NCBI GenBank assembly: GCA_020850355.1
Contig: JADZEX010000037.1
Location: forward strand, 1 to 64,000
Source of the DNA: Fimbriimonadaceae bacterium
Lineage (GTDB): Bacteria > Armatimonadota > UBA10988
Length of the DNA stretch: 64,000 nt
Direction: 5' to 3'
Shown here: piece after piece, positions 1 to 64,000 of the stretch
How positions within the stretch are numbered: the first letter of the stretch is position 1
Layout of the letters: every line of letters begins with the position of its first letter
Program-made: the position numbers and the translations under genes
The notes under the pieces: generated by a model
The model's input: the letters and a program-made list of their open reading frames with translations, nothing else
What the model was told of the DNA's origin: nothing
The model's database searches: none

Positions 1-144
1 ATCGGCGAACGCCTTCGCGTCGGCCACCGCGCACTTCAGCGGCGTGATGTTGGTATCGTCGTAGCTCTCGACCCCCGCCGCGACCACAAAGGTCTCGGCG
101 GCGGCGAGGGAGACGGTCAGCAGCAGAGCAACCAGCCAGCGCAT
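1..144 (-). CDS. Caspase-like peptidase, N-terminal fragment (runs off left edge)
   Basis: Only the first 48 codons are in the window. They encode a Sec-type signal peptide (MRWLVALLLTVSLAAAE) followed immediately by VVAAGVESYDD and LKCAVADAKAFAD. That pattern resembles the first strand and helix of the caspase/metacaspase (peptidase C14) fold, where a strand of the type 'VGI..Y' is followed by 'L.GAVNDA..A'. The catalytic His and Cys would lie beyond the window, so activity cannot be judged. The ATG at 142-144 is preceded by AAGGGG at suitable spacing. It is the last visible member of a seven-gene minus-strand run, 75 bases downstream of the GH16 gene. Caspase-like is a family inference from about 30 residues. 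Confidence 0.6.
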   Translation of the reverse strand, partial: MRWLVALLLTVSLAAAETFVVAAGVESYDDTNITPLKCAVADAKAFAD

Positions 145-219
145 CGGACAGCCCCTTTCCGAGGAGTCCCCGAACGCCGCCGAGTGTAGCAACATTGCAG
201 GCGGCGGGGCAACCGGCCG

Positions 220-1674
220 TCAGCGCGGTGCCGGCTGCCAGGCCCGCAGGTAGTCGACGTGGAAGGTGCTCGGCAGATCGGCGTCTTGGGGCAGGCCAAA
301 CCAGGTGGGCATGGTCTCGGAATCGAACACCAGCAGCAGCGGGTAGTGCCAGCAGGTGTTCTCGGCGCGGCGTACCAGAACGCCATCGACGAACCACTGC
401 AGCCATTGCGCATCCCACTGGAAGCCGAAGACGTGGAAGTCGGCGGCGAAGTCCCACGGGGCGACCCAGACGCCGCCACTGCTGAAGGGCTCGCGGGCGT
501 CGCCCGTTGGGCGGGTGGCGTGGGCGTTCATGTTGTACTTGCGCTCGTAACCGGGAGCCTTGCCGCCGAGTTCGAAGACGTCAATCTCATGGCCGGTCGG
601 GCGGTCGCCGGGCAGTTTGTCGCCGGGCGGCTTGATGAACCAGAAGCTGCTGGAGCCAGCCGACGGCATCGGGCGGGCGCGGACTTCGAAGTAGCCGTAG
701 AGGACCGGCTGCCGACCGGAGACCCAGGCCGAGGTGTAGGTGTGATAGCCCTTTGGACGAAACCGCTCGGGCGGCTCCTCGCAGCGCATTGTCAACTGCA
801 GGCTGCCCTCGGCGGCGACGCCGTTGGCCGGGTTGAACCAGGCCGGCTGCCGCCCGGGCCACCACTCGCAGCCGCTCTCCCAGCGCGTGGAGTCCAGCGC
901 GCCGGCGAACTCGTCGCTGAGGCGGGGCAGCGGCTGCCAGCCGGTGGTGTTGCGCTGGTCGGAGAGCGGCCAGGAGTCGCTCACCCGCTGGGGCGTCTCG
1001 CCGAGCAGGCCGACCCGCGTCCAGGCGCGGTCGGCGTCGAGGATCCGAGCGTTCCACTTGGCGGCGAGGTAGTCGATCACCGCGCGTGTCTCGTCGAAGG
1101 CCAGGAAGCCGCGGTCATAGATCAGGACTTCGGCGAGGTCGCCCCGGAAGCCCTGATGCGTGCCGCTGCGGTTGTAGCCGATGGCGATCTGCTGCAGGGC
1201 GACATCGCTCTGGGCGGTCGACCAGACGGTCGCCTCGTAGGCCTCACCCAGGCCGCGGGGGTGGCCCAGCAGATTGAAGCTCGGCGGCCGGGTGTCGTCG
1301 GCCTCGCCGTTCCAGGACGAGACCAACCGTTGCCAGAGCTCCTCGGAGGCGGCTGCGGGCGGCCGGCGGGAGACCACGAAGACGGTCGCCGCGCCACGGG
1401 TGTCGCGGATCGCCGGCACCTCGAACCCGGCCTGCCCGTCCAGCCGGACGACCGCCCGGCCGTTGAGCGCGGTCGCCACCACACGTGGCGCGCCCGTGCC
1501 GCGCCGCTGGCACTGCAGTCCGGCGGGCGAACGGTCGCGCCAGGCGGTCACGATGCCGGTCGGGTCGACGGCCAGGGACGCCGCGTCGGAGGCGTCCAAC
1601 CAGAGCCGCAGACCGTTCGGGTTGGGTTGGTCGGCAGCCAGGGCCAGCGGTAGCAGGGCGGTCGCCAGCAGCAT
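220..1674 (-). CDS. Secreted LamG-GH16 glycoside hydrolase
   Basis: This 484-residue protein starts with a short signal peptide (MLLATALLPLALAAD). Residues about 20-215 look like a LamG/concanavalin-type jelly roll (LRLWLDASD near the start, LAEVLIYDR near the end), as in non-catalytic carbohydrate-binding modules. Residues about 245-480 are a GH16 domain. The catalytic ExDxxE signature is present as E363-I-D365-V-F-E368 (nucleophile and acid/base glutamates), with the family's closing FHVDYLRAW. GH16 members cleave beta-1,3 or beta-1,4 glucans and galactans, and this local context is closest to agarase/porphyranase/carrageenase-like members. The substrate is not readable from sequence alone. 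An earlier in-frame start at 1740 would overlap the calpain gene and add a non-signal leader, so 1674 is preferred. Confidence 0.85.
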   Translation of the reverse strand: MLLATALLPLALAADQPNPNGLRLWLDASDAASLAVDPTGIVTAWRDRSPAGLQCQRRGTGAPRVVATALNGRAVVRLDGQAGFEVPAIRDTRGAATVFVVSRRPPAAASEELWQRLVSSWNGEADDTRPPSFNLLGHPRGLGEAYEATVWSTAQSDVALQQIAIGYNRSGTHQGFRGDLAEVLIYDRGFLAFDETRAVIDYLAAKWNARILDADRAWTRVGLLGETPQRVSDSWPLSDQRNTTGWQPLPRLSDEFAGALDSTRWESGCEWWPGRQPAWFNPANGVAAEGSLQLTMRCEEPPERFRPKGYHTYTSAWVSGRQPVLYGYFEVRARPMPSAGSSSFWFIKPPGDKLPGDRPTGHEIDVFELGGKAPGYERKYNMNAHATRPTGDAREPFSSGGVWVAPWDFAADFHVFGFQWDAQWLQWFVDGVLVRRAENTCWHYPLLLVFDSETMPTWFGLPQDADLPSTFHVDYLRAWQPAPR

Positions 1675-1691
1675 CGGTGTCTCCGGGTGGG

Positions 1692-2816
1692 TCAGTACCG
1701 CGGCGGCAGCGTGGTCTCGATCGAGAAGGAGCTGAACCACTGCACTGCTTCGGTCAAGGGTACGCGGAACTGCCCGTGCGCGGTTGGGTAGCCGTGCTTC
1801 AGCCCCGCCTCACCGCGCGGTGTGAAGGTGTGGCCGAAGGGGTTCCAGAAGAGCACGCTGTCGTCGCGCGGTTCGTAGTCCAGCACCCCGTAACTGTGGT
1901 TGTAGACAATCCCGGGCACCTTGAGCTGGCTCTTGAGCGGGCCGTTGCCCCCGACGAACAACCGCCCGTCGCGCTCGGCGGCCAGCAGCTCCTGGCGGAT
2001 CTGGTCGAGCCGCGCGAGTTGCTGCTGGCGGGTGGCCGGCTTGTCTGGCCGGAACAGGTCGCAACTGACCCGCTTGACGTAGTGTCCGGTGATGAACTCC
2101 AAGGCGGTGTTGGGCGAGCCGCCAAGGGTGATGATGCTGAAGGGCGTGAGGTGCTTGGGCTCCTTCTGGCGCTCCAGCAGCAGCGCGCCGAGGGCCTTCT
2201 CGTAGACGTTGACCCACAGCCCGTCGCCGCAGCTGGTGGCACCAAGGGCGACCTCGGCTGGGGTCGGCAGAACCACGGTGACCTGCCGCGCGCCGAAGGT
2301 CACCTGCACCCGCTGGTCGGGTAGCAGCGCCATCATCTTGACGACGCGTTGGGGGTCGCGGGCGACGGTCGAGCCCAGCGCGGCCAGCGCGAAGCAATCG
2401 CCCAGGCGGCCCTGGGAGACGGTCTCGAGCCGTGGCCCGCCGGACACGAACAGCTCGCGGCGACTGCCGTTGATCCGCTTCAGGGCATCATCGTAGTAGG
2501 ACTGCCAGGGCGGTGTTGGCGGTTTGGCGTCGGCCTGGTACGGCAGGCTGGCGGCGATCTGCGGCAACGTGACCGGCGCCAGCTTGAGGCCCCGCAGCCC
2601 CCGCCGCAGCGCCGCCACCGCGGCGGCCTGGCCGCCCTCGAAGCGCGGGTTGGTGAGCGCCAGCTCGGCTTCTGGCAGCGTGACCAACTGGTCGGTGTTG
2701 AGGTCGACCAGCGCCCAGACGGCCTGCAGCTCAGGCAGCACCGGCGCCGCGGCCGGGTCGGCCGTGGCCGGGACCGCCCCGGTCAGCGCCGCGCCGATCA
2801 GCAAACTCCAGCGCAT
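1692..2816 (-). CDS. Secreted calpain-like cysteine peptidase (C2) with EF-hand-like loop
   Basis: The 374-residue product has a cleavable signal peptide (about residues 1-19) and a calpain-type papain-fold domain. The oxyanion Gln135 and nucleophile Cys141 lie in QGRLGDCFALAALG, the histidine in NHSYGVLDYE (His307), and the asparagine in FWNPFG (Asn325), so the Cys-His-Asn triad is complete. Residues 38-49 (DLNTDQLVTLPE) follow the spacing of a calcium-binding EF-hand loop (D38, N40, D42, E49), although the usual Gly at position 6 is Gln. The start at 2816 has GAGAGGA six bases upstream. The in-frame ATG at 2843 has no comparable site. It lies 31 bases after the C25-like gene and 17 bases before the GH16 gene. 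Substrate unknown. Confidence 0.85.
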   Translation of the reverse strand: MRWSLLIGAALTGAVPATADPAAAPVLPELQAVWALVDLNTDQLVTLPEAELALTNPRFEGGQAAAVAALRRGLRGLKLAPVTLPQIAASLPYQADAKPPTPPWQSYYDDALKRINGSRRELFVSGGPRLETVSQGRLGDCFALAALGSTVARDPQRVVKMMALLPDQRVQVTFGARQVTVVLPTPAEVALGATSCGDGLWVNVYEKALGALLLERQKEPKHLTPFSIITLGGSPNTALEFITGHYVKRVSCDLFRPDKPATRQQQLARLDQIRQELLAAERDGRLFVGGNGPLKSQLKVPGIVYNHSYGVLDYEPRDDSVLFWNPFGHTFTPRGEAGLKHGYPTAHGQFRVPLTEAVQWFSSFSIETTLPPRY

Positions 2817-2847
2817 CCGGGGTCCTCTCGCATCGAGCCTCATGGCG

Positions 2848-4188
2848 CTAACCCCGTACTTGAACCGTCACCGTCTGGCCTGCCGCCATCTGCAGCTCCG
2901 GCAGGTAGACGAACCAGGCACCGAGGACAGGGTGCAGCTCCGCCCCGGCGACCACTTGCGGCTCGCGCAGGGTCCGCGGCAGGGGTGCGAAGACGCGGGC
3001 CTTGGTGGCGGCTCGGGTGGTCACCGTCAGCACCAGGTCGTCGCCGTCGGGGCGCACCGTCTGCTCCCACGGCAGCTCCCGCGGCGCGAGTCTGGCCGAC
3101 CAGGCGGGGTCGCCGTAGAAGGCCACCGTGTCGCGGTCCCAGAGCAGGCCGACCTGCTCCCGCGGCTTCTCGCCACGCACCGCCATCTGCTGCGCGAAGG
3201 CGTTGATGTCCTGTGGCCAGTCACGGATGGGGCGCGTCGGGGCGGTCGGGTCGAGCCGGCGCAGATCGTCCAGCAGGGCGACCTGGTTGGCCATGTAGCA
3301 CTCGCTGAAGCTGTGGCGGCCGGCCTGGCCGAACCACCAGTCGCCGACCCCCCAGCCGCCGCGGCCGAACCAGGTGACCACCGTGTAGCCCACCATCTGC
3401 CGCACGCCGGCCGAGTTGAGGAACGCCAAGGCCATCGCCTCGCGGCTGTCGACGTGGCCGATCAGGCAGTTGCCGGCGGCCAGGTAGACCTTCGGGTTCG
3501 GCGAGTTGACGGGATACTCTCGCCGCTGACGGTCGAGGCCGATCACGACGCCATCGCGACAGCGGAACTGGCCGTTGGGGTAGTTGTAGCCGGGCTGCCA
3601 GTCTCGCTCGGTGGCGTGCCCGCTGGTCATCCAGAACTGCGTCTGGTAGTCGTTGAACAGCCCGACCAGCGCGGCGGTGCTGTCAGCCGGACCGTCGGCA
3701 GTCGCGGTGACCCGGCCGTTCGACTTCCGGACGCTGTGGCCGGCTTTGCCTTCGTCGTACCAGCAGCCCTCGGCGAAGGCGTCGAGATTCAGCGGGGTGC
3801 CGGCGGCGCCGCGGGTGATGGTCAGCGGTTCGCGGGTCTGGGCCAGCCGCAGCGCCGCGGCCGGGGTGTAGCCGGTGACGATGCCCCACTGGGTGTCCGG
3901 GTAGGGGTCGTCGTTGAGACTGGCGACCAACCGATGCACCGCGGCGACGTAGCTGCGCCCCGCCTCCTCTGGTCGCGCCACAAAGCAGGTGTAACGCGGC
4001 AGGCGCTCGGCCAACGACCGGCGCAGGTCGCCCAGCTCCTGATCGTAAGTGTAGATCCGCGCGGCGCGTTCGACACCCAGCGCCGCGACGACCTGGTGCC
4101 AGGCCGGATCGGCGTCGGTGGCCCGTGAGACCACGATGGCGTAGTCCGGCGCGGCGGGCGCCAGCAGCAGGGCGAGCAGCCAGAGCAT
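2848..4188 (-). CDS. Secreted clan CD (C25/gingipain-like) cysteine peptidase
   Basis: The 446-residue product has an N-terminal signal peptide (MLWLLALLLAPAAP). The region WMTSGHATERDW supplies a candidate catalytic His191, and VYLAAGNCLIGHVD supplies candidate Cys241 after a hydrophobic strand. This His-then-Cys order with a following helix and 'MVGYT' strand is the clan CD arrangement of gingipains and caspases. The usual His-Gly is His-Ala here, so the assignment is by pattern rather than exact signature. The C-terminal about 90 residues look like a beta-sandwich, as in C25 proteins. The ATG at 4188 has GGGAGG at good spacing. A GTG three codons upstream is possible but worse placed. It lies between the DegT aminotransferase and the calpain gene. 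Confidence 0.65.
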   Translation of the reverse strand: MLWLLALLLAPAAPDYAIVVSRATDADPAWHQVVAALGVERAARIYTYDQELGDLRRSLAERLPRYTCFVARPEEAGRSYVAAVHRLVASLNDDPYPDTQWGIVTGYTPAAALRLAQTREPLTITRGAAGTPLNLDAFAEGCWYDEGKAGHSVRKSNGRVTATADGPADSTAALVGLFNDYQTQFWMTSGHATERDWQPGYNYPNGQFRCRDGVVIGLDRQRREYPVNSPNPKVYLAAGNCLIGHVDSREAMALAFLNSAGVRQMVGYTVVTWFGRGGWGVGDWWFGQAGRHSFSECYMANQVALLDDLRRLDPTAPTRPIRDWPQDINAFAQQMAVRGEKPREQVGLLWDRDTVAFYGDPAWSARLAPRELPWEQTVRPDGDDLVLTVTTRAATKARVFAPLPRTLREPQVVAGAELHPVLGAWFVYLPELQMAAGQTVTVQVRG

Positions 4189-4208
4189 CAGAAACACCTC
4201 CCGGTGGC

Positions 4209-5456
4209 TCAGGACTTCCGACGATGCGCCGCCGCGACTTGTGCCACCAGTGTCGCGACCAGCTCACAGTGCGCCGGCTCGTACTTCTCGCAGAACGTGC
4301 TCCACCGGATGAAGCGGTCGAGGTAGGCCGCCGCCTGCGGGCAGTTCTGCGCGCCGTACTCGACCTGCCTGGATGCCGGGGGTTGGCTGTACGGGTAGCG
4401 CCCCGCGGCAGCGTCTCGCTGCAGAAACGTGCAAGCCGCCGGCAGGAGGTAGTAGCGGGCCGTCCCGGCTCCGTTCAGCCCCGCGGCGACGAGTTCGGCG
4501 GCGAACTGGTCGGCGTCGCAGTCGAAAGCTCCGGGGGTCAGGGCGAACCCCAGCATCCAGGCCGACCAGACGCTGGTGCTGGCCAAAATCACCAGCGGCT
4601 CCACGCCGTCGATGCCGCCGAGCAGCGCGGTGATCCGCCGGGCCATCTGGTCACGCCGGGCGACATGCTCGTGGATCACGTCGAGTTGCGCCAGGCAGAG
4701 CGCGGCGGTGGTCTGAGTCATCCGATAGGCGTGACCGGGCACCTGGTGCTCCCGGCCGAAGCCGGGCCGCTGCACCGCGCCGCGGCTCTGACCCCAGAAC
4801 CGCAAGCGCTCGGCGAGCGCGTCGTCGTTGGTCACGAGGCAGCCGCCGACGTCGCTGCCCATGGTCTTCTCGGAATCGAACGAGAACGCCGCGACGTCGC
4901 CGAAGGTCCCGGCGTACTGCTCCCCGGAGCGGCTGAAGACCGCCTGGCAGCAATCCTCGATCAGCCGCAGCCCGTGGGCCTGGGCCAACTCCTGAATCGG
5001 CGCCATGTCGCACAGCAGGCCGGTCTTGTGGACCACCAGCAGCGCTCGCGTGCGCTCGCTGAGGCAGGCGGCCAGCGTCGCGGCGCTGACGTTGAGGCCG
5101 CCCGGGGCGACATCGGCGAAGACCGGCAGGTAGCCGGCGTGGCAGAGCCCCTGAATGGCGCCGTAGTCGCTGACGCCGCTGACCACCACCTCGTCGCCGG
5201 GCACGCCGTCGAAGCCGGCAAAGAGCGTTGCCAGGGCAGGCGTGCAGCCGGGCGTGGCGATGCAGTGGCGCACCCCCAGCGCCGCCGCGAAAGCCCGCTC
5301 GAAGCGGCCGACCATGTCGCTGGCCAGGCCGGCGGCGAGCACTTCGCCGACCAACTCGGCCGCCCGCGGACCGAGCGGGCGCGGGAACGGGTTGGGCAAG
5401 GCGCCGACCTGCCCGGCCACCGCCGCAGCGCCGTAGGCCGCTCGCTCACCAGCCAT
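4209..5456 (-). CDS. DegT/DnrJ/EryC1/StrS-family PLP aminotransferase
   Basis: The 415-residue product matches sugar aminotransferases of the DegT family, which use pyridoxal phosphate to aminate keto-sugars, usually nucleotide-linked. The cofactor-binding aspartate lies in LIEDCCQAV (the family's 'EDAAQA'), and the Schiff-base lysine is K197 in FSFDSEKTMGSD. The N-terminal region carries the typical GRFERAFAAALG and ATPGCTPAL motifs. Length is normal for the family (370-420). The start ATG has AGGAGA upstream and overlaps the deacetylase stop by 11 bases, so the two are translationally coupled. The pairing suggests synthesis of an amino sugar for a surface glycan. The final sugar is unknown. 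Confidence 0.85.
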   Translation of the reverse strand: MAGERAAYGAAAVAGQVGALPNPFPRPLGPRAAELVGEVLAAGLASDMVGRFERAFAAALGVRHCIATPGCTPALATLFAGFDGVPGDEVVVSGVSDYGAIQGLCHAGYLPVFADVAPGGLNVSAATLAACLSERTRALLVVHKTGLLCDMAPIQELAQAHGLRLIEDCCQAVFSRSGEQYAGTFGDVAAFSFDSEKTMGSDVGGCLVTNDDALAERLRFWGQSRGAVQRPGFGREHQVPGHAYRMTQTTAALCLAQLDVIHEHVARRDQMARRITALLGGIDGVEPLVILASTSVWSAWMLGFALTPGAFDCDADQFAAELVAAGLNGAGTARYYLLPAACTFLQRDAAAGRYPYSQPPASRQVEYGAQNCPQAAAYLDRFIRWSTFCEKYEPAHCELVATLVAQVAAAHRRKS

Positions 5457-6198
5457 CGCGGTCTCCTGGGGCATTGCAGAGCCAGTCCAGCACGGCGTTC
5501 GGTTCTGCTAGCCAAACTTCCTCGCCGCCGACCCGCCGAACCGTCTCGAAACGCTCGGCGAGCTGCTCCAGGGTGCAGTCCTTCCAAGGATGCAGCGTGC
5601 GGCCGGGCAGCGGGCAGTGGCAGTAGTCGATCACCCAGCCGCCCAGGTCGCGGGCCTGGTGGAGCCGCTTGTACGGGTCCCAGGCACTGTAGAAGGGCGG
5701 CGGATACTCGCTGTGGATGGGCACCCGCGCCAGCCGCCACGGGTCGACGTCGGGCGGGTTGACCGCGTCGTAGATGGTCAGGATCGCGCGGTAGCCGGCC
5801 GCCGGCGCGGCCTGCCGGCTGGCGGGATAGCCGTCGTTGTTATTGGGCACGCAGAAGATCGGCACCTCCCAGCCCAGCGTCGCCTCGATCACGGCCTTCG
5901 CCCGGACCACCTCCTCGGCGGCGTTGGAGGGCGTGATGGCGGCGTGGGTCAGGCCGTGGCAGGAGACTCCCCAGCCGCCGGCCCGCAGCCCCGTGAGGTC
6001 GGCCACAGTAAGGATCGGCAGGCCATCGAAGCTACTGCCCGGCACGTTGCGCGGCACCCCGATCTGGCTCGCCACCAGGGCCACGTGACCTGGCAGGTCG
6101 TGCCGTTGGTGGAGCGGCACGACATGGTCCAGCAGGGCGGCGCAGCCCTCGTCGTAGGTCACCGAGTAGACCCAGCGCTTGCCAACGGGCCAGGGCAC
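5446..6198 (-). CDS. NodB/CE4-type polysaccharide deacetylase
   Basis: This 250-residue protein has no signal peptide. The first CE4 motif, usually TFDDG, appears as VTYDEG with the catalytic-base Asp16 kept. The metal-binding HxxxH appears as CHGLTH, and RVPIHSE may supply a later motif. CE4 enzymes remove N- or O-acetyl or N-formyl groups from sugars, and cytosolic ones often act on nucleotide- or lipid-linked intermediates. The start is GTG at 6196-6198 with AGGAG six bases upstream. That Shine-Dalgarno overlaps the stop codon of the PL11 gene, so the gene is part of the same transcript. The downstream DegT gene overlaps it, which supports a joint role in amino-sugar metabolism (inference). 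Confidence 0.75.
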   Translation of the reverse strand: MPWPVGKRWVYSVTYDEGCAALLDHVVPLHQRHDLPGHVALVASQIGVPRNVPGSSFDGLPILTVADLTGLRAGGWGVSCHGLTHAAITPSNAAEEVVRAKAVIEATLGWEVPIFCVPNNNDGYPASRQAAPAAGYRAILTIYDAVNPPDVDPWRLARVPIHSEYPPPFYSAWDPYKRLHQARDLGGWVIDYCHCPLPGRTLHPWKDCTLEQLAERFETVRRVGGEEVWLAEPNAVLDWLCNAPGDRDGW

Positions 6199-6207
6199 GT
6201 CGCGCTC

Positions 6208-7980
6208 CTACTCCCCGAGGTAGAACCCCGGCTGCGGCGGCTGGTTGTAGCCGACGTTCTGGTGCGCCAGACTGAGCCGGTAGACCGCATCGTGCAGCAG
6301 CGTTACCCGCCGCTCCGACGTCGGGAGCGGCGTGCTGTAGAGCCGCACTTCGCGGTTGTCGGCGGTCCGCCAGAGGACCTCCTCGCGCCAGTCGCCCGAC
6401 AGGTCGCCCGACAGGCAGGGCGTACCCTTGGTGCCGTTGCACGAGGCCAGGCCCGCGGTCTCACCGGCGAACAGCACCTGCTCCTGGCCGGTTTGGTAAA
6501 GCCACTTGCGGATGCCGACATGGTCAAGCAGCTCGCGGCGCCGGTCACCGTCCCACCAGACCCCGAAGTTGATGCTCTTCGGCCGGGCGTCGCCGATCCG
6601 CTCGCCGCCCGCCGTGTAGAGCCCGGACATGCCGCCGCCCGCCGCCCAGCATTCGTAGCCGGGGTGGCGCGGATCCAGGTCCATACAGACCCCGCGGCCG
6701 ACGTCACCGGTCGAGGGCACGCCCCACAGCAGGCGGCCCGTGGCGGCGTCGCGCAGCTCCATGCCGGCGGGGCAGTTCTTGTGTTCGTGGACGCTGAAGA
6801 CCTCCAGCCCGGGCCGGGTCGGGTCGATGTCGCTGAGGTGCATCGCGTCACCGTGGCCCAGGCCGGTGGTGTAGAGCCCGCGGCCATCGTCGTCGATGGC
6901 GCAGGCGCCGTAGGTGATCTCATCGCGCCCATCGGCATCGACATCGGCCACGCTGAGGTTGTGGTTGCCCTGCCCGGCGTAGCCGCGGTGCGGCTCATCA
7001 GCGCTGCTGAACTGCCAGCGCGGCGTCAGCCGGCCGTCGCGCCAATCGACCGCCGCCAGCTTGGTCAGGGCGTAGTAACCGCGGCACATCACCACGCTCG
7101 GTCGCTGCCCGTCGAGGTAGGCCACGGCCATCAGGAAGCGGTCGACGCGGTTGCCGTAGCTGTCGCCCCAGTCACTGACCTGACCGCGCCGAATGTACTC
7201 GCAGCGCGCCAGCTCGGCGCCGCTGCGGCCGTCGAAGACCGAGAGGAACTCGGGGCCTTCCAGGATGTAGCCGGTGTCCGGGTTGGCGTACTGCGTCCTC
7301 CCGTCGCCGTCGACATCACCGATCACGCGGCCAGTGCCGTCGACCGATCCCTCGCTGGTCCGCACCGCCAGCTCGGCCCGGCCATCGCCATCGAAGTCGT
7401 AGACCAGGAACGGGGTGTAGTGCGCGCCTTCTCGGATGTTCGGGCCGAGGTCGATCCGCCAGAGCCGCTGCCCCCCCAGGTTGTACGCCTCCAAGGTGGT
7501 GCTGGCACCTGGCACCAAGGCGGCGCGCTGCGAGTTGTCGTGCGGCGCCACCTCGCGCTTCAGGACGATCTCCAACTCGCCGTCGCCGTCCAGGTCGCCG
7601 GCCGCGGCGTCGTTCGGCACGCCACCCGGCGGCAGCGGCAGCCGGCGGTAGCCGGGATCGTCGGCCGCCAGCAGACAGCGGCTGCCCGGCCCGTCGCCCG
7701 GCGTGACGCGGTACTCGATAGGCTGGCCGCCCGGCGCCTCGCGGTCGATCCAGCAGGTCGCCCCAGTCAACGGCTGCGGCGTCAGCCCAACGACGGCGCC
7801 AGCGACGCGCCGCTCCAGCCGGAAGCCGAGCGCGGCGGGATCGTCGGCGGTCAGGCGCCAGCTCAGGAAGACCCCGTCGGCGACGCGCTGCGCAGTCAGC
7901 CCACGGCCGAGCGTCTCACGTTGGCGACCGGCGGCCGGCGCCAACAGGAACGGCAGCAGCAGCAGGGAGAGCGGGCCCAT
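6208..7980 (-). CDS. Secreted PL11 rhamnogalacturonan lyase-like protein
   Basis: The 590-residue product begins with a signal peptide (MGPLSLLLLPFLLAPAAG), then a fibronectin-III-like segment (about 25-110). An eight-bladed propeller-type domain follows, rich in calcium-binding DxDxDG loops (DLDGDGELE, DFDGDGRAE, DVDGDGRTQ, DVDADGRDE, DLSGDWREE). This layout, with GVWWDGD, RKW and LCHDAVYR-type C-terminal motifs (here LLHDAVYRLSLA and QNVGYNQPP), is that of polysaccharide lyase family 11 (YesW/YesX). Those enzymes cleave the rhamnose-galacturonate backbone of pectin by beta-elimination with calcium. The ORF is open further upstream, but 7980 is the only start giving a signal peptide. It is the first gene of the leftmost minus-strand run and is divergent from the GH2-like gene. 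Confidence 0.88.
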   Translation of the reverse strand: MGPLSLLLLPFLLAPAAGRQRETLGRGLTAQRVADGVFLSWRLTADDPAALGFRLERRVAGAVVGLTPQPLTGATCWIDREAPGGQPIEYRVTPGDGPGSRCLLAADDPGYRRLPLPPGGVPNDAAAGDLDGDGELEIVLKREVAPHDNSQRAALVPGASTTLEAYNLGGQRLWRIDLGPNIREGAHYTPFLVYDFDGDGRAELAVRTSEGSVDGTGRVIGDVDGDGRTQYANPDTGYILEGPEFLSVFDGRSGAELARCEYIRRGQVSDWGDSYGNRVDRFLMAVAYLDGQRPSVVMCRGYYALTKLAAVDWRDGRLTPRWQFSSADEPHRGYAGQGNHNLSVADVDADGRDEITYGACAIDDDGRGLYTTGLGHGDAMHLSDIDPTRPGLEVFSVHEHKNCPAGMELRDAATGRLLWGVPSTGDVGRGVCMDLDPRHPGYECWAAGGGMSGLYTAGGERIGDARPKSINFGVWWDGDRRRELLDHVGIRKWLYQTGQEQVLFAGETAGLASCNGTKGTPCLSGDLSGDWREEVLWRTADNREVRLYSTPLPTSERRVTLLHDAVYRLSLAHQNVGYNQPPQPGFYLGE

Positions 7981-8032
7981 GCCCGCGGATTGGCGGACCG
8001 CGGGCCGACTCCTGCCGTCGCCGCTGGTGCAG

Positions 8033-8062
8033 GAACGGCGTTCGGAAGACCGAACGCCGTTC
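8033..8062. promoter_or_regulatory. Perfect 13-bp palindrome between divergent PL11 and GH2-like genes
   Basis: GAACGGCGTTCGG (8033-8045), a four-base AAGA spacer and CCGAACGCCGTTC (8050-8062) form a perfect inverted repeat in the 95-base gap between the two divergent starts (7980 and 8076). Because both genes point away from it, it is not a terminator. It may be an operator for a shared regulator or a 5'-UTR hairpin just before the GH2-like start codon. No recognised operator family. Confidence 0.55.
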
Positions 8063-8075
8063 GCGGAAGAACACT

Positions 8076-11000
8076 GTGCCAAGCCGCTGCCTGTTGGTTG
8101 GACTCCTGTCGCTGGCGGGCCTCGCCGCGGCGGTACCGGAACCGCGCTTCTACCTGCCGTTTGAAGGCACCACGACGGCGGCCGTGGCGGGCGGGTCACC
8201 GCGCCCGGTGCGGCGCGAGGTGGGTCAGACCGACCCCGCGCTGGACTACCTGGCGGCGCTGGCCGACCGCTTTGTGGAGGGGCCGGTCGGCCGCGGCTTC
8301 GATGTCGGGGAGCAGCCGCTGGCCTACCCGCTGGCCGGCAACTTCCGCCCCGACGAGGGGACCTGTGCCTGCTGGGTGCGCCCCGCCTGGCGCGGCGACA
8401 ACCTCAACCTCTACAGCACGCTGTTCGGCGCCGGCGACTGGGGCATGGTCTACAAATACCTCAACCAGTCGAGCATCACCTTCGCCACCGCGAAGCCCGA
8501 CCGCGACCTGTTCTACGACTGCGGCGGCGGTGACCTGCGCGGCTGGCAGCCGGGGCAGTGGCACCACCTCGCGGTCACCTGGTCGCGCGCGGCGGCTGCG
8601 CGCACGCTGTGGATTGATGGCCGGCCGACCGCCCGCGGTCCGTTCGGATTCCACAAACCCGCCAGCAGCGGCAACTTCCAGGTTGGCGCGGGCTGTGTGC
8701 AGTACCCCGACCCAGTGGCGCACGCCGCCTTCGACGAGTTCGCGCTGTGGGACCAGCCGCTGGACGCCGCCGCGCTGGCCGAGGTCTACCGCCGCGGGCA
8801 GCAGGGCCAGCGGCTGTGGGACGGCGCACTACCGCCGCCGCCTGGTCGCGTCAGCGCCCCGCCGGTGGGGCAGAGCGCCGTCGGACCGGCCGACAGCGCG
8901 CCGCAGGTGACAGCCCATGGCCCCCGGCAAGTGGTCGACCTGAGCGGCTGGTGGCGCTGGCGACCGAGCCCGGACGAAGCCACGGCCCTGCCGGCCGGCG
9001 GTTGGGGGCGCGCCAAGGTGCCGGGCTACTGGACGACGCCGGCCGAGACCGTCGCGCCGGACGGCCTGCCGGCCCGCGGTCGCTTCGGCGAACTGCCCTT
9101 GAGCGAGTGCGGCGCCGCCTGCTACCAGCGCGACTTCCGCGTCGACCCCGCCTGGCGCGGACAGCTCGTGCTGCTGCAGCTCGGCGGAGTCGATGGGTTG
9201 GCCTGGATTTACCTCAACGACCACCTCTTGGGGCTGCTGCCCGGCTGGGAGCCGGAGCGCTACGACCTGACGCCACACCTCCGCGACGACCGACCGAACA
9301 CGCTGAGCATCGTCCTGCGGACCCGCGGCGGCAGTCGCGCCGCGGGGATCTACGGCGCCGTCGAGCTGCTGGTGGCACCTGGGCCGCTGCTGCTCGACAC
9401 CACCGTGCAGCCGCGGGTGGCGACCGCCGAGGTCGAGTTCACGGCCGACCTCTACGCCCCGCAGGCCGGCCGGCTGGTCTGGCAACTGCAGGCCTCCGAC
9501 GATGCGGGCGAACGCCGCTGGGAGCAGCCCGTGAGCGTCGCGGCGGCGCCCGCCAGCGGCCCGGTCAGCGCCACCGCGCAGCGCCTTACGGCCCGCCTGC
9601 CGTGGCCGGCGGCACGACGCTGGTCGGTCGAAGATCCGCACCTCTACCAGCTCCGCAGCTCGCTGGCGGTGGGCGGACGGGCGGTCGATGCGTTGCCGCC
9701 CCGGCGGGTCGGCTACCGCGAACTACGGCAGGTCGGCGGCGGCTTCGAGCTGAACGGCGTGCCGTTCCATCTCCGCGGGCACCAGATCGACCTGGCCTGG
9801 CCCAACCAGTTCGCCCGTGTCCAGGAGCTGCGCGCCGCCGGGCTGAATGGACTGGAGCTGTCGGGCCCGATCGCCAGCGAGTGGTCCCGCGGGATTCCCT
9901 GGCAGGACGACCTCTACCGCCGGATCCTGAACTACTGCGACGAACAGGGCCTCGTCGCGGCGCCCTTGCTGCCCGACTCTGTGCTGCTGCGCGAGCGGAT
10001 CTTCGAGCCGGCGGTCAACGCTCGCTTCGCCCGGCGGATCGAGCAGTTCGCGCGGACCTACGGGCACCATGCCAGCATCGGCCTGTGGTACCAGCACTTC
10101 AACCTGGCAGGCTACTACTGGTACCTCGCGCCATCCAAGATCGATGGCCGCTACCGACCGGACGATGCCAACTTCGCGGCCACCGAGCGCTTTGCGCTGG
10201 AGGCCGAGCGGCTGGCCCGGCAGGCGGACGGGCGCGCCGTCTACCACCACGCCTGCGGCAACTTCGGGTCGCAGATCACTGCCAACATCTACCTCGGCCC
10301 GAACACGCCGACCCAGGAGCGGGAGGAGTGGCTGTCGGGCTGGTCGGCGCAGCGGACGAAACCCTACCTGGCGGTGGAGCACTGCTGCTGGCTAATCCCT
10401 TACTGGTTCAGGCCGCGCACCTTCCCGCTCAGCGTGGTCTACGCCGGCGAGCCGATCTTCGACGAACTGGCGGCGCAGCAGGTCGGCCCCGACGCCTATC
10501 GCTCGCTGACTCCGGAGCTGTTCGAGCTCTACGACTTGGACCGCGCGCCGCGCGGCAGCCGCACGCGCGCCCTGATCGCCCGGCATCCGGGCTACCAGGC
10601 GGTGAAGGCCGAGGTGGCCCGCCGCTCGCTGCGGGCCTGGCGAACGTGGGAAGTACCCGCGGTCATCTTCAATGCCGAGAACTGGGACTTCCTTGACAAC
10701 GCCGGCCGGGCCCTGCCGATGCAGCAGGCGCTGGCCGACTACTGTGGCGACCTGGACCTCTATCTGGCCGGCCCTGGCGACGACTGGCCATCGAAGGACC
10801 ACAGCTTCGACGCCGGTGAGAGCATCACCAAGCAGGTCGTGTTGCTCAACGACCTGTCCGTGGATCGACCGCTGACGCTGCGCTGGACCGTCCAGACCGC
10901 GGCCGGTCAGACCATCGCCAGCGGGCAACTGGACGCCGTCGCGCAGGCCGGTCGCCCGACCAAGGTGCCGCTGACCTTTCGGGCGCCCGCGGTGACGGCC

Positions 11001-12305
11001 CGCACCGCGTTGACGCTGCGCGTGACGCCGAGCGACGCCCGCTTCCGGGAGAGCAGTCTGGCGCTGCAGGTCTTCCCGCCTGCGCCGCCGCTGCGGTTGC
11101 CCGCCGGGACGTTGCTCTACGACCCGCCAGGCGACACCACCCGGCTGCTGCAGGCCGCCCACGCCGTGGCCGCGCCGCTGACGGCAGCCAGCGTGCTGAC
11201 CGACGTCCCGCTGGTGCTGGTTGGCCGCGGCGCCTGGGATGCCAGCTTCGAGGCGCTGGCACGGCAACTGCGCCTCGCCGAGGCGGTTGCTGCCGGGACG
11301 CAGGTGGTCGTCTTCGAGCAGCGCAGCGGTCGGCCCGCGGGCCTGACGCTGACCGAAACCAGTACCCGCGACGCCTGGCCGGTGGACCCGACGCACCCGC
11401 TGCTCAGCGGTCTTGCGGCGGTGGACTGGCACGACCTGCGCGGCGCGAGCGACGTGCTGCCGCCCTATCCCGACGCCCCGCCCGAGAGCCGTAGGACCTG
11501 GCCGGCCCGGGGCTTCAAGTGGGGCAACCGCGGCATCGTGGCGACCTATGTCTACCACCGCCCGCAGCGCATCCCGTTCGTGGCGCTGCTGAGCTGCGGG
11601 TTCGACCTCAACCAGTCGCCGCTGCTGGAAGCCGTCCACGGCCGCGGCCGCGTGACGCTCTGTCAGGTCGACCTGACCAACCGCTACGGCCGCGACCCGG
11701 TCAGTACGCGCCTGCTGCAGAACCTGCTGGCGCCGCGCCCGCCGGCCACGACGCAGCCGGTCCGCCCGCTCGGCCCGCTGGCCGCTGAGCTGGTGCAGCG
11801 CTACGGCCTGCAGACCGCGGCCGATGCCGGGCTCTGGCTGGTCAGCCCCGACGCTGCCGCGGCCGGCAGCCTCGAAGGCGCGGCCAGCGCCGGCAGTACG
11901 GTGCTGCTGCTGCCCGGCTGGTCAACGCCGCTGGCCGGCCTGCAACAGAGCGCGGCGCGCTGGTTCCAGGCGTCGCCAACCGCCACCCCGTGGCCCGGTC
12001 TGAGTGGCGGAGAGCTGTTTGTGAAGGCGTGGACCAGTACGGCCGCCGCGCAGCCCGCTGGCGGCTGGACAGTCCACCTGCAACCCGGCCTGCTGGCCAG
12101 CAAGCCGCTCGGCGCCGGGCGGTTGGCGCTCTGTCAGGTGCCCCTCGCGGCGACCAACCCGCGCGCCGCGGCCAAGCTGCAGCGCACCTGGAACCTGGTC
12201 CTGAGCGGCCTCCACGCCGCCCGCGCCGGCGACCCGCTGCTGCCCGCGGCGCCGGAGCCCGCCCCCGTCGAGGGCGAGACGCTGCCACCGTACATCGACT
12301 GGTAG
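8076..12305 (+). CDS. Giant secreted LamG + GH2-like protein with altered catalytic site
   Basis: The 1409-residue product has a signal peptide (CLLVGLLSLAGLAAAV) and a LamG-like jelly roll at about 20-235. A GH2 sugar-binding/jelly-roll domain lies at about 285-440 (CYQRDFRV, YDLTPHLRDDRPNTL), then an immunoglobulin-like domain and a GH2 TIM barrel from about 545 (GFELNGVPFHLRGHQ). In active GH2 enzymes the acid/base glutamate lies in WxxxNE. Here it reads W671-Y-Q-H-F-N676, so that glutamate is missing. The nucleophile region KPYLAVEH keeps E768. The C-terminal 500 residues include beta-sandwich and glutamine-amidotransferase-like segments. The start is GTG at 8076, as no ATG gives the signal peptide. 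It may be a non-standard hydrolase or a binding protein. Confidence 0.75.
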   Translation: MPSRCLLVGLLSLAGLAAAVPEPRFYLPFEGTTTAAVAGGSPRPVRREVGQTDPALDYLAALADRFVEGPVGRGFDVGEQPLAYPLAGNFRPDEGTCACWVRPAWRGDNLNLYSTLFGAGDWGMVYKYLNQSSITFATAKPDRDLFYDCGGGDLRGWQPGQWHHLAVTWSRAAAARTLWIDGRPTARGPFGFHKPASSGNFQVGAGCVQYPDPVAHAAFDEFALWDQPLDAAALAEVYRRGQQGQRLWDGALPPPPGRVSAPPVGQSAVGPADSAPQVTAHGPRQVVDLSGWWRWRPSPDEATALPAGGWGRAKVPGYWTTPAETVAPDGLPARGRFGELPLSECGAACYQRDFRVDPAWRGQLVLLQLGGVDGLAWIYLNDHLLGLLPGWEPERYDLTPHLRDDRPNTLSIVLRTRGGSRAAGIYGAVELLVAPGPLLLDTTVQPRVATAEVEFTADLYAPQAGRLVWQLQASDDAGERRWEQPVSVAAAPASGPVSATAQRLTARLPWPAARRWSVEDPHLYQLRSSLAVGGRAVDALPPRRVGYRELRQVGGGFELNGVPFHLRGHQIDLAWPNQFARVQELRAAGLNGLELSGPIASEWSRGIPWQDDLYRRILNYCDEQGLVAAPLLPDSVLLRERIFEPAVNARFARRIEQFARTYGHHASIGLWYQHFNLAGYYWYLAPSKIDGRYRPDDANFAATERFALEAERLARQADGRAVYHHACGNFGSQITANIYLGPNTPTQEREEWLSGWSAQRTKPYLAVEHCCWLIPYWFRPRTFPLSVVYAGEPIFDELAAQQVGPDAYRSLTPELFELYDLDRAPRGSRTRALIARHPGYQAVKAEVARRSLRAWRTWEVPAVIFNAENWDFLDNAGRALPMQQALADYCGDLDLYLAGPGDDWPSKDHSFDAGESITKQVVLLNDLSVDRPLTLRWTVQTAAGQTIASGQLDAVAQAGRPTKVPLTFRAPAVTARTALTLRVTPSDARFRESSLALQVFPPAPPLRLPAGTLLYDPPGDTTRLLQAAHAVAAPLTAASVLTDVPLVLVGRGAWDASFEALARQLRLAEAVAAGTQVVVFEQRSGRPAGLTLTETSTRDAWPVDPTHPLLSGLAAVDWHDLRGASDVLPPYPDAPPESRRTWPARGFKWGNRGIVATYVYHRPQRIPFVALLSCGFDLNQSPLLEAVHGRGRVTLCQVDLTNRYGRDPVSTRLLQNLLAPRPPATTQPVRPLGPLAAELVQRYGLQTAADAGLWLVSPDAAAAGSLEGAASAGSTVLLLPGWSTPLAGLQQSAARWFQASPTATPWPGLSGGELFVKAWTSTAAAQPAGGWTVHLQPGLLASKPLGAGRLALCQVPLAATNPRAAAKLQRTWNLVLSGLHAARAGDPLLPAAPEPAPVEGETLPPYIDW

Positions 12306-12890
12306 GCCGCGGAGCCGCCCCGCGCTCGCGGGCCGCCGCGACGCGTGCGGCAGCCGCCGACGTTTGGCGGGAGCAGCCTGGAGGTAATAGCACCCAACAG
12401 CGAGCATCTGCGTCGCCGGAGGGAGGTCGAGTTGGCACAACCGGGTGCGACCCCGCAACACCGCCCACGCCCCCACGCTCGCAAGGTCGGCTGCCTGCTG
12501 TTCCTGCTGCTGGCGCTGATGACCCGGTCGGCTGCGCAGCGTGAACTCGGCAGTCGTCCCGACGTCCTGACCGACCGGCCAGGATTGCCGCGCGGTTTCC
12601 TCCAGGGCAGGTTTGGGCACTTCCACCCCAGCACACGAATCAGCGGTGCCACCCAGAGGGAGGAGATCCAGTTCCTCTCTCCTCTGGCGCGGGGTTGCAG
12701 CGCCTATGTCAGCGCGCGCTCTGACTGGGCCATGGCGACGGCCCGGCTGGTGCCGGTCGACGCCAGAGGAGCAGCAGGAGGCCGGAGCAGCAAGTCATTC
12801 GGACCCAGCAAGCGCGGTAGGTTGGCCGATGGTTGGGCCGCGGCCGCGTGATGACTCCGGACCACACCGTCGCGAGGAGAGGACAAGCGG
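12306..12890. other. 585-base intergenic stretch without a convincing gene
   Basis: No reading frame here shows a recognisable domain. The longest plus frame (from 12345) is low-complexity Arg/Ala/Gly-rich and lacks a good ribosome site. A short inverted repeat (CCAGAGG at 12653-12659 with CCTCTGG at 12681-12687, with purine- and pyrimidine-rich inner flanks) and a 6-bp CCCGCG/CGCGGG hairpin at 12319-12332 after the GH2-like stop are the only structures seen. The end of the stretch carries the GAGGAGAGG ribosome site of the next gene. Confidence 0.5.
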
Positions 12891-13838
12891 TTGAGAAACC
12901 TGGAGCTCGCTGCAGGCGAAGCGGCGGAAGAGGTGACTGCCTGGCTACTCGATGGCGACCCGGCGATCCGGTGGCAGGTGCTGCGAGATCTGCTCGACCA
13001 GCCGGCCGACGCGTTCGAGACCGAGCGGGCCCTGACCGCCTTCGCAGGCTGGGGGGCGCGGCTGCTGGCGCTGCAGCGCGAAGACGGCAACTTCGCGCAC
13101 GCCCCGGACGCCCGGACGTGGCAGGTTAACCTGTTCTGCATGAAGACGCTTCAGAACCTCGGGCTCCCGCCCGCGAGTGCCCCGGCCCAGGCCCTGGTGG
13201 AGCGGATCCGCCAGGTGAGCTGGGGGCCAGAGTTCGGGGACACCCGGTTCTTCGAAGGCGAGGTGGAGCCCTGCATCAACGGCGGCGTGCTCGCCACGGG
13301 GAGTTGGTTCGGTGAGGCCAACGAGGCGCTGGTGGCCCGCCTGTTGAGCGAGCAACTCGACGACGGGGGCTGGAACTGCGAGGCCGAACGGGGCTCCGTG
13401 CGGTCGTCGTTTCACACCACGATCTGCGTGCTGGAAGGGCTGCTGGCATACGAGCGGGCCGTCGGAGCCACACCGGCGGTGAGCGCTGCTCGGACGCGAG
13501 CGCACGAGTATCTGCTGTCACGAAGGCTCTACCACCGCCTGTCGACCGGCGAGCCCATCAACCCGGCCTGGTCGCGGTTCGGCTGGCCGGTCTACTGGCG
13601 CTACGACGTCCTACGAGGGCTGGACTACCTGCGCGATGCGGGTGTCGCGCCGGACCATCGTGTGGACGAGGCGATCGGGCTGGTCTTGGCAAGGCGCGGC
13701 GCGGATGGGCGTTGGCCGCTGAACGTGGTGCACCCGGAGCCGATCCACTTTGCGATGGAGCACGGGGTCGGCGAGCCCAGCCGCTGGATCACCTTGCGCG
13801 CCTTGCGGGTTCTGCGTTGGTACCGCACCGGCCGTTGA
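12891..13838 (+). CDS. Squalene-cyclase-like alpha/alpha-toroid protein
   Basis: This 315-residue protein has no signal peptide. It carries repeated QW-like motifs of the terpene-cyclase/prenyltransferase toroid: LLALQREDGNFAHA, LSEQLDDGGWNCEA and VLARRGADGRWPLN. It starts with WLLDGDPAIRWQVLRDLL, a signature seen in many uncharacterised 'squalene cyclase' domain proteins of high-GC bacteria. It is half the length of squalene-hopene cyclase, and no DxDD catalytic motif is visible, so cyclase activity is doubtful. The start is TTG at 12891, with GAGGAGAGG about eight bases upstream. The next in-frame Met is residue 84, inside the fold. It stands alone, convergent with the htrA-like gene. The function is unknown. 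Confidence 0.7.
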   Translation: MRNLELAAGEAAEEVTAWLLDGDPAIRWQVLRDLLDQPADAFETERALTAFAGWGARLLALQREDGNFAHAPDARTWQVNLFCMKTLQNLGLPPASAPAQALVERIRQVSWGPEFGDTRFFEGEVEPCINGGVLATGSWFGEANEALVARLLSEQLDDGGWNCEAERGSVRSSFHTTICVLEGLLAYERAVGATPAVSAARTRAHEYLLSRRLYHRLSTGEPINPAWSRFGWPVYWRYDVLRGLDYLRDAGVAPDHRVDEAIGLVLARRGADGRWPLNVVHPEPIHFAMEHGVGEPSRWITLRALRVLRWYRTGR

Positions 13839-14030
13839 TCGGGCAACCAGCCTGGGCCACCGCCGCTGCGACCATGCTACCCACTACGTGGCTGGCTGGA
13901 GTGCCGGGTGGCCTCCCGCGTCTGGCGGCCGCACCGCCGCTGCGCCACAGCCGCGCCCGGCGAGACGGCGTCGAGCGGTAGCGGCCGTTCCGGCGCTGCC
14001 GCCAAGCAGGTGGCCATAGGGCCAACACAC

Positions 14031-14060
14031 GGCCGCCCGAGCCGGGTGGCTCGGGCGGCC
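14031..14060. terminator. 13-bp hairpin terminator candidate
   Basis: GGCCGCCCGAGCC (14031-14043), loop GGGT, and GGCTCGGGCGGCC (14048-14060) form a perfect stem 24 bases beyond the stop of the htrA-like gene. It lies in the gap between two convergent genes. There is no clean U-tract (minus-strand downstream reads GTGTGTT after a few bases), so it is either a GC-rich terminator or a 3'-end stabiliser. Confidence 0.65.
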
Positions 14061-14083
14061 GCGGAGGAGTGCGTCGACCGACC

Positions 14084-15754
14084 TTACTCGGCTGTGCCGA
14101 GGGTCACGGTGACATTGGTGGGCTTGCCGTCGCGCAGCACCTTCAGGACGATCTTGTCGCCCGGCTTGGCGGCGGCCAGCTTGGCTTCCAGATCGTCCAG
14201 GTTGTTGACCGGCTGGTCGCCCCACCCGACGATCACATCGCCGCCGATGGCGATCTCCTCGCCGTCGAGCTCGAGGCGGCGGGTGCTGCCCTTCAGCCCG
14301 GCCGTGTCGGCGGCGCCGCCGGCGTCGAGCTCACTGACCAGCACGCCCTTGGTGCCGGCCGGCAGCTTCATCGCTTTGGCGATCCGCTGCTCGACGTCGA
14401 CGCCGCCGATCCCGAGGCTCGCCCCGCCGTCTTTGGCGGCGGCCTCGGCGACCTGCGGGCCGCGCTTCTTGCTGTTCGGCCGCGCCTGCAGGGTCAGCTC
14501 AACGCCGGTCGACTTGCCGCCGCGGAGCACCGTGGCCTTGACCGTTTGCCCGACTTCGCAGTGCCGGGCGAGGGCCGCGACGATGTCGTCGAAGCGCTTG
14601 ATCGGCTCGCCCGCGAACTCGGTGACGACATCACCGCCAACCTTCAGAGGCTCGCCGTCGAGCATGATCTGCTTGTCGCTGCCCTGCACCCCGGCCTTGT
14701 CGGCGGGGCTGCCGGCGAGCACCTCGATCACCAGGGCGCCGCGCTGCTCGTCCGACAGCTTCATCGCCTTGGCCATGTCGGGCGACAGCGTGATGCCGCT
14801 GATGCCCAGCCAGGGATGCTCGTAGCTGCCCTTGCTGATCAGCGTCGGGACGACCTTCTTGACGATGCTGGCCGGGATGGCGAAGCCGATCCCCGCCGAG
14901 GCACCGCCGGGGCTGATGATCGCCGACGGCACGCCGACCACCTCGCCGCCACTGTTGGTGAGGACTCCGCCGGAGTTGCCGGGGTTGATCGGCGCGTCGG
15001 TCTGGATCACGTCGGGAATCGTGTACGACGCGCTGCCGGGGCGGTCGATGTCGATCGGCAGCAGGCGCCCGAGGGCGCTGATGAAGCCGACCGTCATGGT
15101 GCCTTCGAGGCCAAACGGGTTGCCGATGGCGACCGCCAACTGCCCGACCTTGACCTGCGTGCTGTCGGCCAGGCTGACCGGCGCCGGGAGGCGGCCCTCG
15201 GCCAGCTCGACCTTGATCACCGCCAGGTCGCTGTCGGGGTCGGCCCCGACCAGCTTCGCCGGCACCTGCGTGCCGTCGCTGAAAGTCACCTGGATCTTGT
15301 CAGCGTCACCGACGACGTGGTTGTTGCTGACGATGTGGCCCTGCTTGTCCCAGACGAAGCCCGAGCCGGAGCCGGCGGCGTAGTTGTCCGGCGGCGTCTG
15401 CGGCTGCTGCCGGCGGCGCTGCCGCGGGGTGTTCGGCTGGCCTTGACCCTGTCCCTGGTCCGGGAAGGGCAACCCGAAGTCGGGCATGCCGGGGATGTTC
15501 GGGAACTGCATCTCGAGGTTGGTCCGCGGCGCCTTCTTGAGCACCTGAATGTTGACCACCGACGGGCTGACGGTCTCGTAGACCTTGGTCAGGGCATTCT
15601 CGATGCCCGGCAGAGAGGTCGCCGCGACGGCGCTGATCGGCGGCTGCGCAGCGGGCGTCGCCGCCGCGCTGGTCTGCGCCGGCGCCGAGGACATACAACC
15701 GGCGGTGAAGGCCACCGCCGCCGAGAGACCCGCGATCCAGGTTGCGCGCTTCAT
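14084..15754 (-). CDS. HtrA/DegP-family serine protease, lipoprotein with two PDZ domains
   Basis: The 556-residue product is an envelope quality-control protease. A lipobox FTAGC with Cys20 marks it as a lipoprotein, followed by a linker rich in Ala, Pro, Gln and Arg (about 21-125). The trypsin-like domain (about 126-290) shows the complete triad: His146 in SNNHVVGDA, Asp176 in DPDSDLAVIK and Ser261 in NPGNSGG. Two PDZ domains follow, at about 310-410 and 430-550. Each ends with a 'GD.V..V.R.GK' type strand (TVLRGGKSTGVELTL, KVLRDGKPTNVTVTL). HtrA proteins degrade or refold misfolded exported proteins. It is monocistronic by position, with a hairpin after the stop. The Gln/Arg-rich insert at about 101-122 just before the protease domain is unusual in composition. 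Confidence 0.93.
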   Translation of the reverse strand: MKRATWIAGLSAAVAFTAGCMSSAPAQTSAAATPAAQPPISAVAATSLPGIENALTKVYETVSPSVVNIQVLKKAPRTNLEMQFPNIPGMPDFGLPFPDQGQGQGQPNTPRQRRRQQPQTPPDNYAAGSGSGFVWDKQGHIVSNNHVVGDADKIQVTFSDGTQVPAKLVGADPDSDLAVIKVELAEGRLPAPVSLADSTQVKVGQLAVAIGNPFGLEGTMTVGFISALGRLLPIDIDRPGSASYTIPDVIQTDAPINPGNSGGVLTNSGGEVVGVPSAIISPGGASAGIGFAIPASIVKKVVPTLISKGSYEHPWLGISGITLSPDMAKAMKLSDEQRGALVIEVLAGSPADKAGVQGSDKQIMLDGEPLKVGGDVVTEFAGEPIKRFDDIVAALARHCEVGQTVKATVLRGGKSTGVELTLQARPNSKKRGPQVAEAAAKDGGASLGIGGVDVEQRIAKAMKLPAGTKGVLVSELDAGGAADTAGLKGSTRRLELDGEEIAIGGDVIVGWGDQPVNNLDDLEAKLAAAKPGDKIVLKVLRDGKPTNVTVTLGTAE

Positions 15755-15839
15755 CTTGGTCCTGCCCTAGGGCGGGGGAAAGTGCTGACGCCCCGCCACG
15801 TCCTTACTGGCAGTGTGGTGCAACAACCGCCCGCCAGCA

Positions 15840-18104
15840 TTACGTTCCCGCGGGCGGCGCCGACGGCGGGAGCATCTGGAACAGCGTCGAGGTCGCGTGG
15901 ACCAGCACCCAGGGGCCCTCGCGCCAGCATTCGCCCGGACCCAGCGGACGGGCCATCTCGACCGGGCGGTAGGGTGTGCCGTCGATCTGCGTGGGCTGCA
16001 GGCCGACCTCGTCGCAGAGCAGGATCAGCCCCGGCTCGGGCAGGCTGACGCAGTCGTCGGCGTCCCAGTGGCAGCCGCAGGCGCCCAACAGCAGGTCGCG
16101 CCGACCGAGCACCGCCCGGCCATCGCGCAGCGGCGTGATCGTGACCAGCTCGGCCTCGAGTTCGTCGAGCGTCACGTCGAGCGCGTCGTCGACGGTGGCG
16201 ATCCAGGACTCCTCGGCGAAGTGCCGCGTCACGGCGTAGCAGTCGGCGGGCGGCAACGGCAGATCGCTGAGGTGCAACTCGCTGGTCGCCGGCTGGCCGT
16301 CGAGACGGACATTGACCAGCCCCACCAGCAACGCCTCCGGGAGCGGTCGCGGCTCGTTCAGCCCGACCGGCGGCTCGCGCCGCGGCAGCCGGCCGGCCGG
16401 TGCACAGACCACCAGCGGCTGGGTCCCGTGCAACGGATCGACGAACCACAGCGCCGCCGGCGGCTCGCCAGGCTGCTCGGGTTGCAGCAGCCGCCCATCG
16501 CGCAGGCTGAGGCGCCGAATCAGCTCGAGGTCGTGCGCGCCGGGCGCGTCGCCGAGGTAGAGCGGCCCGCCCGACAGCGCCGCCAGCACGGCCAGCGCCC
16601 GCGCGGCGAGATGGGTCGAGGGCACCGCGTCGTGGTCGGGCCAGGCGTAACGCCCCAGCCAGGCGCCCACCGTCGCCGACCAGGCGAGATGCTGCTTGGC
16701 CGCCCGGCGGTCGCCCGGCGCCAGGTCGGCGGTGCTGCGCGCGACGTTGAGCTGGTTCCAGTGCAGCAGACACTCGGTCTGCACACCCATCCCGGCGCCC
16801 AGCTCCAGCCCAACCTCCAGGGCCGCCTGCTGCACGTTGCGCAGCGCGCCGCCGACGGCCTGGTCGAGCGGCAGCCGGCCGAGGTAGTGGTTACGGGTGC
16901 TGCCCTGGTTGTCGATCCGCACCCAGTCGACGCCGCAGTCGCGGAGGTGCCGCAGCGCCGGGCGCCAGAAGTCGGTGCCGGCGCCACCCGGCTCTGGGAG
17001 GTGGACGCCATCGGCCGCCGGCCAGATGCTGTCGGCCGGGGTGGCCAGCGCGGAGTGCGGGTCGATCCCGCCCCAGGCGCCCTGCAGCGGCAGCCAGGTC
17101 GCCAGGTGGCGCACCCCGGCCTCGCCGGCGAGCCGCTGGAGCAGGCCGAAGAGGCCGCCGGGAAACCGCTCCGGCGCCGCGTCGAAGCCGCGGAGCTGGC
17201 CGGCCGCATTGAGCTCCTGCCAGCCCTCTTCCAGCAGCACCCACTGCAACGGCACGCCGGCCTCGCGCAGTTCGCGGGCGGCGCTGACCACCCGCTCCTC
17301 GTCCAGATCGCGCCCCAGGCCCTGCCAGGTAGCCCAGCCCAGACCGTCGAGCGCCAGCGGGTAGGTCTTCTCCTCGCGGCGGCGGAAGCTCCATTCGCAG
17401 AGCCCCTCGGCAGCGCGGACGGCGCGGTCGAGCGAGGCCGCCGGGGTGTCGTCGAAGGCCAGCACGAAGAGCGGCAGGCGCGGGTAGACGTGGCGGGTAC
17501 ACCAACCCGAGGCGACCACGCTGAGGCCAAGCTCCTCGCCACGCAGCCGGGCCACCGCGCCGCCCGCGCGGAGCGGCAAGAGCGTGCCGCAACGGCCGTC
17601 GTCGCAGCGCCAGTGACAGGCCAGGCCCCAGTCCCAGAGGTTGTCGCGCGTCGGGTCGGCCAGCCAGAGGGCCTGGGCCCACCAGCAGCCGACGGCGTCG
17701 CGGCCGAACTCGTTGACGCGCTGGTGCAGGTAAAGCGCCTCGCGGCAGCCCGGCAGGGCGCCGATCCGCAGGCTGGCGGCCTCTTCTTGCCCGAGCACCG
17801 GCTGGCCGCAGCCGGGCAGCAGTTCGGCCAGCACGACCGGCTCCAGCTCGTAGCAGCGCAGGCTCAGCCGGAACTCGACCGACTGCCGCACCGAGCGGGT
17901 GGTGAACGGGAAGGTGTGGACGTTGTGCGGCCCCAGCTCGTCGTGGCTGAGTGTCTCGGCGGGCGGGCCGGGGCGCAGTCCGCCGGCGGCCAAACGGTGC
18001 CGCTCGCCCCACGCCGTCAGCGTCAGGTCGTCGATCAGCAGGCGGACTTCGTCGTCGAGCAGCAGTTCGAAGCTACGCCGGGCGGGGCGGATGATGGCGG
18101 CCAT
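15840..18104 (-). CDS. GH36 raffinose-synthase/Sip1-like glycosidase
   Basis: The 754-residue product resembles the Sip1/raffinose-synthase branch of GH36, which acts on alpha-galactosides. It has an N-terminal beta-domain (HTFPFTTRSVRQSVEFRL, ending near SVVASGWCTRHVYPRLPLF). A TIM barrel follows with GLGWATWQG, WVLLEEGWQE (the family's 'DDGWQ' region, here EEGWQ) and VDWVRIDNQG, where D398 is the expected nucleophile. A beta-sandwich C-terminus ends the protein. No signal peptide is seen, so it probably acts in the cytoplasm. Family members hydrolyse or transfer alpha-galactosyl groups. Which it does cannot be told from sequence. No strong Shine-Dalgarno precedes the ATG at 18104, but no other in-frame start is better. 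It is divergent from the Gfo/Idh/MocA gene across a near-perfect palindrome. Confidence 0.8.
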   Translation of the reverse strand: MAAIIRPARRSFELLLDDEVRLLIDDLTLTAWGERHRLAAGGLRPGPPAETLSHDELGPHNVHTFPFTTRSVRQSVEFRLSLRCYELEPVVLAELLPGCGQPVLGQEEAASLRIGALPGCREALYLHQRVNEFGRDAVGCWWAQALWLADPTRDNLWDWGLACHWRCDDGRCGTLLPLRAGGAVARLRGEELGLSVVASGWCTRHVYPRLPLFVLAFDDTPAASLDRAVRAAEGLCEWSFRRREEKTYPLALDGLGWATWQGLGRDLDEERVVSAARELREAGVPLQWVLLEEGWQELNAAGQLRGFDAAPERFPGGLFGLLQRLAGEAGVRHLATWLPLQGAWGGIDPHSALATPADSIWPAADGVHLPEPGGAGTDFWRPALRHLRDCGVDWVRIDNQGSTRNHYLGRLPLDQAVGGALRNVQQAALEVGLELGAGMGVQTECLLHWNQLNVARSTADLAPGDRRAAKQHLAWSATVGAWLGRYAWPDHDAVPSTHLAARALAVLAALSGGPLYLGDAPGAHDLELIRRLSLRDGRLLQPEQPGEPPAALWFVDPLHGTQPLVVCAPAGRLPRREPPVGLNEPRPLPEALLVGLVNVRLDGQPATSELHLSDLPLPPADCYAVTRHFAEESWIATVDDALDVTLDELEAELVTITPLRDGRAVLGRRDLLLGACGCHWDADDCVSLPEPGLILLCDEVGLQPTQIDGTPYRPVEMARPLGPGECWREGPWVLVHATSTLFQMLPPSAPPAGT

Positions 18105-18126
18105 GGGCGTGCCATTCGGGAGGCCC

Positions 18127-18154
18127 GCGCCGGATCCTGCGCAGGACCCGGCGC
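18127..18154. promoter_or_regulatory. 28-bp near-perfect palindrome between divergent genes
   Basis: GCGCCGGATCCTGC (18127-18140) is followed directly by GCAGGACCCGGCGC (18141-18154), a dyad with a single mismatched pair. It lies 22 bases upstream of one start (18104) and 33 bases upstream of the other (18188). The position suits a shared operator for the GH36-like and dehydrogenase genes. It matches no operator I recognise. Confidence 0.5.
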
Positions 18155-18187
18155 GGCCGGGAGGAACTACCCGCCGGGAGAGGCACG

Positions 18188-19207
18188 ATGGCGGCTGCGC
18201 CGTTGCGGATTGGTCTGATCGGGTGTGGCAACAACCAGCGCGGGGCCCACCTGCCCCGCCTGGCGAAGTGCGCCGAGCGGGGCGAGGTCGTGATCGTCGC
18301 GGGCTGCGACCCGCTGGCGGAGAATCTCGCCAAGGTGCAGGAGCAGGTCCCCGGCCTGGTGCCCTACGCCGACCACCACGCGCTGCTGGCCGGCGAGGCG
18401 CTCGACGCCGTGGTGATCTCGACGCCACACACCTTGCACTATCAGCAGATCCTCGACAGCTTCGCGGCCGGCTGCCACGTGCTGACTGAGAAGCCGATGT
18501 GCTGCTCGGTGGCCGAGGCGCGCGAGCTGCTGGCGCGGCGCGACGCGTTGGGCAAGCACCTGCAGATTGGCTATCAGCGCCACTTCCTGGGAGGCTACCG
18601 CTGGGTCCGCCAGCAGATCGCCTCCGGGGCCGCCGGGGCCGTGCGGTTCGTCACCGCCTGGCAGGCCCAGGACTGGCTGTCGGGCCAGTTGGCGAAGGGC
18701 GGCACCTGGCGGATCGCCGCCGGACTCAGCGGCGGCGGGCAGCTCAACGACAGTGGCAGCCACCTGGTCGACATTATCCTCTGGATGACCGGCCTGCAGC
18801 CGACCGCCGTCAGCGCGGCGGTCGACCACCGGGGCCAGGAGGTCGACATCCTCAGCGCCGTGACCGCCGAGTGCGACGGCGGGGCCATCGCCAGCCTCAG
18901 CGTGATTGGCGAGAGCGTGCTGCCGTTTGGCGAGCAGATCGTGATCTGGTGCGACCACGCCACCTTCGAGCTGGTCGGGTTCGGCGACCCGGTGCGGGTG
19001 ACCTGGGACAGCGCCAAGAACCAGACCCTCACCGTGCCGCCCGAAGAGCGCCCGCACTGGAGCGATCCGGACGCCAACTTCGTGGCCGCATTGCTCGGGC
19101 GCGAGCCGCTGGAAGTGCCTGGCGAGTGCGGTCTGCGGACCATCGCGCTGACCGCGGCCGCCTGGGAGGCCGCCCGCAGCGGTGGCCGGGTGAGCGTCGA
19201 GCGGTAA
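18188..19207 (+). CDS. Gfo/Idh/MocA-family NAD(P)-dependent dehydrogenase
   Basis: The 339-residue product has the N-terminal Rossmann motif IGLIGCGNNQRG, the cofactor-side DAVVISTPHTLHY, and the family's TEKPM motif containing the catalytic-site lysine. A C-terminal alpha/beta domain includes GGGQLNDSGSHLVDIILWM, with the substrate/catalytic Asp and His. Length is typical (330-380). Members oxidise or reduce sugars, inositols and related compounds, most often at one hydroxyl with NAD. The exact substrate is not predictable. The ATG at 18188 has GGGAGAGG at suitable distance. It is divergent from the GH36-like gene, suggesting use of a sugar released by that enzyme (inference). Confidence 0.9.
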   Translation: MAAAPLRIGLIGCGNNQRGAHLPRLAKCAERGEVVIVAGCDPLAENLAKVQEQVPGLVPYADHHALLAGEALDAVVISTPHTLHYQQILDSFAAGCHVLTEKPMCCSVAEARELLARRDALGKHLQIGYQRHFLGGYRWVRQQIASGAAGAVRFVTAWQAQDWLSGQLAKGGTWRIAAGLSGGGQLNDSGSHLVDIILWMTGLQPTAVSAAVDHRGQEVDILSAVTAECDGGAIASLSVIGESVLPFGEQIVIWCDHATFELVGFGDPVRVTWDSAKNQTLTVPPEERPHWSDPDANFVAALLGREPLEVPGECGLRTIALTAAAWEAARSGGRVSVER

Positions 19208-19215
19208 TCAACAGC

Positions 19216-19247
19216 GCGGGCGGGCCAGGGAGACCCGGCCCGCCCGC
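19216..19247. terminator. Bidirectional hairpin between convergent genes
   Basis: GCGGGCGGGCC (19216-19226) and GGCCCGCCCGC (19237-19247) form an 11-bp stem that can extend through GGG/CCC across a bulged A. It sits in the 64-base gap between the stops of the dehydrogenase (plus) and prepilin (minus), where a shared terminator is expected. No U-tract is evident on either side. Confidence 0.65.
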
Positions 19248-19271
19248 CTCGCAATCTGGCCGTCGCCAGCC

Positions 19272-19652
19272 CTACTGCATGGTGATGTTCAGGAACGCGC
19301 TGAAGGTGCCGACGGTCTGCGGGATGATGCCACGGACGCCCGAGCCGGACATCCACTTGGCGTGGCCGTCGGCATAGGTGATGTTGGCCCCTTCGTTGTG
19401 CCGCGCCAGCCCGGTGCCCATCTGGCTGATGCAGGAGGCGTAGGTGTTGGTGCTGCTGATCACGAAGGTGTCCTGCATGTCCATGAAGACCATCGCAATC
19501 TCGTTGCCCATTTGCTTGGCATTGCTGGAGCAGCTCGACTGGCGCGCCTTCTCACGCGCCTTCGCCAAGACCGGGAACAGAATGCCAGCGAGGATCGCGA
19601 TGATGGCGATCACGACCAACAGCTCGATCAGGGTGAAGCCCCGGCGCCGCAT
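19272..19652 (-). CDS. Type IV/type II prepilin with H-x9-DG domain
   Basis: The 126-residue product starts with the leader MRRRG, cut by prepilin peptidase after Gly5. Phe6 and the conserved Glu5 of the mature protein follow in [18 protein letters not shown], with a hydrophobic helix and [11 protein letters not shown] next. Its C-terminus has His, nine residues and Asp-Gly ([17 protein letters not shown]), the 'H-x9-DG' processing-associated domain. This combination is multiplied in Armatimonadota, Planctomycetes and Lentisphaerae genomes. The start has AAGGAG six bases upstream. An earlier in-frame start would bury the leader. The role is likely a pseudopilin or surface fibre subunit. The product is short for the family (usually 200 or more residues), so it is a compact member. 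Confidence 0.9.
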
Positions 19653-19827
19653 GTGGATCTCCTTGGCAGGCCGGCCGACCCCAGCGGTCCGGTCCGGCTC
19701 CCCGCTGTTGGGCCCGCCGCCGGTTGCCACGACGTTACGTGTCGGTGAACAGTGCTGACCGGCCATCACGGCCCCAGACCGCCGACCGCGCCGGAGGTCC
19801 CTGGCCGCTGGCGGCGAAGCGGGTGGT

Positions 19828-21300
19828 ATGGCGGAGTTGGATGGCCGGACACGATTGCGGCTGGCGGGTCTCGATCTGGACCTGCCGGGCCGGGCTGCGG
19901 CCGCGGCGGGGGCGCGGTTCTGTGCCTACACAGGTCGCGAGCTGACCTTGCAGTGGGACGACGGCGGGACCGCCGACAGCGCTCGGCTGGGGCTCGACGC
20001 CTTCACCACGGCCGGTCACCTGCTGCGCTACGAACCCGGTGGAGCGGCGGCCCGGCTGCTCGACCCGACGCTCCGCGAGTGGCGCCAGAGCGTCGATCTG
20101 TTCGCCAGCGCCGCGCTGCCGGTGCCGGACAGCGCGCTGCGGCGGGCGGGCGATGAACCACCCGTCGAGAACTGGCAGTTGCTGGCGGCCGGGATGGGTG
20201 AGGTGCGCGGCGTGGTGGTGCGCCACGGCCGGCTCTACGCGCTCAACAGCTACGGCGCCGAGAGCCATGTGGTGCAGGCGTGGCGGCTGCCGCGGGGGCT
20301 CGCCGCGGGAGGCTGGCGCCCGCCACGGGTGCGCGGTGGGTTGCTGCCGGCGCAGGGCTGGCGGCCGGGCAGCGAGCTGCGGGTTAGCGAGTCGCTGGTC
20401 TACCTGAACCTGGTCGACCGCCTCGGTGGCTGGCACGCGGGCCACGGCGAGCACTGGATCGACTGGCCCTGGCCCGGCGGCAGCGCCGTGCTGGCGCGGC
20501 TCGCAGGCGACCGGCTGTTGCTGGTCCGGCAGGACGCCAACGGCCTGGTGGCCGAGGTCTACGACCTGGCGGCGGTCGCCAGCGGGCCCTGCCGGCCGTT
20601 GCCGGGGCAGGCTCGGCTGCTGGGCGAGCTGCCGGCCGGACAGGCGCAGCCGCTCTGGGCCGAAGCCCACGAGGCGGCCTTCTGGGTGCTCAGCGCCGAC
20701 GGGCGGATCCACTGCTTCCCGTTCGACGGTCCCCCACAGGAGGTCTTCGGCAACGTCGAGGAGGTGCGCCTCGGTCCGCCGGCCTTCCGGGGTACTGGTC
20801 AACAGGCCGACCTGGTGGCGTTCTGCAGCAACGACCGCGGCCGTTGGCTGCTGGAGCTGCCGCTCGACCGCACCCGACCGTACCGCTTTACGCCCCTCCG
20901 CGAGCGGGCCGTGGCGAGCTACGAGTTGCCGCCCTGTTTCCTGGGCGGACGGCAGATCGACGCCCACGCGGCGACCGCGGAGAATGTCCAGGCGCTGCGT
21001 TGTCTGACGGGGCAGTGCGACCAGATCGACGAGCGTGCCGAGGTGCCCGGCACGGCCGGCTCCCGGGTCGACGGGCTGCAGCGCCTGCTCTGCGGCGGCC
21101 AGGAGCTGTTGGTGGTCGAGTACACCCAGAGCACCCGCCGCTTCTGGTTCTGTGACGCCGGCCTGCAGCGGCTGACCGTCGAACCGCCGTTCCCACAACT
21201 GCGCGCCGCTGATGAGGTGCGCCTGCTCTGGGATGCGGCCGGGATCTACCTCTGCGACCTCGCCAACGGCGTGGTCCATGCGCGGAGCCCTCAGGCATGA
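19828..21300 (+). CDS. Uncharacterised Trp-rich protein of the tubulin-like/VWA locus
   Basis: This 490-residue protein has no signal peptide or membrane segment and is not recognised. Repeating strand-turn-strand stretches with regularly spaced Trp, Tyr and Asp ([72 protein letters not shown]) are what a beta-propeller would look like. This is a pattern reading, not a domain hit. Its stop overlaps the start of the VWA gene as ATGA (21297-21300), so the two are translationally coupled. It is the first gene of the four-gene unit, and no good promoter or ribosome site was found. It may be a scaffold or regulator of the GTPase filament, but no function is shown. Confidence 0.7.
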
Positions 21301-22664
21301 ACCTTCGAGCGCTCGGGCTGCTGGTCTGGATCGCCCTGCCCCTGGCGGCGCAGGAGATGCGCGACAATCCGCAGACGCCGCGCGAGTTCTCGCGGGCGGT
21401 CGCGAAGGTGGTCCGCAAGTACCCCGAAGTCTGCACCAGCCGCGTCCGCTGGGTGGTCGGCTTCGACATCTCGCGCAGCGGCATGGGTCGCTGGAGCGAG
21501 TGGGCGCGACAGGTGGTCAGCGACCTGATCACCTTCGTGATGGTCGACGGCGACACGCTGCTGCTGCTGCCTTTTGACCATCAAGTCAACCCGCCGCGGG
21601 GGAAGTGGCCGGGTGGCAGCCGCTATCCGACCTGGCCGATCACCACCGCCAGCAAGCCGGCTATTCGCACCGAGGTGGCCGACCTGCTGTTGTGGCGCAG
21701 TGGCACGCCCGATGGTACGGCCTGGGTGCAGGCCGTGCAGACCGCGCTGAAGCTGACGGCGCAAGGCAGCGGCGGGCAGGCGAACCTCTGCCTGGTGATC
21801 AGCGACCGCGACTCGTCCGACCTGATCGCCGACGAGCGGAGCATCGTGCAGAAAGCGCAGGGGCTGCAAGAGCCGGGCCAGAGCCTCTGGCCGGTGCCGC
21901 GCGACACCAAGCCGATTGTGCTGCTGCACGCCGCGGGGGTCAGACGGCCGGCGCAGCGCGTCGTGGTCGACCGCTACATGCCGCCCTGGGAACCGCCCGC
22001 GGCCGCCGCCTCGCGGTTGCTGCCGCGACCGGCCGCGGCGCCCGACCGGCGCGGCCGGGTGGTGCTGTGGCTGGTCGTGGTGGTGCTCCTGGCCGTTGGG
22101 CTGCTGCTGCTGCTCACCGGGCTGGCCGCGCGGCAGGCGGTGCAGGTGCGGTGGGGCGGGCGCGATGGCGATGCCTCGCGACAGGTCAGCGTGAGCCTGG
22201 CGACCGGCCAGACCCGGCTGCTCGGCGCCGCCGGTGAAGCCACCGCCGATCCCTTCACGCTGTACTGCGACGGCGCTGCCAGCGAGGTGCAGCGGAAGCT
22301 GGTGCTGCCCGACCTGGGCGGTCTGACAGCGACCGCCGATGGCCTGCGGCTGCGCACCGCCGACCATTACCTGGTGCGCCCGGCGGGAACCAACGACTGG
22401 GACAACGAGTTGACCCTGCGGCGCGGGCAGGTGCAGTGGTTGGAGTTCCGCCTGGCGTCGCAGACCTGGCTGCTGACGCGCCAGCCGGTGGGCCTGCAGG
22501 CCACCGCGCGCGGCGCCGACTGGCGGCAGCGCGTGATCCTGGGCGGTGTGGCGTTGCTGCTGGCGCTGCTGCTGCCGGTCTTCGTACGGCCGGTCGCCCC
22601 GCCGCCCAGCCTGCCGCTGCCGGCACCCGCCGCCGGGCCGGTCAGCGAGCCGTTCTGCCAGTAG
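21297..22664 (+). CDS. Membrane-anchored von Willebrand factor A-like protein
   Basis: The 455-residue product has a signal peptide or N-terminal anchor (about 1-19). A VWA-like domain spans about 50-215. The metal-ion (MIDAS) DxSxS motif is present as D57-I-S-R-S61 after a hydrophobic strand, with candidate partners T141 in GTPDGTAW and D170 in LCLVISDRD. A Pro/Ala-rich linker leads to a strong transmembrane helix (about 255-278). A beta-rich domain (about 280-405) follows, then a second membrane helix (about 410-428). The start codon overlaps the previous stop by four bases. VWA proteins bind partners through the metal site, and this one is the likely membrane partner of the tubulin-like protein. 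Distant VWA homology is read from motifs. Confidence 0.75.
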   Translation: MNLRALGLLVWIALPLAAQEMRDNPQTPREFSRAVAKVVRKYPEVCTSRVRWVVGFDISRSGMGRWSEWARQVVSDLITFVMVDGDTLLLLPFDHQVNPPRGKWPGGSRYPTWPITTASKPAIRTEVADLLLWRSGTPDGTAWVQAVQTALKLTAQGSGGQANLCLVISDRDSSDLIADERSIVQKAQGLQEPGQSLWPVPRDTKPIVLLHAAGVRRPAQRVVVDRYMPPWEPPAAAASRLLPRPAAAPDRRGRVVLWLVVVVLLAVGLLLLLTGLAARQAVQVRWGGRDGDASRQVSVSLATGQTRLLGAAGEATADPFTLYCDGAASEVQRKLVLPDLGGLTATADGLRLRTADHYLVRPAGTNDWDNELTLRRGQVQWLEFRLASQTWLLTRQPVGLQATARGADWRQRVILGGVALLLALLLPVFVRPVAPPPSLPLPAPAAGPVSEPFCQ

Positions 22665-22698
22665 GCAGGTCATAGTTGGTGGTGGGAGAGCAGGCCTG

Positions 22699-23007
22699 AT
22701 GGATCCGGTGACGATCGCCGCGGCAGTGGGGCTGCTGCTGGTTGGGGAATGGCTGGTCGGCCATGTCGTCCTGTTCCTGCTGCTGCATCGCGCCGCTGGG
22801 CTGGCGGCGGGCGTGGCAGTGCGGCTGGGGCACCTGCTCGGTCTGCTGCTGGGCTACGCCAGTGCGGCGACGCTGCCGCTGACCGCTGGGGCGGTGGTCT
22901 GCTGGAGCGGCCAACTGCTGCCCGGCGCGGTGCTCGCCGCCGGCGCTGCCATCTGGGCGTTGCTGCTGGCGGTCCTGCCGCCCGGGTTCGCCAGCGATAC
23001 CGTCTGA
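22699..23007 (+). CDS. Small three-helix membrane protein of the tubulin-like locus
   Basis: The 102-residue product is almost entirely hydrophobic. It has probable membrane helices at about 5-28, 32-62 and 68-95, with short polar turns. No family is recognised. The ATG at 22699 is preceded by GGGAGAG. The gene lies 34 bases after the VWA gene and 18 before the tubulin-like gene, so it belongs to the same transcript. It could be a membrane adaptor or channel-like subunit, inferred from position alone. Confidence 0.75.
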   Translation: MDPVTIAAAVGLLLVGEWLVGHVVLFLLLHRAAGLAAGVAVRLGHLLGLLLGYASAATLPLTAGAVVCWSGQLLPGAVLAAGAAIWALLLAVLPPGFASDTV

Positions 23008-23025
23008 TCGAGAGGGAGGCCCGCG

Positions 23026-26000
23026 GTGGACATCGCCGTCAATCCGACTCTGGTGCTGGCCCTCGGCGGGACCGGGCAGAACATCCTCAACCGCCTGCGG
23101 CGCCGGATCCGCCAGCGGCTCGGCACCGACCGCCTGCCGTTGGTCGAGTACGTCTACGTCGATACCGACCAGGGCAACAAGGACGCCGGCGAAGCGACCG
23201 GCGATGGCATTCCGATCGGCCTCAGCCCCCAGGTCGCGGCCGATCTGGCTGACCTGCAGGGCCGCGCGGCGTTGGAGCTGGACCTCGCGAGTTGGCTCAG
23301 TGAGGACGCGCTCGACCGCCTGCGCCGCGGCACGCTCGGCGGCGCGCAGGGCTTTCGGCAACTCGGGCGGGTCAGCTTCCTGGCCAGCCAGAAGCTGCGC
23401 GAGCTAAGCACGCAACTGCGCGAGCGGGTCGGCAACCTGCTCGAAGCGCGCCAGGAGCACCTGCACAAGGAGCTGCCGAACCTCCAGCCGAAGTACCTGC
23501 GCCACCGCCTGCAGGGCGCCGGGCCGAAGGTCTTCCTGTACGTCCTGGCCTCGGCCGGCGGCGGCACCGGCAGCTCCTGCCTGATCGACGTCGGCTACTT
23601 CGTCCGCCGCGCCCTGCGCGAGAGTGGCTACGAGGCCGACGTGCGGCTGATCGGTGTGGCGCTGCTGGCCTCCAGCGCCTTCGAGGAGCAGCACCAGTAC
23701 CGCTACAACTCCGGCGGCGTGCTGACCGAGCTCAACCACTACCTGCGTCGGCCGGCCTACAAGGCCGCCTATCCGCTGGCGTTCCCCGGCGACCCGCTAC
23801 GGCCCGACCTGCCCCGCGGCGACCGCCTGTTCGGTGTCGCGACGATGCTGCCGTTCGACTACCAGTACGTCGTGCAGCCGGCGACGATGCACGGCGGCAG
23901 TCTGGACCCCGACAACCCGCCGCGGGCGATGGCGCACCTCGAGCAGAAGGTCGCCGAGATGATCCTCGCCGACACCCTCTTCGCGGCGGCGCCGGGCGCG
24001 ATGGAGTACGACCGCGCCAGCGTCCCGCCCAGCCCCCCGGCGGTGGTTCAGCGGGTGCTCAAGGGCGAGCTCGAATCCCGCCGGATCGACTTCGCCGGGC
24101 GCGCCCGTAAGGTCAACTACGACGGCCGCTACCCGACCGACCTGCTGACCTTCGGGGTCAGTTGCTACGAGTTCCCGGCAGCCCTGCACCATGTGCTGGC
24201 CTTCGGAACGGCCGTCCGCGAGCTGGCCGGGCGCTGGAGCAGCAGCCCACGACGGGATCCGAACGCCGGGCCTGATGACCTCGGCCAGCCGCTCGCCAAC
24301 CTGCGGCTGCGCACTTGGATGGACCGCCTGACGCTGCTCGCCGACGAGCGCGAGTACGCCGAACAGCGTTCGCGCGAGGCCGGCGGCGACCAACTGCTGC
24401 GGGCGCTGTTGGAACTGCCCGACAGCGATCCACGCCAGCAGTTGCTGGCGGCTGCCACGCTGCAGGCCGCGGGCCAGGAGACACGCCCCGAGGCCTGGCT
24501 GCAAAGCCGCCGTGGCGCGGTCGACTCGTTGCTGGTCGAAGTCGCCGACACGCCCTTGCCGGGTCAGCCTGGGGCGGTCGCAGCGCGGCTGCGCGACCGG
24601 CGGCAGCAACTCGCCGGCTGGAGCCCGGCGGGGTTGCCCTACCAGGTGGCGAAGGACCTGCTCGACCTGGCTTTCGACGCCGATGCCGGCCCCGGTGCGG
24701 CGCTGGTCCTGGCGGAGCGCCTGGCCGCCCGGCTGCGACTTGAGCTGGACTGGGTAAGGCTCTGCCAGCAAGACCCCGCGGCCCCGACCCCAGCCGTGGT
24801 GCGGGCGGCCGAGCAGCGGCGCGACTGGCTGCTGGTCGGCTGGCACCACCACGTCGGCGCGCCGCCCGACACTGGCGGTGTGGCGGCGGAGGCCTGGCAG
24901 CACGCCAATCAGCGCCTGCTGCGGCTGGTGTTGCAGGGCAAGGCGGCTGTGCTGGAGGGTTGTCTGGCCGCCGTCGAACGTCTCCGGCCGCGGCTCCGCA
25001 ATCTGCGCGACTGGCTGGCGGCGTGGCCCGCGCGACTGCCCGATCCCAACGACCCGGATTACCAGATCAACGGCGAGGAAGCCGGCTACGTGTTGCGCGA
25101 CGAGGCCCTGCTCGCGCAGTTCGCGCGGCTCGACGGCCTTGCCGACGGTCTGCGCCAGGCGCTCGGCCAGGTGCCGCTCTACCGCCAGTTGCTCGACGAC
25201 ATCGCTCACGGGCTGCCGAGCACCGCCGCCGACGGCGGTCCGGCGCTGCTCTTGGAAGGGCCGCCGCTCGACCGGCGGCGCAACCAGCCCGACTTCAGCG
25301 CCCTGGAAGCCATCGAAGCCGCGGTCTTCGAGGCCATTGGCGCGCGGCGCGACGGGCCGTATCAGCAGGAGGTGATCGAGCTGCTCAACCGCCGCGCAGC
25401 CGCGGCGGGCACGGCGCTGCCGAACTTGCAGGCCGAGGCCTCGCCGCTGCTGCAGTTCGAGGCCAACAACACCGGCTACGCGATGGACTGCCGCTTCGGC
25501 GGCGATGTCGAGCTGTGGCAACTGCTGGCGGCGGCCGATTCCCTGGGCTACGAGCAGTTCGAGCAGACGATCACCCGGCAGCAGGGCGGCGTGCGCTTCC
25601 CCGACACGCCCGAAACCAAGATGCAGCAGGTCGACACGATGATCCCGGCGGTGGTCACCGTGCTGCGGCATCGGATCGGGATCGTCTCGCCGTTGATCAA
25701 CGGCTACGACGAGGGCACGGTCCGCCGATTGCTGCGCAACGCGGCGCATCCGGCGCTGACCGACACCCGGATCCGGCCACCGCTGGAGCCGAACCTGCTG
25801 TGGGAGTGTGGCTTCAAGATCCTGGGCGGGCTGATCCTGGGTCACCAGGTGGTCTTCGATGTTGAAGACCAGCGCTTCCTGTTCAGCTACAACGTGCGCG
25901 ACAAGGCGGGCTTCAGCCGCACCCAGAAGCTGACCTTGCCGATGGAGTTCGACGCTGCCTACGAGCAGTTGGCGTTGGCCGACCAGGATCTGGCGGAGCT

Positions 26001-26418
26001 CGACGCGCGACTGCGGCTGAAGGTCTACGAACTGGGTGAAGGCGTCACGGCGCGGCTGGAGGAGGTGATCGCGCAGATCGATCGCGCCCGCACCAGCAAC
26101 AGCCCCGACTGTCTGGCGCAGCGCTTGGATGTCTGGTCGCGCGACGGGCAGGCCTCCGGCGTGCTGCTGACCCGCTTGCCTTACGAGGATGCGCTGAGCC
26201 TGCTGACCAGCTTTGCCCTGGAGTACGGGATTCGCTGCCGGATCGAGTTCCAGCACCATTACGCCGACTTCAAGCGGGCGGGCGACACGATTGTCGGCGG
26301 GGTGGCCCAGACCGACGGCTGGTTCTGCCGCTTCTGCGGCGTCTACCACGGCGGCACCGTGCCGGCCGGCAATCGGACCTGTTCGCAGTGCCGCAACCTG
26401 CAGGCCACGGCCCGCTGA
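23026..26418 (+). CDS. Large FtsZ/tubulin-superfamily GTPase (Tubulin_2-like) with C-terminal zinc ribbon
   Basis: The 1130-residue protein starts with a tubulin-type nucleotide-binding domain. LALGGTGQNIL (G14-G17) is the first loop, YVDTDQGNKDA (43-53) corresponds to the FtsZ T3 region, and ASAGGGTGSS (G178-S184) is the tubulin/FtsZ signature. After about residue 400 the protein is a long Arg/Leu-rich alpha-helical region, unlike FtsZ. It ends with four cysteines in two CxxC pairs (1101/1104 and 1119/1122), a zinc ribbon. It has no signal peptide, so it is cytosolic. It matches the 'tubulin-like' family previously linked by genome context to VWA proteins in a predicted membrane-remodelling system. 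Length is near that family's 1000 or more residues. The start GTG has AGGGAGG upstream. Confidence 0.82.
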   Translation: MDIAVNPTLVLALGGTGQNILNRLRRRIRQRLGTDRLPLVEYVYVDTDQGNKDAGEATGDGIPIGLSPQVAADLADLQGRAALELDLASWLSEDALDRLRRGTLGGAQGFRQLGRVSFLASQKLRELSTQLRERVGNLLEARQEHLHKELPNLQPKYLRHRLQGAGPKVFLYVLASAGGGTGSSCLIDVGYFVRRALRESGYEADVRLIGVALLASSAFEEQHQYRYNSGGVLTELNHYLRRPAYKAAYPLAFPGDPLRPDLPRGDRLFGVATMLPFDYQYVVQPATMHGGSLDPDNPPRAMAHLEQKVAEMILADTLFAAAPGAMEYDRASVPPSPPAVVQRVLKGELESRRIDFAGRARKVNYDGRYPTDLLTFGVSCYEFPAALHHVLAFGTAVRELAGRWSSSPRRDPNAGPDDLGQPLANLRLRTWMDRLTLLADEREYAEQRSREAGGDQLLRALLELPDSDPRQQLLAAATLQAAGQETRPEAWLQSRRGAVDSLLVEVADTPLPGQPGAVAARLRDRRQQLAGWSPAGLPYQVAKDLLDLAFDADAGPGAALVLAERLAARLRLELDWVRLCQQDPAAPTPAVVRAAEQRRDWLLVGWHHHVGAPPDTGGVAAEAWQHANQRLLRLVLQGKAAVLEGCLAAVERLRPRLRNLRDWLAAWPARLPDPNDPDYQINGEEAGYVLRDEALLAQFARLDGLADGLRQALGQVPLYRQLLDDIAHGLPSTAADGGPALLLEGPPLDRRRNQPDFSALEAIEAAVFEAIGARRDGPYQQEVIELLNRRAAAAGTALPNLQAEASPLLQFEANNTGYAMDCRFGGDVELWQLLAAADSLGYEQFEQTITRQQGGVRFPDTPETKMQQVDTMIPAVVTVLRHRIGIVSPLINGYDEGTVRRLLRNAAHPALTDTRIRPPLEPNLLWECGFKILGGLILGHQVVFDVEDQRFLFSYNVRDKAGFSRTQKLTLPMEFDAAYEQLALADQDLAELDARLRLKVYELGEGVTARLEEVIAQIDRARTSNSPDCLAQRLDVWSRDGQASGVLLTRLPYEDALSLLTSFALEYGIRCRIEFQHHYADFKRAGDTIVGGVAQTDGWFCRFCGVYHGGTVPAGNRTCSQCRNLQATAR

Positions 26419-26435
26419 CCACCGGAGAACAACAG

Positions 26436-27836
26436 ATGCGCCGGCCCAACATCCTGCTGCTCTACACCGACCAGCAGCGCTGGGACGCTGTCGGCTGCAA
26501 TGGCAACACCGACCTGCAGACCCCACACCTCGACGCCCTGGCCGCTGCCGGCACCAACTGCACGCACTGCTTTGTGCAGAACCCGGTCTGCATGCCCAGC
26601 CGGGTCAGCTTCCTGACCGGCCGCTATCCCAGCAGCTTGGGAATCACCCACATGGGGGTCCCCGTGCCGCCCGACACGCTGACCCTGCCGCGGATGCTGC
26701 GGCCCTACGGCTACCGCACCGCGAACCTCGGCAAGCTGCACTTCCAGCCTCACGCCAATCGCGACCACCGCGCCCCGCACCCCGACTACGGCTTCGACGA
26801 ACTGGTTCTGAGCGATGAGCCGGGCGTCTACGAAGACGCCTACCGGGCCTGGGTGCGCGCCATGGCGCCCGACCAGTTGCCGCACCTGAGCGTCGGGCTG
26901 CCGCCTGCGACCGCCGTCTGGTACCGCCAGATGGGCCTCCGCGACAGCGTGCCCCACCCTTCCGAGGGCGGCCGCTTCGACACCAAGGGGCCGCGGGCCT
27001 TTCCGGGCGACGAGCGCTACACCCACAGCGCCTTCGTCGGCGAGATGACCTGCCAGTTCTTGCGGCAGCAGGACCCGCGGACGCCGTTTCTGTGCATCGC
27101 TGGGTTCTACTCGCCGCACTCTCCGTGGGTCGCGCCGCAGCGCTGGCTGGAGGCTTACGACCCGGCGCGGCTGCGGCTGCCCAGCTTCCCGCCGGAGGTT
27201 GAGGCGCGGCGCGGCGGCGACTTCGACGACCACCACCTGCGCGGCGCGCGGCAGGGTTACTACGCGATGGTCAGCGAGGTCGACGCGCAGGTCGGGCGCA
27301 TCCTGGCCACCCTCGAGCAGCAGGGCCTGGCCGAGGAGACGCTGGTGGTGTTCACCAGCGACCACGGCGACTGGCTCGGCGAACACCTGCGGTACGGCAA
27401 GGGCTACCCCGGCGACGACGGCTGTACGCGGGTGCCGTTGCTGCTGCGCTGGCCCGGCGGCGGGCAGGCGGGCAGCGTGGTGGACCACCTGGTCGAGCAT
27501 GTCGATGTGCTGCCGACACTGCTGCAGGCCGCCGCCGTGCAGCCCCCGCCGAGTTGTCAGGGCCGTCCTCTGCAGGACCTGCTGGCGGGCGGCGCGGCGC
27601 GGGGCTCGGCGCTCTGTGAGCACCACGGCTGGAAGTCGCTGCGGACCGCGACGCACCGCTACCTGGTCCACGCCGACGGCCGCGAGCTGCTCTACGACCT
27701 GTCTGCGGAGTGGGGTGATTACCGCGACGTGGCCGCCGACCCGGGCCAGGCGGCGGCGCTGTCGGAGCACCGCGGCCGGCTGGCGGTGCGGCTGCTGCAG
27801 CAGGAACAGCCGCTGGAGCGGACCTGGCCCTACTGA
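26436..27836 (+). CDS. Sulfatase (formylglycine-dependent, type I)
   Basis: The 466-residue product carries the type I sulfatase signature C52-M-P-S-R56, whose Cys is converted to formylglycine. Metal-binding aspartates lie in LLLYTDQQRWD near the N-terminus and in FTSDHGDWLGEH (Asp-His pair). FYSPHSPW and GKLHFQPH contribute other active-site positions. No signal peptide is obvious, so it may be cytosolic or exported by another route. Family members remove sulfate esters from glycans or small molecules. The ATG has GGAG upstream and follows the tubulin-like gene by 17 bases, with the GH30 gene 11 bases after. A glycan-desulfating role with that hydrolase is inferred. No maturase (anaerobic SME or FGE) is in the window. 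Confidence 0.92.
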   Translation: MRRPNILLLYTDQQRWDAVGCNGNTDLQTPHLDALAAAGTNCTHCFVQNPVCMPSRVSFLTGRYPSSLGITHMGVPVPPDTLTLPRMLRPYGYRTANLGKLHFQPHANRDHRAPHPDYGFDELVLSDEPGVYEDAYRAWVRAMAPDQLPHLSVGLPPATAVWYRQMGLRDSVPHPSEGGRFDTKGPRAFPGDERYTHSAFVGEMTCQFLRQQDPRTPFLCIAGFYSPHSPWVAPQRWLEAYDPARLRLPSFPPEVEARRGGDFDDHHLRGARQGYYAMVSEVDAQVGRILATLEQQGLAEETLVVFTSDHGDWLGEHLRYGKGYPGDDGCTRVPLLLRWPGGGQAGSVVDHLVEHVDVLPTLLQAAAVQPPPSCQGRPLQDLLAGGAARGSALCEHHGWKSLRTATHRYLVHADGRELLYDLSAEWGDYRDVAADPGQAAALSEHRGRLAVRLLQQEQPLERTWPY

Positions 27837-27847
27837 AGGAGCTGACG

Positions 27848-29356
27848 ATGGCTGGACGGCGAGCGGGACGGCGCAAGCTCGTGCTGGGCGCCCTGGCCGC
27901 CGGCGGTGGGATCGCCTGCCGGCGGCTACGGGCCGCCGGCGACGAGAGCGTGATGCTGCAGCCGGAGCTGCTGGGACAGACCATCGAAGGCTTCGGCGCG
28001 TCCGGCTGCTGGACCTTCGACCCGGTCGGGGTCGCCTGGAGCGCGCCGAACCTGGCGCGCCTGGCCGACCTGCTGTTCAGCCCGGCCGACGGCATCGGCC
28101 TGTCGCTGTGGCGCTTCAACATCGGCGCCGGGCACGCCTGGGCCGGCCAACTGTGGGACCCCTGGCGCGGCGCCGAGTGCTTTCGGCGGACGGCCGACGA
28201 AACCCCCGACTGGTCGCGGCAGGCCGGCCAGCAACGCTTCCTGGACCTGGCCTGGGCCCGCGGCCTGCGGCAGGTGGTTGGGTTCACCAACAGCCCGCCC
28301 GTCTGGCTGACCGTCAACGGCAAGGCGACCGGCGATCAGCAGACCGGGTCGACCAATCTGCGGCCCGGCGCGGCGCCCGAGTTTGCCGCCTTCTTGGCCG
28401 ATGTGGCGGAGCACTTCCAGCGCCGTGGCACCCCGCTGACCACCATCAGCCCCATCAACGAGCCGAACTGGGAGTGGACCGGCGGCGGCCAGGAGGGCTG
28501 TCGGTACAACAACGACGACCTCGTCACGGTGATCCGCGCGGTCCACGCCGAGCTGACCCGCCGCCGGCTCAGCCCCGACCTCGAGACGCCCGAAGCAGGC
28601 GACCTCAACTCGTTGCTGGCCGACGATTTGCACCAGCGGTGGTCGGGCCAGGGGGTCTACCGCGGCGGCAACAACAAGCTCGGCAAAGGCCGGTACGGCG
28701 CTTACTGCAGCACGCTGTTGGAGCCGACCGACCTGCGCCAGATCCTCGGCGGCGCCATTGCCGCGCACTCCTACTGGACCGATCAGGGCGAGCGCAATCT
28801 GGTCGGCCTGCGGCGGACGCTGCGCGAGAATCTCGACCGCCTGGCGCCGGGACTGCGTTATCGACAGACTGAGTATTGCGTGATGGAACACAAGCGCGAC
28901 CTGGGCATGGCGATGGCGTTGCGTGTGGCGCGGGTGATCCACCACGACCTGGCCGACGCCGGCGCCAGCGTCTGGACCTGGTGGCTGGCACTCTCGCCGG
29001 GCGACTACAAGGACGGCCTGCTCTACACCGACTGGAAGCAGACCGGTCAGCAGAACATCCTGGTGTCCAAGACGCTCTGGGCGCTGGGCAACTACAGCCG
29101 CTTCCTGCGTCCCGGCTGGCGCCGGATCGGCTGCACCGCGCCGGCCGGCCTGTTGGCGACGGCCTGGCTCAGCCCGGACAGCCGCCAACAGGCGCTGGTG
29201 GTGGTCAACTCCGGCGGCGAGCGGGCGCTGCGCCTGCCGGCCGGCGCCTGGACGGCCCACGTCACCAGCGCCGCCGCCGATCTGGCCGCGCAGCCGGTGG
29301 GTGCGACCTGCAACCTGCCGGCGCAAGCCGTGGTGACACTCTGCAGCCCGGTCTGA
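27848..29356 (+). CDS. GH30-family glycoside hydrolase
   Basis: The 502-residue product starts with a twin-arginine-like segment (GRRAGRRKLVLGALA), so export may use the Tat or Sec route. The catalytic domain begins with TIEGFGASGCW, the start typical of GH30. The acid/base is E205 in SPINEPNWEW and the nucleophile is E342 in YRQTEYCVM. The C-terminal about 90 residues form the beta-sandwich that accompanies the barrel in GH30. GH30 includes endo-beta-1,6-galactanase, glucuronoxylanase and glucosylceramidase subfamilies. NSPPVWLTVNGK and the motif order are closest to the galactanase type, but this is tentative. It follows the sulfatase gene closely on the same strand. Confidence 0.88.
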   Translation: MAGRRAGRRKLVLGALAAGGGIACRRLRAAGDESVMLQPELLGQTIEGFGASGCWTFDPVGVAWSAPNLARLADLLFSPADGIGLSLWRFNIGAGHAWAGQLWDPWRGAECFRRTADETPDWSRQAGQQRFLDLAWARGLRQVVGFTNSPPVWLTVNGKATGDQQTGSTNLRPGAAPEFAAFLADVAEHFQRRGTPLTTISPINEPNWEWTGGGQEGCRYNNDDLVTVIRAVHAELTRRRLSPDLETPEAGDLNSLLADDLHQRWSGQGVYRGGNNKLGKGRYGAYCSTLLEPTDLRQILGGAIAAHSYWTDQGERNLVGLRRTLRENLDRLAPGLRYRQTEYCVMEHKRDLGMAMALRVARVIHHDLADAGASVWTWWLALSPGDYKDGLLYTDWKQTGQQNILVSKTLWALGNYSRFLRPGWRRIGCTAPAGLLATAWLSPDSRQQALVVVNSGGERALRLPAGAWTAHVTSAAADLAAQPVGATCNLPAQAVVTLCSPV

Positions 29357-29357
29357 C

Positions 29358-30425
29358 CTACCGGCGCGCTGCCGCCAGGAACTCCCGCAAACGCGCCGCG
29401 GGCAGCAAACCGAGCAGACGTCCCTGGTAGACCACCAGCGCGGTGGCACTGCCGGTCGCCGCCAGGTAGGGCTGCACATCGTCCAGCAGGTCGGCCGGGT
29501 GCACCGCCACAAGGCGCTCCGAGCAGTGCTCCTGGACCAGTTCCGCGCCACCGCCACGGGCGACCGCGGCGGCCAGCGCCGGGTGGGCCAGCAAGCCGAC
29601 CACGCGGCCCTCGTGGACCACCGGCAGGTCGCGGTCCGGCCACTGCTGCGCGGCCAGCAGCGTCTCCTGGAGCGTCATCCCCGGCCGCACCACGGTGAAC
29701 TCCGGCAGCATCGCGCGGTGCACCAGCAGGCCGCTGGTGCGGCGCCGGACGTCGTGCAGTTCGGTCCTGGCCCCAATCCAGACGACCACGCCGATGGCCA
29801 TCAGGAACGGACTGCTCAGTCCCAGCAGCCCCGCCAGCACGAACAGCAGCGCCATCGCCTGCCCCGCCCGAGCCGCGATCAGCGTGGCCCGCGGGTACTC
29901 CAGCCGCAGTGCCAGCAGCGCGCGCAGGACCCGCCCGCCGTCCATCGGAAAGGCTGGCAGCAGGTTGAAGACGATCAGCGCCAGATTGACCACGAAGAGC
30001 CGCTCGGCGAGGTTGCCGCTGACCACGCCAAGCTCGCCAAAGGGCTGCCAGGTGGCGGTCAGCACCAACCAGCCCAGCAACGCGGCGGCGATCACCACGT
30101 TCACCGCGGGCCCGGCCAGCGCCACCAGCAGCTCCTGCCAGGGCTCCCGCGGAATGCGCTCAAGCCGGGCGACGCCGCCGACCGGCAGCAGCGTGATGTC
30201 CGCGGTGGCGATCCCGAAGCGCCGGGCGGTGAGCGCATGGCCGTACTCATGCAGCAGCACGCAGCCAAACAGCAGCAACGTGAACAGCAGGCCGAGGAGG
30301 GTCTGGCCCAGCCCATCGCCCGCAGCAAGATGCTGCCAGGCGACCCACAGCAGCAGCAGGCCAAAGCTGCTGTGCAGATAGACGTCGATGCCCCACCAGC
30401 GCCCGATCCGATAGCTCCACTTCAC
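29358..30425 (-). CDS. Site-2 metalloprotease (M50) with tandem CBS domains
   Basis: The 355-residue integral membrane protein has the zinc-binding HEYGH (His59, Glu60, His63) in its second hydrophobic stretch and the third ligand Asp162 in NLLPAFPMDGG, as in SpoIVFB-type site-2 proteases. About six membrane helices span residues 1-215. Two CBS domains (about 220-350; LVHRAMLPEF and LLAHPALAAA) follow and usually sense adenosine nucleotides. It cuts membrane-bound regulators or small peptides inside the bilayer, with the substrate unknown. The start is GTG at 30423-30425 with GAGG about eight bases upstream. An upstream in-frame ATG (30509) would add an unlikely soluble tail. A structured leader or small RNA gene lies directly upstream. 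Confidence 0.9.
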   Translation of the reverse strand: MKWSYRIGRWWGIDVYLHSSFGLLLLWVAWQHLAAGDGLGQTLLGLLFTLLLFGCVLLHEYGHALTARRFGIATADITLLPVGGVARLERIPREPWQELLVALAGPAVNVVIAAALLGWLVLTATWQPFGELGVVSGNLAERLFVVNLALIVFNLLPAFPMDGGRVLRALLALRLEYPRATLIAARAGQAMALLFVLAGLLGLSSPFLMAIGVVVWIGARTELHDVRRRTSGLLVHRAMLPEFTVVRPGMTLQETLLAAQQWPDRDLPVVHEGRVVGLLAHPALAAAVARGGGAELVQEHCSERLVAVHPADLLDDVQPYLAATGSATALVVYQGRLLGLLPAARLREFLAAARR

Positions 30426-30530
30426 GGCTCTGCCTCGTTCCCGGTCCACTGCCTGGTACAGTGCCGCGGCCCGCGCCGTGGTTCCCGGCCCGTGCAACCA
30501 GCGCGTCACATCGTCGCCCCAAATGGCAAA

Positions 30531-30558
30531 CAGGGCCGGGAGCGCACTCCCGGCCCTG
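30531..30558 (-). terminator. 12-bp hairpin followed by a short U run
   Basis: CAGGGCCGGGAG (30531-30542), loop CGCA and CTCCCGGCCCTG (30547-30558) form a perfect stem. On the minus strand the stem is followed by TTTGCCATTT, a weak U-tract. It separates the structured RNA from the M50 gene start 106 bases further on. Confidence 0.6.
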
Positions 30559-30660
30559 CCGGTGACGGCAAGGGTTTCGACCTAACGTCCGATCCGTGCC
30601 CTGCGCGGGCGTCGGAGAGCGGGTCGAGCCCCGTCACGCGAACTTATGCGGATGGTTCGG

Positions 30661-30705
30661 CTAGGCCGTACCGTCACCTCGCTCCAAACGTTCACCACTA
30701 CACAT
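30661..30705 (-). CDS. 14-residue leader peptide ORF with exceptionally long Shine-Dalgarno
   Basis: An ATG at 30703-30705 begins MCSGERLERGDGTA and stops at TAG. It is preceded by GGAGG 11 bases upstream, within an 18-base match to the anti-Shine-Dalgarno end of 16S rRNA. The start codon is flanked by CCAACGT and ACGTTTGG, which can pair. It has no homology that I recognise. It is reported because its initiation signals are stronger than those of any other gene in the window. It may be a leader peptide, or the site may act only as RNA. Confidence 0.35.
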   Translation of the reverse strand: MCSGERLERGDGTA

Positions 30706-30707
30706 AC

Positions 30708-30725
30708 GTTGGATCACCTCCTTTC
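30708..30725 (-). promoter_or_regulatory. 18-base exact complement of the 16S rRNA 3' end (extended Shine-Dalgarno)
   Basis: The minus strand reads GAAAGGAGGTGATCCAAC, which pairs exactly with the usual bacterial 16S 3' terminus. Ordinary Shine-Dalgarno sites here match 4-7 bases. The plus strand therefore contains a 16S-tail look-alike, but the flanking sequence has no 16S helix 44/45, so it is not an rRNA gene fragment of recognisable size. Confidence 0.6.
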
Positions 30726-30737
30726 CGAGCTGCCGCG

Positions 30738-30767
30738 AGCGTACTCAATCGCCGGCGGGCTTGTCAA
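30738..30767 (-). promoter_or_regulatory. Strong sigma-70-type promoter
   Basis: On the minus strand TTGACA (30767-30762), an 18-base spacer and TACGCT (30743-30738) form a promoter with a perfect -35 hexamer and a TAnnnT -10. The predicted start is near 30731, giving a short leader that begins just before the long ribosome-binding complement. Confidence 0.65.
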
Positions 30768-30844
30768 GTGCCTCACGCGAGTCCGTCCGGGCCGCAGCAG
30801 GCCGCCCGCTGCGGGAGTCGAACCAACCTCTGGGAGAGGCTCCG

Positions 30845-33400
30845 ATGTTCTGGCGTCTACTGGCTCTGTGGGCGGTCTCGACAGCCGGTGCGGCGGTCAT
30901 CGAGCCGTTCGACGAGCTCGGCGGCTGGGCCGTCGCCAACGGCGTGACGCGGGGCGGCCGAGTCGACCTGGCGCCGGCTCCCGAGCGGCCCGGGCGCTGT
31001 GCCGAGCTGAGCTGGCAGGCGACCCGCGCACCGTACCTGGAGCTGCACGACGGTCGCCCGCGGGAGCTGCCCGAGACCAGCACGCGGCTCGACACCACCG
31101 TGGCCGTGGACCTGCGTTGCCCGACGCCGCGGCTGCTGACCGGCCTTGGGTTGCGGCTGCTCGATGCGCGCGGCGAGGTCTTCCAGCTCAAGCTGCCGCT
31201 CGACCTGCCGGTCGACCAGTGGGCGACGGTGCGCTTCCACCTGACCCGCGAGCTGCTCAAGGAGTCCTGGGGCGACGCCCGGGATGGCGTCTGCGACCTG
31301 CCGGTGCGGTTCCTGGGATTCGCGGTCTCGTTCGCCAGCCGCCCGGCGGCGGGGCGCCTCTGGCTGGACCAGGTTCGGCTGCTCTCCACCGGCACGCCGG
31401 TCGCCGTCGAGCAGTCCCTCTGGCGCTTCGACGGGCGCGAGCAGTGGCGGGTCGGCGTGCCCCCAGAGGTCGCGCGGCTGGAGCCGCAAGCGAGCGGCCT
31501 GCAGGTCAGCCTGGCCGCCAGTGCCACCGAACGCGGCGTGCCGCTCACCGAGACCCGCTTCGGCCCCCTGGCGGCCGCGGCGCGGCTGAGCCTGCACGCG
31601 ACCCTCGTCAGCGGCGACGCGCTGGCCGCGACCATCCGGCTGCGCGACGCGCGAGGTGAGGTGTTCCAGTTCGCGGCGCGAGCCCTGCAGGCCGGCGAGC
31701 AGAGTGTCAGTTGGGACCTCGGCCAGCCGCTACCGGGCTCCTGGGGTGACGCGCGCGACGGGCGCCTGGACTGGCCGGCGACCCTGCATGAGCTGTTCCT
31801 GCTGCGCCGACCATCACCCCAGCCCGCGCTGCTGCGGCTGCACAGCGCCACCCTCAGCGCCATGCGGCCGGCGCTCGACAGTCTGCAGGCCGAGCTGCGC
31901 CTGGGCCACCCGCTGCGGCTGCTGCTGCCGGGCAGCCCGACGCCGCCGGAGCTGTGGCTCACCACCACCGCCGCGGCGCCGCAGCGGGTCGAGCTGGAGA
32001 TCTGCTGGGAGGGTTACGACCGCTGGTTGCCCTGGTCCAGCCAGGTGGTTGAGGTGGCGCCGGCCGGCCTGGCGGTGGCCCTTCCGGCACCGCCCGCGCT
32101 GGGCATCTGGTGGCTGCACGTCGTCGTGCGCGAGCCGGGTGGCGGGGCGGAGCGCGAACTGGAACGCTCGCTGGCGGTGATGCAGCCGGCCGGCCCGACG
32201 CCGGGTCCGGCCAGCGGCTTCCTGTTCAGCATCTGCACCCACACCGAGCGCTGGCCCGCGGCCGAACGAGCGCTGGAAGTCCAGGCGGCGGCGCTCTGTG
32301 GTGCCAAGGTGGTCCGCGTCGGCCCCGGCTGGGGCGCCTGCGAACCGGCCAAGGGGCAGTTCAACTGGGCGATGATGGATGAACTGGTCAGCGCCTACGG
32401 CGCTCAGGGCATCGAGGTTCAGACGTTGCTTGGCTTCACCGCCCGCTGGGCGGCCAAGCCGGACAAACTGGCGGCAGCCGACTGGCGCGATTGGGGCTTC
32501 GACGCGCCGGCCGACTGGGACGCCTGGCGGAACTACTGCGCCGCGCTGGCGACGCGCTACCGCGACCGGATCCGCTTCTACGAGGTCTGGAACGAACCCG
32601 ACATCAGCTTCTGGCGAGGCAGCCTGGAGGAGTATCTGAAGCTGCTCCAGTTGGCCTACGAAGCGGTGCATGCCGGCGATCCCACGGCCCAGGTGCTAAC
32701 CGGCGGCTTCGCCTCGGCCGACCGCAACCCAGCGTTCATCGACGGCGTGGTCACCCGCGGAGCGCCGTTCTTCAACATCCTGGCCTGGCACCGCCACGGC
32801 ACCTTCGACGGGTTCGCCAAGGAGGTCGACGGCCCGCTGGCCGCCTGGCGAGCCAAGCTACAGCCGGCCAAACCGCTCTACTTCAACGAGACGGCGATGT
32901 GGTCGCAAGGCGGCGACGAGCGGATGCAGGCCGAGCAGTTGGTCAAGAAGCTCACCTTCGCCTGGTCCCGCGGCGCCGTTGGCTACACCTGGTACGACCT
33001 CCGCAACGACGGCTTCGACCCCCACGAGGCCGAACACCTCTACGGCATGTTGACCCACGACTTCTACCCGAAAGCGATCTACCCGACCTACAACACCCTC
33101 GTCCAGTTGCTGCGAGACAAGCAGTACCGGCGGCAGTTGCAGCTCGGACCGCAGCGCTACGGGCTCGTCTTCGCCAACGCGACCGAGCAGGTGCTGGTGC
33201 TCTGGGACCAGGACGACCGCGGCGAGCCGTTGACGCTGCAGACCTCGGCGACCGCGGTGCAGCGGGTCGACCTGATGGGCAACCGGCAGACGCTGCCAGT
33301 CACGGACGGCCGGGTGACCGTGCCCTGTGCCAGCACGCCGCTCTACCTGGTCCTACCGGACGGCGCGGCTACCGTGACAATCGGCGCGGCGTCCGGTTAG
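30845..33400 (+). CDS. Secreted clan GH-A (GH39-like) glycoside hydrolase
   Basis: The 851-residue product has a signal peptide (FWRLLALWAVSTAGAAV). Two similar beta-sandwich domains follow (about 20-190 and 205-345), with repeated LRLLDARGEVFQLKL and IRLRDARGEVFQFAA and the shared SWGDARDG motif, so they are an internal duplication. After an Ig-like segment, a TIM barrel starts near 455 (FLFSICTHTERW). The acid/base is E584 in VWNEPD and the nucleophile is E682 in LYFNETAM. This is the GH39/GH5-like clan A pattern. The substrate cannot be assigned. The ATG at 30845 has GGGAGAGG seven bases upstream. It is monocistronic, with the formyltransferase gene convergent after it. Confidence 0.82.
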   Translation: MFWRLLALWAVSTAGAAVIEPFDELGGWAVANGVTRGGRVDLAPAPERPGRCAELSWQATRAPYLELHDGRPRELPETSTRLDTTVAVDLRCPTPRLLTGLGLRLLDARGEVFQLKLPLDLPVDQWATVRFHLTRELLKESWGDARDGVCDLPVRFLGFAVSFASRPAAGRLWLDQVRLLSTGTPVAVEQSLWRFDGREQWRVGVPPEVARLEPQASGLQVSLAASATERGVPLTETRFGPLAAAARLSLHATLVSGDALAATIRLRDARGEVFQFAARALQAGEQSVSWDLGQPLPGSWGDARDGRLDWPATLHELFLLRRPSPQPALLRLHSATLSAMRPALDSLQAELRLGHPLRLLLPGSPTPPELWLTTTAAAPQRVELEICWEGYDRWLPWSSQVVEVAPAGLAVALPAPPALGIWWLHVVVREPGGGAERELERSLAVMQPAGPTPGPASGFLFSICTHTERWPAAERALEVQAAALCGAKVVRVGPGWGACEPAKGQFNWAMMDELVSAYGAQGIEVQTLLGFTARWAAKPDKLAAADWRDWGFDAPADWDAWRNYCAALATRYRDRIRFYEVWNEPDISFWRGSLEEYLKLLQLAYEAVHAGDPTAQVLTGGFASADRNPAFIDGVVTRGAPFFNILAWHRHGTFDGFAKEVDGPLAAWRAKLQPAKPLYFNETAMWSQGGDERMQAEQLVKKLTFAWSRGAVGYTWYDLRNDGFDPHEAEHLYGMLTHDFYPKAIYPTYNTLVQLLRDKQYRRQLQLGPQRYGLVFANATEQVLVLWDQDDRGEPLTLQTSATAVQRVDLMGNRQTLPVTDGRVTVPCASTPLYLVLPDGAATVTIGAASG

Positions 33401-33421
33401 GCGTCGCGCCGCGGTGCCAGT

Positions 33422-34195
33422 CTACGGCCCGGTCAGCCGCCGGAGCTGCCGGCGGAACTGCACGATTTGCCAGGGCGTCGGGTGGTACCACTGGCGGCTC
33501 TCTCCGACGCCGGGCAGATTCGGCAGTTCGCCGCGCCGGGCCGCTGCGACGCTGGCGGCCATCGCCTCGGCGCCGACGCGGTACTGCTTGGCGACCAGCG
33601 TTTCGAGGCTGTCCTGACGGTCGACGACGATCCGCTCCTGGGCGACAATGCCGCCGGTGTCGACACCCCGATCGACGCGGTGGATGGTCACCCCAGCGTC
33701 TTGCGGGCGACCTTCCCAGACCGCCCAGAAGCCGCCATGCACGCCCCGGTAGCGCGGCGTCAGGCCACAGTGGATGTTCAAGAAGAGCGGCGCCGCCTGC
33801 AGCAGCGGGGCGCGCAGCAGGCTGGTGCCGGAGACCACCACCACCGCCGGCTGCTCACGCTGCAGCAACTCGACCACCGCAGCGTCGTTGATCCGCGGAA
33901 CGGCGAGCACCGCGAAGCGCTCGGCGGGCGGCGTGCAGTCGGCGCCGGCCAGCAGTTCCGCTCGGCGGCGGGCGGCGGCCGGGTGCGGCAGGCGGCCGCC
34001 CAGAATCGTCAGCAACTGGGCGGCTGTGGCGGCGTAGCCCAGCTTGCGCAGCCGGTGGCGCAGCATCGCCCGGCGGATCGCGGCCTGGTCGGTTTCGCAG
34101 ACCACCGCGGCGATGGGAAAGTCTTGGGCCAGCCGGTTGAGCAGCAACCAGTGCAGGTCGCCGCCGGCGGTCAGCAGCACCAGCCGGTCACTCAC
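33422..34195 (-). CDS. Formyltransferase-family protein (Formyl_trans_N)
   Basis: The 257-residue product contains the N10-formyltetrahydrofolate-type active site. NIHCGLTPRYRG holds the Asn and catalytic His (usually NxHxSLLPxYRG), and GVTIHRVDRGVDTGGIVAQ holds the catalytic Asp. The N-terminal half has LTAGGDLHWLLLNRL and IAAVVCETD, as in PurN/ArnA/Fmt folds. The Fmt C-terminal OB domain is absent, so the target is more likely a sugar amine than Met-tRNA. Start GTG at 34193-34195 overlaps the deacetylase stop by 8 bases, with GGGAGG upstream. This ordering next to a NodB deacetylase recalls the ArnA formyltransferase/ArnD deformylase pair (family knowledge, inference here). Confidence 0.85.
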   Translation of the reverse strand: MSDRLVLLTAGGDLHWLLLNRLAQDFPIAAVVCETDQAAIRRAMLRHRLRKLGYAATAAQLLTILGGRLPHPAAARRRAELLAGADCTPPAERFAVLAVPRINDAAVVELLQREQPAVVVVSGTSLLRAPLLQAAPLFLNIHCGLTPRYRGVHGGFWAVWEGRPQDAGVTIHRVDRGVDTGGIVAQERIVVDRQDSLETLVAKQYRVGAEAMAASVAAARRGELPNLPGVGESRQWYHPTPWQIVQFRRQLRRLTGP

Positions 34196-35153
34196 CGCGT
34201 GCCTCCCGCGCGACCTGCGCCATCGTCCGGACGACCAGCCGGCCGGCCGCCTGCTCCGCGGCCACCGCCACCAGAATCGCCTCCAGCGCGTCAAACATGC
34301 GCGGGCTGCTGCCCAGGTTGAAGGGGTGGAACCAGAGGTGGAACAGCCCCTCGCTGGCGACCGCCGCGCGCAGGCCACGGAGCCCTTGACGCACGCGGCG
34401 CCCGGTCGGAATGCGCGCTCGGACGCCGTCGTAGGGCAGCAGGAACATCGAGCCGGGGACGTTCACCAGGCCGCGCGCGTCAGGCTGCAACTGCGCGCGC
34501 GGGTAGACTGCCGGCGTGGTCGCCAGCAGCCGGTCGGCGAGGTGTCCCAGCCGGTGCCAGCGGCCGCGCAGACCCTCGTACCAGGCCTGCTCCCGGCCGC
34601 GCCAGGCGATCAGCCCCAACTCGGCGCAGACCTCGAGATGGGCCACCTGGTTGCGTGGGAAGACCAGGCTGTCGAACGGCAGGCCATGGGCCTGGTGCAG
34701 CTCGCGACAGGCCGCCAACTGCGACCGCGCAGTCGCCGCGTCGCAGGCCGGGTCGCCCAGCACGACATGGCTGAAGGTGTGCGTGCCGACCTCGTGGTCC
34801 ACCGTCGCCGCGCGGACCTTGGCCAGGATGTCGGTGCCGTACCACCACGGGTCCCGCGCCAGGTCGGTGCCGGGATCGTGGTCGTGCCAGTCGCCCGGGT
34901 ACCAGGCGAAGTTGGGCCGCAGCACCTCGGGATGGGTCGTGCCGCCGGCGCGCTGACAGCGGTCCAGCAGCAGGTGCCCGACAAAGGCCCAGGTGGCGGG
35001 CACCTGGTACCGGTCGAGCAGCGCCAGCAGCCGGTCGATCAGCGCCCGGTACTGGTCAAAGGCCGGGGCATAGCTGGCGAACTCGGGCTGGTCGAAGGTG
35101 CCCCAGGCGATCTCGGTGTCCAGCGACAGGACGAAAACGGCAGGCGCGCTCAT
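34188..35153 (-). CDS. NodB/CE4-type polysaccharide deacetylase
   Basis: The 321-residue product has the CE4 motifs in order. VLSLDTEIAWG carries the catalytic Asp, and EVGTHTFSHVVL carries the HTxxH metal site. LVFPRNQ and LWFHPFNL supply the later Arg and His-containing motifs. No signal peptide is present. The SLDTE form, with a single Asp and an N-terminal strand, is typical of deacetylases acting on lipid- or nucleotide-linked sugars. It lies between the GNAT gene (60-base gap) and the formyltransferase gene (8-base overlap). The three may act on the same amino-sugar intermediate (inference). Confidence 0.85.
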   Translation of the reverse strand: MSAPAVFVLSLDTEIAWGTFDQPEFASYAPAFDQYRALIDRLLALLDRYQVPATWAFVGHLLLDRCQRAGGTTHPEVLRPNFAWYPGDWHDHDPGTDLARDPWWYGTDILAKVRAATVDHEVGTHTFSHVVLGDPACDAATARSQLAACRELHQAHGLPFDSLVFPRNQVAHLEVCAELGLIAWRGREQAWYEGLRGRWHRLGHLADRLLATTPAVYPRAQLQPDARGLVNVPGSMFLLPYDGVRARIPTGRRVRQGLRGLRAAVASEGLFHLWFHPFNLGSSPRMFDALEAILVAVAAEQAAGRLVVRTMAQVAREARGE

Positions 35154-35213
35154 GCAGAATCCATGCCAACGACGGTAGCATCGCCCCCGACGCCTGTCAA
35201 CGCCGCGGCTGGC

Positions 35214-36179
35214 TTATGGGCGCTGCTCCAGCCAGCAGCAGTCGCCGCCGCCGGGCAGCAGCGCAGCGCCGCCGAGCGGCCGGAAGCCGGCCGCCGCGAA
35301 GGCCGCCAGGCGCGCCGTGGCCGCTGCCGGGACCCACGCCTGGCGCGGCCGGCCAGTCCCCGGCAGGGCTGCCAGCAGGCGCGGCAGATCGGCCTCCCAG
35401 GCGGGGTGACAGAACAGGTCGACCAGCTCCACGCGGCCCTGCCAGCGGCTGTCGGGCTGCTGCACCGCCCACCCCACCACCGCGCCAGCGGCGGTTTCCA
35501 GCAGCCGTACCGTCGGGCCGCGGTCGTTGGCCAGCGCGTGCAGCAGATGCAGGTAACCGCCCTCGAAGTTGGCCGGGCCATGCTGCCCCAGCACGACGCT
35601 GCGCAGACCGTCGCCCCAGTCTTCGGCCAGGAGTTGCGCCAGCGTCGGCCAGTGCCGCCAGGCCGGCTCGACCACTTCTGCGGGCGCCGCGGCGAACCAG
35701 CGGTCCAGGAAGTCGGGCCCCGTTTCGAGCTTCATGAAGCCGGTCTCGGGCACCACGCTCCGGAAGCCGCAGGAGTGGTAGATGTGATAGGCCGGGCTGT
35801 CGTAGCCCGTGCCGAGGGTCAGCCGCAGTCCGCCGCGGGCGCGGAAGTCGGGCAGCAACTGCCGGAAGATGGCCGCGCAGAGCCCCTGCCGGCGCTCCTC
35901 GGGCCGAGTGAAGACATGCCCCAGGATCCCGACGCCGCGGTATTCCAGCGTCATCACCTGCGCCACCGCCAGGTCGTCCAGGCTGGCCAGGTAGTGACGG
36001 GTCTCCAACTCGTCGACCCGGCCGGCCAGCGCCTCTTCGAGATGCCACTGCCAGGGCTGCCCCTTGTGGCCGAGCAGGTCCAGCACGCCGTACAGGTCGG
36101 CCGGATCGGGCGCGGTGAGCACGCCGATCTCGACGCTACGGCCAGTCGGCAGATGCCAGGTATCCAGCGGCTCGTACAT
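35214..36179 (-). CDS. GNAT-family acetyltransferase, probably two domains
   Basis: The 321-residue protein has a GNAT acyl-CoA-binding signature (HVFTRPEERRQGLCAAIFRQL, the R/QxxGxG/A loop) in its N-terminal half, followed by GLRLTLGTGYDSPAYHIYHSCGFRSV, the strand-helix-FY motif. The C-terminal half (about 200-320) contains VRLLETAAGAVVGWAV and LVDLFCHPAW, the look of a second, weaker GNAT fold. This suggests a tandem enzyme of which perhaps one half is active. The acceptor is unknown, but the adjacent deacetylase and formyltransferase suggest an amino sugar. The start at 36179 is the first ATG after the dapL promoter gap. Confidence 0.75.
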   Translation of the reverse strand: MYEPLDTWHLPTGRSVEIGVLTAPDPADLYGVLDLLGHKGQPWQWHLEEALAGRVDELETRHYLASLDDLAVAQVMTLEYRGVGILGHVFTRPEERRQGLCAAIFRQLLPDFRARGGLRLTLGTGYDSPAYHIYHSCGFRSVVPETGFMKLETGPDFLDRWFAAAPAEVVEPAWRHWPTLAQLLAEDWGDGLRSVVLGQHGPANFEGGYLHLLHALANDRGPTVRLLETAAGAVVGWAVQQPDSRWQGRVELVDLFCHPAWEADLPRLLAALPGTGRPRQAWVPAAATARLAAFAAAGFRPLGGAALLPGGGDCCWLEQRP

Positions 36180-36226
36180 CCCTTGCTCCGGGCCCCCTGT
36201 TCGGCAGCGATCCCGCGCGCCCTGCG

Positions 36227-36255
36227 TTGGATCCCAGCGGCCGGCGGTGTATTAT
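36227..36255 (+). promoter_or_regulatory. Promoter of dapL
   Basis: TTGGAT (36227-36232), a 17-base spacer and TATTAT (36250-36255) give a good sigma-70-type match 49 bases before the dapL start codon. It lies in the gap to the divergent GNAT gene. It likely drives dapL and possibly the following heptose genes. Confidence 0.6.
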
Positions 36256-36303
36256 GGCAGGGGTCGCCCGGTGGTGGCGGCCCGCCTGGGTCAGGAGTGT
36301 GGT

Positions 36304-37476
36304 GTGAAGCTGGAACGTTCGAACCGCCTGCAGAAGCTGCCGCCGTACCTGTTCGCCGACCTGCGCCGCAAGATGGCCGAGGCCCGCGCGAAGGGCGTCG
36401 ATGTGATCACCCTCGGGATCGGTGACCCCGACTTCCCGACCGCCGATCCCGTCGTCAAGGAGCTGGTCCGCGCGATCGACGACAAGCAGGACGCCAACCG
36501 CCACCGCTACGGCTGCGACGTGCCGGTCGAGGCCCTGCCAGACGCGATCCAGCGCTTCTACGCTCGCCGGTTCGGCGTGCAGCTCGAGCTCGACCAGATC
36601 GTCGTCACGATGGGCAGCAAGGACGCCATTGCGAAGTTCCCGATGGCCTTCCTGAACCCCGGCGATGTCGCCCTGGCCACCGAGCCCGGCTACCCGACCT
36701 ACAACATCGGCCACACCTTTGCCGGGGCGGTGACGCACTACCTGCCGCTGCTGGCCGACAACGACTACCTGCCCGACCTCGACGCCACCCCCGCGGCGGT
36801 CCGGCGGCTCGGCAAGCTGCTTTGGCTGAACTACCCCAACAACCCGACCACCGCGGTCTGCGACCTGGCCTTCTACGAGCGCGCGGTCGAGTTCGCTCGC
36901 GCCAACGAGCTGCTGATCTGCAGCGACCTGGCCTACAGCGAGAACACCTTCGACGGCTTCGTGGCCCCCTCGGCGCTGGCCGTTGACGGCGCCGAGGACA
37001 GCGTGGTGGAGTTCTTCTCGCTCTCGAAGGCCTTCAGCATGACCGGCTGGCGGGTTGGCTGCGCGGTCGGCCACCGCGACGCCGTGGCCGGGCTGCGCAG
37101 CGTGCAGGACAACGTCGACAACGGCCAGCTCCGCGCCATCCAGGCCGCCGCAGTGGTCGCCCTGGACCACGCCGACGAGCTGATCCCGCCGATCAACGAC
37201 GTCTACCGCCGCCGCCGCGATTTGGTGATTGCCACCCTCAACCAGCTTGGCTGGGACCTCGAAGCGCCGAAGGGCACCCTCTACCTATGGGTCCCGGTGC
37301 CCGACGGCTTCGACGGTTCCATCGCCTTTGCGGCGCATCTGCTGGAGACGGCCGGCGTCGCGGTCACCCCGGGCATCGGCTACGGCGAGCACGGTGAGGG
37401 CTTCTTCCGGATCTCGCTGACCTATCCCGACAAGGTGCTGAAAGAGGCGATGGAACGGCTGGCCGGCGCGCTCTAA
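36304..37476 (+). CDS. dapL: LL-diaminopimelate aminotransferase
   Basis: The 390-residue PLP enzyme converts L-tetrahydrodipicolinate directly to LL-diaminopimelate with glutamate, on the route to lysine and peptidoglycan. It begins with the family-typical LERSNRLQKLPPYLF and has LGIGDPDFPT. The PLP lysine is K242 in SLSKAFSMTGWRVG, and NNPTTA and SLTYPDK are also typical of class I/II aminotransferases. Length matches DapL (about 385-400). The start is GTG at 36304-36306 with AGGAG six bases upstream. DapL is common in Chloroflexota, Planctomycetes, Armatimonadota and other phyla, so it is consistent with the lineage inferred from the pilins. A related aspartate-type aminotransferase cannot be wholly excluded. 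Confidence 0.85.
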   Translation: MKLERSNRLQKLPPYLFADLRRKMAEARAKGVDVITLGIGDPDFPTADPVVKELVRAIDDKQDANRHRYGCDVPVEALPDAIQRFYARRFGVQLELDQIVVTMGSKDAIAKFPMAFLNPGDVALATEPGYPTYNIGHTFAGAVTHYLPLLADNDYLPDLDATPAAVRRLGKLLWLNYPNNPTTAVCDLAFYERAVEFARANELLICSDLAYSENTFDGFVAPSALAVDGAEDSVVEFFSLSKAFSMTGWRVGCAVGHRDAVAGLRSVQDNVDNGQLRAIQAAAVVALDHADELIPPINDVYRRRRDLVIATLNQLGWDLEAPKGTLYLWVPVPDGFDGSIAFAAHLLETAGVAVTPGIGYGEHGEGFFRISLTYPDKVLKEAMERLAGAL

Positions 37477-37539
37477 GGAACTCGCCGCGGTGGCCGATAG
37501 ACGGATCGACCGGGAATCGCTCGCCCGGCGGAGTCCGTC

Positions 37540-38010
37540 ATGAGTTCGGCACGCCAGCCTTCCGCGAAGCTCTCGCAACGCCTGCGACAGGATGCCGTCA
37601 CGGCGCCGCCGGCCGAGGAGCTGCCGGTGCCGGCCTGGCGACACCGCGCCGTGGACCAGGCCGAAGTCCGGCGGCAGCGCCAGGCCGACGCGGTGGCGCG
37701 GCATCTGGAACACTCGGGCACGCGCCAGTTGCTCGACTTCTTCTTCCTCGGTGCACTGGTCACCGTCGGCCTGCACTTCTTGCTGGGCCTGATCGGCCAG
37801 CGTGGCTTCGTGCAGATCGTCGAGTTCCTGCCCCGCTGGTTCTGCCTGCCGCTAACCCTGGTCTGGCGTCCCGACCCGGCGTTTTGGCAGCTCGGCCCCC
37901 TGACGGTCGACAAGATCGAACTGGCGATCTGGCCGATCTACGCTATCCTGTACGGAGTGCTGCGCTACCTGCACCTGGTGGTGACGATCGAGCGCACACA
38001 GGTGTCCTGA
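37540..38010 (+). CDS. Small membrane protein in the heptose-gene group
   Basis: This 156-residue protein is not recognised. A hydrophilic N-terminus (about 1-65, Arg/Gln/Ala-rich) is followed by two likely membrane helices (about 66-90 and 100-140: LLDFFFLGALVTVGLHFLL and KIELAIWPIYAILYGVL). It ends in a short basic tail (IERTQVS). CGGAG precedes the ATG. It lies 63 bases after dapL and directly before the nucleotidyltransferase gene, whose ATG follows its stop codon with no gap. No function is proposed. Confidence 0.7.
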   Translation: MSSARQPSAKLSQRLRQDAVTAPPAEELPVPAWRHRAVDQAEVRRQRQADAVARHLEHSGTRQLLDFFFLGALVTVGLHFLLGLIGQRGFVQIVEFLPRWFCLPLTLVWRPDPAFWQLGPLTVDKIELAIWPIYAILYGVLRYLHLVVTIERTQVS

Positions 38011-38484
38011 ATGGTCCTGGGCCGCGCTGAACTGGTCGCTCGAGTCGCTGCTCGACAGAGCCGCGGCGAGGTCGGCGTGTTGACCAACGGTTGCTTCGAT
38101 CTGCTGCATGTCGGCCACCTGCGCACCTTGCAGGCGGCGCGGGCGTGTGGCGACTTCCTGATCGTCGGTCTCAACAGCGACCTCGGGGTGCAGCGGCTGA
38201 AGGGCCCGGCCCGCCCGCTGGTGCCCGAGGCCGAGCGCGCCGAACTGCTGGCCGGCCTGCGCTGCGTCGACTACGTCTGCCTGTTCGACGAACCCACCGC
38301 CCTGGAGCTGGCCGCCGCGCTGCGGCCACGGGTCTACGTCAAGTCGGTCGAATACCGCGACAAGCCGCTACCCGAGCGCGCGGTGGTGGAGGCCGCCGGT
38401 GGACGGGTTGAGCTGGTTGAGGTCCACGTCGGCCACTCCACGACCGACCTTGTGGCGAAGGTCCTGGCGGGCCCCGGGCGATGA
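38011..38484 (+). CDS. hldE: HldE/RfaE2-type heptose-1-phosphate nucleotidyltransferase
   Basis: The 157-residue product corresponds to the C-terminal nucleotidyltransferase half of HldE. That half joins ADP to D-glycero-beta-D-manno-heptose 1-phosphate in core-heptose synthesis. The T/HxGH active-site motif is TNGCFDLLHVGHL, the helix LKGPARPLVP is typical, and VYVKSVEYRDKPLPE carries the conserved lysines. The N-terminal kinase half is missing, as in organisms that split these activities (RfaE2). The symbol is the closest family name. Its stop overlaps the next start as ATGA, so it is translationally coupled to the methyltransferase. Confidence 0.82.
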   Translation: MVLGRAELVARVAARQSRGEVGVLTNGCFDLLHVGHLRTLQAARACGDFLIVGLNSDLGVQRLKGPARPLVPEAERAELLAGLRCVDYVCLFDEPTALELAAALRPRVYVKSVEYRDKPLPERAVVEAAGGRVELVEVHVGHSTTDLVAKVLAGPGR

Positions 38485-39116
38485 GCCGCGGTCCGCTGCG
38501 ACGGACTTGGAAGCGGGTCCGGGAGGCCTGCCTCGAGCAGCTCGGATGCCTCTACACTGCCCGCTTCTACGCCAAGTCCGACCGCCACAAAGGCGCCAGC
38601 GACGACCTGGTGGCGGCGTCGTTGATCGCCCACTTCGCGCCGCGCCGGGTGATCGACTTGGGCTGCGGCAACGGTACGTTCTTGCGACCCTTCGTGACGG
38701 CCGGCTGCGAGTGCCTCGGCCTGGAGCGCAGCGCGGCGGGCCTGGCGGCGTGCGCTGCGCGCGGGGTGCCGGCGGTCCGCTGCGATCTACGCCACGACCC
38801 ATTGCCGGCCGCGGCGCACGGCGACCTGGCGCTCTGCTTTGAGGTCGCCGAACACTTGCCGGCGCAGTGGGCGCCACGGCTGGTCGAACTGGTCACGGCG
38901 GCCGCGCCGCGCGTGGTGTTCACCGCTGCGCCGCCCGGCCAGGGCGGCGTGCGGCACGTCAACGAGCGGCCTCCAGCCTACTGGATAGACCTCTTCGCGA
39001 CCCGTGGCTGGCGCCACCTGGCAGCGCCCACCGCGCAGCTCCGCGCGGAGTGGCAGGCCGCTGGCGTGGTGGCGTGGCTGGTCAGCAACCTGCTGCTGTT
39101 CGAGGAGGACCGGTGA
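38481..39116 (+). CDS. Class I SAM-dependent methyltransferase
   Basis: This 211-residue protein has the SAM-binding Rossmann motif VIDLGCGNGTFL (about 57-68), an acidic post-strand region LGLERSAAG, and LALCFEVAEHLP as motif IV. The N-terminal about 50 residues are helical and basic. The acceptor is unknown. Its position between the nucleotidyltransferase and gmhB, with 4-base overlaps on both sides, suggests methylation of a heptose-derived glycan or its precursor (inference). Next gene starts at the GTG overlapping its stop. Confidence 0.85.
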   Translation: MSRGPLRRTWKRVREACLEQLGCLYTARFYAKSDRHKGASDDLVAASLIAHFAPRRVIDLGCGNGTFLRPFVTAGCECLGLERSAAGLAACAARGVPAVRCDLRHDPLPAAAHGDLALCFEVAEHLPAQWAPRLVELVTAAAPRVVFTAAPPGQGGVRHVNERPPAYWIDLFATRGWRHLAAPTAQLRAEWQAAGVVAWLVSNLLLFEEDR

Positions 39117-39664
39117 AGTACCGCGCTGTCTACCTCGATCGCGATGGGGTGCTCAACGACGAGCTGTTCGATTACGTGCGCCGCCCCGAGGAGTTGCTGG
39201 TTTCGCCCGGCGCCGGGGCCGCCGTGGCGCGGCTGAACGCCGCCGGGCTGACCGTGGCGGTGGTGACCAACCAGGGCGGCGTGGGGCGGGGTTACTACAG
39301 CTTGGAGACCCTGGCGGCCATCCACCAGACGTTGTGCGACGAACTGGCCACCGCCGGTGCCCACCTGGACGGCATCTACGCCTGCGTCCACCACCCGGAG
39401 GCTGGCTGCGAGTGCCGCAAGCCGCGGCCGGGGCTGCTGCGGCAGGCAGCTCACGAGCTGCAGTTCGATCCCGCCCAGGCGGTGCTGGTGGGCGACACGC
39501 TGCGCGACCTGCAGGCAGCCCGGGCGGTCGGCGCGGCCGCGCTGCTGGTGCGGACCGGGCGCTACCTGGAGGCTGCGGCGGAGCTGCCCGGTAGCGGTGT
39601 GGAGCCGGATGCGGTAGTGGACGACCTCGCCGCAGCGGTGGACTGGATCCTGGCCGCTGAGTGA
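39113..39664 (+). CDS. gmhB: D-glycero-D-manno-heptose 1,7-bisphosphate phosphatase (GmhB-like HAD)
   Basis: The 183-residue HAD phosphatase removes the C7 phosphate in ADP-heptose synthesis. Catalytic DxDG is DRDGVL at the N-terminus, TNQGGVGRG gives motif II, and VLVGDTLRDLQAA gives motif IV. The family-specific zinc site is present as CVHHPEAGCECRKPRPG (Cys, His, Cys, Cys). Length fits GmhB (about 180-190). The start is GTG at 39113 with GAGGAGG upstream, overlapping the methyltransferase stop. Heptose kinase (hldE N-half) and gmhA are not in the window. A histidinol-phosphate phosphatase of the same fold is an alternative, less likely because of the heptose neighbour. Confidence 0.88.
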   Translation: MKYRAVYLDRDGVLNDELFDYVRRPEELLVSPGAGAAVARLNAAGLTVAVVTNQGGVGRGYYSLETLAAIHQTLCDELATAGAHLDGIYACVHHPEAGCECRKPRPGLLRQAAHELQFDPAQAVLVGDTLRDLQAARAVGAAALLVRTGRYLEAAAELPGSGVEPDAVVDDLAAAVDWILAAE

Positions 39665-39713
39665 GGCAGGAGCCCGCCGCGACTCGACCAACTGCGGCGG
39701 CGGGAGCGCCGCG

Positions 39714-42700
39714 ATGATCGCTCGACTGCTGCCCCTACTGCTGGCCTGCCCCACCCTCCTGGCAGCGCCCACCGTCGCCGCCGGCCGGGCCGCCGACCTG
39801 CGCCTGGATGGCCAGCTCAACGAACCAGCCTGGGCGACGGTGCCCTGGAGCAGCGGCTTCAGCCGCGCCGGGCGCGACGAGCAGGTGGCTCCCGCGGCGG
39901 TCCAGACACGCTTCAAGGTGCTCGTCGAGGACGCGGCGGTGACCGTCGGGATCGTCTGCGACGAGCCCCAGATGGCCTCCCTGAAGGCGGCGACGCCGTG
40001 GCGCGACGGCGCGATCTGGCAAGACGATTGCGTCGAGGTCTTCTGCGACCCGGCCAATGAGGGCCGCTACTACCACCAGGTGATGGTCAATAGCCGCGGC
40101 GCCATCTACGACAGCCACTCGGCCGACTACGGCCTGGTCCACAGCCGACTCTGGAATGGTGCCTTCGAGGCGGCCGGCGCGGTCGACCCGGCGGCCGGGC
40201 AATGGTCGGTCGAGCTGCGCCTGCCGTACGCCGCGCTGCTGCTGCCGGCGCAGGCCGGCGCCACCTGGCGCTTCAACGTGGCCCGCGAGCGCCAGGCTGG
40301 CGGCAAGAGCGAGCTGACCTCCTGGGCGCCGCTGCAAGGCAACTTCCACCAGCCCCGGCTGTGGGGCACCCTGACCGGCCTGCCGGCCGACTACCGCGGC
40401 TTTCGCTATCGCCTGGGCGAACCGGCGGTCGAGGTCAACTCGGCCGCCAACGGCTGGTCGACCCTCCACCTGAGCTGGCCGCTGCGCAACGAGACGACTG
40501 CCGCCAGCACCTTGACGCCCAGCCTGGAAGTCATTGACCAGCCGGCCACGCGCCAGGCTGGGCCGGCGGTGGAGGTGCCCGTCGGCCGCGAGGTGGCTCT
40601 GCAACTGCCGCCGCTGAAGGTCCAGGCTGCCGCCAACGCCTGGCTGGTCTTGCGGCTGACCGACGCCGCCGGCCGGCTGGTCGTGGCGCAGGTCAAGAGC
40701 CTCAGCAGCCAGGCCCGGCCGCTGCAGGTGACGCTACGCCGGCCCTGCTACCGCGGCAACATCTATGCCAGTGAGAAGCTGCCCGCGCTGGCGTACGACC
40801 TGCAGCTCAGCGCCGCGGTGCGGCAGAGTAGCGCCGCGGTGGTCGCCCAGCTCACCGATCCGGCCGGCCGGGTCCTGCGGCAACAGCGCCTCGCCATCGG
40901 CGAACTGGCCGCCGCGCAGCAGCTCCCGCTGCCAGAGCTGGCGGTCGGCCGCTACACCCTGACGGTCCAGGCGCTGGCCGCCGACGGCGCCGTGCAGGCC
41001 ACCCAGGCGGTGCCGATCCGCAAGCTGCCGGCCCCGCCGGCCGGCCACGAAGTGCGTATCGACGAGCAGCGCAACCTCCTGGTGGACGGCCGGCCGGTCC
41101 TCCCGATTGGCTGGTACGGCGGCTTGCCGACTGCCGATCCGAGGCCGGAGGTGCTGGCGCTCCAGAACGTCACGACGCCGGAGGTGGTCGGCCCCGGCCA
41201 GACCGCCGGGATCGCCGAGGCGTACCGCCAGAGTGGGCGCTACACCGTGATCAGCCTCGAAAACGGTCGGCTCTACTACGCCTTCAACCTCTGGCGGCAG
41301 GGCCAGGAAGAGCTGGCCAAGACCCGCGACGAACTCCACACCCTCACCGCGCCGTCCGAGGACCTCAAGCGCCTGGCCCGTGAGCTGGTCGAGAGTGTCC
41401 GCGGGACACCTGGCCTGCTGGGCTACTACCTCGCCGACGAGCCCGAGATTCATGACATCCCGTCGTCCTACCTGGAGAGCTACTACCAGTTCCTGGCGGA
41501 GCTGGACCCCTACCATCCGGTGTTCATCACCAACGACACCATCGATGGCCTGGTGACGCACGGCGTGAACTGCGCCGACGTGCTGGATCCCGACCCCTAC
41601 TCGCCGGACTGGGACTACGTGCCGAACTTCCTGAAGAAGATCAACGAGATTGCCGGCCCCGGGAAGGCCACCTGGGTGACGCTTTGGCACTCCACCGGCG
41701 ACACCCACTTCGCCCAGGAGTGGGGCAGCGGACCGGCTTACAGCTACCGCGTCTGCCGCAACCAGTACCTGGCGTCGGTGGCCTACGGCGCCAAGGGCTT
41801 CACGGCCTACACCAGCGCCTTCTTCCTGCCGGAGATCGAGTACCGCTACGGTCTGCCGCCGATCTGGCGGGAGCTGCGCCTGCTGGAGCCGGCGATTGCG
41901 GCGCCAGCGGGCGGCGCAGTGACGGTCGACGGCGCCCCCGAGTTGGCCCGCTGGGCCCGCCGGGCCAAGGGCCACGTCTACCTGATCGTGGTCAACCACA
42001 AGCCAGGCGAGGCGCGCGGCACGGTCCACTGGGACGGCCTGGCCGGCGTGACCAGCCTGACGGTGATGTCCGAAGGGCGCCAGGTTGCGGTTCGAGATGG
42101 CGCTTTCAGCGACACCTGGGCCGAGGGCGACGCGCATGTCTACACCACCGACCCGGCCGCCGCCGCGCTGCCGACCACGGCGGCAGTGACTGCGGAGCTG
42201 GCCCAGCGCAAGGCGGCTGCGGCGAAGCCGGGCAATCTGCTGCATGTCAGCCGCGGCGTGCGGGCCCGTGCCTCCGAGGGCTTCTACGCCCCCTGGTTCG
42301 AGCAGTACTACTACTACGCCATCAACGGCCTGACCGACGACGCCGGCTGGTCGGCCAGTCACGCCGGCGGCAAGCCGAGCTGGCTGGAGCTGGCGCTGCC
42401 CGCCGAGGGCCCGGTCGGACAGGTGGTGATCCACACCCCCAACCTGGCCGACTACCGCGTCGACCTGACCACGGCCGACGGTCGCCAGGCCAGTTTCAGC
42501 GTGGTTGGCAACACCCAGACCACCATCGTCCACGACCTGCGCCCGGCCGTGTCCTGCCTCAAGCTGCGGCTGACGGCCGCCAAGGCCCGCAACGGTGTGC
42601 CGACGGTCGCGGAGATCGAAGCCTACGCCGCTCCCGGCAGCGGCCCGGCCACGGTGCTCACCCAGAGCGCCCCGCTGGGAGTCGCCAAGGTCGCCCCGCG

Positions 42701-43547
42701 CTTCAGCGGTGCGGGCGGCGCCGATCTCTGGGACCTCAGCTTCGCGCCGTTGGAGACGGCGCCGCAGTTCTACTGGGATGCCCGCGACACCCGTTGGGTG
42801 CTTGACCCGGCCAAGCTCCAGGCCACGGCGGTCGCCGGCGGTGGCGTGCGGATCTGCTCAACCGCGCCCGAGGGGTATGCTGCGATGAGCCGGATCCTGC
42901 CACTCGGTCGAGAGCAGCGCTTCTTCCAGGTCGACCTGCAGGCTATCGCCGGCGAGGGCTACCGCTACGCCCACCTGGGAGTCACCACCAGCAGCGGGCA
43001 GCCGGGCTATCGGATGCCGCTGAACATCAACCGGCCCGGCCTGTACACGCTGGACCTGCACCATGTCCATGACAACTACCGCCAGGGTCGGGACCAGAAC
43101 GCGCTGGTGCGGCTGGGATGCGCCGGATCGGCGCAGCAGGCTGACGGCACGGTGCGGCCGGGGCCGTGCTTCCAGTTCGGCTGGGTCCGCCTGGTGGCGC
43201 GGCCACGCAACGCCCTGGTGGTGACGCGCGCCGATGGCAGCCCGCTGGGCGAGACCTTGCGCGCCGGCGACACGCTGCACTTTGAGGTCTTGCTCGACCA
43301 GCCGGCCCGCGATGTGGTGGTCGAAGCGCAGGCCGGGTCGGCGCTGAGCAGCCTCCGCCTGAATGGCGAACCCTACGTGCCGCTGCGCCCCGCCGACGAC
43401 ACGCAGCGGGTCTGGGTCGGTCAGCTCACGCTCGGTCCGGGCAGCGGCACCTTCCGCTACGAGGGCTACCCGCTAGTGTTCCGCGCCGTGGTCACCGGCG
43501 GCAGCATCCCCGCCACCTACGCGGCGGTCAGCAGCAGCCTCGAGTGA
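39714..43547 (+). CDS. Giant secreted CBM9-like / TIM barrel / discoidin protein
   Basis: This 1277-residue protein starts with a signal peptide (LLPLLLACPTLLAAP). Residues about 25-230 look like a CBM9-type carbohydrate-binding domain (LRLDGQLNEPAW, DDCVEVFCDP). Two immunoglobulin-like regions follow. A TIM barrel begins around 445 (RNLLVDGRPVLPIGWYGG) and contains LGYYLADEPEI, with E576 a candidate acid/base. GHVYLIVVNHKPGEAR marks its end. An F5/8-type (discoidin) domain follows at about 845-985 (HVSRGVRARASEGF and VAEIEAYAAPG). The substrate is unknown. The ATG has GGGAG upstream. It probably binds and possibly cleaves a plant or surface glycan, in keeping with the window's other secreted hydrolases. 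It is convergent with the histidine kinase. Confidence 0.75.
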   Translation: MIARLLPLLLACPTLLAAPTVAAGRAADLRLDGQLNEPAWATVPWSSGFSRAGRDEQVAPAAVQTRFKVLVEDAAVTVGIVCDEPQMASLKAATPWRDGAIWQDDCVEVFCDPANEGRYYHQVMVNSRGAIYDSHSADYGLVHSRLWNGAFEAAGAVDPAAGQWSVELRLPYAALLLPAQAGATWRFNVARERQAGGKSELTSWAPLQGNFHQPRLWGTLTGLPADYRGFRYRLGEPAVEVNSAANGWSTLHLSWPLRNETTAASTLTPSLEVIDQPATRQAGPAVEVPVGREVALQLPPLKVQAAANAWLVLRLTDAAGRLVVAQVKSLSSQARPLQVTLRRPCYRGNIYASEKLPALAYDLQLSAAVRQSSAAVVAQLTDPAGRVLRQQRLAIGELAAAQQLPLPELAVGRYTLTVQALAADGAVQATQAVPIRKLPAPPAGHEVRIDEQRNLLVDGRPVLPIGWYGGLPTADPRPEVLALQNVTTPEVVGPGQTAGIAEAYRQSGRYTVISLENGRLYYAFNLWRQGQEELAKTRDELHTLTAPSEDLKRLARELVESVRGTPGLLGYYLADEPEIHDIPSSYLESYYQFLAELDPYHPVFITNDTIDGLVTHGVNCADVLDPDPYSPDWDYVPNFLKKINEIAGPGKATWVTLWHSTGDTHFAQEWGSGPAYSYRVCRNQYLASVAYGAKGFTAYTSAFFLPEIEYRYGLPPIWRELRLLEPAIAAPAGGAVTVDGAPELARWARRAKGHVYLIVVNHKPGEARGTVHWDGLAGVTSLTVMSEGRQVAVRDGAFSDTWAEGDAHVYTTDPAAAALPTTAAVTAELAQRKAAAAKPGNLLHVSRGVRARASEGFYAPWFEQYYYYAINGLTDDAGWSASHAGGKPSWLELALPAEGPVGQVVIHTPNLADYRVDLTTADGRQASFSVVGNTQTTIVHDLRPAVSCLKLRLTAAKARNGVPTVAEIEAYAAPGSGPATVLTQSAPLGVAKVAPRFSGAGGADLWDLSFAPLETAPQFYWDARDTRWVLDPAKLQATAVAGGGVRICSTAPEGYAAMSRILPLGREQRFFQVDLQAIAGEGYRYAHLGVTTSSGQPGYRMPLNINRPGLYTLDLHHVHDNYRQGRDQNALVRLGCAGSAQQADGTVRPGPCFQFGWVRLVARPRNALVVTRADGSPLGETLRAGDTLHFEVLLDQPARDVVVEAQAGSALSSLRLNGEPYVPLRPADDTQRVWVGQLTLGPGSGTFRYEGYPLVFRAVVTGGSIPATYAAVSSSLE

Positions 43548-43554
43548 GCCGCGG

Positions 43555-46500
43555 TCAACCCGGCCGCGGCCGGACCTGGGCCAGGGCGGCGTTGAGATGC
43601 GCCAGCCGGACCGGCTTGCCGACCACCGCGTCGACCCCCTTGGGGTGTTCGCCACTGGCCTCCATCAGGTCACCGAAGCCCGTCACCAGCACCACCGGCG
43701 TGCCCGGCGACCGCGACTTGACGGCGGCGGCGAGCTGGTCGCCGTTCATGTCGGGCATCGCCCGGTCGGTCAGCACCACGTCGTAGCGCCGCGTGCAGAA
43801 CAGCTCCCAGGCCTCGTGGCCGTTGCCCGCCAGATCGCAAGTGTGGCCCTCCGCCTCCAAGAAGGCGGCCAGCATCTGCCGCAGCATCGGCTCGTCGTCG
43901 GCCACCAGGGCGTGCAGGCGTCCCGCCGAACGCGGCGCGCTGGGGCCCGCCGGCGCGGTCGCCGCCGGGGCCCGGGCTGGGAAGCCGATCCGGAAGCGGC
44001 TGCCCTGGCCGAAGCTGCTCTCGATCTCGAAGGTCGCCCCGTGGCGCTGGGCGGTCCCGTAGACCAGCGCCAGCCCCAGCCCGGACCCGTGTTCGCCCTT
44101 GGTGGTGTAGAACGGCTCCAGGCAGCGCCGCCGGACCTCCTCGGTCATCCCGGCCCCGTTGTCGCTGACCTCGACCACCACGGCCCCGGCCGTGACCTTG
44201 CAGCAGACGCCGATCAGGCCGTTCGCAACCTCGGAATCGGCCCGCGCGATGATGGCGTCGGCGGCGTTCAGGATCAGGTTGATCACCGCCTGGCGCAGTT
44301 CGTCGGCGTTGCCGACCACTGGCGGCACCGGGTCCAGCAGCAGGTCGACCCGGATGGTCACCCCGGCCGCCTGGGCCTGGGTCTTCCAGCCCGGCGTCGC
44401 CATCGTCACGGCCTGTTGGAGCACCTCGGCCAGCGCCACGGGCCGCGTGTCGCTCTGCTCGCTGCGTCCGCGGTAGAAGTCCCGCAGTCGCCGCACCACC
44501 GCCGCCGATTGCTCCGCGGCCGAGCGGATCAGTTCCAGCAACTCGCGCGCGCGGACCTGGTCGTTCAGGCCGTGCGGCTGCAGCAGGAGCTCGCTGAACC
44601 CGACTACCGGCGCCAGCGCATTGTTGAAGTCGTGGGCGATCCCGCCGGCCATCGTGCCCAGCGCGCGGAGCCGCTCTTCGGCGGCCGAGCGCTGGTGGCG
44701 GGACTCCAGCTCGCGCAGCGCTTCGGACAGGCGGATGTTGGTCTCGCGCAGCTCATCCTCGCTCTGACGCAGCGCCGCGGCGGCGCGCTGACGTTCGACG
44801 ACTTCCTGGCGCAACTGCTGGTTGGCTTCTTCGAGCGCCGCGGTGCGCTGGCGGACACGCTCTTCGAGCTGGCTCTGGGCCTCCAGCAGGGCCGCCTCCG
44901 CGGCCTTGCGGGCGGTGATGTCGACAAAGCTCTCGAGCAGATAGGTCCGCCCCTGCAAGGTCACCGGCACGACGGTCTTGATCACCGAGATCGGGTTCCC
45001 GTCGAGCTGCAGCAGCGTCCGCTCAGCGTTCTCGCAGGGGTGCCCCAGGTCCGTCACCGGGCACTGCCCGCGCTCGGCCGGGCAGACCACGTCGTGGTAC
45101 AGCCGACCGACGAGGTCACCCCGTTCGCGGCCGGTCAGCGCCTCGGCGACCGGGTTGGCGTCAACCACCCGGTGGGTCTCGGCGTCGATCACCAGGATGC
45201 CGGTCTGCACCCGGTCCAGCAGCGTGCGCGTCCAGGTTTCGCGTTCGCGCAGGGCCTCCTCGACGTCCTGGCGCTCCATCGCCGTGCCGATGGTCGCGGC
45301 CAAACTAAGCAGGGCGCTGGCCTCGGTGTGGCTGAACGCCCGCTGGCCGCGGCACTCGTCGAAGCCGATGAACCCCCACCAACGGCTGTGGGCCTGGATC
45401 GGCACCACCAGGATGGAGCGGATCCCCTGGGACTCCAGGATCGGGCGCTCGGACTCCGGAAGGTCCGCGACATGGCCCCGCACCATCGCGCCGTTGCCGA
45501 GGACCTGCACCCAGCGTCCGAAGCCCCCGGCCTGGTAGGGCAAGTTCTGCAACTCGGGGTTGTCGAGTTCGACTCTGACGCCGTCGTCGACCCACTCGAA
45601 GCGCTGGCTCATCAGCAGCTCGCCGTCGGCGGCGACGCTGTTCTCGAAGATGTAGACCCGGCTGGAACCCGTGGACTGGCCGACGTCGCGCAAGACCTCC
45701 GCGATGCACTCCTGCCAACTGTCAGCCGCCAGCAACAGCCGGGTGCTGGCGGCCACGGTGGCCAGGATGGCGTCGCGCCGCCCGACAGCGTGCTCGGCCG
45801 ACCGCAGGGCGGTCATGTCGCGGGCGGAGCTGAGCACCTGGCGGACACTGCCGTCGGGGGCGTACTCGGGGTAGAGCGCCCAGTCGACGACTTCGCCGCT
45901 CGGGATGGCCACTTCCAGACGGCTGGGCTCGCCGCTTCGGATCACCTCCCGGACCGCCTCCAGGACCTCGCGCTTGAACGGCTCTGGGAGATCGAACTCC
46001 GCCGCGGGGCGACCAACCAGCGAATCGAGCGGCAGACTCAGCAACCGCGAGGCCGCTGCATTGCAGTAGGCCAGACGACCGTGACTGTCGAACCAGCCGA
46101 TGGCGTCGCCGGTGACCTCGGTCACGGCCCGGAAGCGGCGCTCCGTTGCTTGCTGCTCGCGCTGCGCGGTGAGCCGACTCAGATGGGCCTCCAACAGCCC
46201 GGCGCCGGCTTCGACCAGTTGCACGACGGCCGGACCGCAGACCTCGGCGGCGGCGAAGTCGAACTGCAGATGGCCCCACCAACCGGACGCGCCGCTGAGC
46301 GGTACCGCCAACACGGCGCCAGGGACCTGCAGCGGGGGCAGTCGGCGCTCGTATTCGGGCAGCTCGGCGTGGGCGCTGTGGACCACCTGCCCGGCGCGCA
46401 ACAGCTCCTGCCACCGCCCGAGCCCCGCGTCGGCGTAGCCCTGGCTGAGCAACGCCGGCCAGGGCTGCTCCGCGGCTGTCCCAGCGGCCTGCCAGGCCGC

Positions 46501-46863
46501 CAGCGTCTGCAGGCTGGCGGGACGGTCGGCGCGTTCGACGCGCCGCAACAGGATGGCGCGGCGCGCGCCGAGTGCCGGGCCCAGTTCCTCCACGACCAAG
46601 GCCGCGGCGCGGTGCGGCTCGTGGCCCCCGACCAGGCCCTGCCGGACCTTCGACAGCGCCGCGGCCACCTGGGGCAGCGGCCCGCCCGGCGTAGCCTCCG
46701 GCGCCTCGTCGCGAGACCGCGCCCGCGGCCAGGTCAGTCCGAGCAGCAGCCACGGCCAAAGCGGCGTCGGACCGCCGTCGGCCGTCGCGCCGCGCCAGCA
46801 GGCCGCCAGCAGGACCAGGACGCACGCCAGTGGCTCCAACCATCCCCATCGCCTCGGCTGCAT
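43555..46863 (-). CDS. Hybrid sensor histidine kinase with PAS/GAF sensors and receiver
   Basis: The 1102-residue product begins with a membrane segment (LACVLVLLAACW). A GAF-like domain (about 85-250) leads into a PAS domain (RFRAVTEVTGDAIGWFDSHGRL), a second GAF-like domain and another PAS with a short helical coiled coil. The HisKA box GGIAHDFNNALAP contains the phosphorylated His744. HATPase motifs include NLILNAADAI and the Gly-rich GSGLGLALVYG. A C-terminal receiver domain carries Asp1033 in VLTDRAMPD and Lys in VVGKPVRL, so signal relay may be internal or to another partner. No response regulator gene lies beside it. The start ATG at 46863 has GGGAGG. Confidence 0.9.
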   Translation of the reverse strand: MQPRRWGWLEPLACVLVLLAACWRGATADGGPTPLWPWLLLGLTWPRARSRDEAPEATPGGPLPQVAAALSKVRQGLVGGHEPHRAAALVVEELGPALGARRAILLRRVERADRPASLQTLAAWQAAGTAAEQPWPALLSQGYADAGLGRWQELLRAGQVVHSAHAELPEYERRLPPLQVPGAVLAVPLSGASGWWGHLQFDFAAAEVCGPAVVQLVEAGAGLLEAHLSRLTAQREQQATERRFRAVTEVTGDAIGWFDSHGRLAYCNAAASRLLSLPLDSLVGRPAAEFDLPEPFKREVLEAVREVIRSGEPSRLEVAIPSGEVVDWALYPEYAPDGSVRQVLSSARDMTALRSAEHAVGRRDAILATVAASTRLLLAADSWQECIAEVLRDVGQSTGSSRVYIFENSVAADGELLMSQRFEWVDDGVRVELDNPELQNLPYQAGGFGRWVQVLGNGAMVRGHVADLPESERPILESQGIRSILVVPIQAHSRWWGFIGFDECRGQRAFSHTEASALLSLAATIGTAMERQDVEEALRERETWTRTLLDRVQTGILVIDAETHRVVDANPVAEALTGRERGDLVGRLYHDVVCPAERGQCPVTDLGHPCENAERTLLQLDGNPISVIKTVVPVTLQGRTYLLESFVDITARKAAEAALLEAQSQLEERVRQRTAALEEANQQLRQEVVERQRAAAALRQSEDELRETNIRLSEALRELESRHQRSAAEERLRALGTMAGGIAHDFNNALAPVVGFSELLLQPHGLNDQVRARELLELIRSAAEQSAAVVRRLRDFYRGRSEQSDTRPVALAEVLQQAVTMATPGWKTQAQAAGVTIRVDLLLDPVPPVVGNADELRQAVINLILNAADAIIARADSEVANGLIGVCCKVTAGAVVVEVSDNGAGMTEEVRRRCLEPFYTTKGEHGSGLGLALVYGTAQRHGATFEIESSFGQGSRFRIGFPARAPAATAPAGPSAPRSAGRLHALVADDEPMLRQMLAAFLEAEGHTCDLAGNGHEAWELFCTRRYDVVLTDRAMPDMNGDQLAAAVKSRSPGTPVVLVTGFGDLMEASGEHPKGVDAVVGKPVRLAHLNAALAQVRPRPG

Positions 46864-46972
46864 CGAACCGCCTCCCTCAAGCCGGCGGGCTCTCGAGAGC
46901 AGTATCGGCCCGGTGGTTAGCCTCTTTGAGGGTAGCGGCTGAACCGAATGTGAGCAGTCCCCCCCCAACGCA

Positions 46973-47011
46973 GCCCGCCCGCGGGCTGCTGCTGCAGCGC
47001 CGCGGGCGGGC
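46973..47011 (-). terminator. 12-bp GC hairpin after gnd
   Basis: GCCCGCCCGCGG (46973-46984) and CCGCGGGCGGGC (47000-47011), with a 15-base loop, form a perfect stem 24 bases downstream of the gnd stop codon. No U-tract follows. A run of eight C lies at 46960-46967 in the same gap. Confidence 0.6.
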
Positions 47012-47034
47012 CATAGCAATCAGGCGGTGAGCGC

Positions 47035-48450
47035 CTAGGCCAGCCACTCGGTGTGGAACACCCCGGGCTGGTCGATCCGCTCGTAGGTATGCGCGCCGAA
47101 GTAATCGCGCTGGGCCTGCAGCAGATTGGCCGGCAGCCGCGCGCTGCGGTAGCTGTCGTAGTAGCTCAACGCGCTGCTGAACGCCGGAATCGGCACGCCC
47201 AGCCGGGTCGCCGTCGCAACGACTTCACGCCAGGCCGCTTGCGCGTCGCCGACGACCTGCTTGAAGAACGGGTCGAGCAGCAGATTGGCCAGTTGCGGGT
47301 CCCGTTGATAGGCCTCGGTGATGCGATGCAGGAAACGCGCTCGGATGATGCAGCCGCCGCGCCAGAGCTTGGCGATCTCGCCGAAGTTGAGCTCCCAGCC
47401 GTACTCTCGGCCTGCCTCGCGCATCAACTGAAAGCCCTGCGCGTAGCTGCAGATCTTGCTGGCGTAGAGCGACTTGCGGATCATCTCGACGAACGCCGCG
47501 CGATCGCCCTCGATCACGCCGCTCGGACCGGGCAGGACGGCGCTCGCGGCGACTCGCTCGGCTTTGATGGCCGAGATGCACCGCGCGAACACCGCCTCGG
47601 CGATGGTCGGCGCGGGCACGCCCAGGTCCAGCGCGTTCTGGCTGGTCCACTTGCCGGTGCCCTTCTGCCCGGCGGTGTCGAGAATCAGCTCCACCAGCGG
47701 CTGCCCGGTCGCCGGATCGACCTTCCCGAAGATGTCGCGGGTGATCTCGATCAGGTAGCTGTCCAGTTCGCCCGCGTTCCACTCGGTGAAGACCTCGTGC
47801 AGCTCGGCGGCGCGCAGGCCGAGGCCCTGGCTCATCAGCCAGTAAGCCTCGCAAATCAACTGCATGTCGCCGTACTCGATGCCGTTGTGGATCATCTTGA
47901 CATAGTGCCCCGCCCCATCGGGACCGATGTAGGCGCAGCACGGCTCGTCTTCGACGTGCGCGCTGATCCGCTGCCGCAGCGGACCGACGGCGTCCCAGGC
48001 GGCGGCGTGACCGCCGGGCATCACGGCCGGTCCCTTCAGCGCGCCCTCTTCGCCGCCGCTGACGCCGGTGCCGATGTACAGCAGGTCGCGGGCGCCGGCT
48101 TCCTGGCAGCGGCGAATCGTGTCGGTGAAGAGGCTGTTGCCGCCGTCCAGCAGGATGTCGCCCGCCTCCAGGTGCGGCGCCACGGCCGCGATCATGTGGT
48201 CCACCGCGCTGCCAGCCTTGACCATCAGAAAGACCCGCCGCGGACGGGCCAGACTCGCCACGAAGTCGGCGATGTCGGCGTAGCCCTGGATCTGCTTCCC
48301 GCCGCAGCGCTGCGCGACGAACTCCTCCATGGTCGCCGTGGTGCGGTTGAAGACCGACACCTGAAAGCCCTTGCTCTCCAGGTTCAGCACCAGGTTCTGG
48401 CCCATCACCGCGAGCCCGATCAGGCCAATGTCGCTCAGCTTGTCACTCAT
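47035..48450 (-). CDS. gnd: 6-phosphogluconate dehydrogenase, decarboxylating
   Basis: The 471-residue enzyme oxidises 6-phosphogluconate to ribulose 5-phosphate and CO2 with NADP in the oxidative pentose phosphate pathway. The Rossmann motif is [24 protein letters not shown] and [11 protein letters not shown] contain substrate contacts, [13 protein letters not shown] contains the catalytic lysine, and KGTGKWTS is also conserved. Full length (about 470) and the C-terminal [11 protein letters not shown] are typical of the long-chain GndA type. GAGGAT precedes the ATG. It follows a HAD gene by 45 bases, a possible operon. A hairpin lies downstream. Confidence 0.97.
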
Positions 48451-48495
48451 CGCAAGATCCTCGTCTACAGCGCCCCAGCTCCGTTGCCCGCAGCC

Positions 48496-49374
48496 CTACT
48501 GCCAGCGCATCTTGGACGGCAGCACCGCGTCGAACTCGGCGATCCGCGCCGCCTCGTACTCGCCGGCGTAAGTGCCCGCGAAGAACCGCGCCAACGCCTC
48601 GTGGTACAACCGCTCCCAGCTCGCCGCTTCCTGCCCCGGCAGGATCGGAAAGAACAGGTAGTGGTGGGCCTTGGCGGCCTTCAGGTCGCCGGGCGCGTCG
48701 CCCAGCATCAGCACGTGGCTGGGATCGTACTTGCCGCCCGCCGCCCACTCCAGCATCTGGGCCTTGCTGCCGACCTCCTGCCCGCAAATCGCCTGCACGT
48801 AGCCGTCGATGCCGTGCTCCGCCCACTCACGCTGCAAGGCCTCACCTGGCGTGCCGCTGACCACCAGCAACTCCGCCTGGCCGCTGGCCTGCTGCAAGAA
48901 CTCGGTGACCAGCGGGAAGGGCGGCAGGTCGTGGACCATCTCCTCGACCGCTTGATTGACCGCCTCACTCCAGGCCAGTGTGCGCTGCAACACCGCGTCG
49001 CCCGCCGCGGCGGCGCGCTGCAGGGCCGGGTTGCCCAGCTTGGTCTCGGTCTTAACCCACTCCCGGAAGCTGTCACAGGCCGGCGACCGCCAGCCGCGGG
49101 CCTGTACTTCGGGCCAGGCGTCGAGCAGGTCGAAGGTCATCACCAGGGCCGGAAAGCGGTTGACCCCCCGCCACTTGCTGTACAGGTTGACGAACTCCGA
49201 AGCCTCGCGGGCGTACTTGCTGACCGGCTGGCAGTCCCAGTGCTTGATGATGTTCGGGATAAAGCACTCCTTGTGCTTCAGCTCCATGCTGTCAAAGCAG
49301 CACCCGTCTGAGTCAATCCCGATGAAGAAATCGTGTTGCGCGGCAATCGCCTGCAACTCCTGCTGCGTTGGCAT
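48496..49374 (-). CDS. HAD-superfamily hydrolase upstream of gnd
   Basis: This 292-residue protein has the HAD nucleophile motif FIGIDSDGCCFDS (DxDG form), a middle motif LLVVSGTPGEAL, and VLMLGDAPGDLKAAKAHH as the acid motif. An inserted helical cap (about 40-175) is longer than in small phosphoglycolate phosphatases and contains TKLGNPALQR. The substrate is unknown. Pairing with gnd 45 bases downstream might indicate a sugar phosphate, but this is only positional. AGGAGG precedes the ATG at 49374, and an upstream in-frame ATG at 49428 has no good ribosome site. Confidence 0.8.
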   Translation of the reverse strand: MPTQQELQAIAAQHDFFIGIDSDGCCFDSMELKHKECFIPNIIKHWDCQPVSKYAREASEFVNLYSKWRGVNRFPALVMTFDLLDAWPEVQARGWRSPACDSFREWVKTETKLGNPALQRAAAAGDAVLQRTLAWSEAVNQAVEEMVHDLPPFPLVTEFLQQASGQAELLVVSGTPGEALQREWAEHGIDGYVQAICGQEVGSKAQMLEWAAGGKYDPSHVLMLGDAPGDLKAAKAHHYLFFPILPGQEAASWERLYHEALARFFAGTYAGEYEAARIAEFDAVLPSKMRWQ

Positions 49375-49443
49375 GGGACGCCTCCTTCCCGGCGGTGGCC
49401 GCTGCGCCGGCCCGCGGCATTGTCGCATTGCGCCGGATCAGCG

Positions 49444-50448
49444 TCAAGCAGGGCCGGCGTCCGGCTCGGCGGCGCCGCTCCAGCGCTCGCTGACCTCCGC
49501 GGCGAGCAGCGGCCCGGTCAGGTCCGGCGGCGGCAGCCCGCGGCGCTCGTTCTGGTGCAGCCAACGCCGCAACTGCTGGCGACGCTGCAGCCCAGGCCGT
49601 GGCCAGCGGTCACCCCAGCAGCGCCCGACCTGGCCGGCGAGGGCCTGCCGCAGTCCGCGCCAGGCGTCCCCGATGGTCGGCGCCGCCAGCCGGCGCTGGG
49701 CCTCGTCGGCCACCAGCAGCCGCCCGACGGCAGACTCGACCGCGGCGGGGTCGCTCAGCAGGGACTCCAGCCACCGCTCCTGGGGCGGCGCACTGCCGGC
49801 CTGATAGGCCGCAAACTCGTTGGCCGGGAAGCGCAGGACCGACAGCCGCGCGCAGGCGGCGAGCGGCTCCTGGCGGGTCAGGCGCTGCGTGAAGTCGGCG
49901 TCGACACCCAACCGCGACGTGCGGAAGTGCGGCCAGTCGCCGTAACGCGCCACCAGCTCACGCCGGTGCAGCAGCGCGCTGGGCTGCAGATAGAGCCCCC
50001 CGCCCGGTAGCGGCGAGCCGCTCTGCAGGCCGGCCGAGCCGTCGGGCCGGAAGCGCGCGCCGAGTCCGTGGACGACCGTCTGGCCGTCGGCGGCCGCGGC
50101 CAGGCCCGCTTCGAGCCACCACGGCAGCCACAAGTCGTCATGGTTGCAGTAGGCCACCCACTCGCCGCTGGCGGCCCGCAGCCCAGCGTTGTTGGGCCAG
50201 CCCTGGCTGCCGCAACGGCGCACGAGGTTCTGCCAGTTGAGCCGCCGGTCGCCGAGGCCGCGGACGGTCTCGAAGGTCTCGTCGGTACAGTGGTCGCCCA
50301 CGACCTCGACCTGCAGGTCGCCCATGGTCTGCGCCAAGATGCTGCGCAGCGTCAACGCCAACACGGCCGGGCGATGCCAGGTCGCCACGATCACGCTGAC
50401 CCGCGGCGCTCTAGCCACCGTCGGGCCCGCCGCGGTCACAGCCGCCAC
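49444..50448 (-). CDS. Family 2 glycosyltransferase
   Basis: The 334-residue GT2 enzyme has the N-terminal strand VSVIVATWHRP, the nucleotide-binding VVGDHCTDET, and WVAYCNHDDLWLP containing the DxD-like metal motif (HDD). It is probably cytosolic (no membrane helix) and acts on a nucleotide sugar. The acceptor is unknown. The C-terminal about 120 residues are helical and Arg/Leu-rich, without a known domain. Its GTG start at 50446-50448 lies eight bases after the ftsZ stop, so it is likely co-transcribed with ftsZ. A second in-frame GTG nine bases on is possible. Confidence 0.85.
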   Translation of the reverse strand: MAAVTAAGPTVARAPRVSVIVATWHRPAVLALTLRSILAQTMGDLQVEVVGDHCTDETFETVRGLGDRRLNWQNLVRRCGSQGWPNNAGLRAASGEWVAYCNHDDLWLPWWLEAGLAAAADGQTVVHGLGARFRPDGSAGLQSGSPLPGGGLYLQPSALLHRRELVARYGDWPHFRTSRLGVDADFTQRLTRQEPLAACARLSVLRFPANEFAAYQAGSAPPQERWLESLLSDPAAVESAVGRLLVADEAQRRLAAPTIGDAWRGLRQALAGQVGRCWGDRWPRPGLQRRQQLRRWLHQNERRGLPPPDLTGPLLAAEVSERWSGAAEPDAGPA

Positions 50449-50456
50449 GACGGCGG

Positions 50457-51602
50457 TCAGCGCTCCCGCAGGAAGCCGGGGATGTTGAGGTCGTCATCGC
50501 TGGGGCTGCTGACCCGCGGCTCGGGCGCCGGCGTCGGCGGCGGCGCCGGGCTGCCAAAGGTGGGGCGCTGCGGGGCGCCAGTGCTGCCAAACAGGCCAGG
50601 CCCCTGCGGATTCCGTTGGGGCGCCAGCCGCGGCTGCGCGGTGCCGTCCGCCGCGACGTCGAAGCCGGTCGCGATCACGGTGATCCGCAGATCCTCGCCC
50701 ATCCGGTCGTCGAGAATCACGCCGAAGAAGACGTTGCTGTCGTCGACCCCGGCTGCCCCGGCGATCCGCTCGGCCGCCTCGCTGGCTTCGTTGACCGACA
50801 GGTCGCTGCCGGCGGTGATGTTGAATAGAATGCTCTTGGCGCCCTTGATGCTGCCTTCCAGCAGCGGGCTGGTGGTGGCGGCGACGGCGGCCTGCGCGGC
50901 GCGATTGTCGCCGCTGCCGTACCCGATCCCCATCAGCGCGCTGCCGGCGTCCTTCATCACGGCCCGCACGTCGTTGAAGTCGAGGTTGATCAGACCGGGA
51001 GTAGTGATCAGGTCGGCGATCCCCTGCACACCCTGCCGCAGCACGTCGTCCACCAGCTTGAAGGCCTCGATCATCGGCGCGCGCTTGTCGACGATGGCCA
51101 TCAGGTTCTCGTTGGGCACGGTGATCAGGGTGTCGACATGCTCCCGCAGCGCATCCAGCCCGAGCCGGGCGACCTCCTGTCGCCGCCGGCCTTCAAAGCC
51201 GAACGGGCGGGTCACCACGGCCACCGTCAACGCCCCGGCCTCGCGGGCGCAGGCGGCCACGACGGGGGCCGAGCCGGTGCCGGTGCCGCCGCCCATGCCG
51301 GCGGTGATGAAGACCAGGTCGGCACCCTCGACGACCGCCTGGATGTCGTTCTTGTCTTCCTCGGCGGCCAGCCGGCCCTTCTCAGGATCGCCGCCGGCGC
51401 CGAGGCGGCGGGTTACCACCTCGCCGACCTGCAGGCGCACATCGGCCTTGGAGTCGGCCAGGTCCTGCGCATCCGTGTTGACCGCGATGAACTCGACGCC
51501 GCGCAGACCAGCCTCAACCATTCGGTTGATGGCGTTGCCACCGCCGCCGCCGCAGCCAATCACCTTGATCCGCTCGTACGACTCACCTGCCAGGCCGGCC
51601 AT
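50457..51602 (-). CDS. ftsZ: Cell division GTPase FtsZ
   Basis: The 381-residue product forms the division ring at mid-cell. [17 protein letters not shown] and the tubulin signature [15 protein letters not shown] (104-110) bind GTP, and NTDAQDL is the T3 loop. A linker rich in Pro and Gln/Ala (about 315-365) precedes the conserved tail [13 protein letters not shown], the site that binds FtsA or other partners. GGGAGG precedes ATG 51602. The gene is not beside ftsA, ftsQ or mur genes. It lies between a pilin-like gene and a GT2 gene, which is an unusual neighbourhood, and it is not the only tubulin-superfamily gene in the window. Confidence 0.97.
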
Positions 51603-51695
51603 GAACACTACCTCCCGTCCAACCGCGCCCGGCTCGGCCACCGAGCGCGCGGATCGTCCTGTCGCGCAAGCACCACCCCAGCCCAGCGCCGTCAG

Positions 51696-52460
51696 CTACT
51701 CGTCGAGCGCGTCGTCCTCGTCGGGGTTGGCCTTCCGCGCCTCGGCTTCCTTCTGGCGCTCTGCCGCGTCGGGGTCTTTCGGCGCCACGGCCTCGGGCTT
51801 CGGCGCCGGGGTGGCTCCACCACCAGCCGCCGGCCCACCGGCCGCCGGCGCGCCAGCCCCGCCGCCAGCGTTGATCATGCCCCGCAGCGCCGCGTTGTCT
51901 TGCCCGCGCACCACCGGCGGCGGCTGCATCTCGTACTTCACGTGGCCGTCGGCATAGAGCACCAGATAGCCAATGCCGCCGGGCTGCGGGAAGAGGTCCG
52001 GAAAGGCCGCGCCGGCGGCGTTCATGTCCATCAGCAGCCAGGTCCGCGCCGGGTCGCCGAGGTTGTCCATCAACTGCCCGTTGAGGGCGCTGTTCCAGAT
52101 GAAGGTCAGCCCGGCCTGCTGAAAGACCTGCGGCGCCCGCGAGGCGACCCAGGTCTGCGGCGGCACCAGATTGCCGAGCTGCCGCACGATGCTGCGCGGG
52201 TCGTTCCGCACGGCATTCGGATCGCGCCGGATGTCGGGGTACATCACCGCGCTGGGCAGGCGGCCCTCGTCGTCGTACATCGTCAGGGCGGTGTAGATCT
52301 GCTTGAGTTCGTTGGTCGCCACGACACGGTGCGCCGCGCCCAGCACCTGCCACGCCGCCCCGCCGCCGGCCCCGGCCAGCGAGCTCATGATGCTGCAGAC
52401 GACCGCCACCTCGGCCAGCCCCTGGCCGCGTCGGCGGCGCCGGGTCCATCGTGCCAACAT
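51696..52460 (-). CDS. Divergent prepilin-like protein with acidic low-complexity tail
   Basis: The 254-residue protein has a basic leader (MLARWTRRRRRG) before QGLAEVAVVCSIMSSLAGAGG. The Gly, hydrophobic helix and Glu at mature position 5 fit prepilin cleavage, but the usual Phe1 is Gln and the segment is less hydrophobic. The middle contains LKQIYTALTMYDDEGRLP and the C-terminal YLVLYADGHVKYEM, as in prepilin H-x9-DG proteins, although the histidine of that motif is not in place. The last 70 residues are Gly/Ala/Pro- then Glu/Asp/Lys-rich. It lies before ftsZ on the same strand (93-base gap). A sigma-70-like promoter is at 52519-52547. Confidence 0.75.
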   Translation of the reverse strand: MLARWTRRRRRGQGLAEVAVVCSIMSSLAGAGGGAAWQVLGAAHRVVATNELKQIYTALTMYDDEGRLPSAVMYPDIRRDPNAVRNDPRSIVRQLGNLVPPQTWVASRAPQVFQQAGLTFIWNSALNGQLMDNLGDPARTWLLMDMNAAGAAFPDLFPQPGGIGYLVLYADGHVKYEMQPPPVVRGQDNAALRGMINAGGGAGAPAAGGPAAGGGATPAPKPEAVAPKDPDAAERQKEAEARKANPDEDDALDE

Positions 52461-52518
52461 CGTCGGCCTCCCACCGGCGCAGCGCCGGTCTACCGCAGGA
52501 TATGCCCGTCTGGCGGCG

Positions 52519-52547
52519 ATTCTAACACTCGCTCCGGCGGTGCGCAA
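52519..52547 (-). promoter_or_regulatory. Promoter upstream of the prepilin-like gene and ftsZ
   Basis: Minus-strand TTGCGC (52547-52542), 17-base spacer and TAGAAT (52524-52519) match sigma-70 hexamers, with a predicted start near 52512. That is 52 bases from the ATG at 52460. It probably drives the pilin-like, ftsZ and GT2 genes. Confidence 0.55.
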
Positions 52548-52554
52548 CAGGCCC

Positions 52555-52582
52555 TTGCCGGCTGCCACGAAGGTGCTACCGT
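52555..52582 (+). promoter_or_regulatory. Candidate promoter of the HAD gene at 52601
   Basis: TTGCCG (52555-52560), a 16-base spacer and TACCGT (52577-52582) lie just upstream of the ATG at 52601, diverging from the pilin-like promoter. The match is moderate and the leader would be very short. Confidence 0.4.
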
Positions 52583-52600
52583 AAGGCCTGAGAAGTCCCG

Positions 52601-53263
52601 ATGCGCTACGATCTGGTGATCTGCGACTACGATGGCGTGCTCTGCCGCGCCGAGACCTACACCCCCGACGCGATTCGGCTCGGCCTGCAGCGCTTCGCGG
52701 CTCGCGTCGGCGTCACCATCGCGCTGCCCGACGAGGCGGCCCTGCTGGGCACCTTGGGATATCCCTCGCACCTCAGCTACCCGCCCTTCATCCCGGAGGC
52801 CGTGCGCCACCGCTGGCAGGAGATGCACCAGCTCACGCTGGACGCCATGGAGGAGCGGATCCGGGCCCTCGGACCGGCCTGTCTCTACCCCGGCGCCGTC
52901 GACCTGCTCGACGCCCTGGTCGCCGCCGGGCGCATTCTCGGCCTGGCCTCCAACAGCAGCGCGCGCTACCAGCAGGTGCATCGCGAGGTCCACCACCTGG
53001 ACCGCTGGTTTCGTTACCTGCACCACGCGCAAGAGCCAGGGATCACCTGCAAGGCCGACATGCTGGCCCGCATCCTGGCCGCCGAACCCGGCCGCCGCGC
53101 GGTGATGGTCGGCGACCGCAGCAGCGACCGCGAAGCCGCGGCAGCCCATCGCCTGCCCTTCATCGCCTGCGCCTACGGCTACGGCGCGCCGGACGAGTGG
53201 CCCGGCGCGGTGGCGGTGGTGGACGACCTGACGGGCCTCGGGCGGGCCCTCGGCCTGTCCTAA
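52601..53263 (+). CDS. HAD-superfamily phosphatase/phosphoglucomutase-like
   Basis: The 220-residue product opens with LVICDYDGVLCRAE, the HAD nucleophile motif with the DxDGV(L/T) form of beta-phosphoglucomutase and phosphoglycolate phosphatase relatives. LGLASNSSARYQ is motif II, the lysine in ITCKADML is motif III, and AVMVGDRSSDREAAAAH is motif IV. A four-helix cap is inserted at about 20-95. The substrate is unclear. It stands alone and its stop overlaps that of the convergent rhamnonate dehydratase-like gene by four bases. Confidence 0.85.
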   Translation: MRYDLVICDYDGVLCRAETYTPDAIRLGLQRFAARVGVTIALPDEAALLGTLGYPSHLSYPPFIPEAVRHRWQEMHQLTLDAMEERIRALGPACLYPGAVDLLDALVAAGRILGLASNSSARYQQVHREVHHLDRWFRYLHHAQEPGITCKADMLARILAAEPGRRAVMVGDRSSDREAAAAHRLPFIACAYGYGAPDEWPGAVAVVDDLTGLGRALGLS

Positions 53264-54423
53264 CCGAAGTACGGCGCCCAGCCCGTCGGGTCCAGTTCCA
53301 CGCCGAAGCCCGGTGCGTCCGACGGGCGCAGGACGCCGTCCTGCGGCAGCGGTACGCCGGGCCAGCCGCCCAGCTCTTGCAGCGGGACGCCCGGCGGGGT
53401 GCCGACGAAGTACTCGGTCCAGGTCAGCCCAGGCAGCGCCAGGCTGGCGTGCTGGCCGTAGGGCGAGTTGCCGCCGCCGTGCAGGATCACGTTGGTCCCG
53501 GCCGCTTCGGCCAGGGCGCAGATCCGGCTGACCGCGGTCAGGCCGCCGCACCAGGCGATGTCGGGCTGCAGGATGTCGACCAGCCGGTGCGCCACGGCGT
53601 GCTGGAACGGGTACGGCGTGTACCAGTGCTCACCGGTCGCCAGGGTCTGCCAGGGCAAACGCGCCCGGACTGCGGCGTGGGCGTCGAGGTCCTCGGGGAT
53701 CAGGCACTCCTCCAGCCATTTCAGCCGATAGGGTCGCAAGGTCTCGGCGAGGCGGACGGTGTACTCCTCGTCGAAGGCCATCCAGCAGTCGAGCATCAGC
53801 TCGACGCCCGGCCCCACCAGCTCGCGGCGGCTGGCGACCAGCTCCTCGTTGCGGCGCAGGCCGTCGAGGCCGTCGGCCGGTCCGTAGGGGCAGGCCATCT
53901 TGCTGGCGCCGAAGCCCAGCTCGAGGTGCCAGTCGGTGTCGTTGCCGGTGGCGTAACAGGTCAGGTGGTCGCGGGCCGGGCCGCCCAGCAGCTCGTACAC
54001 GGGGCGACCCAGCAGTTTGCCCTTGAGGTCCCACAGCGCCAGGTCGACGGCGCTGGTCGCAAACGAGGCCAGGCCGCCCGCGCCAAACGGCATACAGAGC
54101 CGCAGCATCAGGTCGTAGAGCCGCTCCGTGGCGAGGCAGGGCTCGTCGACCAGGCGCGGGCCGAGGTGCTCGTGAATCACCGCGGCGGCCGGGGTGCCGC
54201 CGCCCCCCAGGGCGAAACCGGTGGTGCCGTCGGCGGCCTCGACGACCACGGCGTAGCCGCCGAAGCGGGGCAACCAGCTTGGCCGCCAGGCCGCGTAGCG
54301 CGGATAGCGGGTCAGCGGACAGGCCACCGGACCGTGGGCGGTCCAGGGCTCGCGCCGCGGCGGCGTGGTTGGGGTGCGGGTCGGCAGTTCGGGCTTCAGC
54401 ACGCGGATCGAGCGGAGCTTCAT
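53260..54423 (-). CDS. rhmD: L-rhamnonate dehydratase-like enolase-superfamily enzyme
   Basis: The 387-residue product belongs to the mandelate racemase/enolase superfamily. Metal ligands are in LMLDCWMAF (Asp), LKWLEECLIP (Glu) and ATGEHWYTP (Glu), and ILHGGGNSPYGQH includes the catalytic-side His region. Runs such as CPLTRYPRYAAW, LLGGPARDHLTCYATG, LRRNEELVASRRELVGP and DILQPDIAWCGGLT closely follow rhamnonate dehydratase (RhmD), which turns L-rhamnonate into 2-keto-3-deoxy-L-rhamnonate. The symbol is given by similarity of motifs and may hold for a nearby sugar-acid dehydratase. The ATG at 54423 has no long Shine-Dalgarno, and upstream starts add an unmatched tail. It is divergent from a GH29-like fucosidase gene. 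Confidence 0.85.
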   Translation of the reverse strand: MKLRSIRVLKPELPTRTPTTPPRREPWTAHGPVACPLTRYPRYAAWRPSWLPRFGGYAVVVEAADGTTGFALGGGGTPAAAVIHEHLGPRLVDEPCLATERLYDLMLRLCMPFGAGGLASFATSAVDLALWDLKGKLLGRPVYELLGGPARDHLTCYATGNDTDWHLELGFGASKMACPYGPADGLDGLRRNEELVASRRELVGPGVELMLDCWMAFDEEYTVRLAETLRPYRLKWLEECLIPEDLDAHAAVRARLPWQTLATGEHWYTPYPFQHAVAHRLVDILQPDIAWCGGLTAVSRICALAEAAGTNVILHGGGNSPYGQHASLALPGLTWTEYFVGTPPGVPLQELGGWPGVPLPQDGVLRPSDAPGFGVELDPTGWAPYFG

Positions 54424-54444
54424 GCTGCTCTCCGGCGCCCGCTT

Positions 54445-54535
54445 TCGGATCCAAAGACGCCGATCCTCTCGCCGGGCCGGCCCTTGATCCGGAGGGACCA
54501 CGCAGGTACGCTACCGCCGATCCCCAGCGGATCGG
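54445..54535. repeat. Repeated CCGATCC/GGATCGG words in the rhmD-fucosidase gap
   Basis: The 125-base divergent gap holds CGGATCC (54445-54451), CCGATCC (54460-54466), TGATCCGGA (54486-54494) and the pair CCGATCC (54517-54523)/GGATCGG (54529-54535), a 7-bp inverted repeat with a 5-base spacer. They surround the promoter of the fucosidase gene, so they could be operator half-sites. GC-rich DNA makes such words common, so this is tentative. Confidence 0.4.
54484..54512 (+). promoter_or_regulatory. Promoter of the GH29-like gene
   Basis: TTGATC (54484-54489), a 17-base spacer and TACGCT (54507-54512) lie 36 bases before the ATG at 54549. The predicted start falls within the CCGATCC inverted repeat, which would allow repression by an operator protein. 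Confidence 0.55.
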
Positions 54536-54548
54536 GAGAGCCGCGCCG

Positions 54549-56006
54549 ATGAGCTTCGAACCGACCTTCGAGTCGCTGCTGCAGTACGAGTGCCCCGCCT
54601 GGTTCCGCGACGCCAAGTTCGGCATCTGGAGCCACTGGGGGCCTCAGAGCGTGCCGATGTACGGCGACTGGTACGCGCGCCACATGTACATTCAGGACAG
54701 CGCGCAGTACCTCTATCACGTCCGCCACTATGGCCACCCGTCGAAGTTTGGCTACAAGGACATCTGCGCGCTTTGGAAGGCCGAGCAGTTTGACCCGGCG
54801 GGGCTGATGAAGCTGTACAAGCAGGCCGGCGCGCGCTACTTCGTCGGCCAGGCGATGCACCACGACCACTTCTTCAACTACGCCTCGCAGCTCAACCGCT
54901 TCAACTCGGTGCAGGTCGGCCCGCTGAAGGACATCAGCGGGCTGTGGCAGGCCGCCGCGCGCGCCGAGGGTCTGCCGTTCGGCCTCACCGAACACCTCGG
55001 CGCCACTTTCAGTTGGTGGCGCACCAACAAGTGGTGCGACTCCCACGGCCCCTACGCGGGCGTGCCCTACGACGGCCACGATCCGGTCTGCCGCGACTTC
55101 TACCTCGACAACTTCGAGCATGTCGTCGAGGGCGAGAATCGCGCCGACACGGCGGCTCGGCCGTGGTACACCGGCAATGCCGCCTTCCGCGACTACTGGC
55201 TGCGGGTGATGCGGGAGGTGATTGACCTGTACGAGCCTGACCTGCTTTACAGCGACGGCCCCCTGCCCTTCGGCGCTGGCGGCGCGGCCGGTGGGCCGGA
55301 GTACCAGCACGGCCTGGAAGCGGTCGCCCACCTCTACAACACCTCGCTGCGCCGGCATGGGCGCAACCAGGCGGTCTACAACCAGAAGGACCGCCGTCCC
55401 GAGATCTACCGCGTCGGCGTGCTCGACATCGAGAAGAGCCAGCTCCCCGGCATCAACCCCTACCCCTGGCAGACCGACACCTGCATCGGCAACTGGTTCT
55501 ACGATGTGCGCCAGAAGTTCAAGCAGCCGGGCCACGTGATCGAGATGCTGATCGACATCGTCTCGAAGAACGGCTGCATGTTGCTGAACATCCTGCAGCG
55601 GCCGGACGGTGGCATCGACGACGAGAGCGTCTACCTGTTGCAGGAGCTGGCCGCCTGGACGGCGGTGGCCGGTGAGGGCATCTATGGCACGCGGCCCTGG
55701 CGAACCTGCGGCGAGGGCGACACGCAGGCCGTGATTGAGGGCTTCAAGGAGGAGAAGACCGCCTGGAACAGCTCCGACTACCGCTTCACGCAGCGTGGGC
55801 AGACGCTCTACGCCTTCCAGTTCGTGGCGCCCGCCAACCGCGTGGCGGTGATCAAGAGCCTGACCGCCGCCGACCAGGTGCAGCACGTCCGACTGCTGGG
55901 CGGCGGACCCTGCGCCTTCCAACAGAGCTTCGGCGTGCTGACGGTGCAGTTGCCGCCGGAGCTGCCGACGAAGTACGCCAACGTGCTGGCGATCGAGTTG
56001 GCCTGA
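54549..56006 (+). CDS. GH29 alpha-L-fucosidase-like glycosidase
   Basis: The 485-residue product has the GH29 barrel. WFRDAKFGIWSHWGPQSVP at the N-terminus is the family's substrate-site start. YFVGQAMHHDHF and FGLTEHLGATF lie mid-barrel, and LLYSDGPLPF contains D236, the nucleophile position of GH29. NGCMLLNILQRPDG resembles the family's 'NLLLNIGP'. The beta-sandwich C-terminal domain is shorter than in many fucosidases. No signal peptide is found, so it would act in the cytoplasm on imported fucosyl oligosaccharides or a related deoxy sugar. It shares a divergent promoter region with rhmD, supporting 6-deoxysugar use (inference). Confidence 0.87.
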   Translation: MSFEPTFESLLQYECPAWFRDAKFGIWSHWGPQSVPMYGDWYARHMYIQDSAQYLYHVRHYGHPSKFGYKDICALWKAEQFDPAGLMKLYKQAGARYFVGQAMHHDHFFNYASQLNRFNSVQVGPLKDISGLWQAAARAEGLPFGLTEHLGATFSWWRTNKWCDSHGPYAGVPYDGHDPVCRDFYLDNFEHVVEGENRADTAARPWYTGNAAFRDYWLRVMREVIDLYEPDLLYSDGPLPFGAGGAAGGPEYQHGLEAVAHLYNTSLRRHGRNQAVYNQKDRRPEIYRVGVLDIEKSQLPGINPYPWQTDTCIGNWFYDVRQKFKQPGHVIEMLIDIVSKNGCMLLNILQRPDGGIDDESVYLLQELAAWTAVAGEGIYGTRPWRTCGEGDTQAVIEGFKEEKTAWNSSDYRFTQRGQTLYAFQFVAPANRVAVIKSLTAADQVQHVRLLGGGPCAFQQSFGVLTVQLPPELPTKYANVLAIELA

Positions 56007-56030
56007 CCAGCGGGCCGGCCGGCCACGTCC

Positions 56031-58577
56031 TCAGCGCACGGTACAGCGCGCCGTGGCCTGCTGGCCGCTGGTCAGATCGAGGGCGTTGAACGTCCACTCG
56101 CCGGGTGGGCTGCCGAGTGGCAGTCCGAGCGGCAGGCTGGCGCGGCCGGCCGTCAGCGGGTAGCACCCCGACGCGTCGTGCCGCGCGCCGCTGGGGTCGC
56201 GAATGGTGAGCTCGACGGCACTGCGGCCGGCGATCGGCTGGCCGGCGGCGGTGCGCAGGGTCAGACCCAGGTGCAGCAGCGTACCGGGCGGCGCCGGGCC
56301 GGCGACGCCGGTGGCCAGCTCCAGCCGGCCGATGGGCTGCTCGTGCAGCGCCAGCAGCGCGCCGCCGCCGGGCGGCAGGGCCAACCGGACCTGCCAGCGG
56401 TCGCCGTCGCGCTGAATCGCGGCGGGCGCGACGGGCTGCGAGTGGACCACGTCGTAGGCCGTCAGGCCGGCCGGGGCGGTGAACTCGACGACGGCTTCCT
56501 GGGCCACCCCGCGGTCGCGGTAGAGCGGGTCGATGTAGCCGTGCTGGGCGGCGAAGTCGCCCGCCTCGAAGCTGCCGTTGGCGACCACCACGAAGCGGGT
56601 CGCGGCGCCAGCGCGGAGCGCGAGATGCAGGTCGGGTGAGGCGGTCCGCACCGCCAGCAGCTCTGCGGGGGCGGGCAACTCGGGCGGCTGCCAGGCCAGG
56701 ATGTCGGCGCGGTTGGCGGCGTGCCAGGTGGCGAGGTGTTCGTTGGCGTAGGGGATCCCGCGCGCCAGCGACGTCCGGCCGGGGAAGCGCAGCCGCGGGA
56801 CGAGGCTCGGCACACCCCACAGGTCGTCACCGGCGAGCAGTCCGCCAGCGGCCTGGTATTCCGCCAGTTTGGCCAGCAGAGCCGGGGTGGTGGCGGTCAG
56901 CAGCGGGCAGAGCACGACGCGGTACTGGCTCAGCCGGCCGGCCAGCAGGTCCTGGTCGTCGATCCACTCGACCTGCCCGCCGAAGCGTTGGTAGAGCGCC
57001 GGCAGCACACCGTTGAGGTAGTGCGTCGCGAACCAGAAGTTGTGCGGCCGCGTCGCTCGGCCGAGGAACTCGCTGGTCGTCGAGACGTAGCAGGCCACCC
57101 GCGGCGCGACCGATCGGGTCGGCAACAGGAGCGTGCCGTAGGGGTAAGCCACGCCAGTCAACGCGGCGTGTAGCCCGGCCGCGGCAACCGGCTCCGTGGG
57201 CAGCTTGCTCAGCTCCCAGTAGCCCAGCGCCTGGGCCGGGGTGGTCAGCGTCAGCCAGGACTCGAAGCGGTGCTGGTCGGGGCTGCGCAGACACCAATCG
57301 CGCCGCGGACCCTCCGGGGTGGTGCGCAGCAGGCCCTCGTACCATTGGCTGAGCGTCAGGTAGACGTCGCGCGCGCCGTTGATTCGGCGGGCGCACTCGG
57401 CCTGCTGGGTGCGCAGCACCGTGGCCCACGGGTCGCGGTCGTACTGCCAGGAACTGACGGCGTCGAACCCCGCGAACTGCTCGATGCTGAAGACCGGGTC
57501 GGTCCAAACCGTCAAGGCCGGGGCCAGCGCCTTGAGGATCTCCAGCGAGCGGCGGTTGAGTTCGAACCAGCCCTGCCCGCTGCGTCGGGCGAAGCGCGCG
57601 GCGGCCAGCTCGGGCAGGTCGTCGGCGTAGACCCCCGGAGCGACCGTCGGCAGACCGCGCGGCGGCGTTGGCGGCCCGTCCAGGTTCAGTCGTAGCTCAC
57701 CGTAACCCAGGCCGGTGGACTGTCGCAGCGCGGCCTCCTCGGCGGCGGCGCGGGTCAGCCTGTCCGAGCCGTACTCGCTGTTGGCGAGGCACCAGCGCAG
57801 ATGCGGGTAGCGCCGGGCGAGCTGCCCGATCGCCTCGGCCTGCTGCTCGGCCATGCCCAGATAGGGTGGCTGCGCAGCGTAGCCGTTGGTGACGTGCCCT
57901 TGGTAGAGCGTGACGTAGTGCGCCGAGACCCAGAACCCCTCGCGGAGCGCGGTCAGGGCTGGCAGGAAGGCCGTGTCGAGCACGCTGCAGCCAGCCATTT
58001 TGGCCAGCTTGAGCTGCCCGGCCAACTCCGCCTCGTGGCTGCCGCCGGCGTTCCAGAAGTAGGTCTGGAAGCGCTCCGGCTGACGGTACGGTCCCACCAG
58101 CAGCGGCAGCTCCAGAGACTCGGCCTGGTCGCCGACGCGCCACACCGCGCGCAACAGGTAGTCGCCGACCGGCAGCACCGGGGCGGGGATCGGGATCGTC
58201 AGGACGCCGTCCTGGTCGGGCCGCAGCACCTGTCGGAAGCGCAGCCCGACCGGCTCCAGGACCCCGCTCAGCAGTCCGCCGCCGGTGGCCGGTGGCAGCG
58301 CGCGGACCCGCACCGCGGCGGCCTCGTCGGCGCGGCAGAAGCCCAGCGGGGCGGCTTCGTGCCAGGCCGCCAGCCGGCCCGGCCGAGGCGACGGCGTCAC
58401 CTGCAGGGCCGGGTGACCCCAGCCGTTGAGCCGCCAGTCGTCGAGCGGCACCACCCGCTGCGGGTCGAAGTCGTGAAGCAACTCGGCCAGGGGCACCTGT
58501 GCGGCGTTGTAGAACTCCAGCGGGGCGGGTGCCGCCAGGGCGGCCAGCGGCCAGAGCAGCAGGAGCAGGGCAGGCAT
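56031..58577 (-). CDS. Large secreted protein with glycosidase-like layout, family not recognised
   Basis: The 848-residue product has a signal peptide (MPALLLLLWPLAALAAPAP), an N-terminal beta-sandwich (about 20-190), then a region with barrel-like alternation (KLAKMAGCSVLDTAFLPAL, YPHLRWCLANSEYGSDRL, TVWTDPVFSIEQFAGFD). A flavodoxin-like segment at about 560-640 (VVLCPLLTATTPALLAKL, GGLLAGDDLWG) resembles the trimerisation domain of GH42 beta-galactosidases. C-terminal beta domains include TLRTAAGQPIAGRSAVELTI, an Ig-like fold. ANSEYGSD could hold a catalytic Glu. No confident family is named. It follows the creatininase gene by 108 bases and is convergent with the fucosidase gene. Confidence 0.6.
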   Translation of the reverse strand: MPALLLLLWPLAALAAPAPLEFYNAAQVPLAELLHDFDPQRVVPLDDWRLNGWGHPALQVTPSPRPGRLAAWHEAAPLGFCRADEAAAVRVRALPPATGGGLLSGVLEPVGLRFRQVLRPDQDGVLTIPIPAPVLPVGDYLLRAVWRVGDQAESLELPLLVGPYRQPERFQTYFWNAGGSHEAELAGQLKLAKMAGCSVLDTAFLPALTALREGFWVSAHYVTLYQGHVTNGYAAQPPYLGMAEQQAEAIGQLARRYPHLRWCLANSEYGSDRLTRAAAEEAALRQSTGLGYGELRLNLDGPPTPPRGLPTVAPGVYADDLPELAAARFARRSGQGWFELNRRSLEILKALAPALTVWTDPVFSIEQFAGFDAVSSWQYDRDPWATVLRTQQAECARRINGARDVYLTLSQWYEGLLRTTPEGPRRDWCLRSPDQHRFESWLTLTTPAQALGYWELSKLPTEPVAAAGLHAALTGVAYPYGTLLLPTRSVAPRVACYVSTTSEFLGRATRPHNFWFATHYLNGVLPALYQRFGGQVEWIDDQDLLAGRLSQYRVVLCPLLTATTPALLAKLAEYQAAGGLLAGDDLWGVPSLVPRLRFPGRTSLARGIPYANEHLATWHAANRADILAWQPPELPAPAELLAVRTASPDLHLALRAGAATRFVVVANGSFEAGDFAAQHGYIDPLYRDRGVAQEAVVEFTAPAGLTAYDVVHSQPVAPAAIQRDGDRWQVRLALPPGGGALLALHEQPIGRLELATGVAGPAPPGTLLHLGLTLRTAAGQPIAGRSAVELTIRDPSGARHDASGCYPLTAGRASLPLGLPLGSPPGEWTFNALDLTSGQQATARCTVR

Positions 58578-58685
58578 CGCGGTCCTCCGCCGCACCACGC
58601 CCGGCGGCCAGCCGGCGCGGCGGCGCCGCGACACTGCTTCACCGCGGCCACCGCCGCTCCTGCGGCGGCGCGCGGCCGGGTCAGC

Positions 58686-59447
58686 TCACGGCGCCCCGAG
58701 CTGCTGGTGCAACGCCGCGACGATGGCGCGGATCCCAGCCTCGCCCAGCTCCTGGCTGGCGCGGCGCGGGTCCTCGCCCATCACCCCCAGCACCTCCGCC
58801 GGCTCCGCGGCCAGCTCGCCCAGGTCGACCGTCTCGGGGGCCAGCGCCAGCAGCAGACTGGTCTCCCAGATCGCGGCGTGGTCGCCGTGGTAGCCCTGCT
58901 CGCGGATGGGGTCCACTTCAATCAGCGGATGCACCTGCGCGGTGGTGTCGGCCGCCTGAGCCCAGGCGGCGGCGACCTCGCGCGCCGGGCCGATCAGCGG
59001 GTAATGCCCGCACAGCACAACGATCTGCCGGAAGCCGTAGCTCTGGATCTGGTAGAGCGTCGCGGTCAGCAGGTCGCGCCAGAGTCGCCAACCGCCGGTC
59101 GCCTCGCCGCGCACCGCCTCGGCGGCGACCACCTCGCGCGGCAGGCCGAGGGCGGCCGCCACCCCGGGGCGGTGGTCGTGGGTCAGGTGGGCGAAGCGCT
59201 CGGGACAGTAGACGTTCTCGAGGATGTCCCCGCGATGGTCGCCGTACCACAGCGCCGGCCAGACCAGCCCGCCCAGCTCACGCGCCAGCCGTTCGGCGAG
59301 GTGCTGCATCTTGACGCCGTCGAGCCCCAGCGGGTTGTGACGACCGTGCCACTCCAGAATGCCGCAGGGCAGCCAGGCTCGCGGGCAGGCGGTGCGGCGG
59401 GCCACCATCTGGGCCGGCCGCAGGCGTTCGTAGCGGACCTCGTCCAT
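58686..59447 (-). CDS. Creatininase-family amidohydrolase
   Basis: The 253-residue protein has the family's metal motifs. LPCGILEWHGRHNPLGLDG holds the Glu, His and Asp ligands (usually 'GS.EQHG.HLP..TD'). VVLCGHYPLIGPAR occupies the place of 'NGHGGN' but the pattern is weaker (GHYP). GDHAAIWETSLLLAL supplies the last acidic ligand (Glu in 'AGE.ETS'). Family members hydrolyse creatinine, formamides or related cyclic amides, and many environmental homologues have no assigned substrate. GGGAG precedes the ATG at 59447. The weak second motif means catalysis should be treated as unproven. Confidence 0.75.
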   Translation of the reverse strand: MDEVRYERLRPAQMVARRTACPRAWLPCGILEWHGRHNPLGLDGVKMQHLAERLARELGGLVWPALWYGDHRGDILENVYCPERFAHLTHDHRPGVAAALGLPREVVAAEAVRGEATGGWRLWRDLLTATLYQIQSYGFRQIVVLCGHYPLIGPAREVAAAWAQAADTTAQVHPLIEVDPIREQGYHGDHAAIWETSLLLALAPETVDLGELAAEPAEVLGVMGEDPRRASQELGEAGIRAIVAALHQQLGAP

Positions 59448-59541
59448 GCCAAGCTCCCAGGCCGCAGTTCGCCGCCGGCGGCGCCTCGCCTGCCGGCAGG
59501 GCTGCCGCCGCTGGTGGCGAACCACCAGGCCGGAGCCAGCG

Positions 59542-60084
59542 ATGAGCCAATGGGCGTCGATCACCGTGCTCGGACGGGACCGGCCGGGGATTGTGGCGGG
59601 GATCAGCGAGGTGCTGTTCCACCACGGCTGCAATCTGGAGGATTCCAGCGCCACCCGCCTGCGGGACTCCTTCGCGATGATCCTGATCGCGCTGTTGCCC
59701 GATCCGCCCCGTCTGGCCGACCTCGCCGCGGCGTTGACGGCGGCGGGCACCCGACTCGGCGTCAACGTCGACCTGCGCGATCTGGGCCAGGAACCGCCGG
59801 CACCACCGCCAGCGGGCACGCGCTGTGTGCTGTCGGTCTACGGCGCCGATCAGCCGGGCCTTGTCTACCGGGTCTCGCAGGCCCTCGCTACGGTCGACTG
59901 CAACGTGGTCGACGTGACCACCCGCGTCGCCGGCGACCCGCGGCAGCCGGTCTACATCATGCTGCTGGAGATGACCATCCCCGCCAGCAGCTCGGTCGCC
60001 GCGATCGAGCAGCGCCTGACCAGCCTGCGGGCCGAGCTGGACGTTGACGTGACCCTGCGGGCCGTCGAGGAAGAGACGCTCTAG
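59542..60084 (+). CDS. Tandem ACT-domain protein (GcvR-like)
   Basis: The 180-residue protein contains two ACT domains, about 5-75 and 90-165. Each opens with ITVLGRDRPGIVAGISEVL or VYGADQPGLVYRVSQAL and ends with VDVTTRV-like strands. ACT domains bind amino acids, and this architecture matches glycine cleavage repressor (GcvR)-type regulators and stand-alone ACT proteins. There is no DNA-binding domain, so it would act through a partner. No GcvA gene is nearby. GGAG precedes the ATG. The def gene follows after two bases. Confidence 0.8.
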   Translation: MSQWASITVLGRDRPGIVAGISEVLFHHGCNLEDSSATRLRDSFAMILIALLPDPPRLADLAAALTAAGTRLGVNVDLRDLGQEPPAPPPAGTRCVLSVYGADQPGLVYRVSQALATVDCNVVDVTTRVAGDPRQPVYIMLLEMTIPASSSVAAIEQRLTSLRAELDVDVTLRAVEEETL

Positions 60085-60086
60085 CG

Positions 60087-60593
60087 ATGCCGCAGCGGCC
60101 GATTCTGGTCTACCCCGACCCGCGCCTGAAACAGGTCTGTGCCCCGGTCGAGCGCTTCGACGAGGCGCTGCAGCAGCTCGCTGCGGACCTCCGCGAGACG
60201 CTCCTGAGTGTCCCAGGCACGGGCCTTGCGGCGCCCCAGATCGGGGTGCTGCTGCGCCTGATCTACATCGACAGCAGCCGCAGCCCGAAGTACGCCGAGA
60301 GCAGCAGCGGGCCGCTCTGGCTGGTCAATCCGCAGATCGTCGAGCGCAGCGGTGCCAAGCGCTTCCGCGAAGGCTGCCTCAGCCTGCCGCAGTTCACCGC
60401 CAACGTGAAACGGGCCAGACGCATCGTGGTGACTGCCCAGGACTGCACCGGCGCCCCGCTGCGACTGGACGTCGAAGGGTTCGAGGCGGTCTTGCTGCAA
60501 CACGAGATCGACCACCTCGACGGGGTGTTGTTCATCGACCGCGTCGAAGACCTCGGCAGCACCCGGCTCCGCGAGCCCGCCAGCGACGACTGA
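60087..60593 (+). CDS. def: Peptide deformylase
   Basis: The 168-residue metalloenzyme removes the formyl group from N-formylmethionine of new proteins. All three motifs are present: GTGLAAPQIG (motif 1), EGCLSLP (motif 2, metal Cys) and QHEIDHLDG (motif 3, His, Glu, His). Length is typical. The gene lies two bases after the ACT gene and has no adjacent fmt, so the pairing with a Met-tRNA formyltransferase must be elsewhere in the genome. Confidence 0.96.
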   Translation: MPQRPILVYPDPRLKQVCAPVERFDEALQQLAADLRETLLSVPGTGLAAPQIGVLLRLIYIDSSRSPKYAESSSGPLWLVNPQIVERSGAKRFREGCLSLPQFTANVKRARRIVVTAQDCTGAPLRLDVEGFEAVLLQHEIDHLDGVLFIDRVEDLGSTRLREPASDD

Positions 60594-60605
60594 ACCGCGC
60601 CGCCC

Positions 60606-61619
60606 TCAGCGCCCCGCCAGGGCCGGCTGCAGCATCGCGTGGTAGGCCTCGTCGGGCACGTAGTAAGGGATGCTGTTGCCCGACCCGACCGCCCACCCGC
60701 CGCGGCTGGCGGTGCGCTGCAGCATCGCCGCGACGCGCTCTCGGATCCGCTCCAGCGGCTCGCGGCAAAGGAAGTCGACATCGATCCCGCCAAGGATGGC
60801 GATCCGTTCGCCCCACTGCTCCCAGGCTTCTTCGACCGGCTGGATCAGGTCCTCGTAGCTGTGCAGGCCATCGAAGCGCATCACCTCGATGATGTCCTCC
60901 ATGATCTCGTGGCGAGCGCCACAACTGTGGAGGATGGCCGGCTTGCCAGCCGCGTGGATCGCCGCGACGATGCGCTGGTGCCAGGGGAAGCAGAACTCCC
61001 GCATCACTGCCGGTGGCAGCATCGTCTGAGTCTTGTGGCCCCAGTCGTCGTTGGAGATGCAGGCCCCCACCGCGGGGTGCGGCGCGCAGATCTCGTAGTA
61101 GGTCAGCAGCCGCGAGCCGACCGCCGCAAAGATGTCGCGGGCCAGCTCGGGCTCGTCGTAGCACAGCAGGCAGAGGGCCTCGTAACCGACCAGGCGGACC
61201 GTGTTCTCGAGCACCCCGCTGGGGCCGTGGACCACCAGCTTCATGCCGGCCGGCAGCTCGGCGCCGAGGACGTCCAGCCGGCTGTAGTCGAACGCCGCCG
61301 GGTCCTCGAAGGCGTAGGCCTCGAGGTCGGCTCGGCTGGCGAGCACACTGCCCTCGTTCATCGAGACACTGGCAGCCCGATGCTGCGCCCCGGCGGCGAA
61401 GCGGAAGTCGCTGCCTTGAACGGTGACGTAGTCGTAGCCGGCCCGGTGGTAGGCGGCCAGCATCAAGCGCTGCCAGGCGTGCGGCTGCGTCATGTCGGGC
61501 TCGTACCCGGCCAGCGCCCGGTAGAGCCGCTCGTTCAAGAAGAACTCGAACAGCGTCGGCCGCGAGGGAGCTTCACGCCGCAGCACGGCGAGCAGGTTGT
61601 CGAAGTTTGGTGCGGTCAT
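60606..61619 (-). CDS. Uroporphyrinogen decarboxylase-family protein
   Basis: The 337-residue product has the URO-D barrel layout. LFEFFLNERLYRAL is at the N-terminus, MKLVVHGPSGVLENTVRLVGYE sits mid-barrel, and GKPAILHSCGARHEIMEDIIEV contains His-Ser-Cys-Gly, a metal-binding pattern of the methyltransferase (MtaA/CmuA-like) members. ILGGIDVDFLCREPLERIR and AVGSGNSIPYYVP close the domain. Heme uroporphyrinogen decarboxylase itself usually carries a conserved FAGPW-type N-terminal motif not seen here. A methyl-transfer or unassigned role is more likely. The weak GGGGTGAG precedes the ATG. No B12 or methanol genes are nearby. Confidence 0.8.
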   Translation of the reverse strand: MTAPNFDNLLAVLRREAPSRPTLFEFFLNERLYRALAGYEPDMTQPHAWQRLMLAAYHRAGYDYVTVQGSDFRFAAGAQHRAASVSMNEGSVLASRADLEAYAFEDPAAFDYSRLDVLGAELPAGMKLVVHGPSGVLENTVRLVGYEALCLLCYDEPELARDIFAAVGSRLLTYYEICAPHPAVGACISNDDWGHKTQTMLPPAVMREFCFPWHQRIVAAIHAAGKPAILHSCGARHEIMEDIIEVMRFDGLHSYEDLIQPVEEAWEQWGERIAILGGIDVDFLCREPLERIRERVAAMLQRTASRGGWAVGSGNSIPYYVPDEAYHAMLQPALAGR

Positions 61620-61651
61620 CTCACCCCGAGCGTTCCCGGCCCGGCGCGACT

Positions 61652-62581
61652 TCAGTCGGCTTCGGACAACCAGCGCTCGGCAGCCAGCGCCGAGGCGCAA
61701 CCCGTCCCGGCAGCGGTGATTGCCTGTTGCCAGGTATGGTCCTGCACGTCTCCACCGGCGAAGACCCCTGGCACGGAGGTCATCTGGTGGTCGTCGGTGA
61801 TGAGGTAGCCCTTGTCATCCAGTTCGAGCTGGCCCTCGAACAGCTTGGTGGTCGGGTCGTGGCCGATGGCCAAGAAGAAGCCCGTGACCGGAAGATCGCA
61901 GACCTCGCCGGTCTTGACGTTCTTCAGGCGCACGCCGGTCAGGCCGGTGGCCGGCGTGCCGAGGCACTCCTCGACGACGCTGTTCCAGGCGACCTCGATC
62001 TTCGGGTGCTCCAGCACACGCTTCGCCATGATCTTGCTGGCGCGCAGCTCATCGCGGCGGTGGATCATGGTCACCTTGCTGGCGAACTTGGTGAGGAAGG
62101 TAGCTTCTTCGCAGGCGCTGTCGCCGCCGCCCACCACGACAATCTCCTGGCCGCGGTAGAAGGCCCCGTCGCAGGTCGCGCAGGCCGTCACGCCGTGGCC
62201 CCAGAGCTCGCTCTCGCCCGGCACACCGAGCCGGCGGGGGGTGCTGCCAGTGCAGATGATCACCGCCTTGCCGTGATAGGTCTCCCCACCCGCGGTGACC
62301 GCGAAGGGGCGTTGCGAGAAGTCGACGGCGGTCACCCGCTCGATCTTCACCTCGGTCCCGAAGCGGCGCGCCTGTTGCTCCATGCGCTCCATCAGCTCGG
62401 GGCCCAGGATGCCCTCCGGGAAGCCGGGGTAGTTCTCGACCTCAGTGGTCATCGCCAACTGTCCGCCCAGCTCATTGCCCGTGAAGAGCAGCGGCCGCAG
62501 GTCGGCGCGGGCGGCGTAGGTCGCCGCGGTCCAGCCGGCGCAACCCGCTCCCAGCACGATCACCTCCCGAACGTCCGCCAT
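61652..62581 (-). CDS. trxB: Thioredoxin reductase
   Basis: The 309-residue flavoprotein transfers electrons from NADPH to thioredoxin. The FAD-binding start is VIVLGAGCAGWTAATYAAR, the redox disulfide is C134-A-T-C137 in ACATCDGAF, and the NADPH site is VVVGGGDSACEEATFL with HRRDELRAS. VFAGGDVQDHTWQQAITAAGTGC is the second FAD motif. Length and all motifs match bacterial TrxB. AGGAG precedes the ATG. The downstream URO-D gene begins 33 bases later. No thioredoxin gene is in the window. Confidence 0.96.
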   Translation of the reverse strand: MADVREVIVLGAGCAGWTAATYAARADLRPLLFTGNELGGQLAMTTEVENYPGFPEGILGPELMERMEQQARRFGTEVKIERVTAVDFSQRPFAVTAGGETYHGKAVIICTGSTPRRLGVPGESELWGHGVTACATCDGAFYRGQEIVVVGGGDSACEEATFLTKFASKVTMIHRRDELRASKIMAKRVLEHPKIEVAWNSVVEECLGTPATGLTGVRLKNVKTGEVCDLPVTGFFLAIGHDPTTKLFEGQLELDDKGYLITDDHQMTSVPGVFAGGDVQDHTWQQAITAAGTGCASALAAERWLSEAD

Positions 62582-62619
62582 GTCTCGCTCCTTCTCCCGA
62601 TAGCCTAGCCCGCGGGCTC

Positions 62620-63423
62620 CTACGCGTCAACGCACCGGGTTGGTTCCCGGTCGTCGGCCCGCTGGCGCAGCGCCTCGTAGAGCAGCGCGCCAGCCGCCAC
62701 GGTGACGTTCAACGAGCTCGCCGCGCCGTGCATCGGCAGCCGCAGCAGGGCCTCGCAGGCGGCCGCCGTGGCCGGCTCCAGGCCGCTCGATTCGTTGCCC
62801 ACCAGCAGCCCCAGCGGCCCGCGCAGATCGGCCTCCCAGGCCGACGCCGTGGCCCTCGCGCTGCTGCCGTAGACGCGCACCCCGGCCGCCTGCAGCCGCG
62901 CCAGCTCGGCCGGCAGGTCGGCGCACAGCACCAGCGGTTGGCGCAAGATGCTGCCGGTGCTGGAGCGCACCGCGGGCCGCCCGAAGGGATCGGCGCTGCG
63001 GTCGCCCAGCACCAGCGCGGCGCAGCCGGCCGCCTCGGCGGTCCGCAACAGCACTCCCACGTTGCGCGGGTCCTGGATGTTCTCGGCCAGCAGCAACAAC
63101 CCGCGGCCGGGCGCCTGCGGCAGCAGCTCGCGCCGGGCCACCCCAACCGCGGTGACGGCGGTCTCGTAGTCGGTGCCCGACAACCTGGTCAGCAGCCGCG
63201 GCGCGATGGTCAGCAGCGGCACGCTCGCGCTGCGCAGCTCGCTCGCGAGGTCAGCCGCGCTGGGGAGCAGCAGGACCGACTCCAGCCGCTGGGCCGCCAG
63301 CGCCTGCCGCACCAGCTTCTCACCTTCCACCAGATACTGCCCCCGCGCCGCCCGGCCGAGCGCCGTGGTCAGTTCGGCAGCCGCCACGAACGCTGGCTCG
63401 CGGGGATCCTGAATCGCAGCCAT
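62620..63423 (-). CDS. SpoU/TrmH-type rRNA or tRNA 2'-O-methyltransferase
   Basis: The 267-residue protein methylates ribose 2'-OH in RNA. It has an N-terminal SpoU substrate-binding domain (QYLVEGEKLVRQAL) and the knotted SAM-binding SPOUT domain. Its motifs are ENIQDPRNVGVLLRTAEAAGC (motif 1), VGNESSGLEP (motif 2) and LPMHGAASSLNVTVAAGALLYEALRQR (motif 3, SAM knot), and the full set is intact. The exact nucleotide target cannot be told. The ATG at 63421-63423 overlaps the preceding stop as ATGA, so translation is coupled to the upstream discoidin-domain gene, an odd pairing. Confidence 0.92.
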   Translation of the reverse strand: MAAIQDPREPAFVAAAELTTALGRAARGQYLVEGEKLVRQALAAQRLESVLLLPSAADLASELRSASVPLLTIAPRLLTRLSGTDYETAVTAVGVARRELLPQAPGRGLLLLAENIQDPRNVGVLLRTAEAAGCAALVLGDRSADPFGRPAVRSSTGSILRQPLVLCADLPAELARLQAAGVRVYGSSARATASAWEADLRGPLGLLVGNESSGLEPATAAACEALLRLPMHGAASSLNVTVAAGALLYEALRQRADDREPTRCVDA

Positions 63424-64000
63424 CAGCGCTCCCAGGCCTGCAGCTCGGCGCAACTGCTGAAGCTCTGCGCCGGGCGATCGCCGCTCGCCGGCACGCCGAC
63501 CACCCGCACGGCGACCAGCCGTTGCGGCGCGCAGCGGACCTCGAACGGCTGGCCAGGCGTCAGCCCGGCGGGGCTCCCGGCGGTGGTGGCCGGGTAGTCG
63601 GTGAGCTCGCCGAGCAGCAGCCAGGGCCCGCCCGGCAGCGCCTGACCCTCGACCCGCGGCGCGGAGTTGCGGCGGTCGAACCAGCCGCCGTCGTGGTAGA
63701 CCGCGCCGTGACGGAAGACGACCCGGCCGACCGTCGCGGGGGCGCGCAGTTCGACCGCGTACCAGTCGAGGTCTTGCCAACGGCCATCGAAGGTGACCCG
63801 CCACGTGTCGCCGCGCTGATCGCAGATGGATCCAGCCACATTGCCAGCGCGCGACCAGCTCTCGCGTCCGCCGCAGGTCAACGAGATCTCCGCCGCGCGT
63901 ACCGTCTCGGCGGCGGGCAGCCAGACCTGCTGCACCGCGCCGCTGCTGCCGGCCGCCGCGAACGGCCGCAGGCAGAGGCTGGCCGGGCCGGCCCAACCAG
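63423..64000 (-). CDS. Galactose-binding (discoidin-like) protein, C-terminal fragment
   Basis: The gene enters from the right edge and only its C-terminal about 192 residues are visible. VWLPAAETVRAAEISLTCGG, VGRVVFRHGAVYHDGGWFDRR, WDL/WYAVELRAPATV and RLVAVRVVGVPASGD are the strands of an F5/8-type (discoidin) galactose-binding domain. A conserved-looking Trp-rich start (about 100 residues) precedes them. The reading frame is open to the edge. Such domains bind glycans or lipids and often decorate secreted hydrolases. Its stop overlaps the start of the methyltransferase gene by four bases. The N-terminal domains are not visible. Confidence 0.7.
   Translation of the reverse strand, partial: GWAGPASLCLRPFAAAGSSGAVQQVWLPAAETVRAAEISLTCGGRESWSRAGNVAGSICDQRGDTWRVTFDGRWQDLDWYAVELRAPATVGRVVFRHGAVYHDGGWFDRRNSAPRVEGQALPGGPWLLLGELTDYPATTAGSPAGLTPGQPFEVRCAPQRLVAVRVVGVPASGDRPAQSFSSCAELQAWER

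Follow-up and report, generated by a model that had tools for sequence, protein, structure and literature searches.

A conserved four-gene unit of a Fimbriimonadaceae bacterium encoding an FtsZl1-type GTPase, a VWA protein and two co-inherited partners

The stretch of Fimbriimonadaceae DNA analysed in this study (64,000 nucleotides; hereafter the window) carries four closely spaced genes, the last of which encodes a large tubulin-like GTPase. Do these genes form a genuine unit, and if so, what kind of machine might they encode? The FtsZl1 family of GTPases and its link with VWA proteins were described in 2010 by Makarova and Koonin (PMC2875224). A preliminary description of the window assigned the GTPase and the adjacent VWA gene to this family and treated the remaining two genes as unexplained. 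The analysis presented below reveals that the four genes are a conserved, co-inherited operon-like unit, and that the window unit is no one-off arrangement but represents a branch, so far little described, of a membrane machine predicted in bacteria.

Architecture and predicted products of the locus

All four genes are located on the + strand, and their ORF coordinates agree with those given in the preliminary description. Gene 1 (19828-21300), encoding a 490-aa protein of a zinc-ribbon/beta-propeller family with no predicted transmembrane (TM) segment, overlaps by 4 bases (ATGA; 21297-21300, + strand) with gene 2 (21297-22664), whose product is a VWA protein of 455 aa with a likely signal peptide and two TM segments. 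Gene 3 (22699-23007; a three-helix membrane protein of 102 aa) follows after a gap of 34 bases, and a further 18 bases separate it from gene 4 (23026-26418; GTG start), which encodes the FtsZl1/Tubulin_2 GTPase of 1130 aa. The same genes were chosen by a codon-usage gene caller, with the start of gene 1 placed perhaps at 19855. The ATGA overlap, conserved in a second copy of the locus on contig C57 of the same genome, probably reflects translational coupling. A scan for sigma-70 promoters found none, and terminators were at chance level. Horizontal transfer of the four-gene unit was considered and rejected, since the G+C content of the genes (71-74%) matches that of the window (71.5%).

A sulfatase gene (26436-27836, + strand) begins 17 bases past gene 4 and is followed by a gene encoding a GH30_2 enzyme (27848-29356, + strand). 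Both are possibly co-transcribed with the four-gene unit, and they probably lie outside the machine.

The product of gene 4 matches the Tubulin_2 profile (PF13809, FtsZl1) over residues 12-385 with an E value of 4e-33 (115.6 bits versus a cut-off of 27), and the two GTPase motifs reported for it are present as ALGGTGQN (residues 12-19) and GGGTGSS (residues 178-184). The stretch G178-S183 is invariant among the GTPases of the window, C57 and genome G031. Taken together with the adjacent gene for a DxSxS-bearing VWA protein, this match bears out the assignment to the unit of 2010. The protein also contains a C-terminal CxxC..CxxC zinc knuckle (residues 1101-1122). A profile of 56 FtsZl1 members, when compared with a profile of 24 FtsZ proteins of Armatimonadota, gave an E value of 1.8e-6 (probability 90%; at least 0.18 in five controls), with the GGTG, VDTD and GGGTG motifs in register. 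This alignment stops before the T6-H7/T7 region, which is not recognisable in the gene 4 family. The AlphaFold2 model of the GTPase, built on a two-sequence alignment, is helical, but its confidence (pLDDT 33.5) is too low for it to inform on the tubulin fold.

These features bear on a possible role as a membrane-remodelling or vesicle-forming cytoskeleton, in which the GTPase would polymerise on the inner membrane and bend it. Such a role was proposed by the authors of 2010 (PMC2875224), and the tubulin superfamily membership of the GTPase, as well as the presence of membrane proteins among its partners, is consistent with it. However, the same authors failed to recognise the filament elements T6-H7 in FtsZl1, and a reviewer of their paper preferred transport or signalling (PMC2875224). 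We therefore regard remodelling as a doubtful explanation.

The preliminary description of the gene 2 product as a two-helix VWA protein with a DISRS MIDAS proved accurate. The MIDAS is composed of D57, S59 and S61 (DISRS, residues 57-61), T141 and D170, all invariant in the family alignment except T141, which was assigned by motif and is replaced in some relatives. The TM segments are located near residues 255 and 412, with a soluble stretch of approximately 140 residues between them. The Pfam VWA profile did not match gene 2, and it scored the C57 homolog (30% identical) at 16 bits versus a cut-off of 27, so the designation VWA rests on the motifs and on homology to the VWA-like proteins of other loci (reciprocal HMM E value of 2.8e-10). 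A search against PDB returned a match to ITIH1 (E value of 0.02).

Neither gene 1 nor gene 3 gave any match in Pfam, NCBIfam or PADLOC. Three TM segments, at 10, 33 and 74, are supported by the hydropathy of the gene 3 product, in line with its earlier description as a 102-residue three-helix protein. It is related to its C57 counterpart (43% over 70 residues) and, by profile-profile comparison, to small proteins encoded at four loci of other genomes (E value of 1e-7). Small proteins with two to three helices hold the position of gene 3 in further Tubulin_2 loci, including that of Deinococcus deserti, but show no detectable homology to it. The 108-aa small membrane protein of Deinococcus was rejected as a gene 3 homolog and is a positional analogue only, since homology was not detected.

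Gene 1 has homologs in the C57 copy (30% identical) and in genome G214. Its family matches the zinc-ribbon proteins encoded upstream of the VWA genes in four other genomes (profile-profile E value of 1e-19, against at least 0.15 for unrelated families). When the window group was left out of the profile, the gene 1 proteins of the window, C57 and G214 were found with E values of 4.5e-13 to 6.5e-11, with no other match among the neighbourhood proteins. The N-terminal zinc ribbon, RYCPYCG at locus L094 of G031, is degenerate in the window (RFCAYTG) and C57 (RYCPYTG) proteins, the former having lost most of the ribbon cysteines. The propeller-like character suggested in the preliminary description receives weak sequence support from a partial match of the family profile, in one stretch, to BamB (8orr) residues 34-141 (E value of 2.6e-4), while the AlphaFold2 model (pLDDT 37.7; two-sequence alignment) is too poor to confirm it.

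Conservation and co-inheritance of the four genes

The preliminary description had made its case depend beforehand on the conservation of gene order in related genomes. Tubulin_2 is present in 84 of the 291 Armatimonadota genomes, and genes were called around 61 Tubulin_2 matches. The order gene 1-VWA-gene 3-tubulin was found at 11 loci, in 10 of the 291 genomes, representing five families. Four of these genomes from outside the family of the window organism (G031, G253, G255 and G274) encode, in this order, a zinc-ribbon or propeller-like protein, a VWA-like protein, a small protein with two to three helices and the GTPase.

The profiles of genes 1 and 3 were used to search all 291 genomes. 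Strong matches to gene 1 were obtained in 10 genomes (with weak ones in five more), and gene 3 was found in exactly the same 10, each of its 11 matches being directly upstream of Tubulin_2. Six of these genomes supplied sequences for the profiles, and the other four (G039, G040, G041 and G254) were found independently. The latter have the complete order gene 1-VWA-gene 3-GTPase, although in G039 the unit is divided between two contigs, and in G041 and G254 the GTPase is cut by the contig end. They represent fewer than four independent events, because G039-G041 belong to one genus and G254 to the same genus as G253. In a tree of 62 GTPases (a quick run with a simple model), the module falls in one group of eight rows with 92% SH-aLRT support; the eighth row (L090) begins at the GTPase on its contig, its upstream genes lying outside the view. 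A scan of genome contigs identified a single relative (CALLMM010000011.1, from a Chthonomonadales genome), no match was found in phage records, and the matches in plasmids were from Deinococcota only.

The four-gene unit recurs whole at other loci, and is thus not a product of chance; its inheritance across part of the phylum indicates a real branch of the predicted machine. Genes 1 and 3 can no longer be regarded as unexplained orphans: both belong to conserved families co-inherited with the GTPase, and that of gene 3 is found only beside this GTPase. The proposed limits of the unit are nevertheless misleading, since the sister loci hold further conserved genes that are missing from the window copy.

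Sister loci and the proposed function

A search of the genome of the window organism with PF13809 gave two matches: the window locus and C57. All four genes are present in the latter, in unchanged order, and its GTPase is 42% identical to that of the window over the full length. Past the GTPase gene, C57 encodes (i) a 283-aa protein crossing the membrane once, (ii) a 637-aa coiled-coil protein with three TM segments and (iii) a 276-aa OmpA-domain protein and, further on, (iv) a 310-aa protein and (v) an 896-aa zinc-ribbon protein. None of these downstream genes is present in the window copy. Wherever downstream sequence is visible in the other copies, the GTPase is followed by a membrane trypsin-like protein (PF13365; 2.6e-25), whose Ser motif is kept in some loci and lost in others, including C57. 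An Hsp70-like zinc-ribbon protein (PF00012; 1.3e-13) is encoded near most of these copies; its family has members in 12 Tubulin_2 neighbourhoods of the first set and recurs in two of the independently found genomes. It is adjoined in some loci by a protein with a weak match to GrpE (0.0013). The place of these trypsin-like and Hsp70-like genes is taken in the window by the sulfatase and GH30_2 genes.

The absence of these downstream partners, together with the loss of most of the ribbon cysteines in gene 1, might mark the window copy as a remnant undergoing decay. This explanation, like the view that the four genes are mere neighbours, is highly improbable: all four ORFs are intact and typical in codon usage, the GTPase and MIDAS motifs are preserved, the probable coupling of genes 1 and 2 is conserved, and the gene order has been kept in five families.

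The OmpA-family partner of FtsZl1 loci was called porin-like in 2010 (PMC2875224). The OmpA-domain protein of C57 matches OmpA with an E value of 6.6e-12 and ZorB, over nearly its whole length, with one of 3.2e-24. An Asp residue at the start of its single membrane segment, which is typical of MotB-type stators, is kept in 7 of 7 OmpA-domain homologs (the C57 protein included). The preceding gene encodes a coiled-coil protein that is MotA-like by homology, and its homolog at locus L089 scores above the PF01618 cut-off. Judging from these sequence features, we infer that the partner in such loci serves as a subunit of a stator and is not a porin-like protein.

The similarity to ZorB also raises the possibility of a conflict or defence machine, in which sensing by the VWA protein (joined in larger versions by the ZorAB-like stator and the protease) would trigger a response to attack by phage or on the envelope. 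A Meiothermus plasmid in which a VWA-tubulin pair sits between the HmaC and BrxL defence genes is in agreement with such a role. However, none of the four window proteins has a PADLOC match, no ZorC/D/E-type (Zorya effector) match was found among the C57 genes tested, and ZorB models are expected to match MotB proteins in general. A defence function is therefore quite unlikely.

We give about an even chance to the reading that the window locus encodes a pared-down paralogue of a complex that spans the envelope and has a cytosolic GTPase of the FtsZl1 type at its centre. In such a complex, the VWA domain would be exported and held by the two membrane segments, with the stretch between them in the cytosol; this topology was deduced from the hydrophobic N-terminus, whereas the charge bias around the TM segments of the family is mixed and that of the window protein leans against it. 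The three-helix protein would act as a membrane dock, and the zinc-ribbon/propeller protein as a scaffold or an adaptor for clients in the cytosol. By binding GTP, the GTPase would toggle between a free and a membrane-assembled state, and we propose that, through this switching, an outside signal or ligand at the MIDAS could be coupled to assembly inside the cell.

In the C57 paralogue and its relatives, the core would be joined to the membrane trypsin-like protein, the Hsp70-like ATPase and, in some cases, a GrpE-like partner, and in C57 also to an ion-driven stator of the MotAB/ZorAB type. The window copy may share the C57 partners in trans. The character of these partners suggests a machine for envelope maintenance or stress, not a division ring; two separate FtsZ genes, one of them inside the window, are available in this genome for division. 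According to a more far-reaching model, which we consider unlikely, one complex reaching from the cytosol to the peptidoglycan would unite the tubulin-like GTPase, the Hsp70-like ATPase and a MotAB/ZorAB-type stator driven by protons, with an exported VWA sensor, and the window copy would represent its minimal GTPase-sensor core.

Comparison with known systems

The best reading of the unit is that of a new subtype of the family predicted in 2010. Uncharacterised families attached to FtsZl1 genes were already listed in that report (PMC2875224), and a study from 2023 set FtsZl1 proteins aside as divergent (PMC9871819). Our literature search, in which only papers of 2010, 2015 and 2023 proved relevant, found no mention of the propeller and three-helix partners, the partners at sister loci or the subtype group, and no experimental study of FtsZl1 proteins (GTPase, polymerisation or membrane assay); these partners may have been described in part before. 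With its constant set of partners, the conserved core marks out a subtype that is tractable, and the trypsin-like, chaperone-like and stator-like proteins of the sister loci provide testable ideas on what the GTPase couples to.

Individual components resemble several known proteins. The gene 1 family profile matches BamB; unlike BamB/PQQ-type beta-propellers, the gene 1 protein has no visible lipoprotein signal, is predicted to be cytosolic and has relatives bearing an N-terminal zinc ribbon. The ZorB-like gene and the coiled-coil MotA-like gene of C57 recall the ZorA/ZorB stators of Zorya and those of MotA/MotB, whereas the window copy contains neither ZorA nor ZorB. The nucleotide-binding motifs of gene 4 align in order with those of canonical FtsZ (encoded in the window at 50457-51608, minus strand), but the T7/C-terminal FtsZ domain is not recognisable and approximately 750 extra residues are present.

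The closest resemblance is to the FtsZl1 loci (PF13809), which encode an N-terminal FtsZ-like GTPase domain with a GGGTG loop, a VWA neighbour with DxSxS and, in some cases, OmpA-domain partners (PMC2875224). The window GTPase shares with them the GGGTG loop, the size of approximately 1000-1100 residues and the adjacent DxSxS VWA gene. The loci described here differ in (i) the fixed propeller and three-helix partners, (ii) the trypsin-like and Hsp70/GrpE-like neighbours at sister loci and (iii) the OmpA-domain partner of C57, which resembles a MotB/ZorB stator subunit and not a porin. The stator reading would correct the view of the OmpA-family component as porin-like.

Tubulin-superfamily GTPases of the host genome

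The genome containing the window encodes four tubulin-superfamily GTPases, i.e. two FtsZ and two FtsZl1 (Tubulin_2) proteins. One FtsZ gene is located within the window (positions 50457-51608, reverse strand) and the second on contig C62 (G000:C62:44393-45505). Their products share 43% identity, and two FtsZ genes are likewise present in relatives from the same family and order.

Gene content around the GTPase genes

Genes encoding a sulfatase and GH30_2 (window positions 26436-29356) begin 17 bases after the GTPase gene of the window, with which they possibly share one transcript. A set comprising gene 1, the VWA gene and a multi-helix protein gene was also identified in the G209:C114:84192 region (locus L133), with no adjoining tubulin gene; this genome contains three Tubulin_2 genes, all on other contigs.

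In a separate Tubulin_2 subtype (loci L051, L054, L087 and L095), the gene following that of the GTPase encodes a protein of approximately 900 aa. This neighbor, too, is a distant member of the Tubulin_2 group (profile E value of 2.5e-11), which suggests that the two proteins constitute a two-subunit tubulin-like pair.

Stator and defence-related neighbors

A MotA/MotB (ZorAB-like) stator pair adjoins the tubulin-like GTPase in the paralogous copy of the locus on contig C57 (L003:10848-13612) and in a further locus (L102:12199-14053), as well as in L069, L074, L077, L089 and Deinococcus deserti.

Beside the Tubulin_2 locus L054, the genes at upstream positions -4 to -6 resemble type III CRISPR (Cmr) components, as judged from N-terminal sequence only. 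The VWA-tubulin pair of Meiothermus taiwanensis plasmid NZ_CP021131.1 (L103; positions 7297-11688) is flanked by the defence genes HmaC and BrxL.
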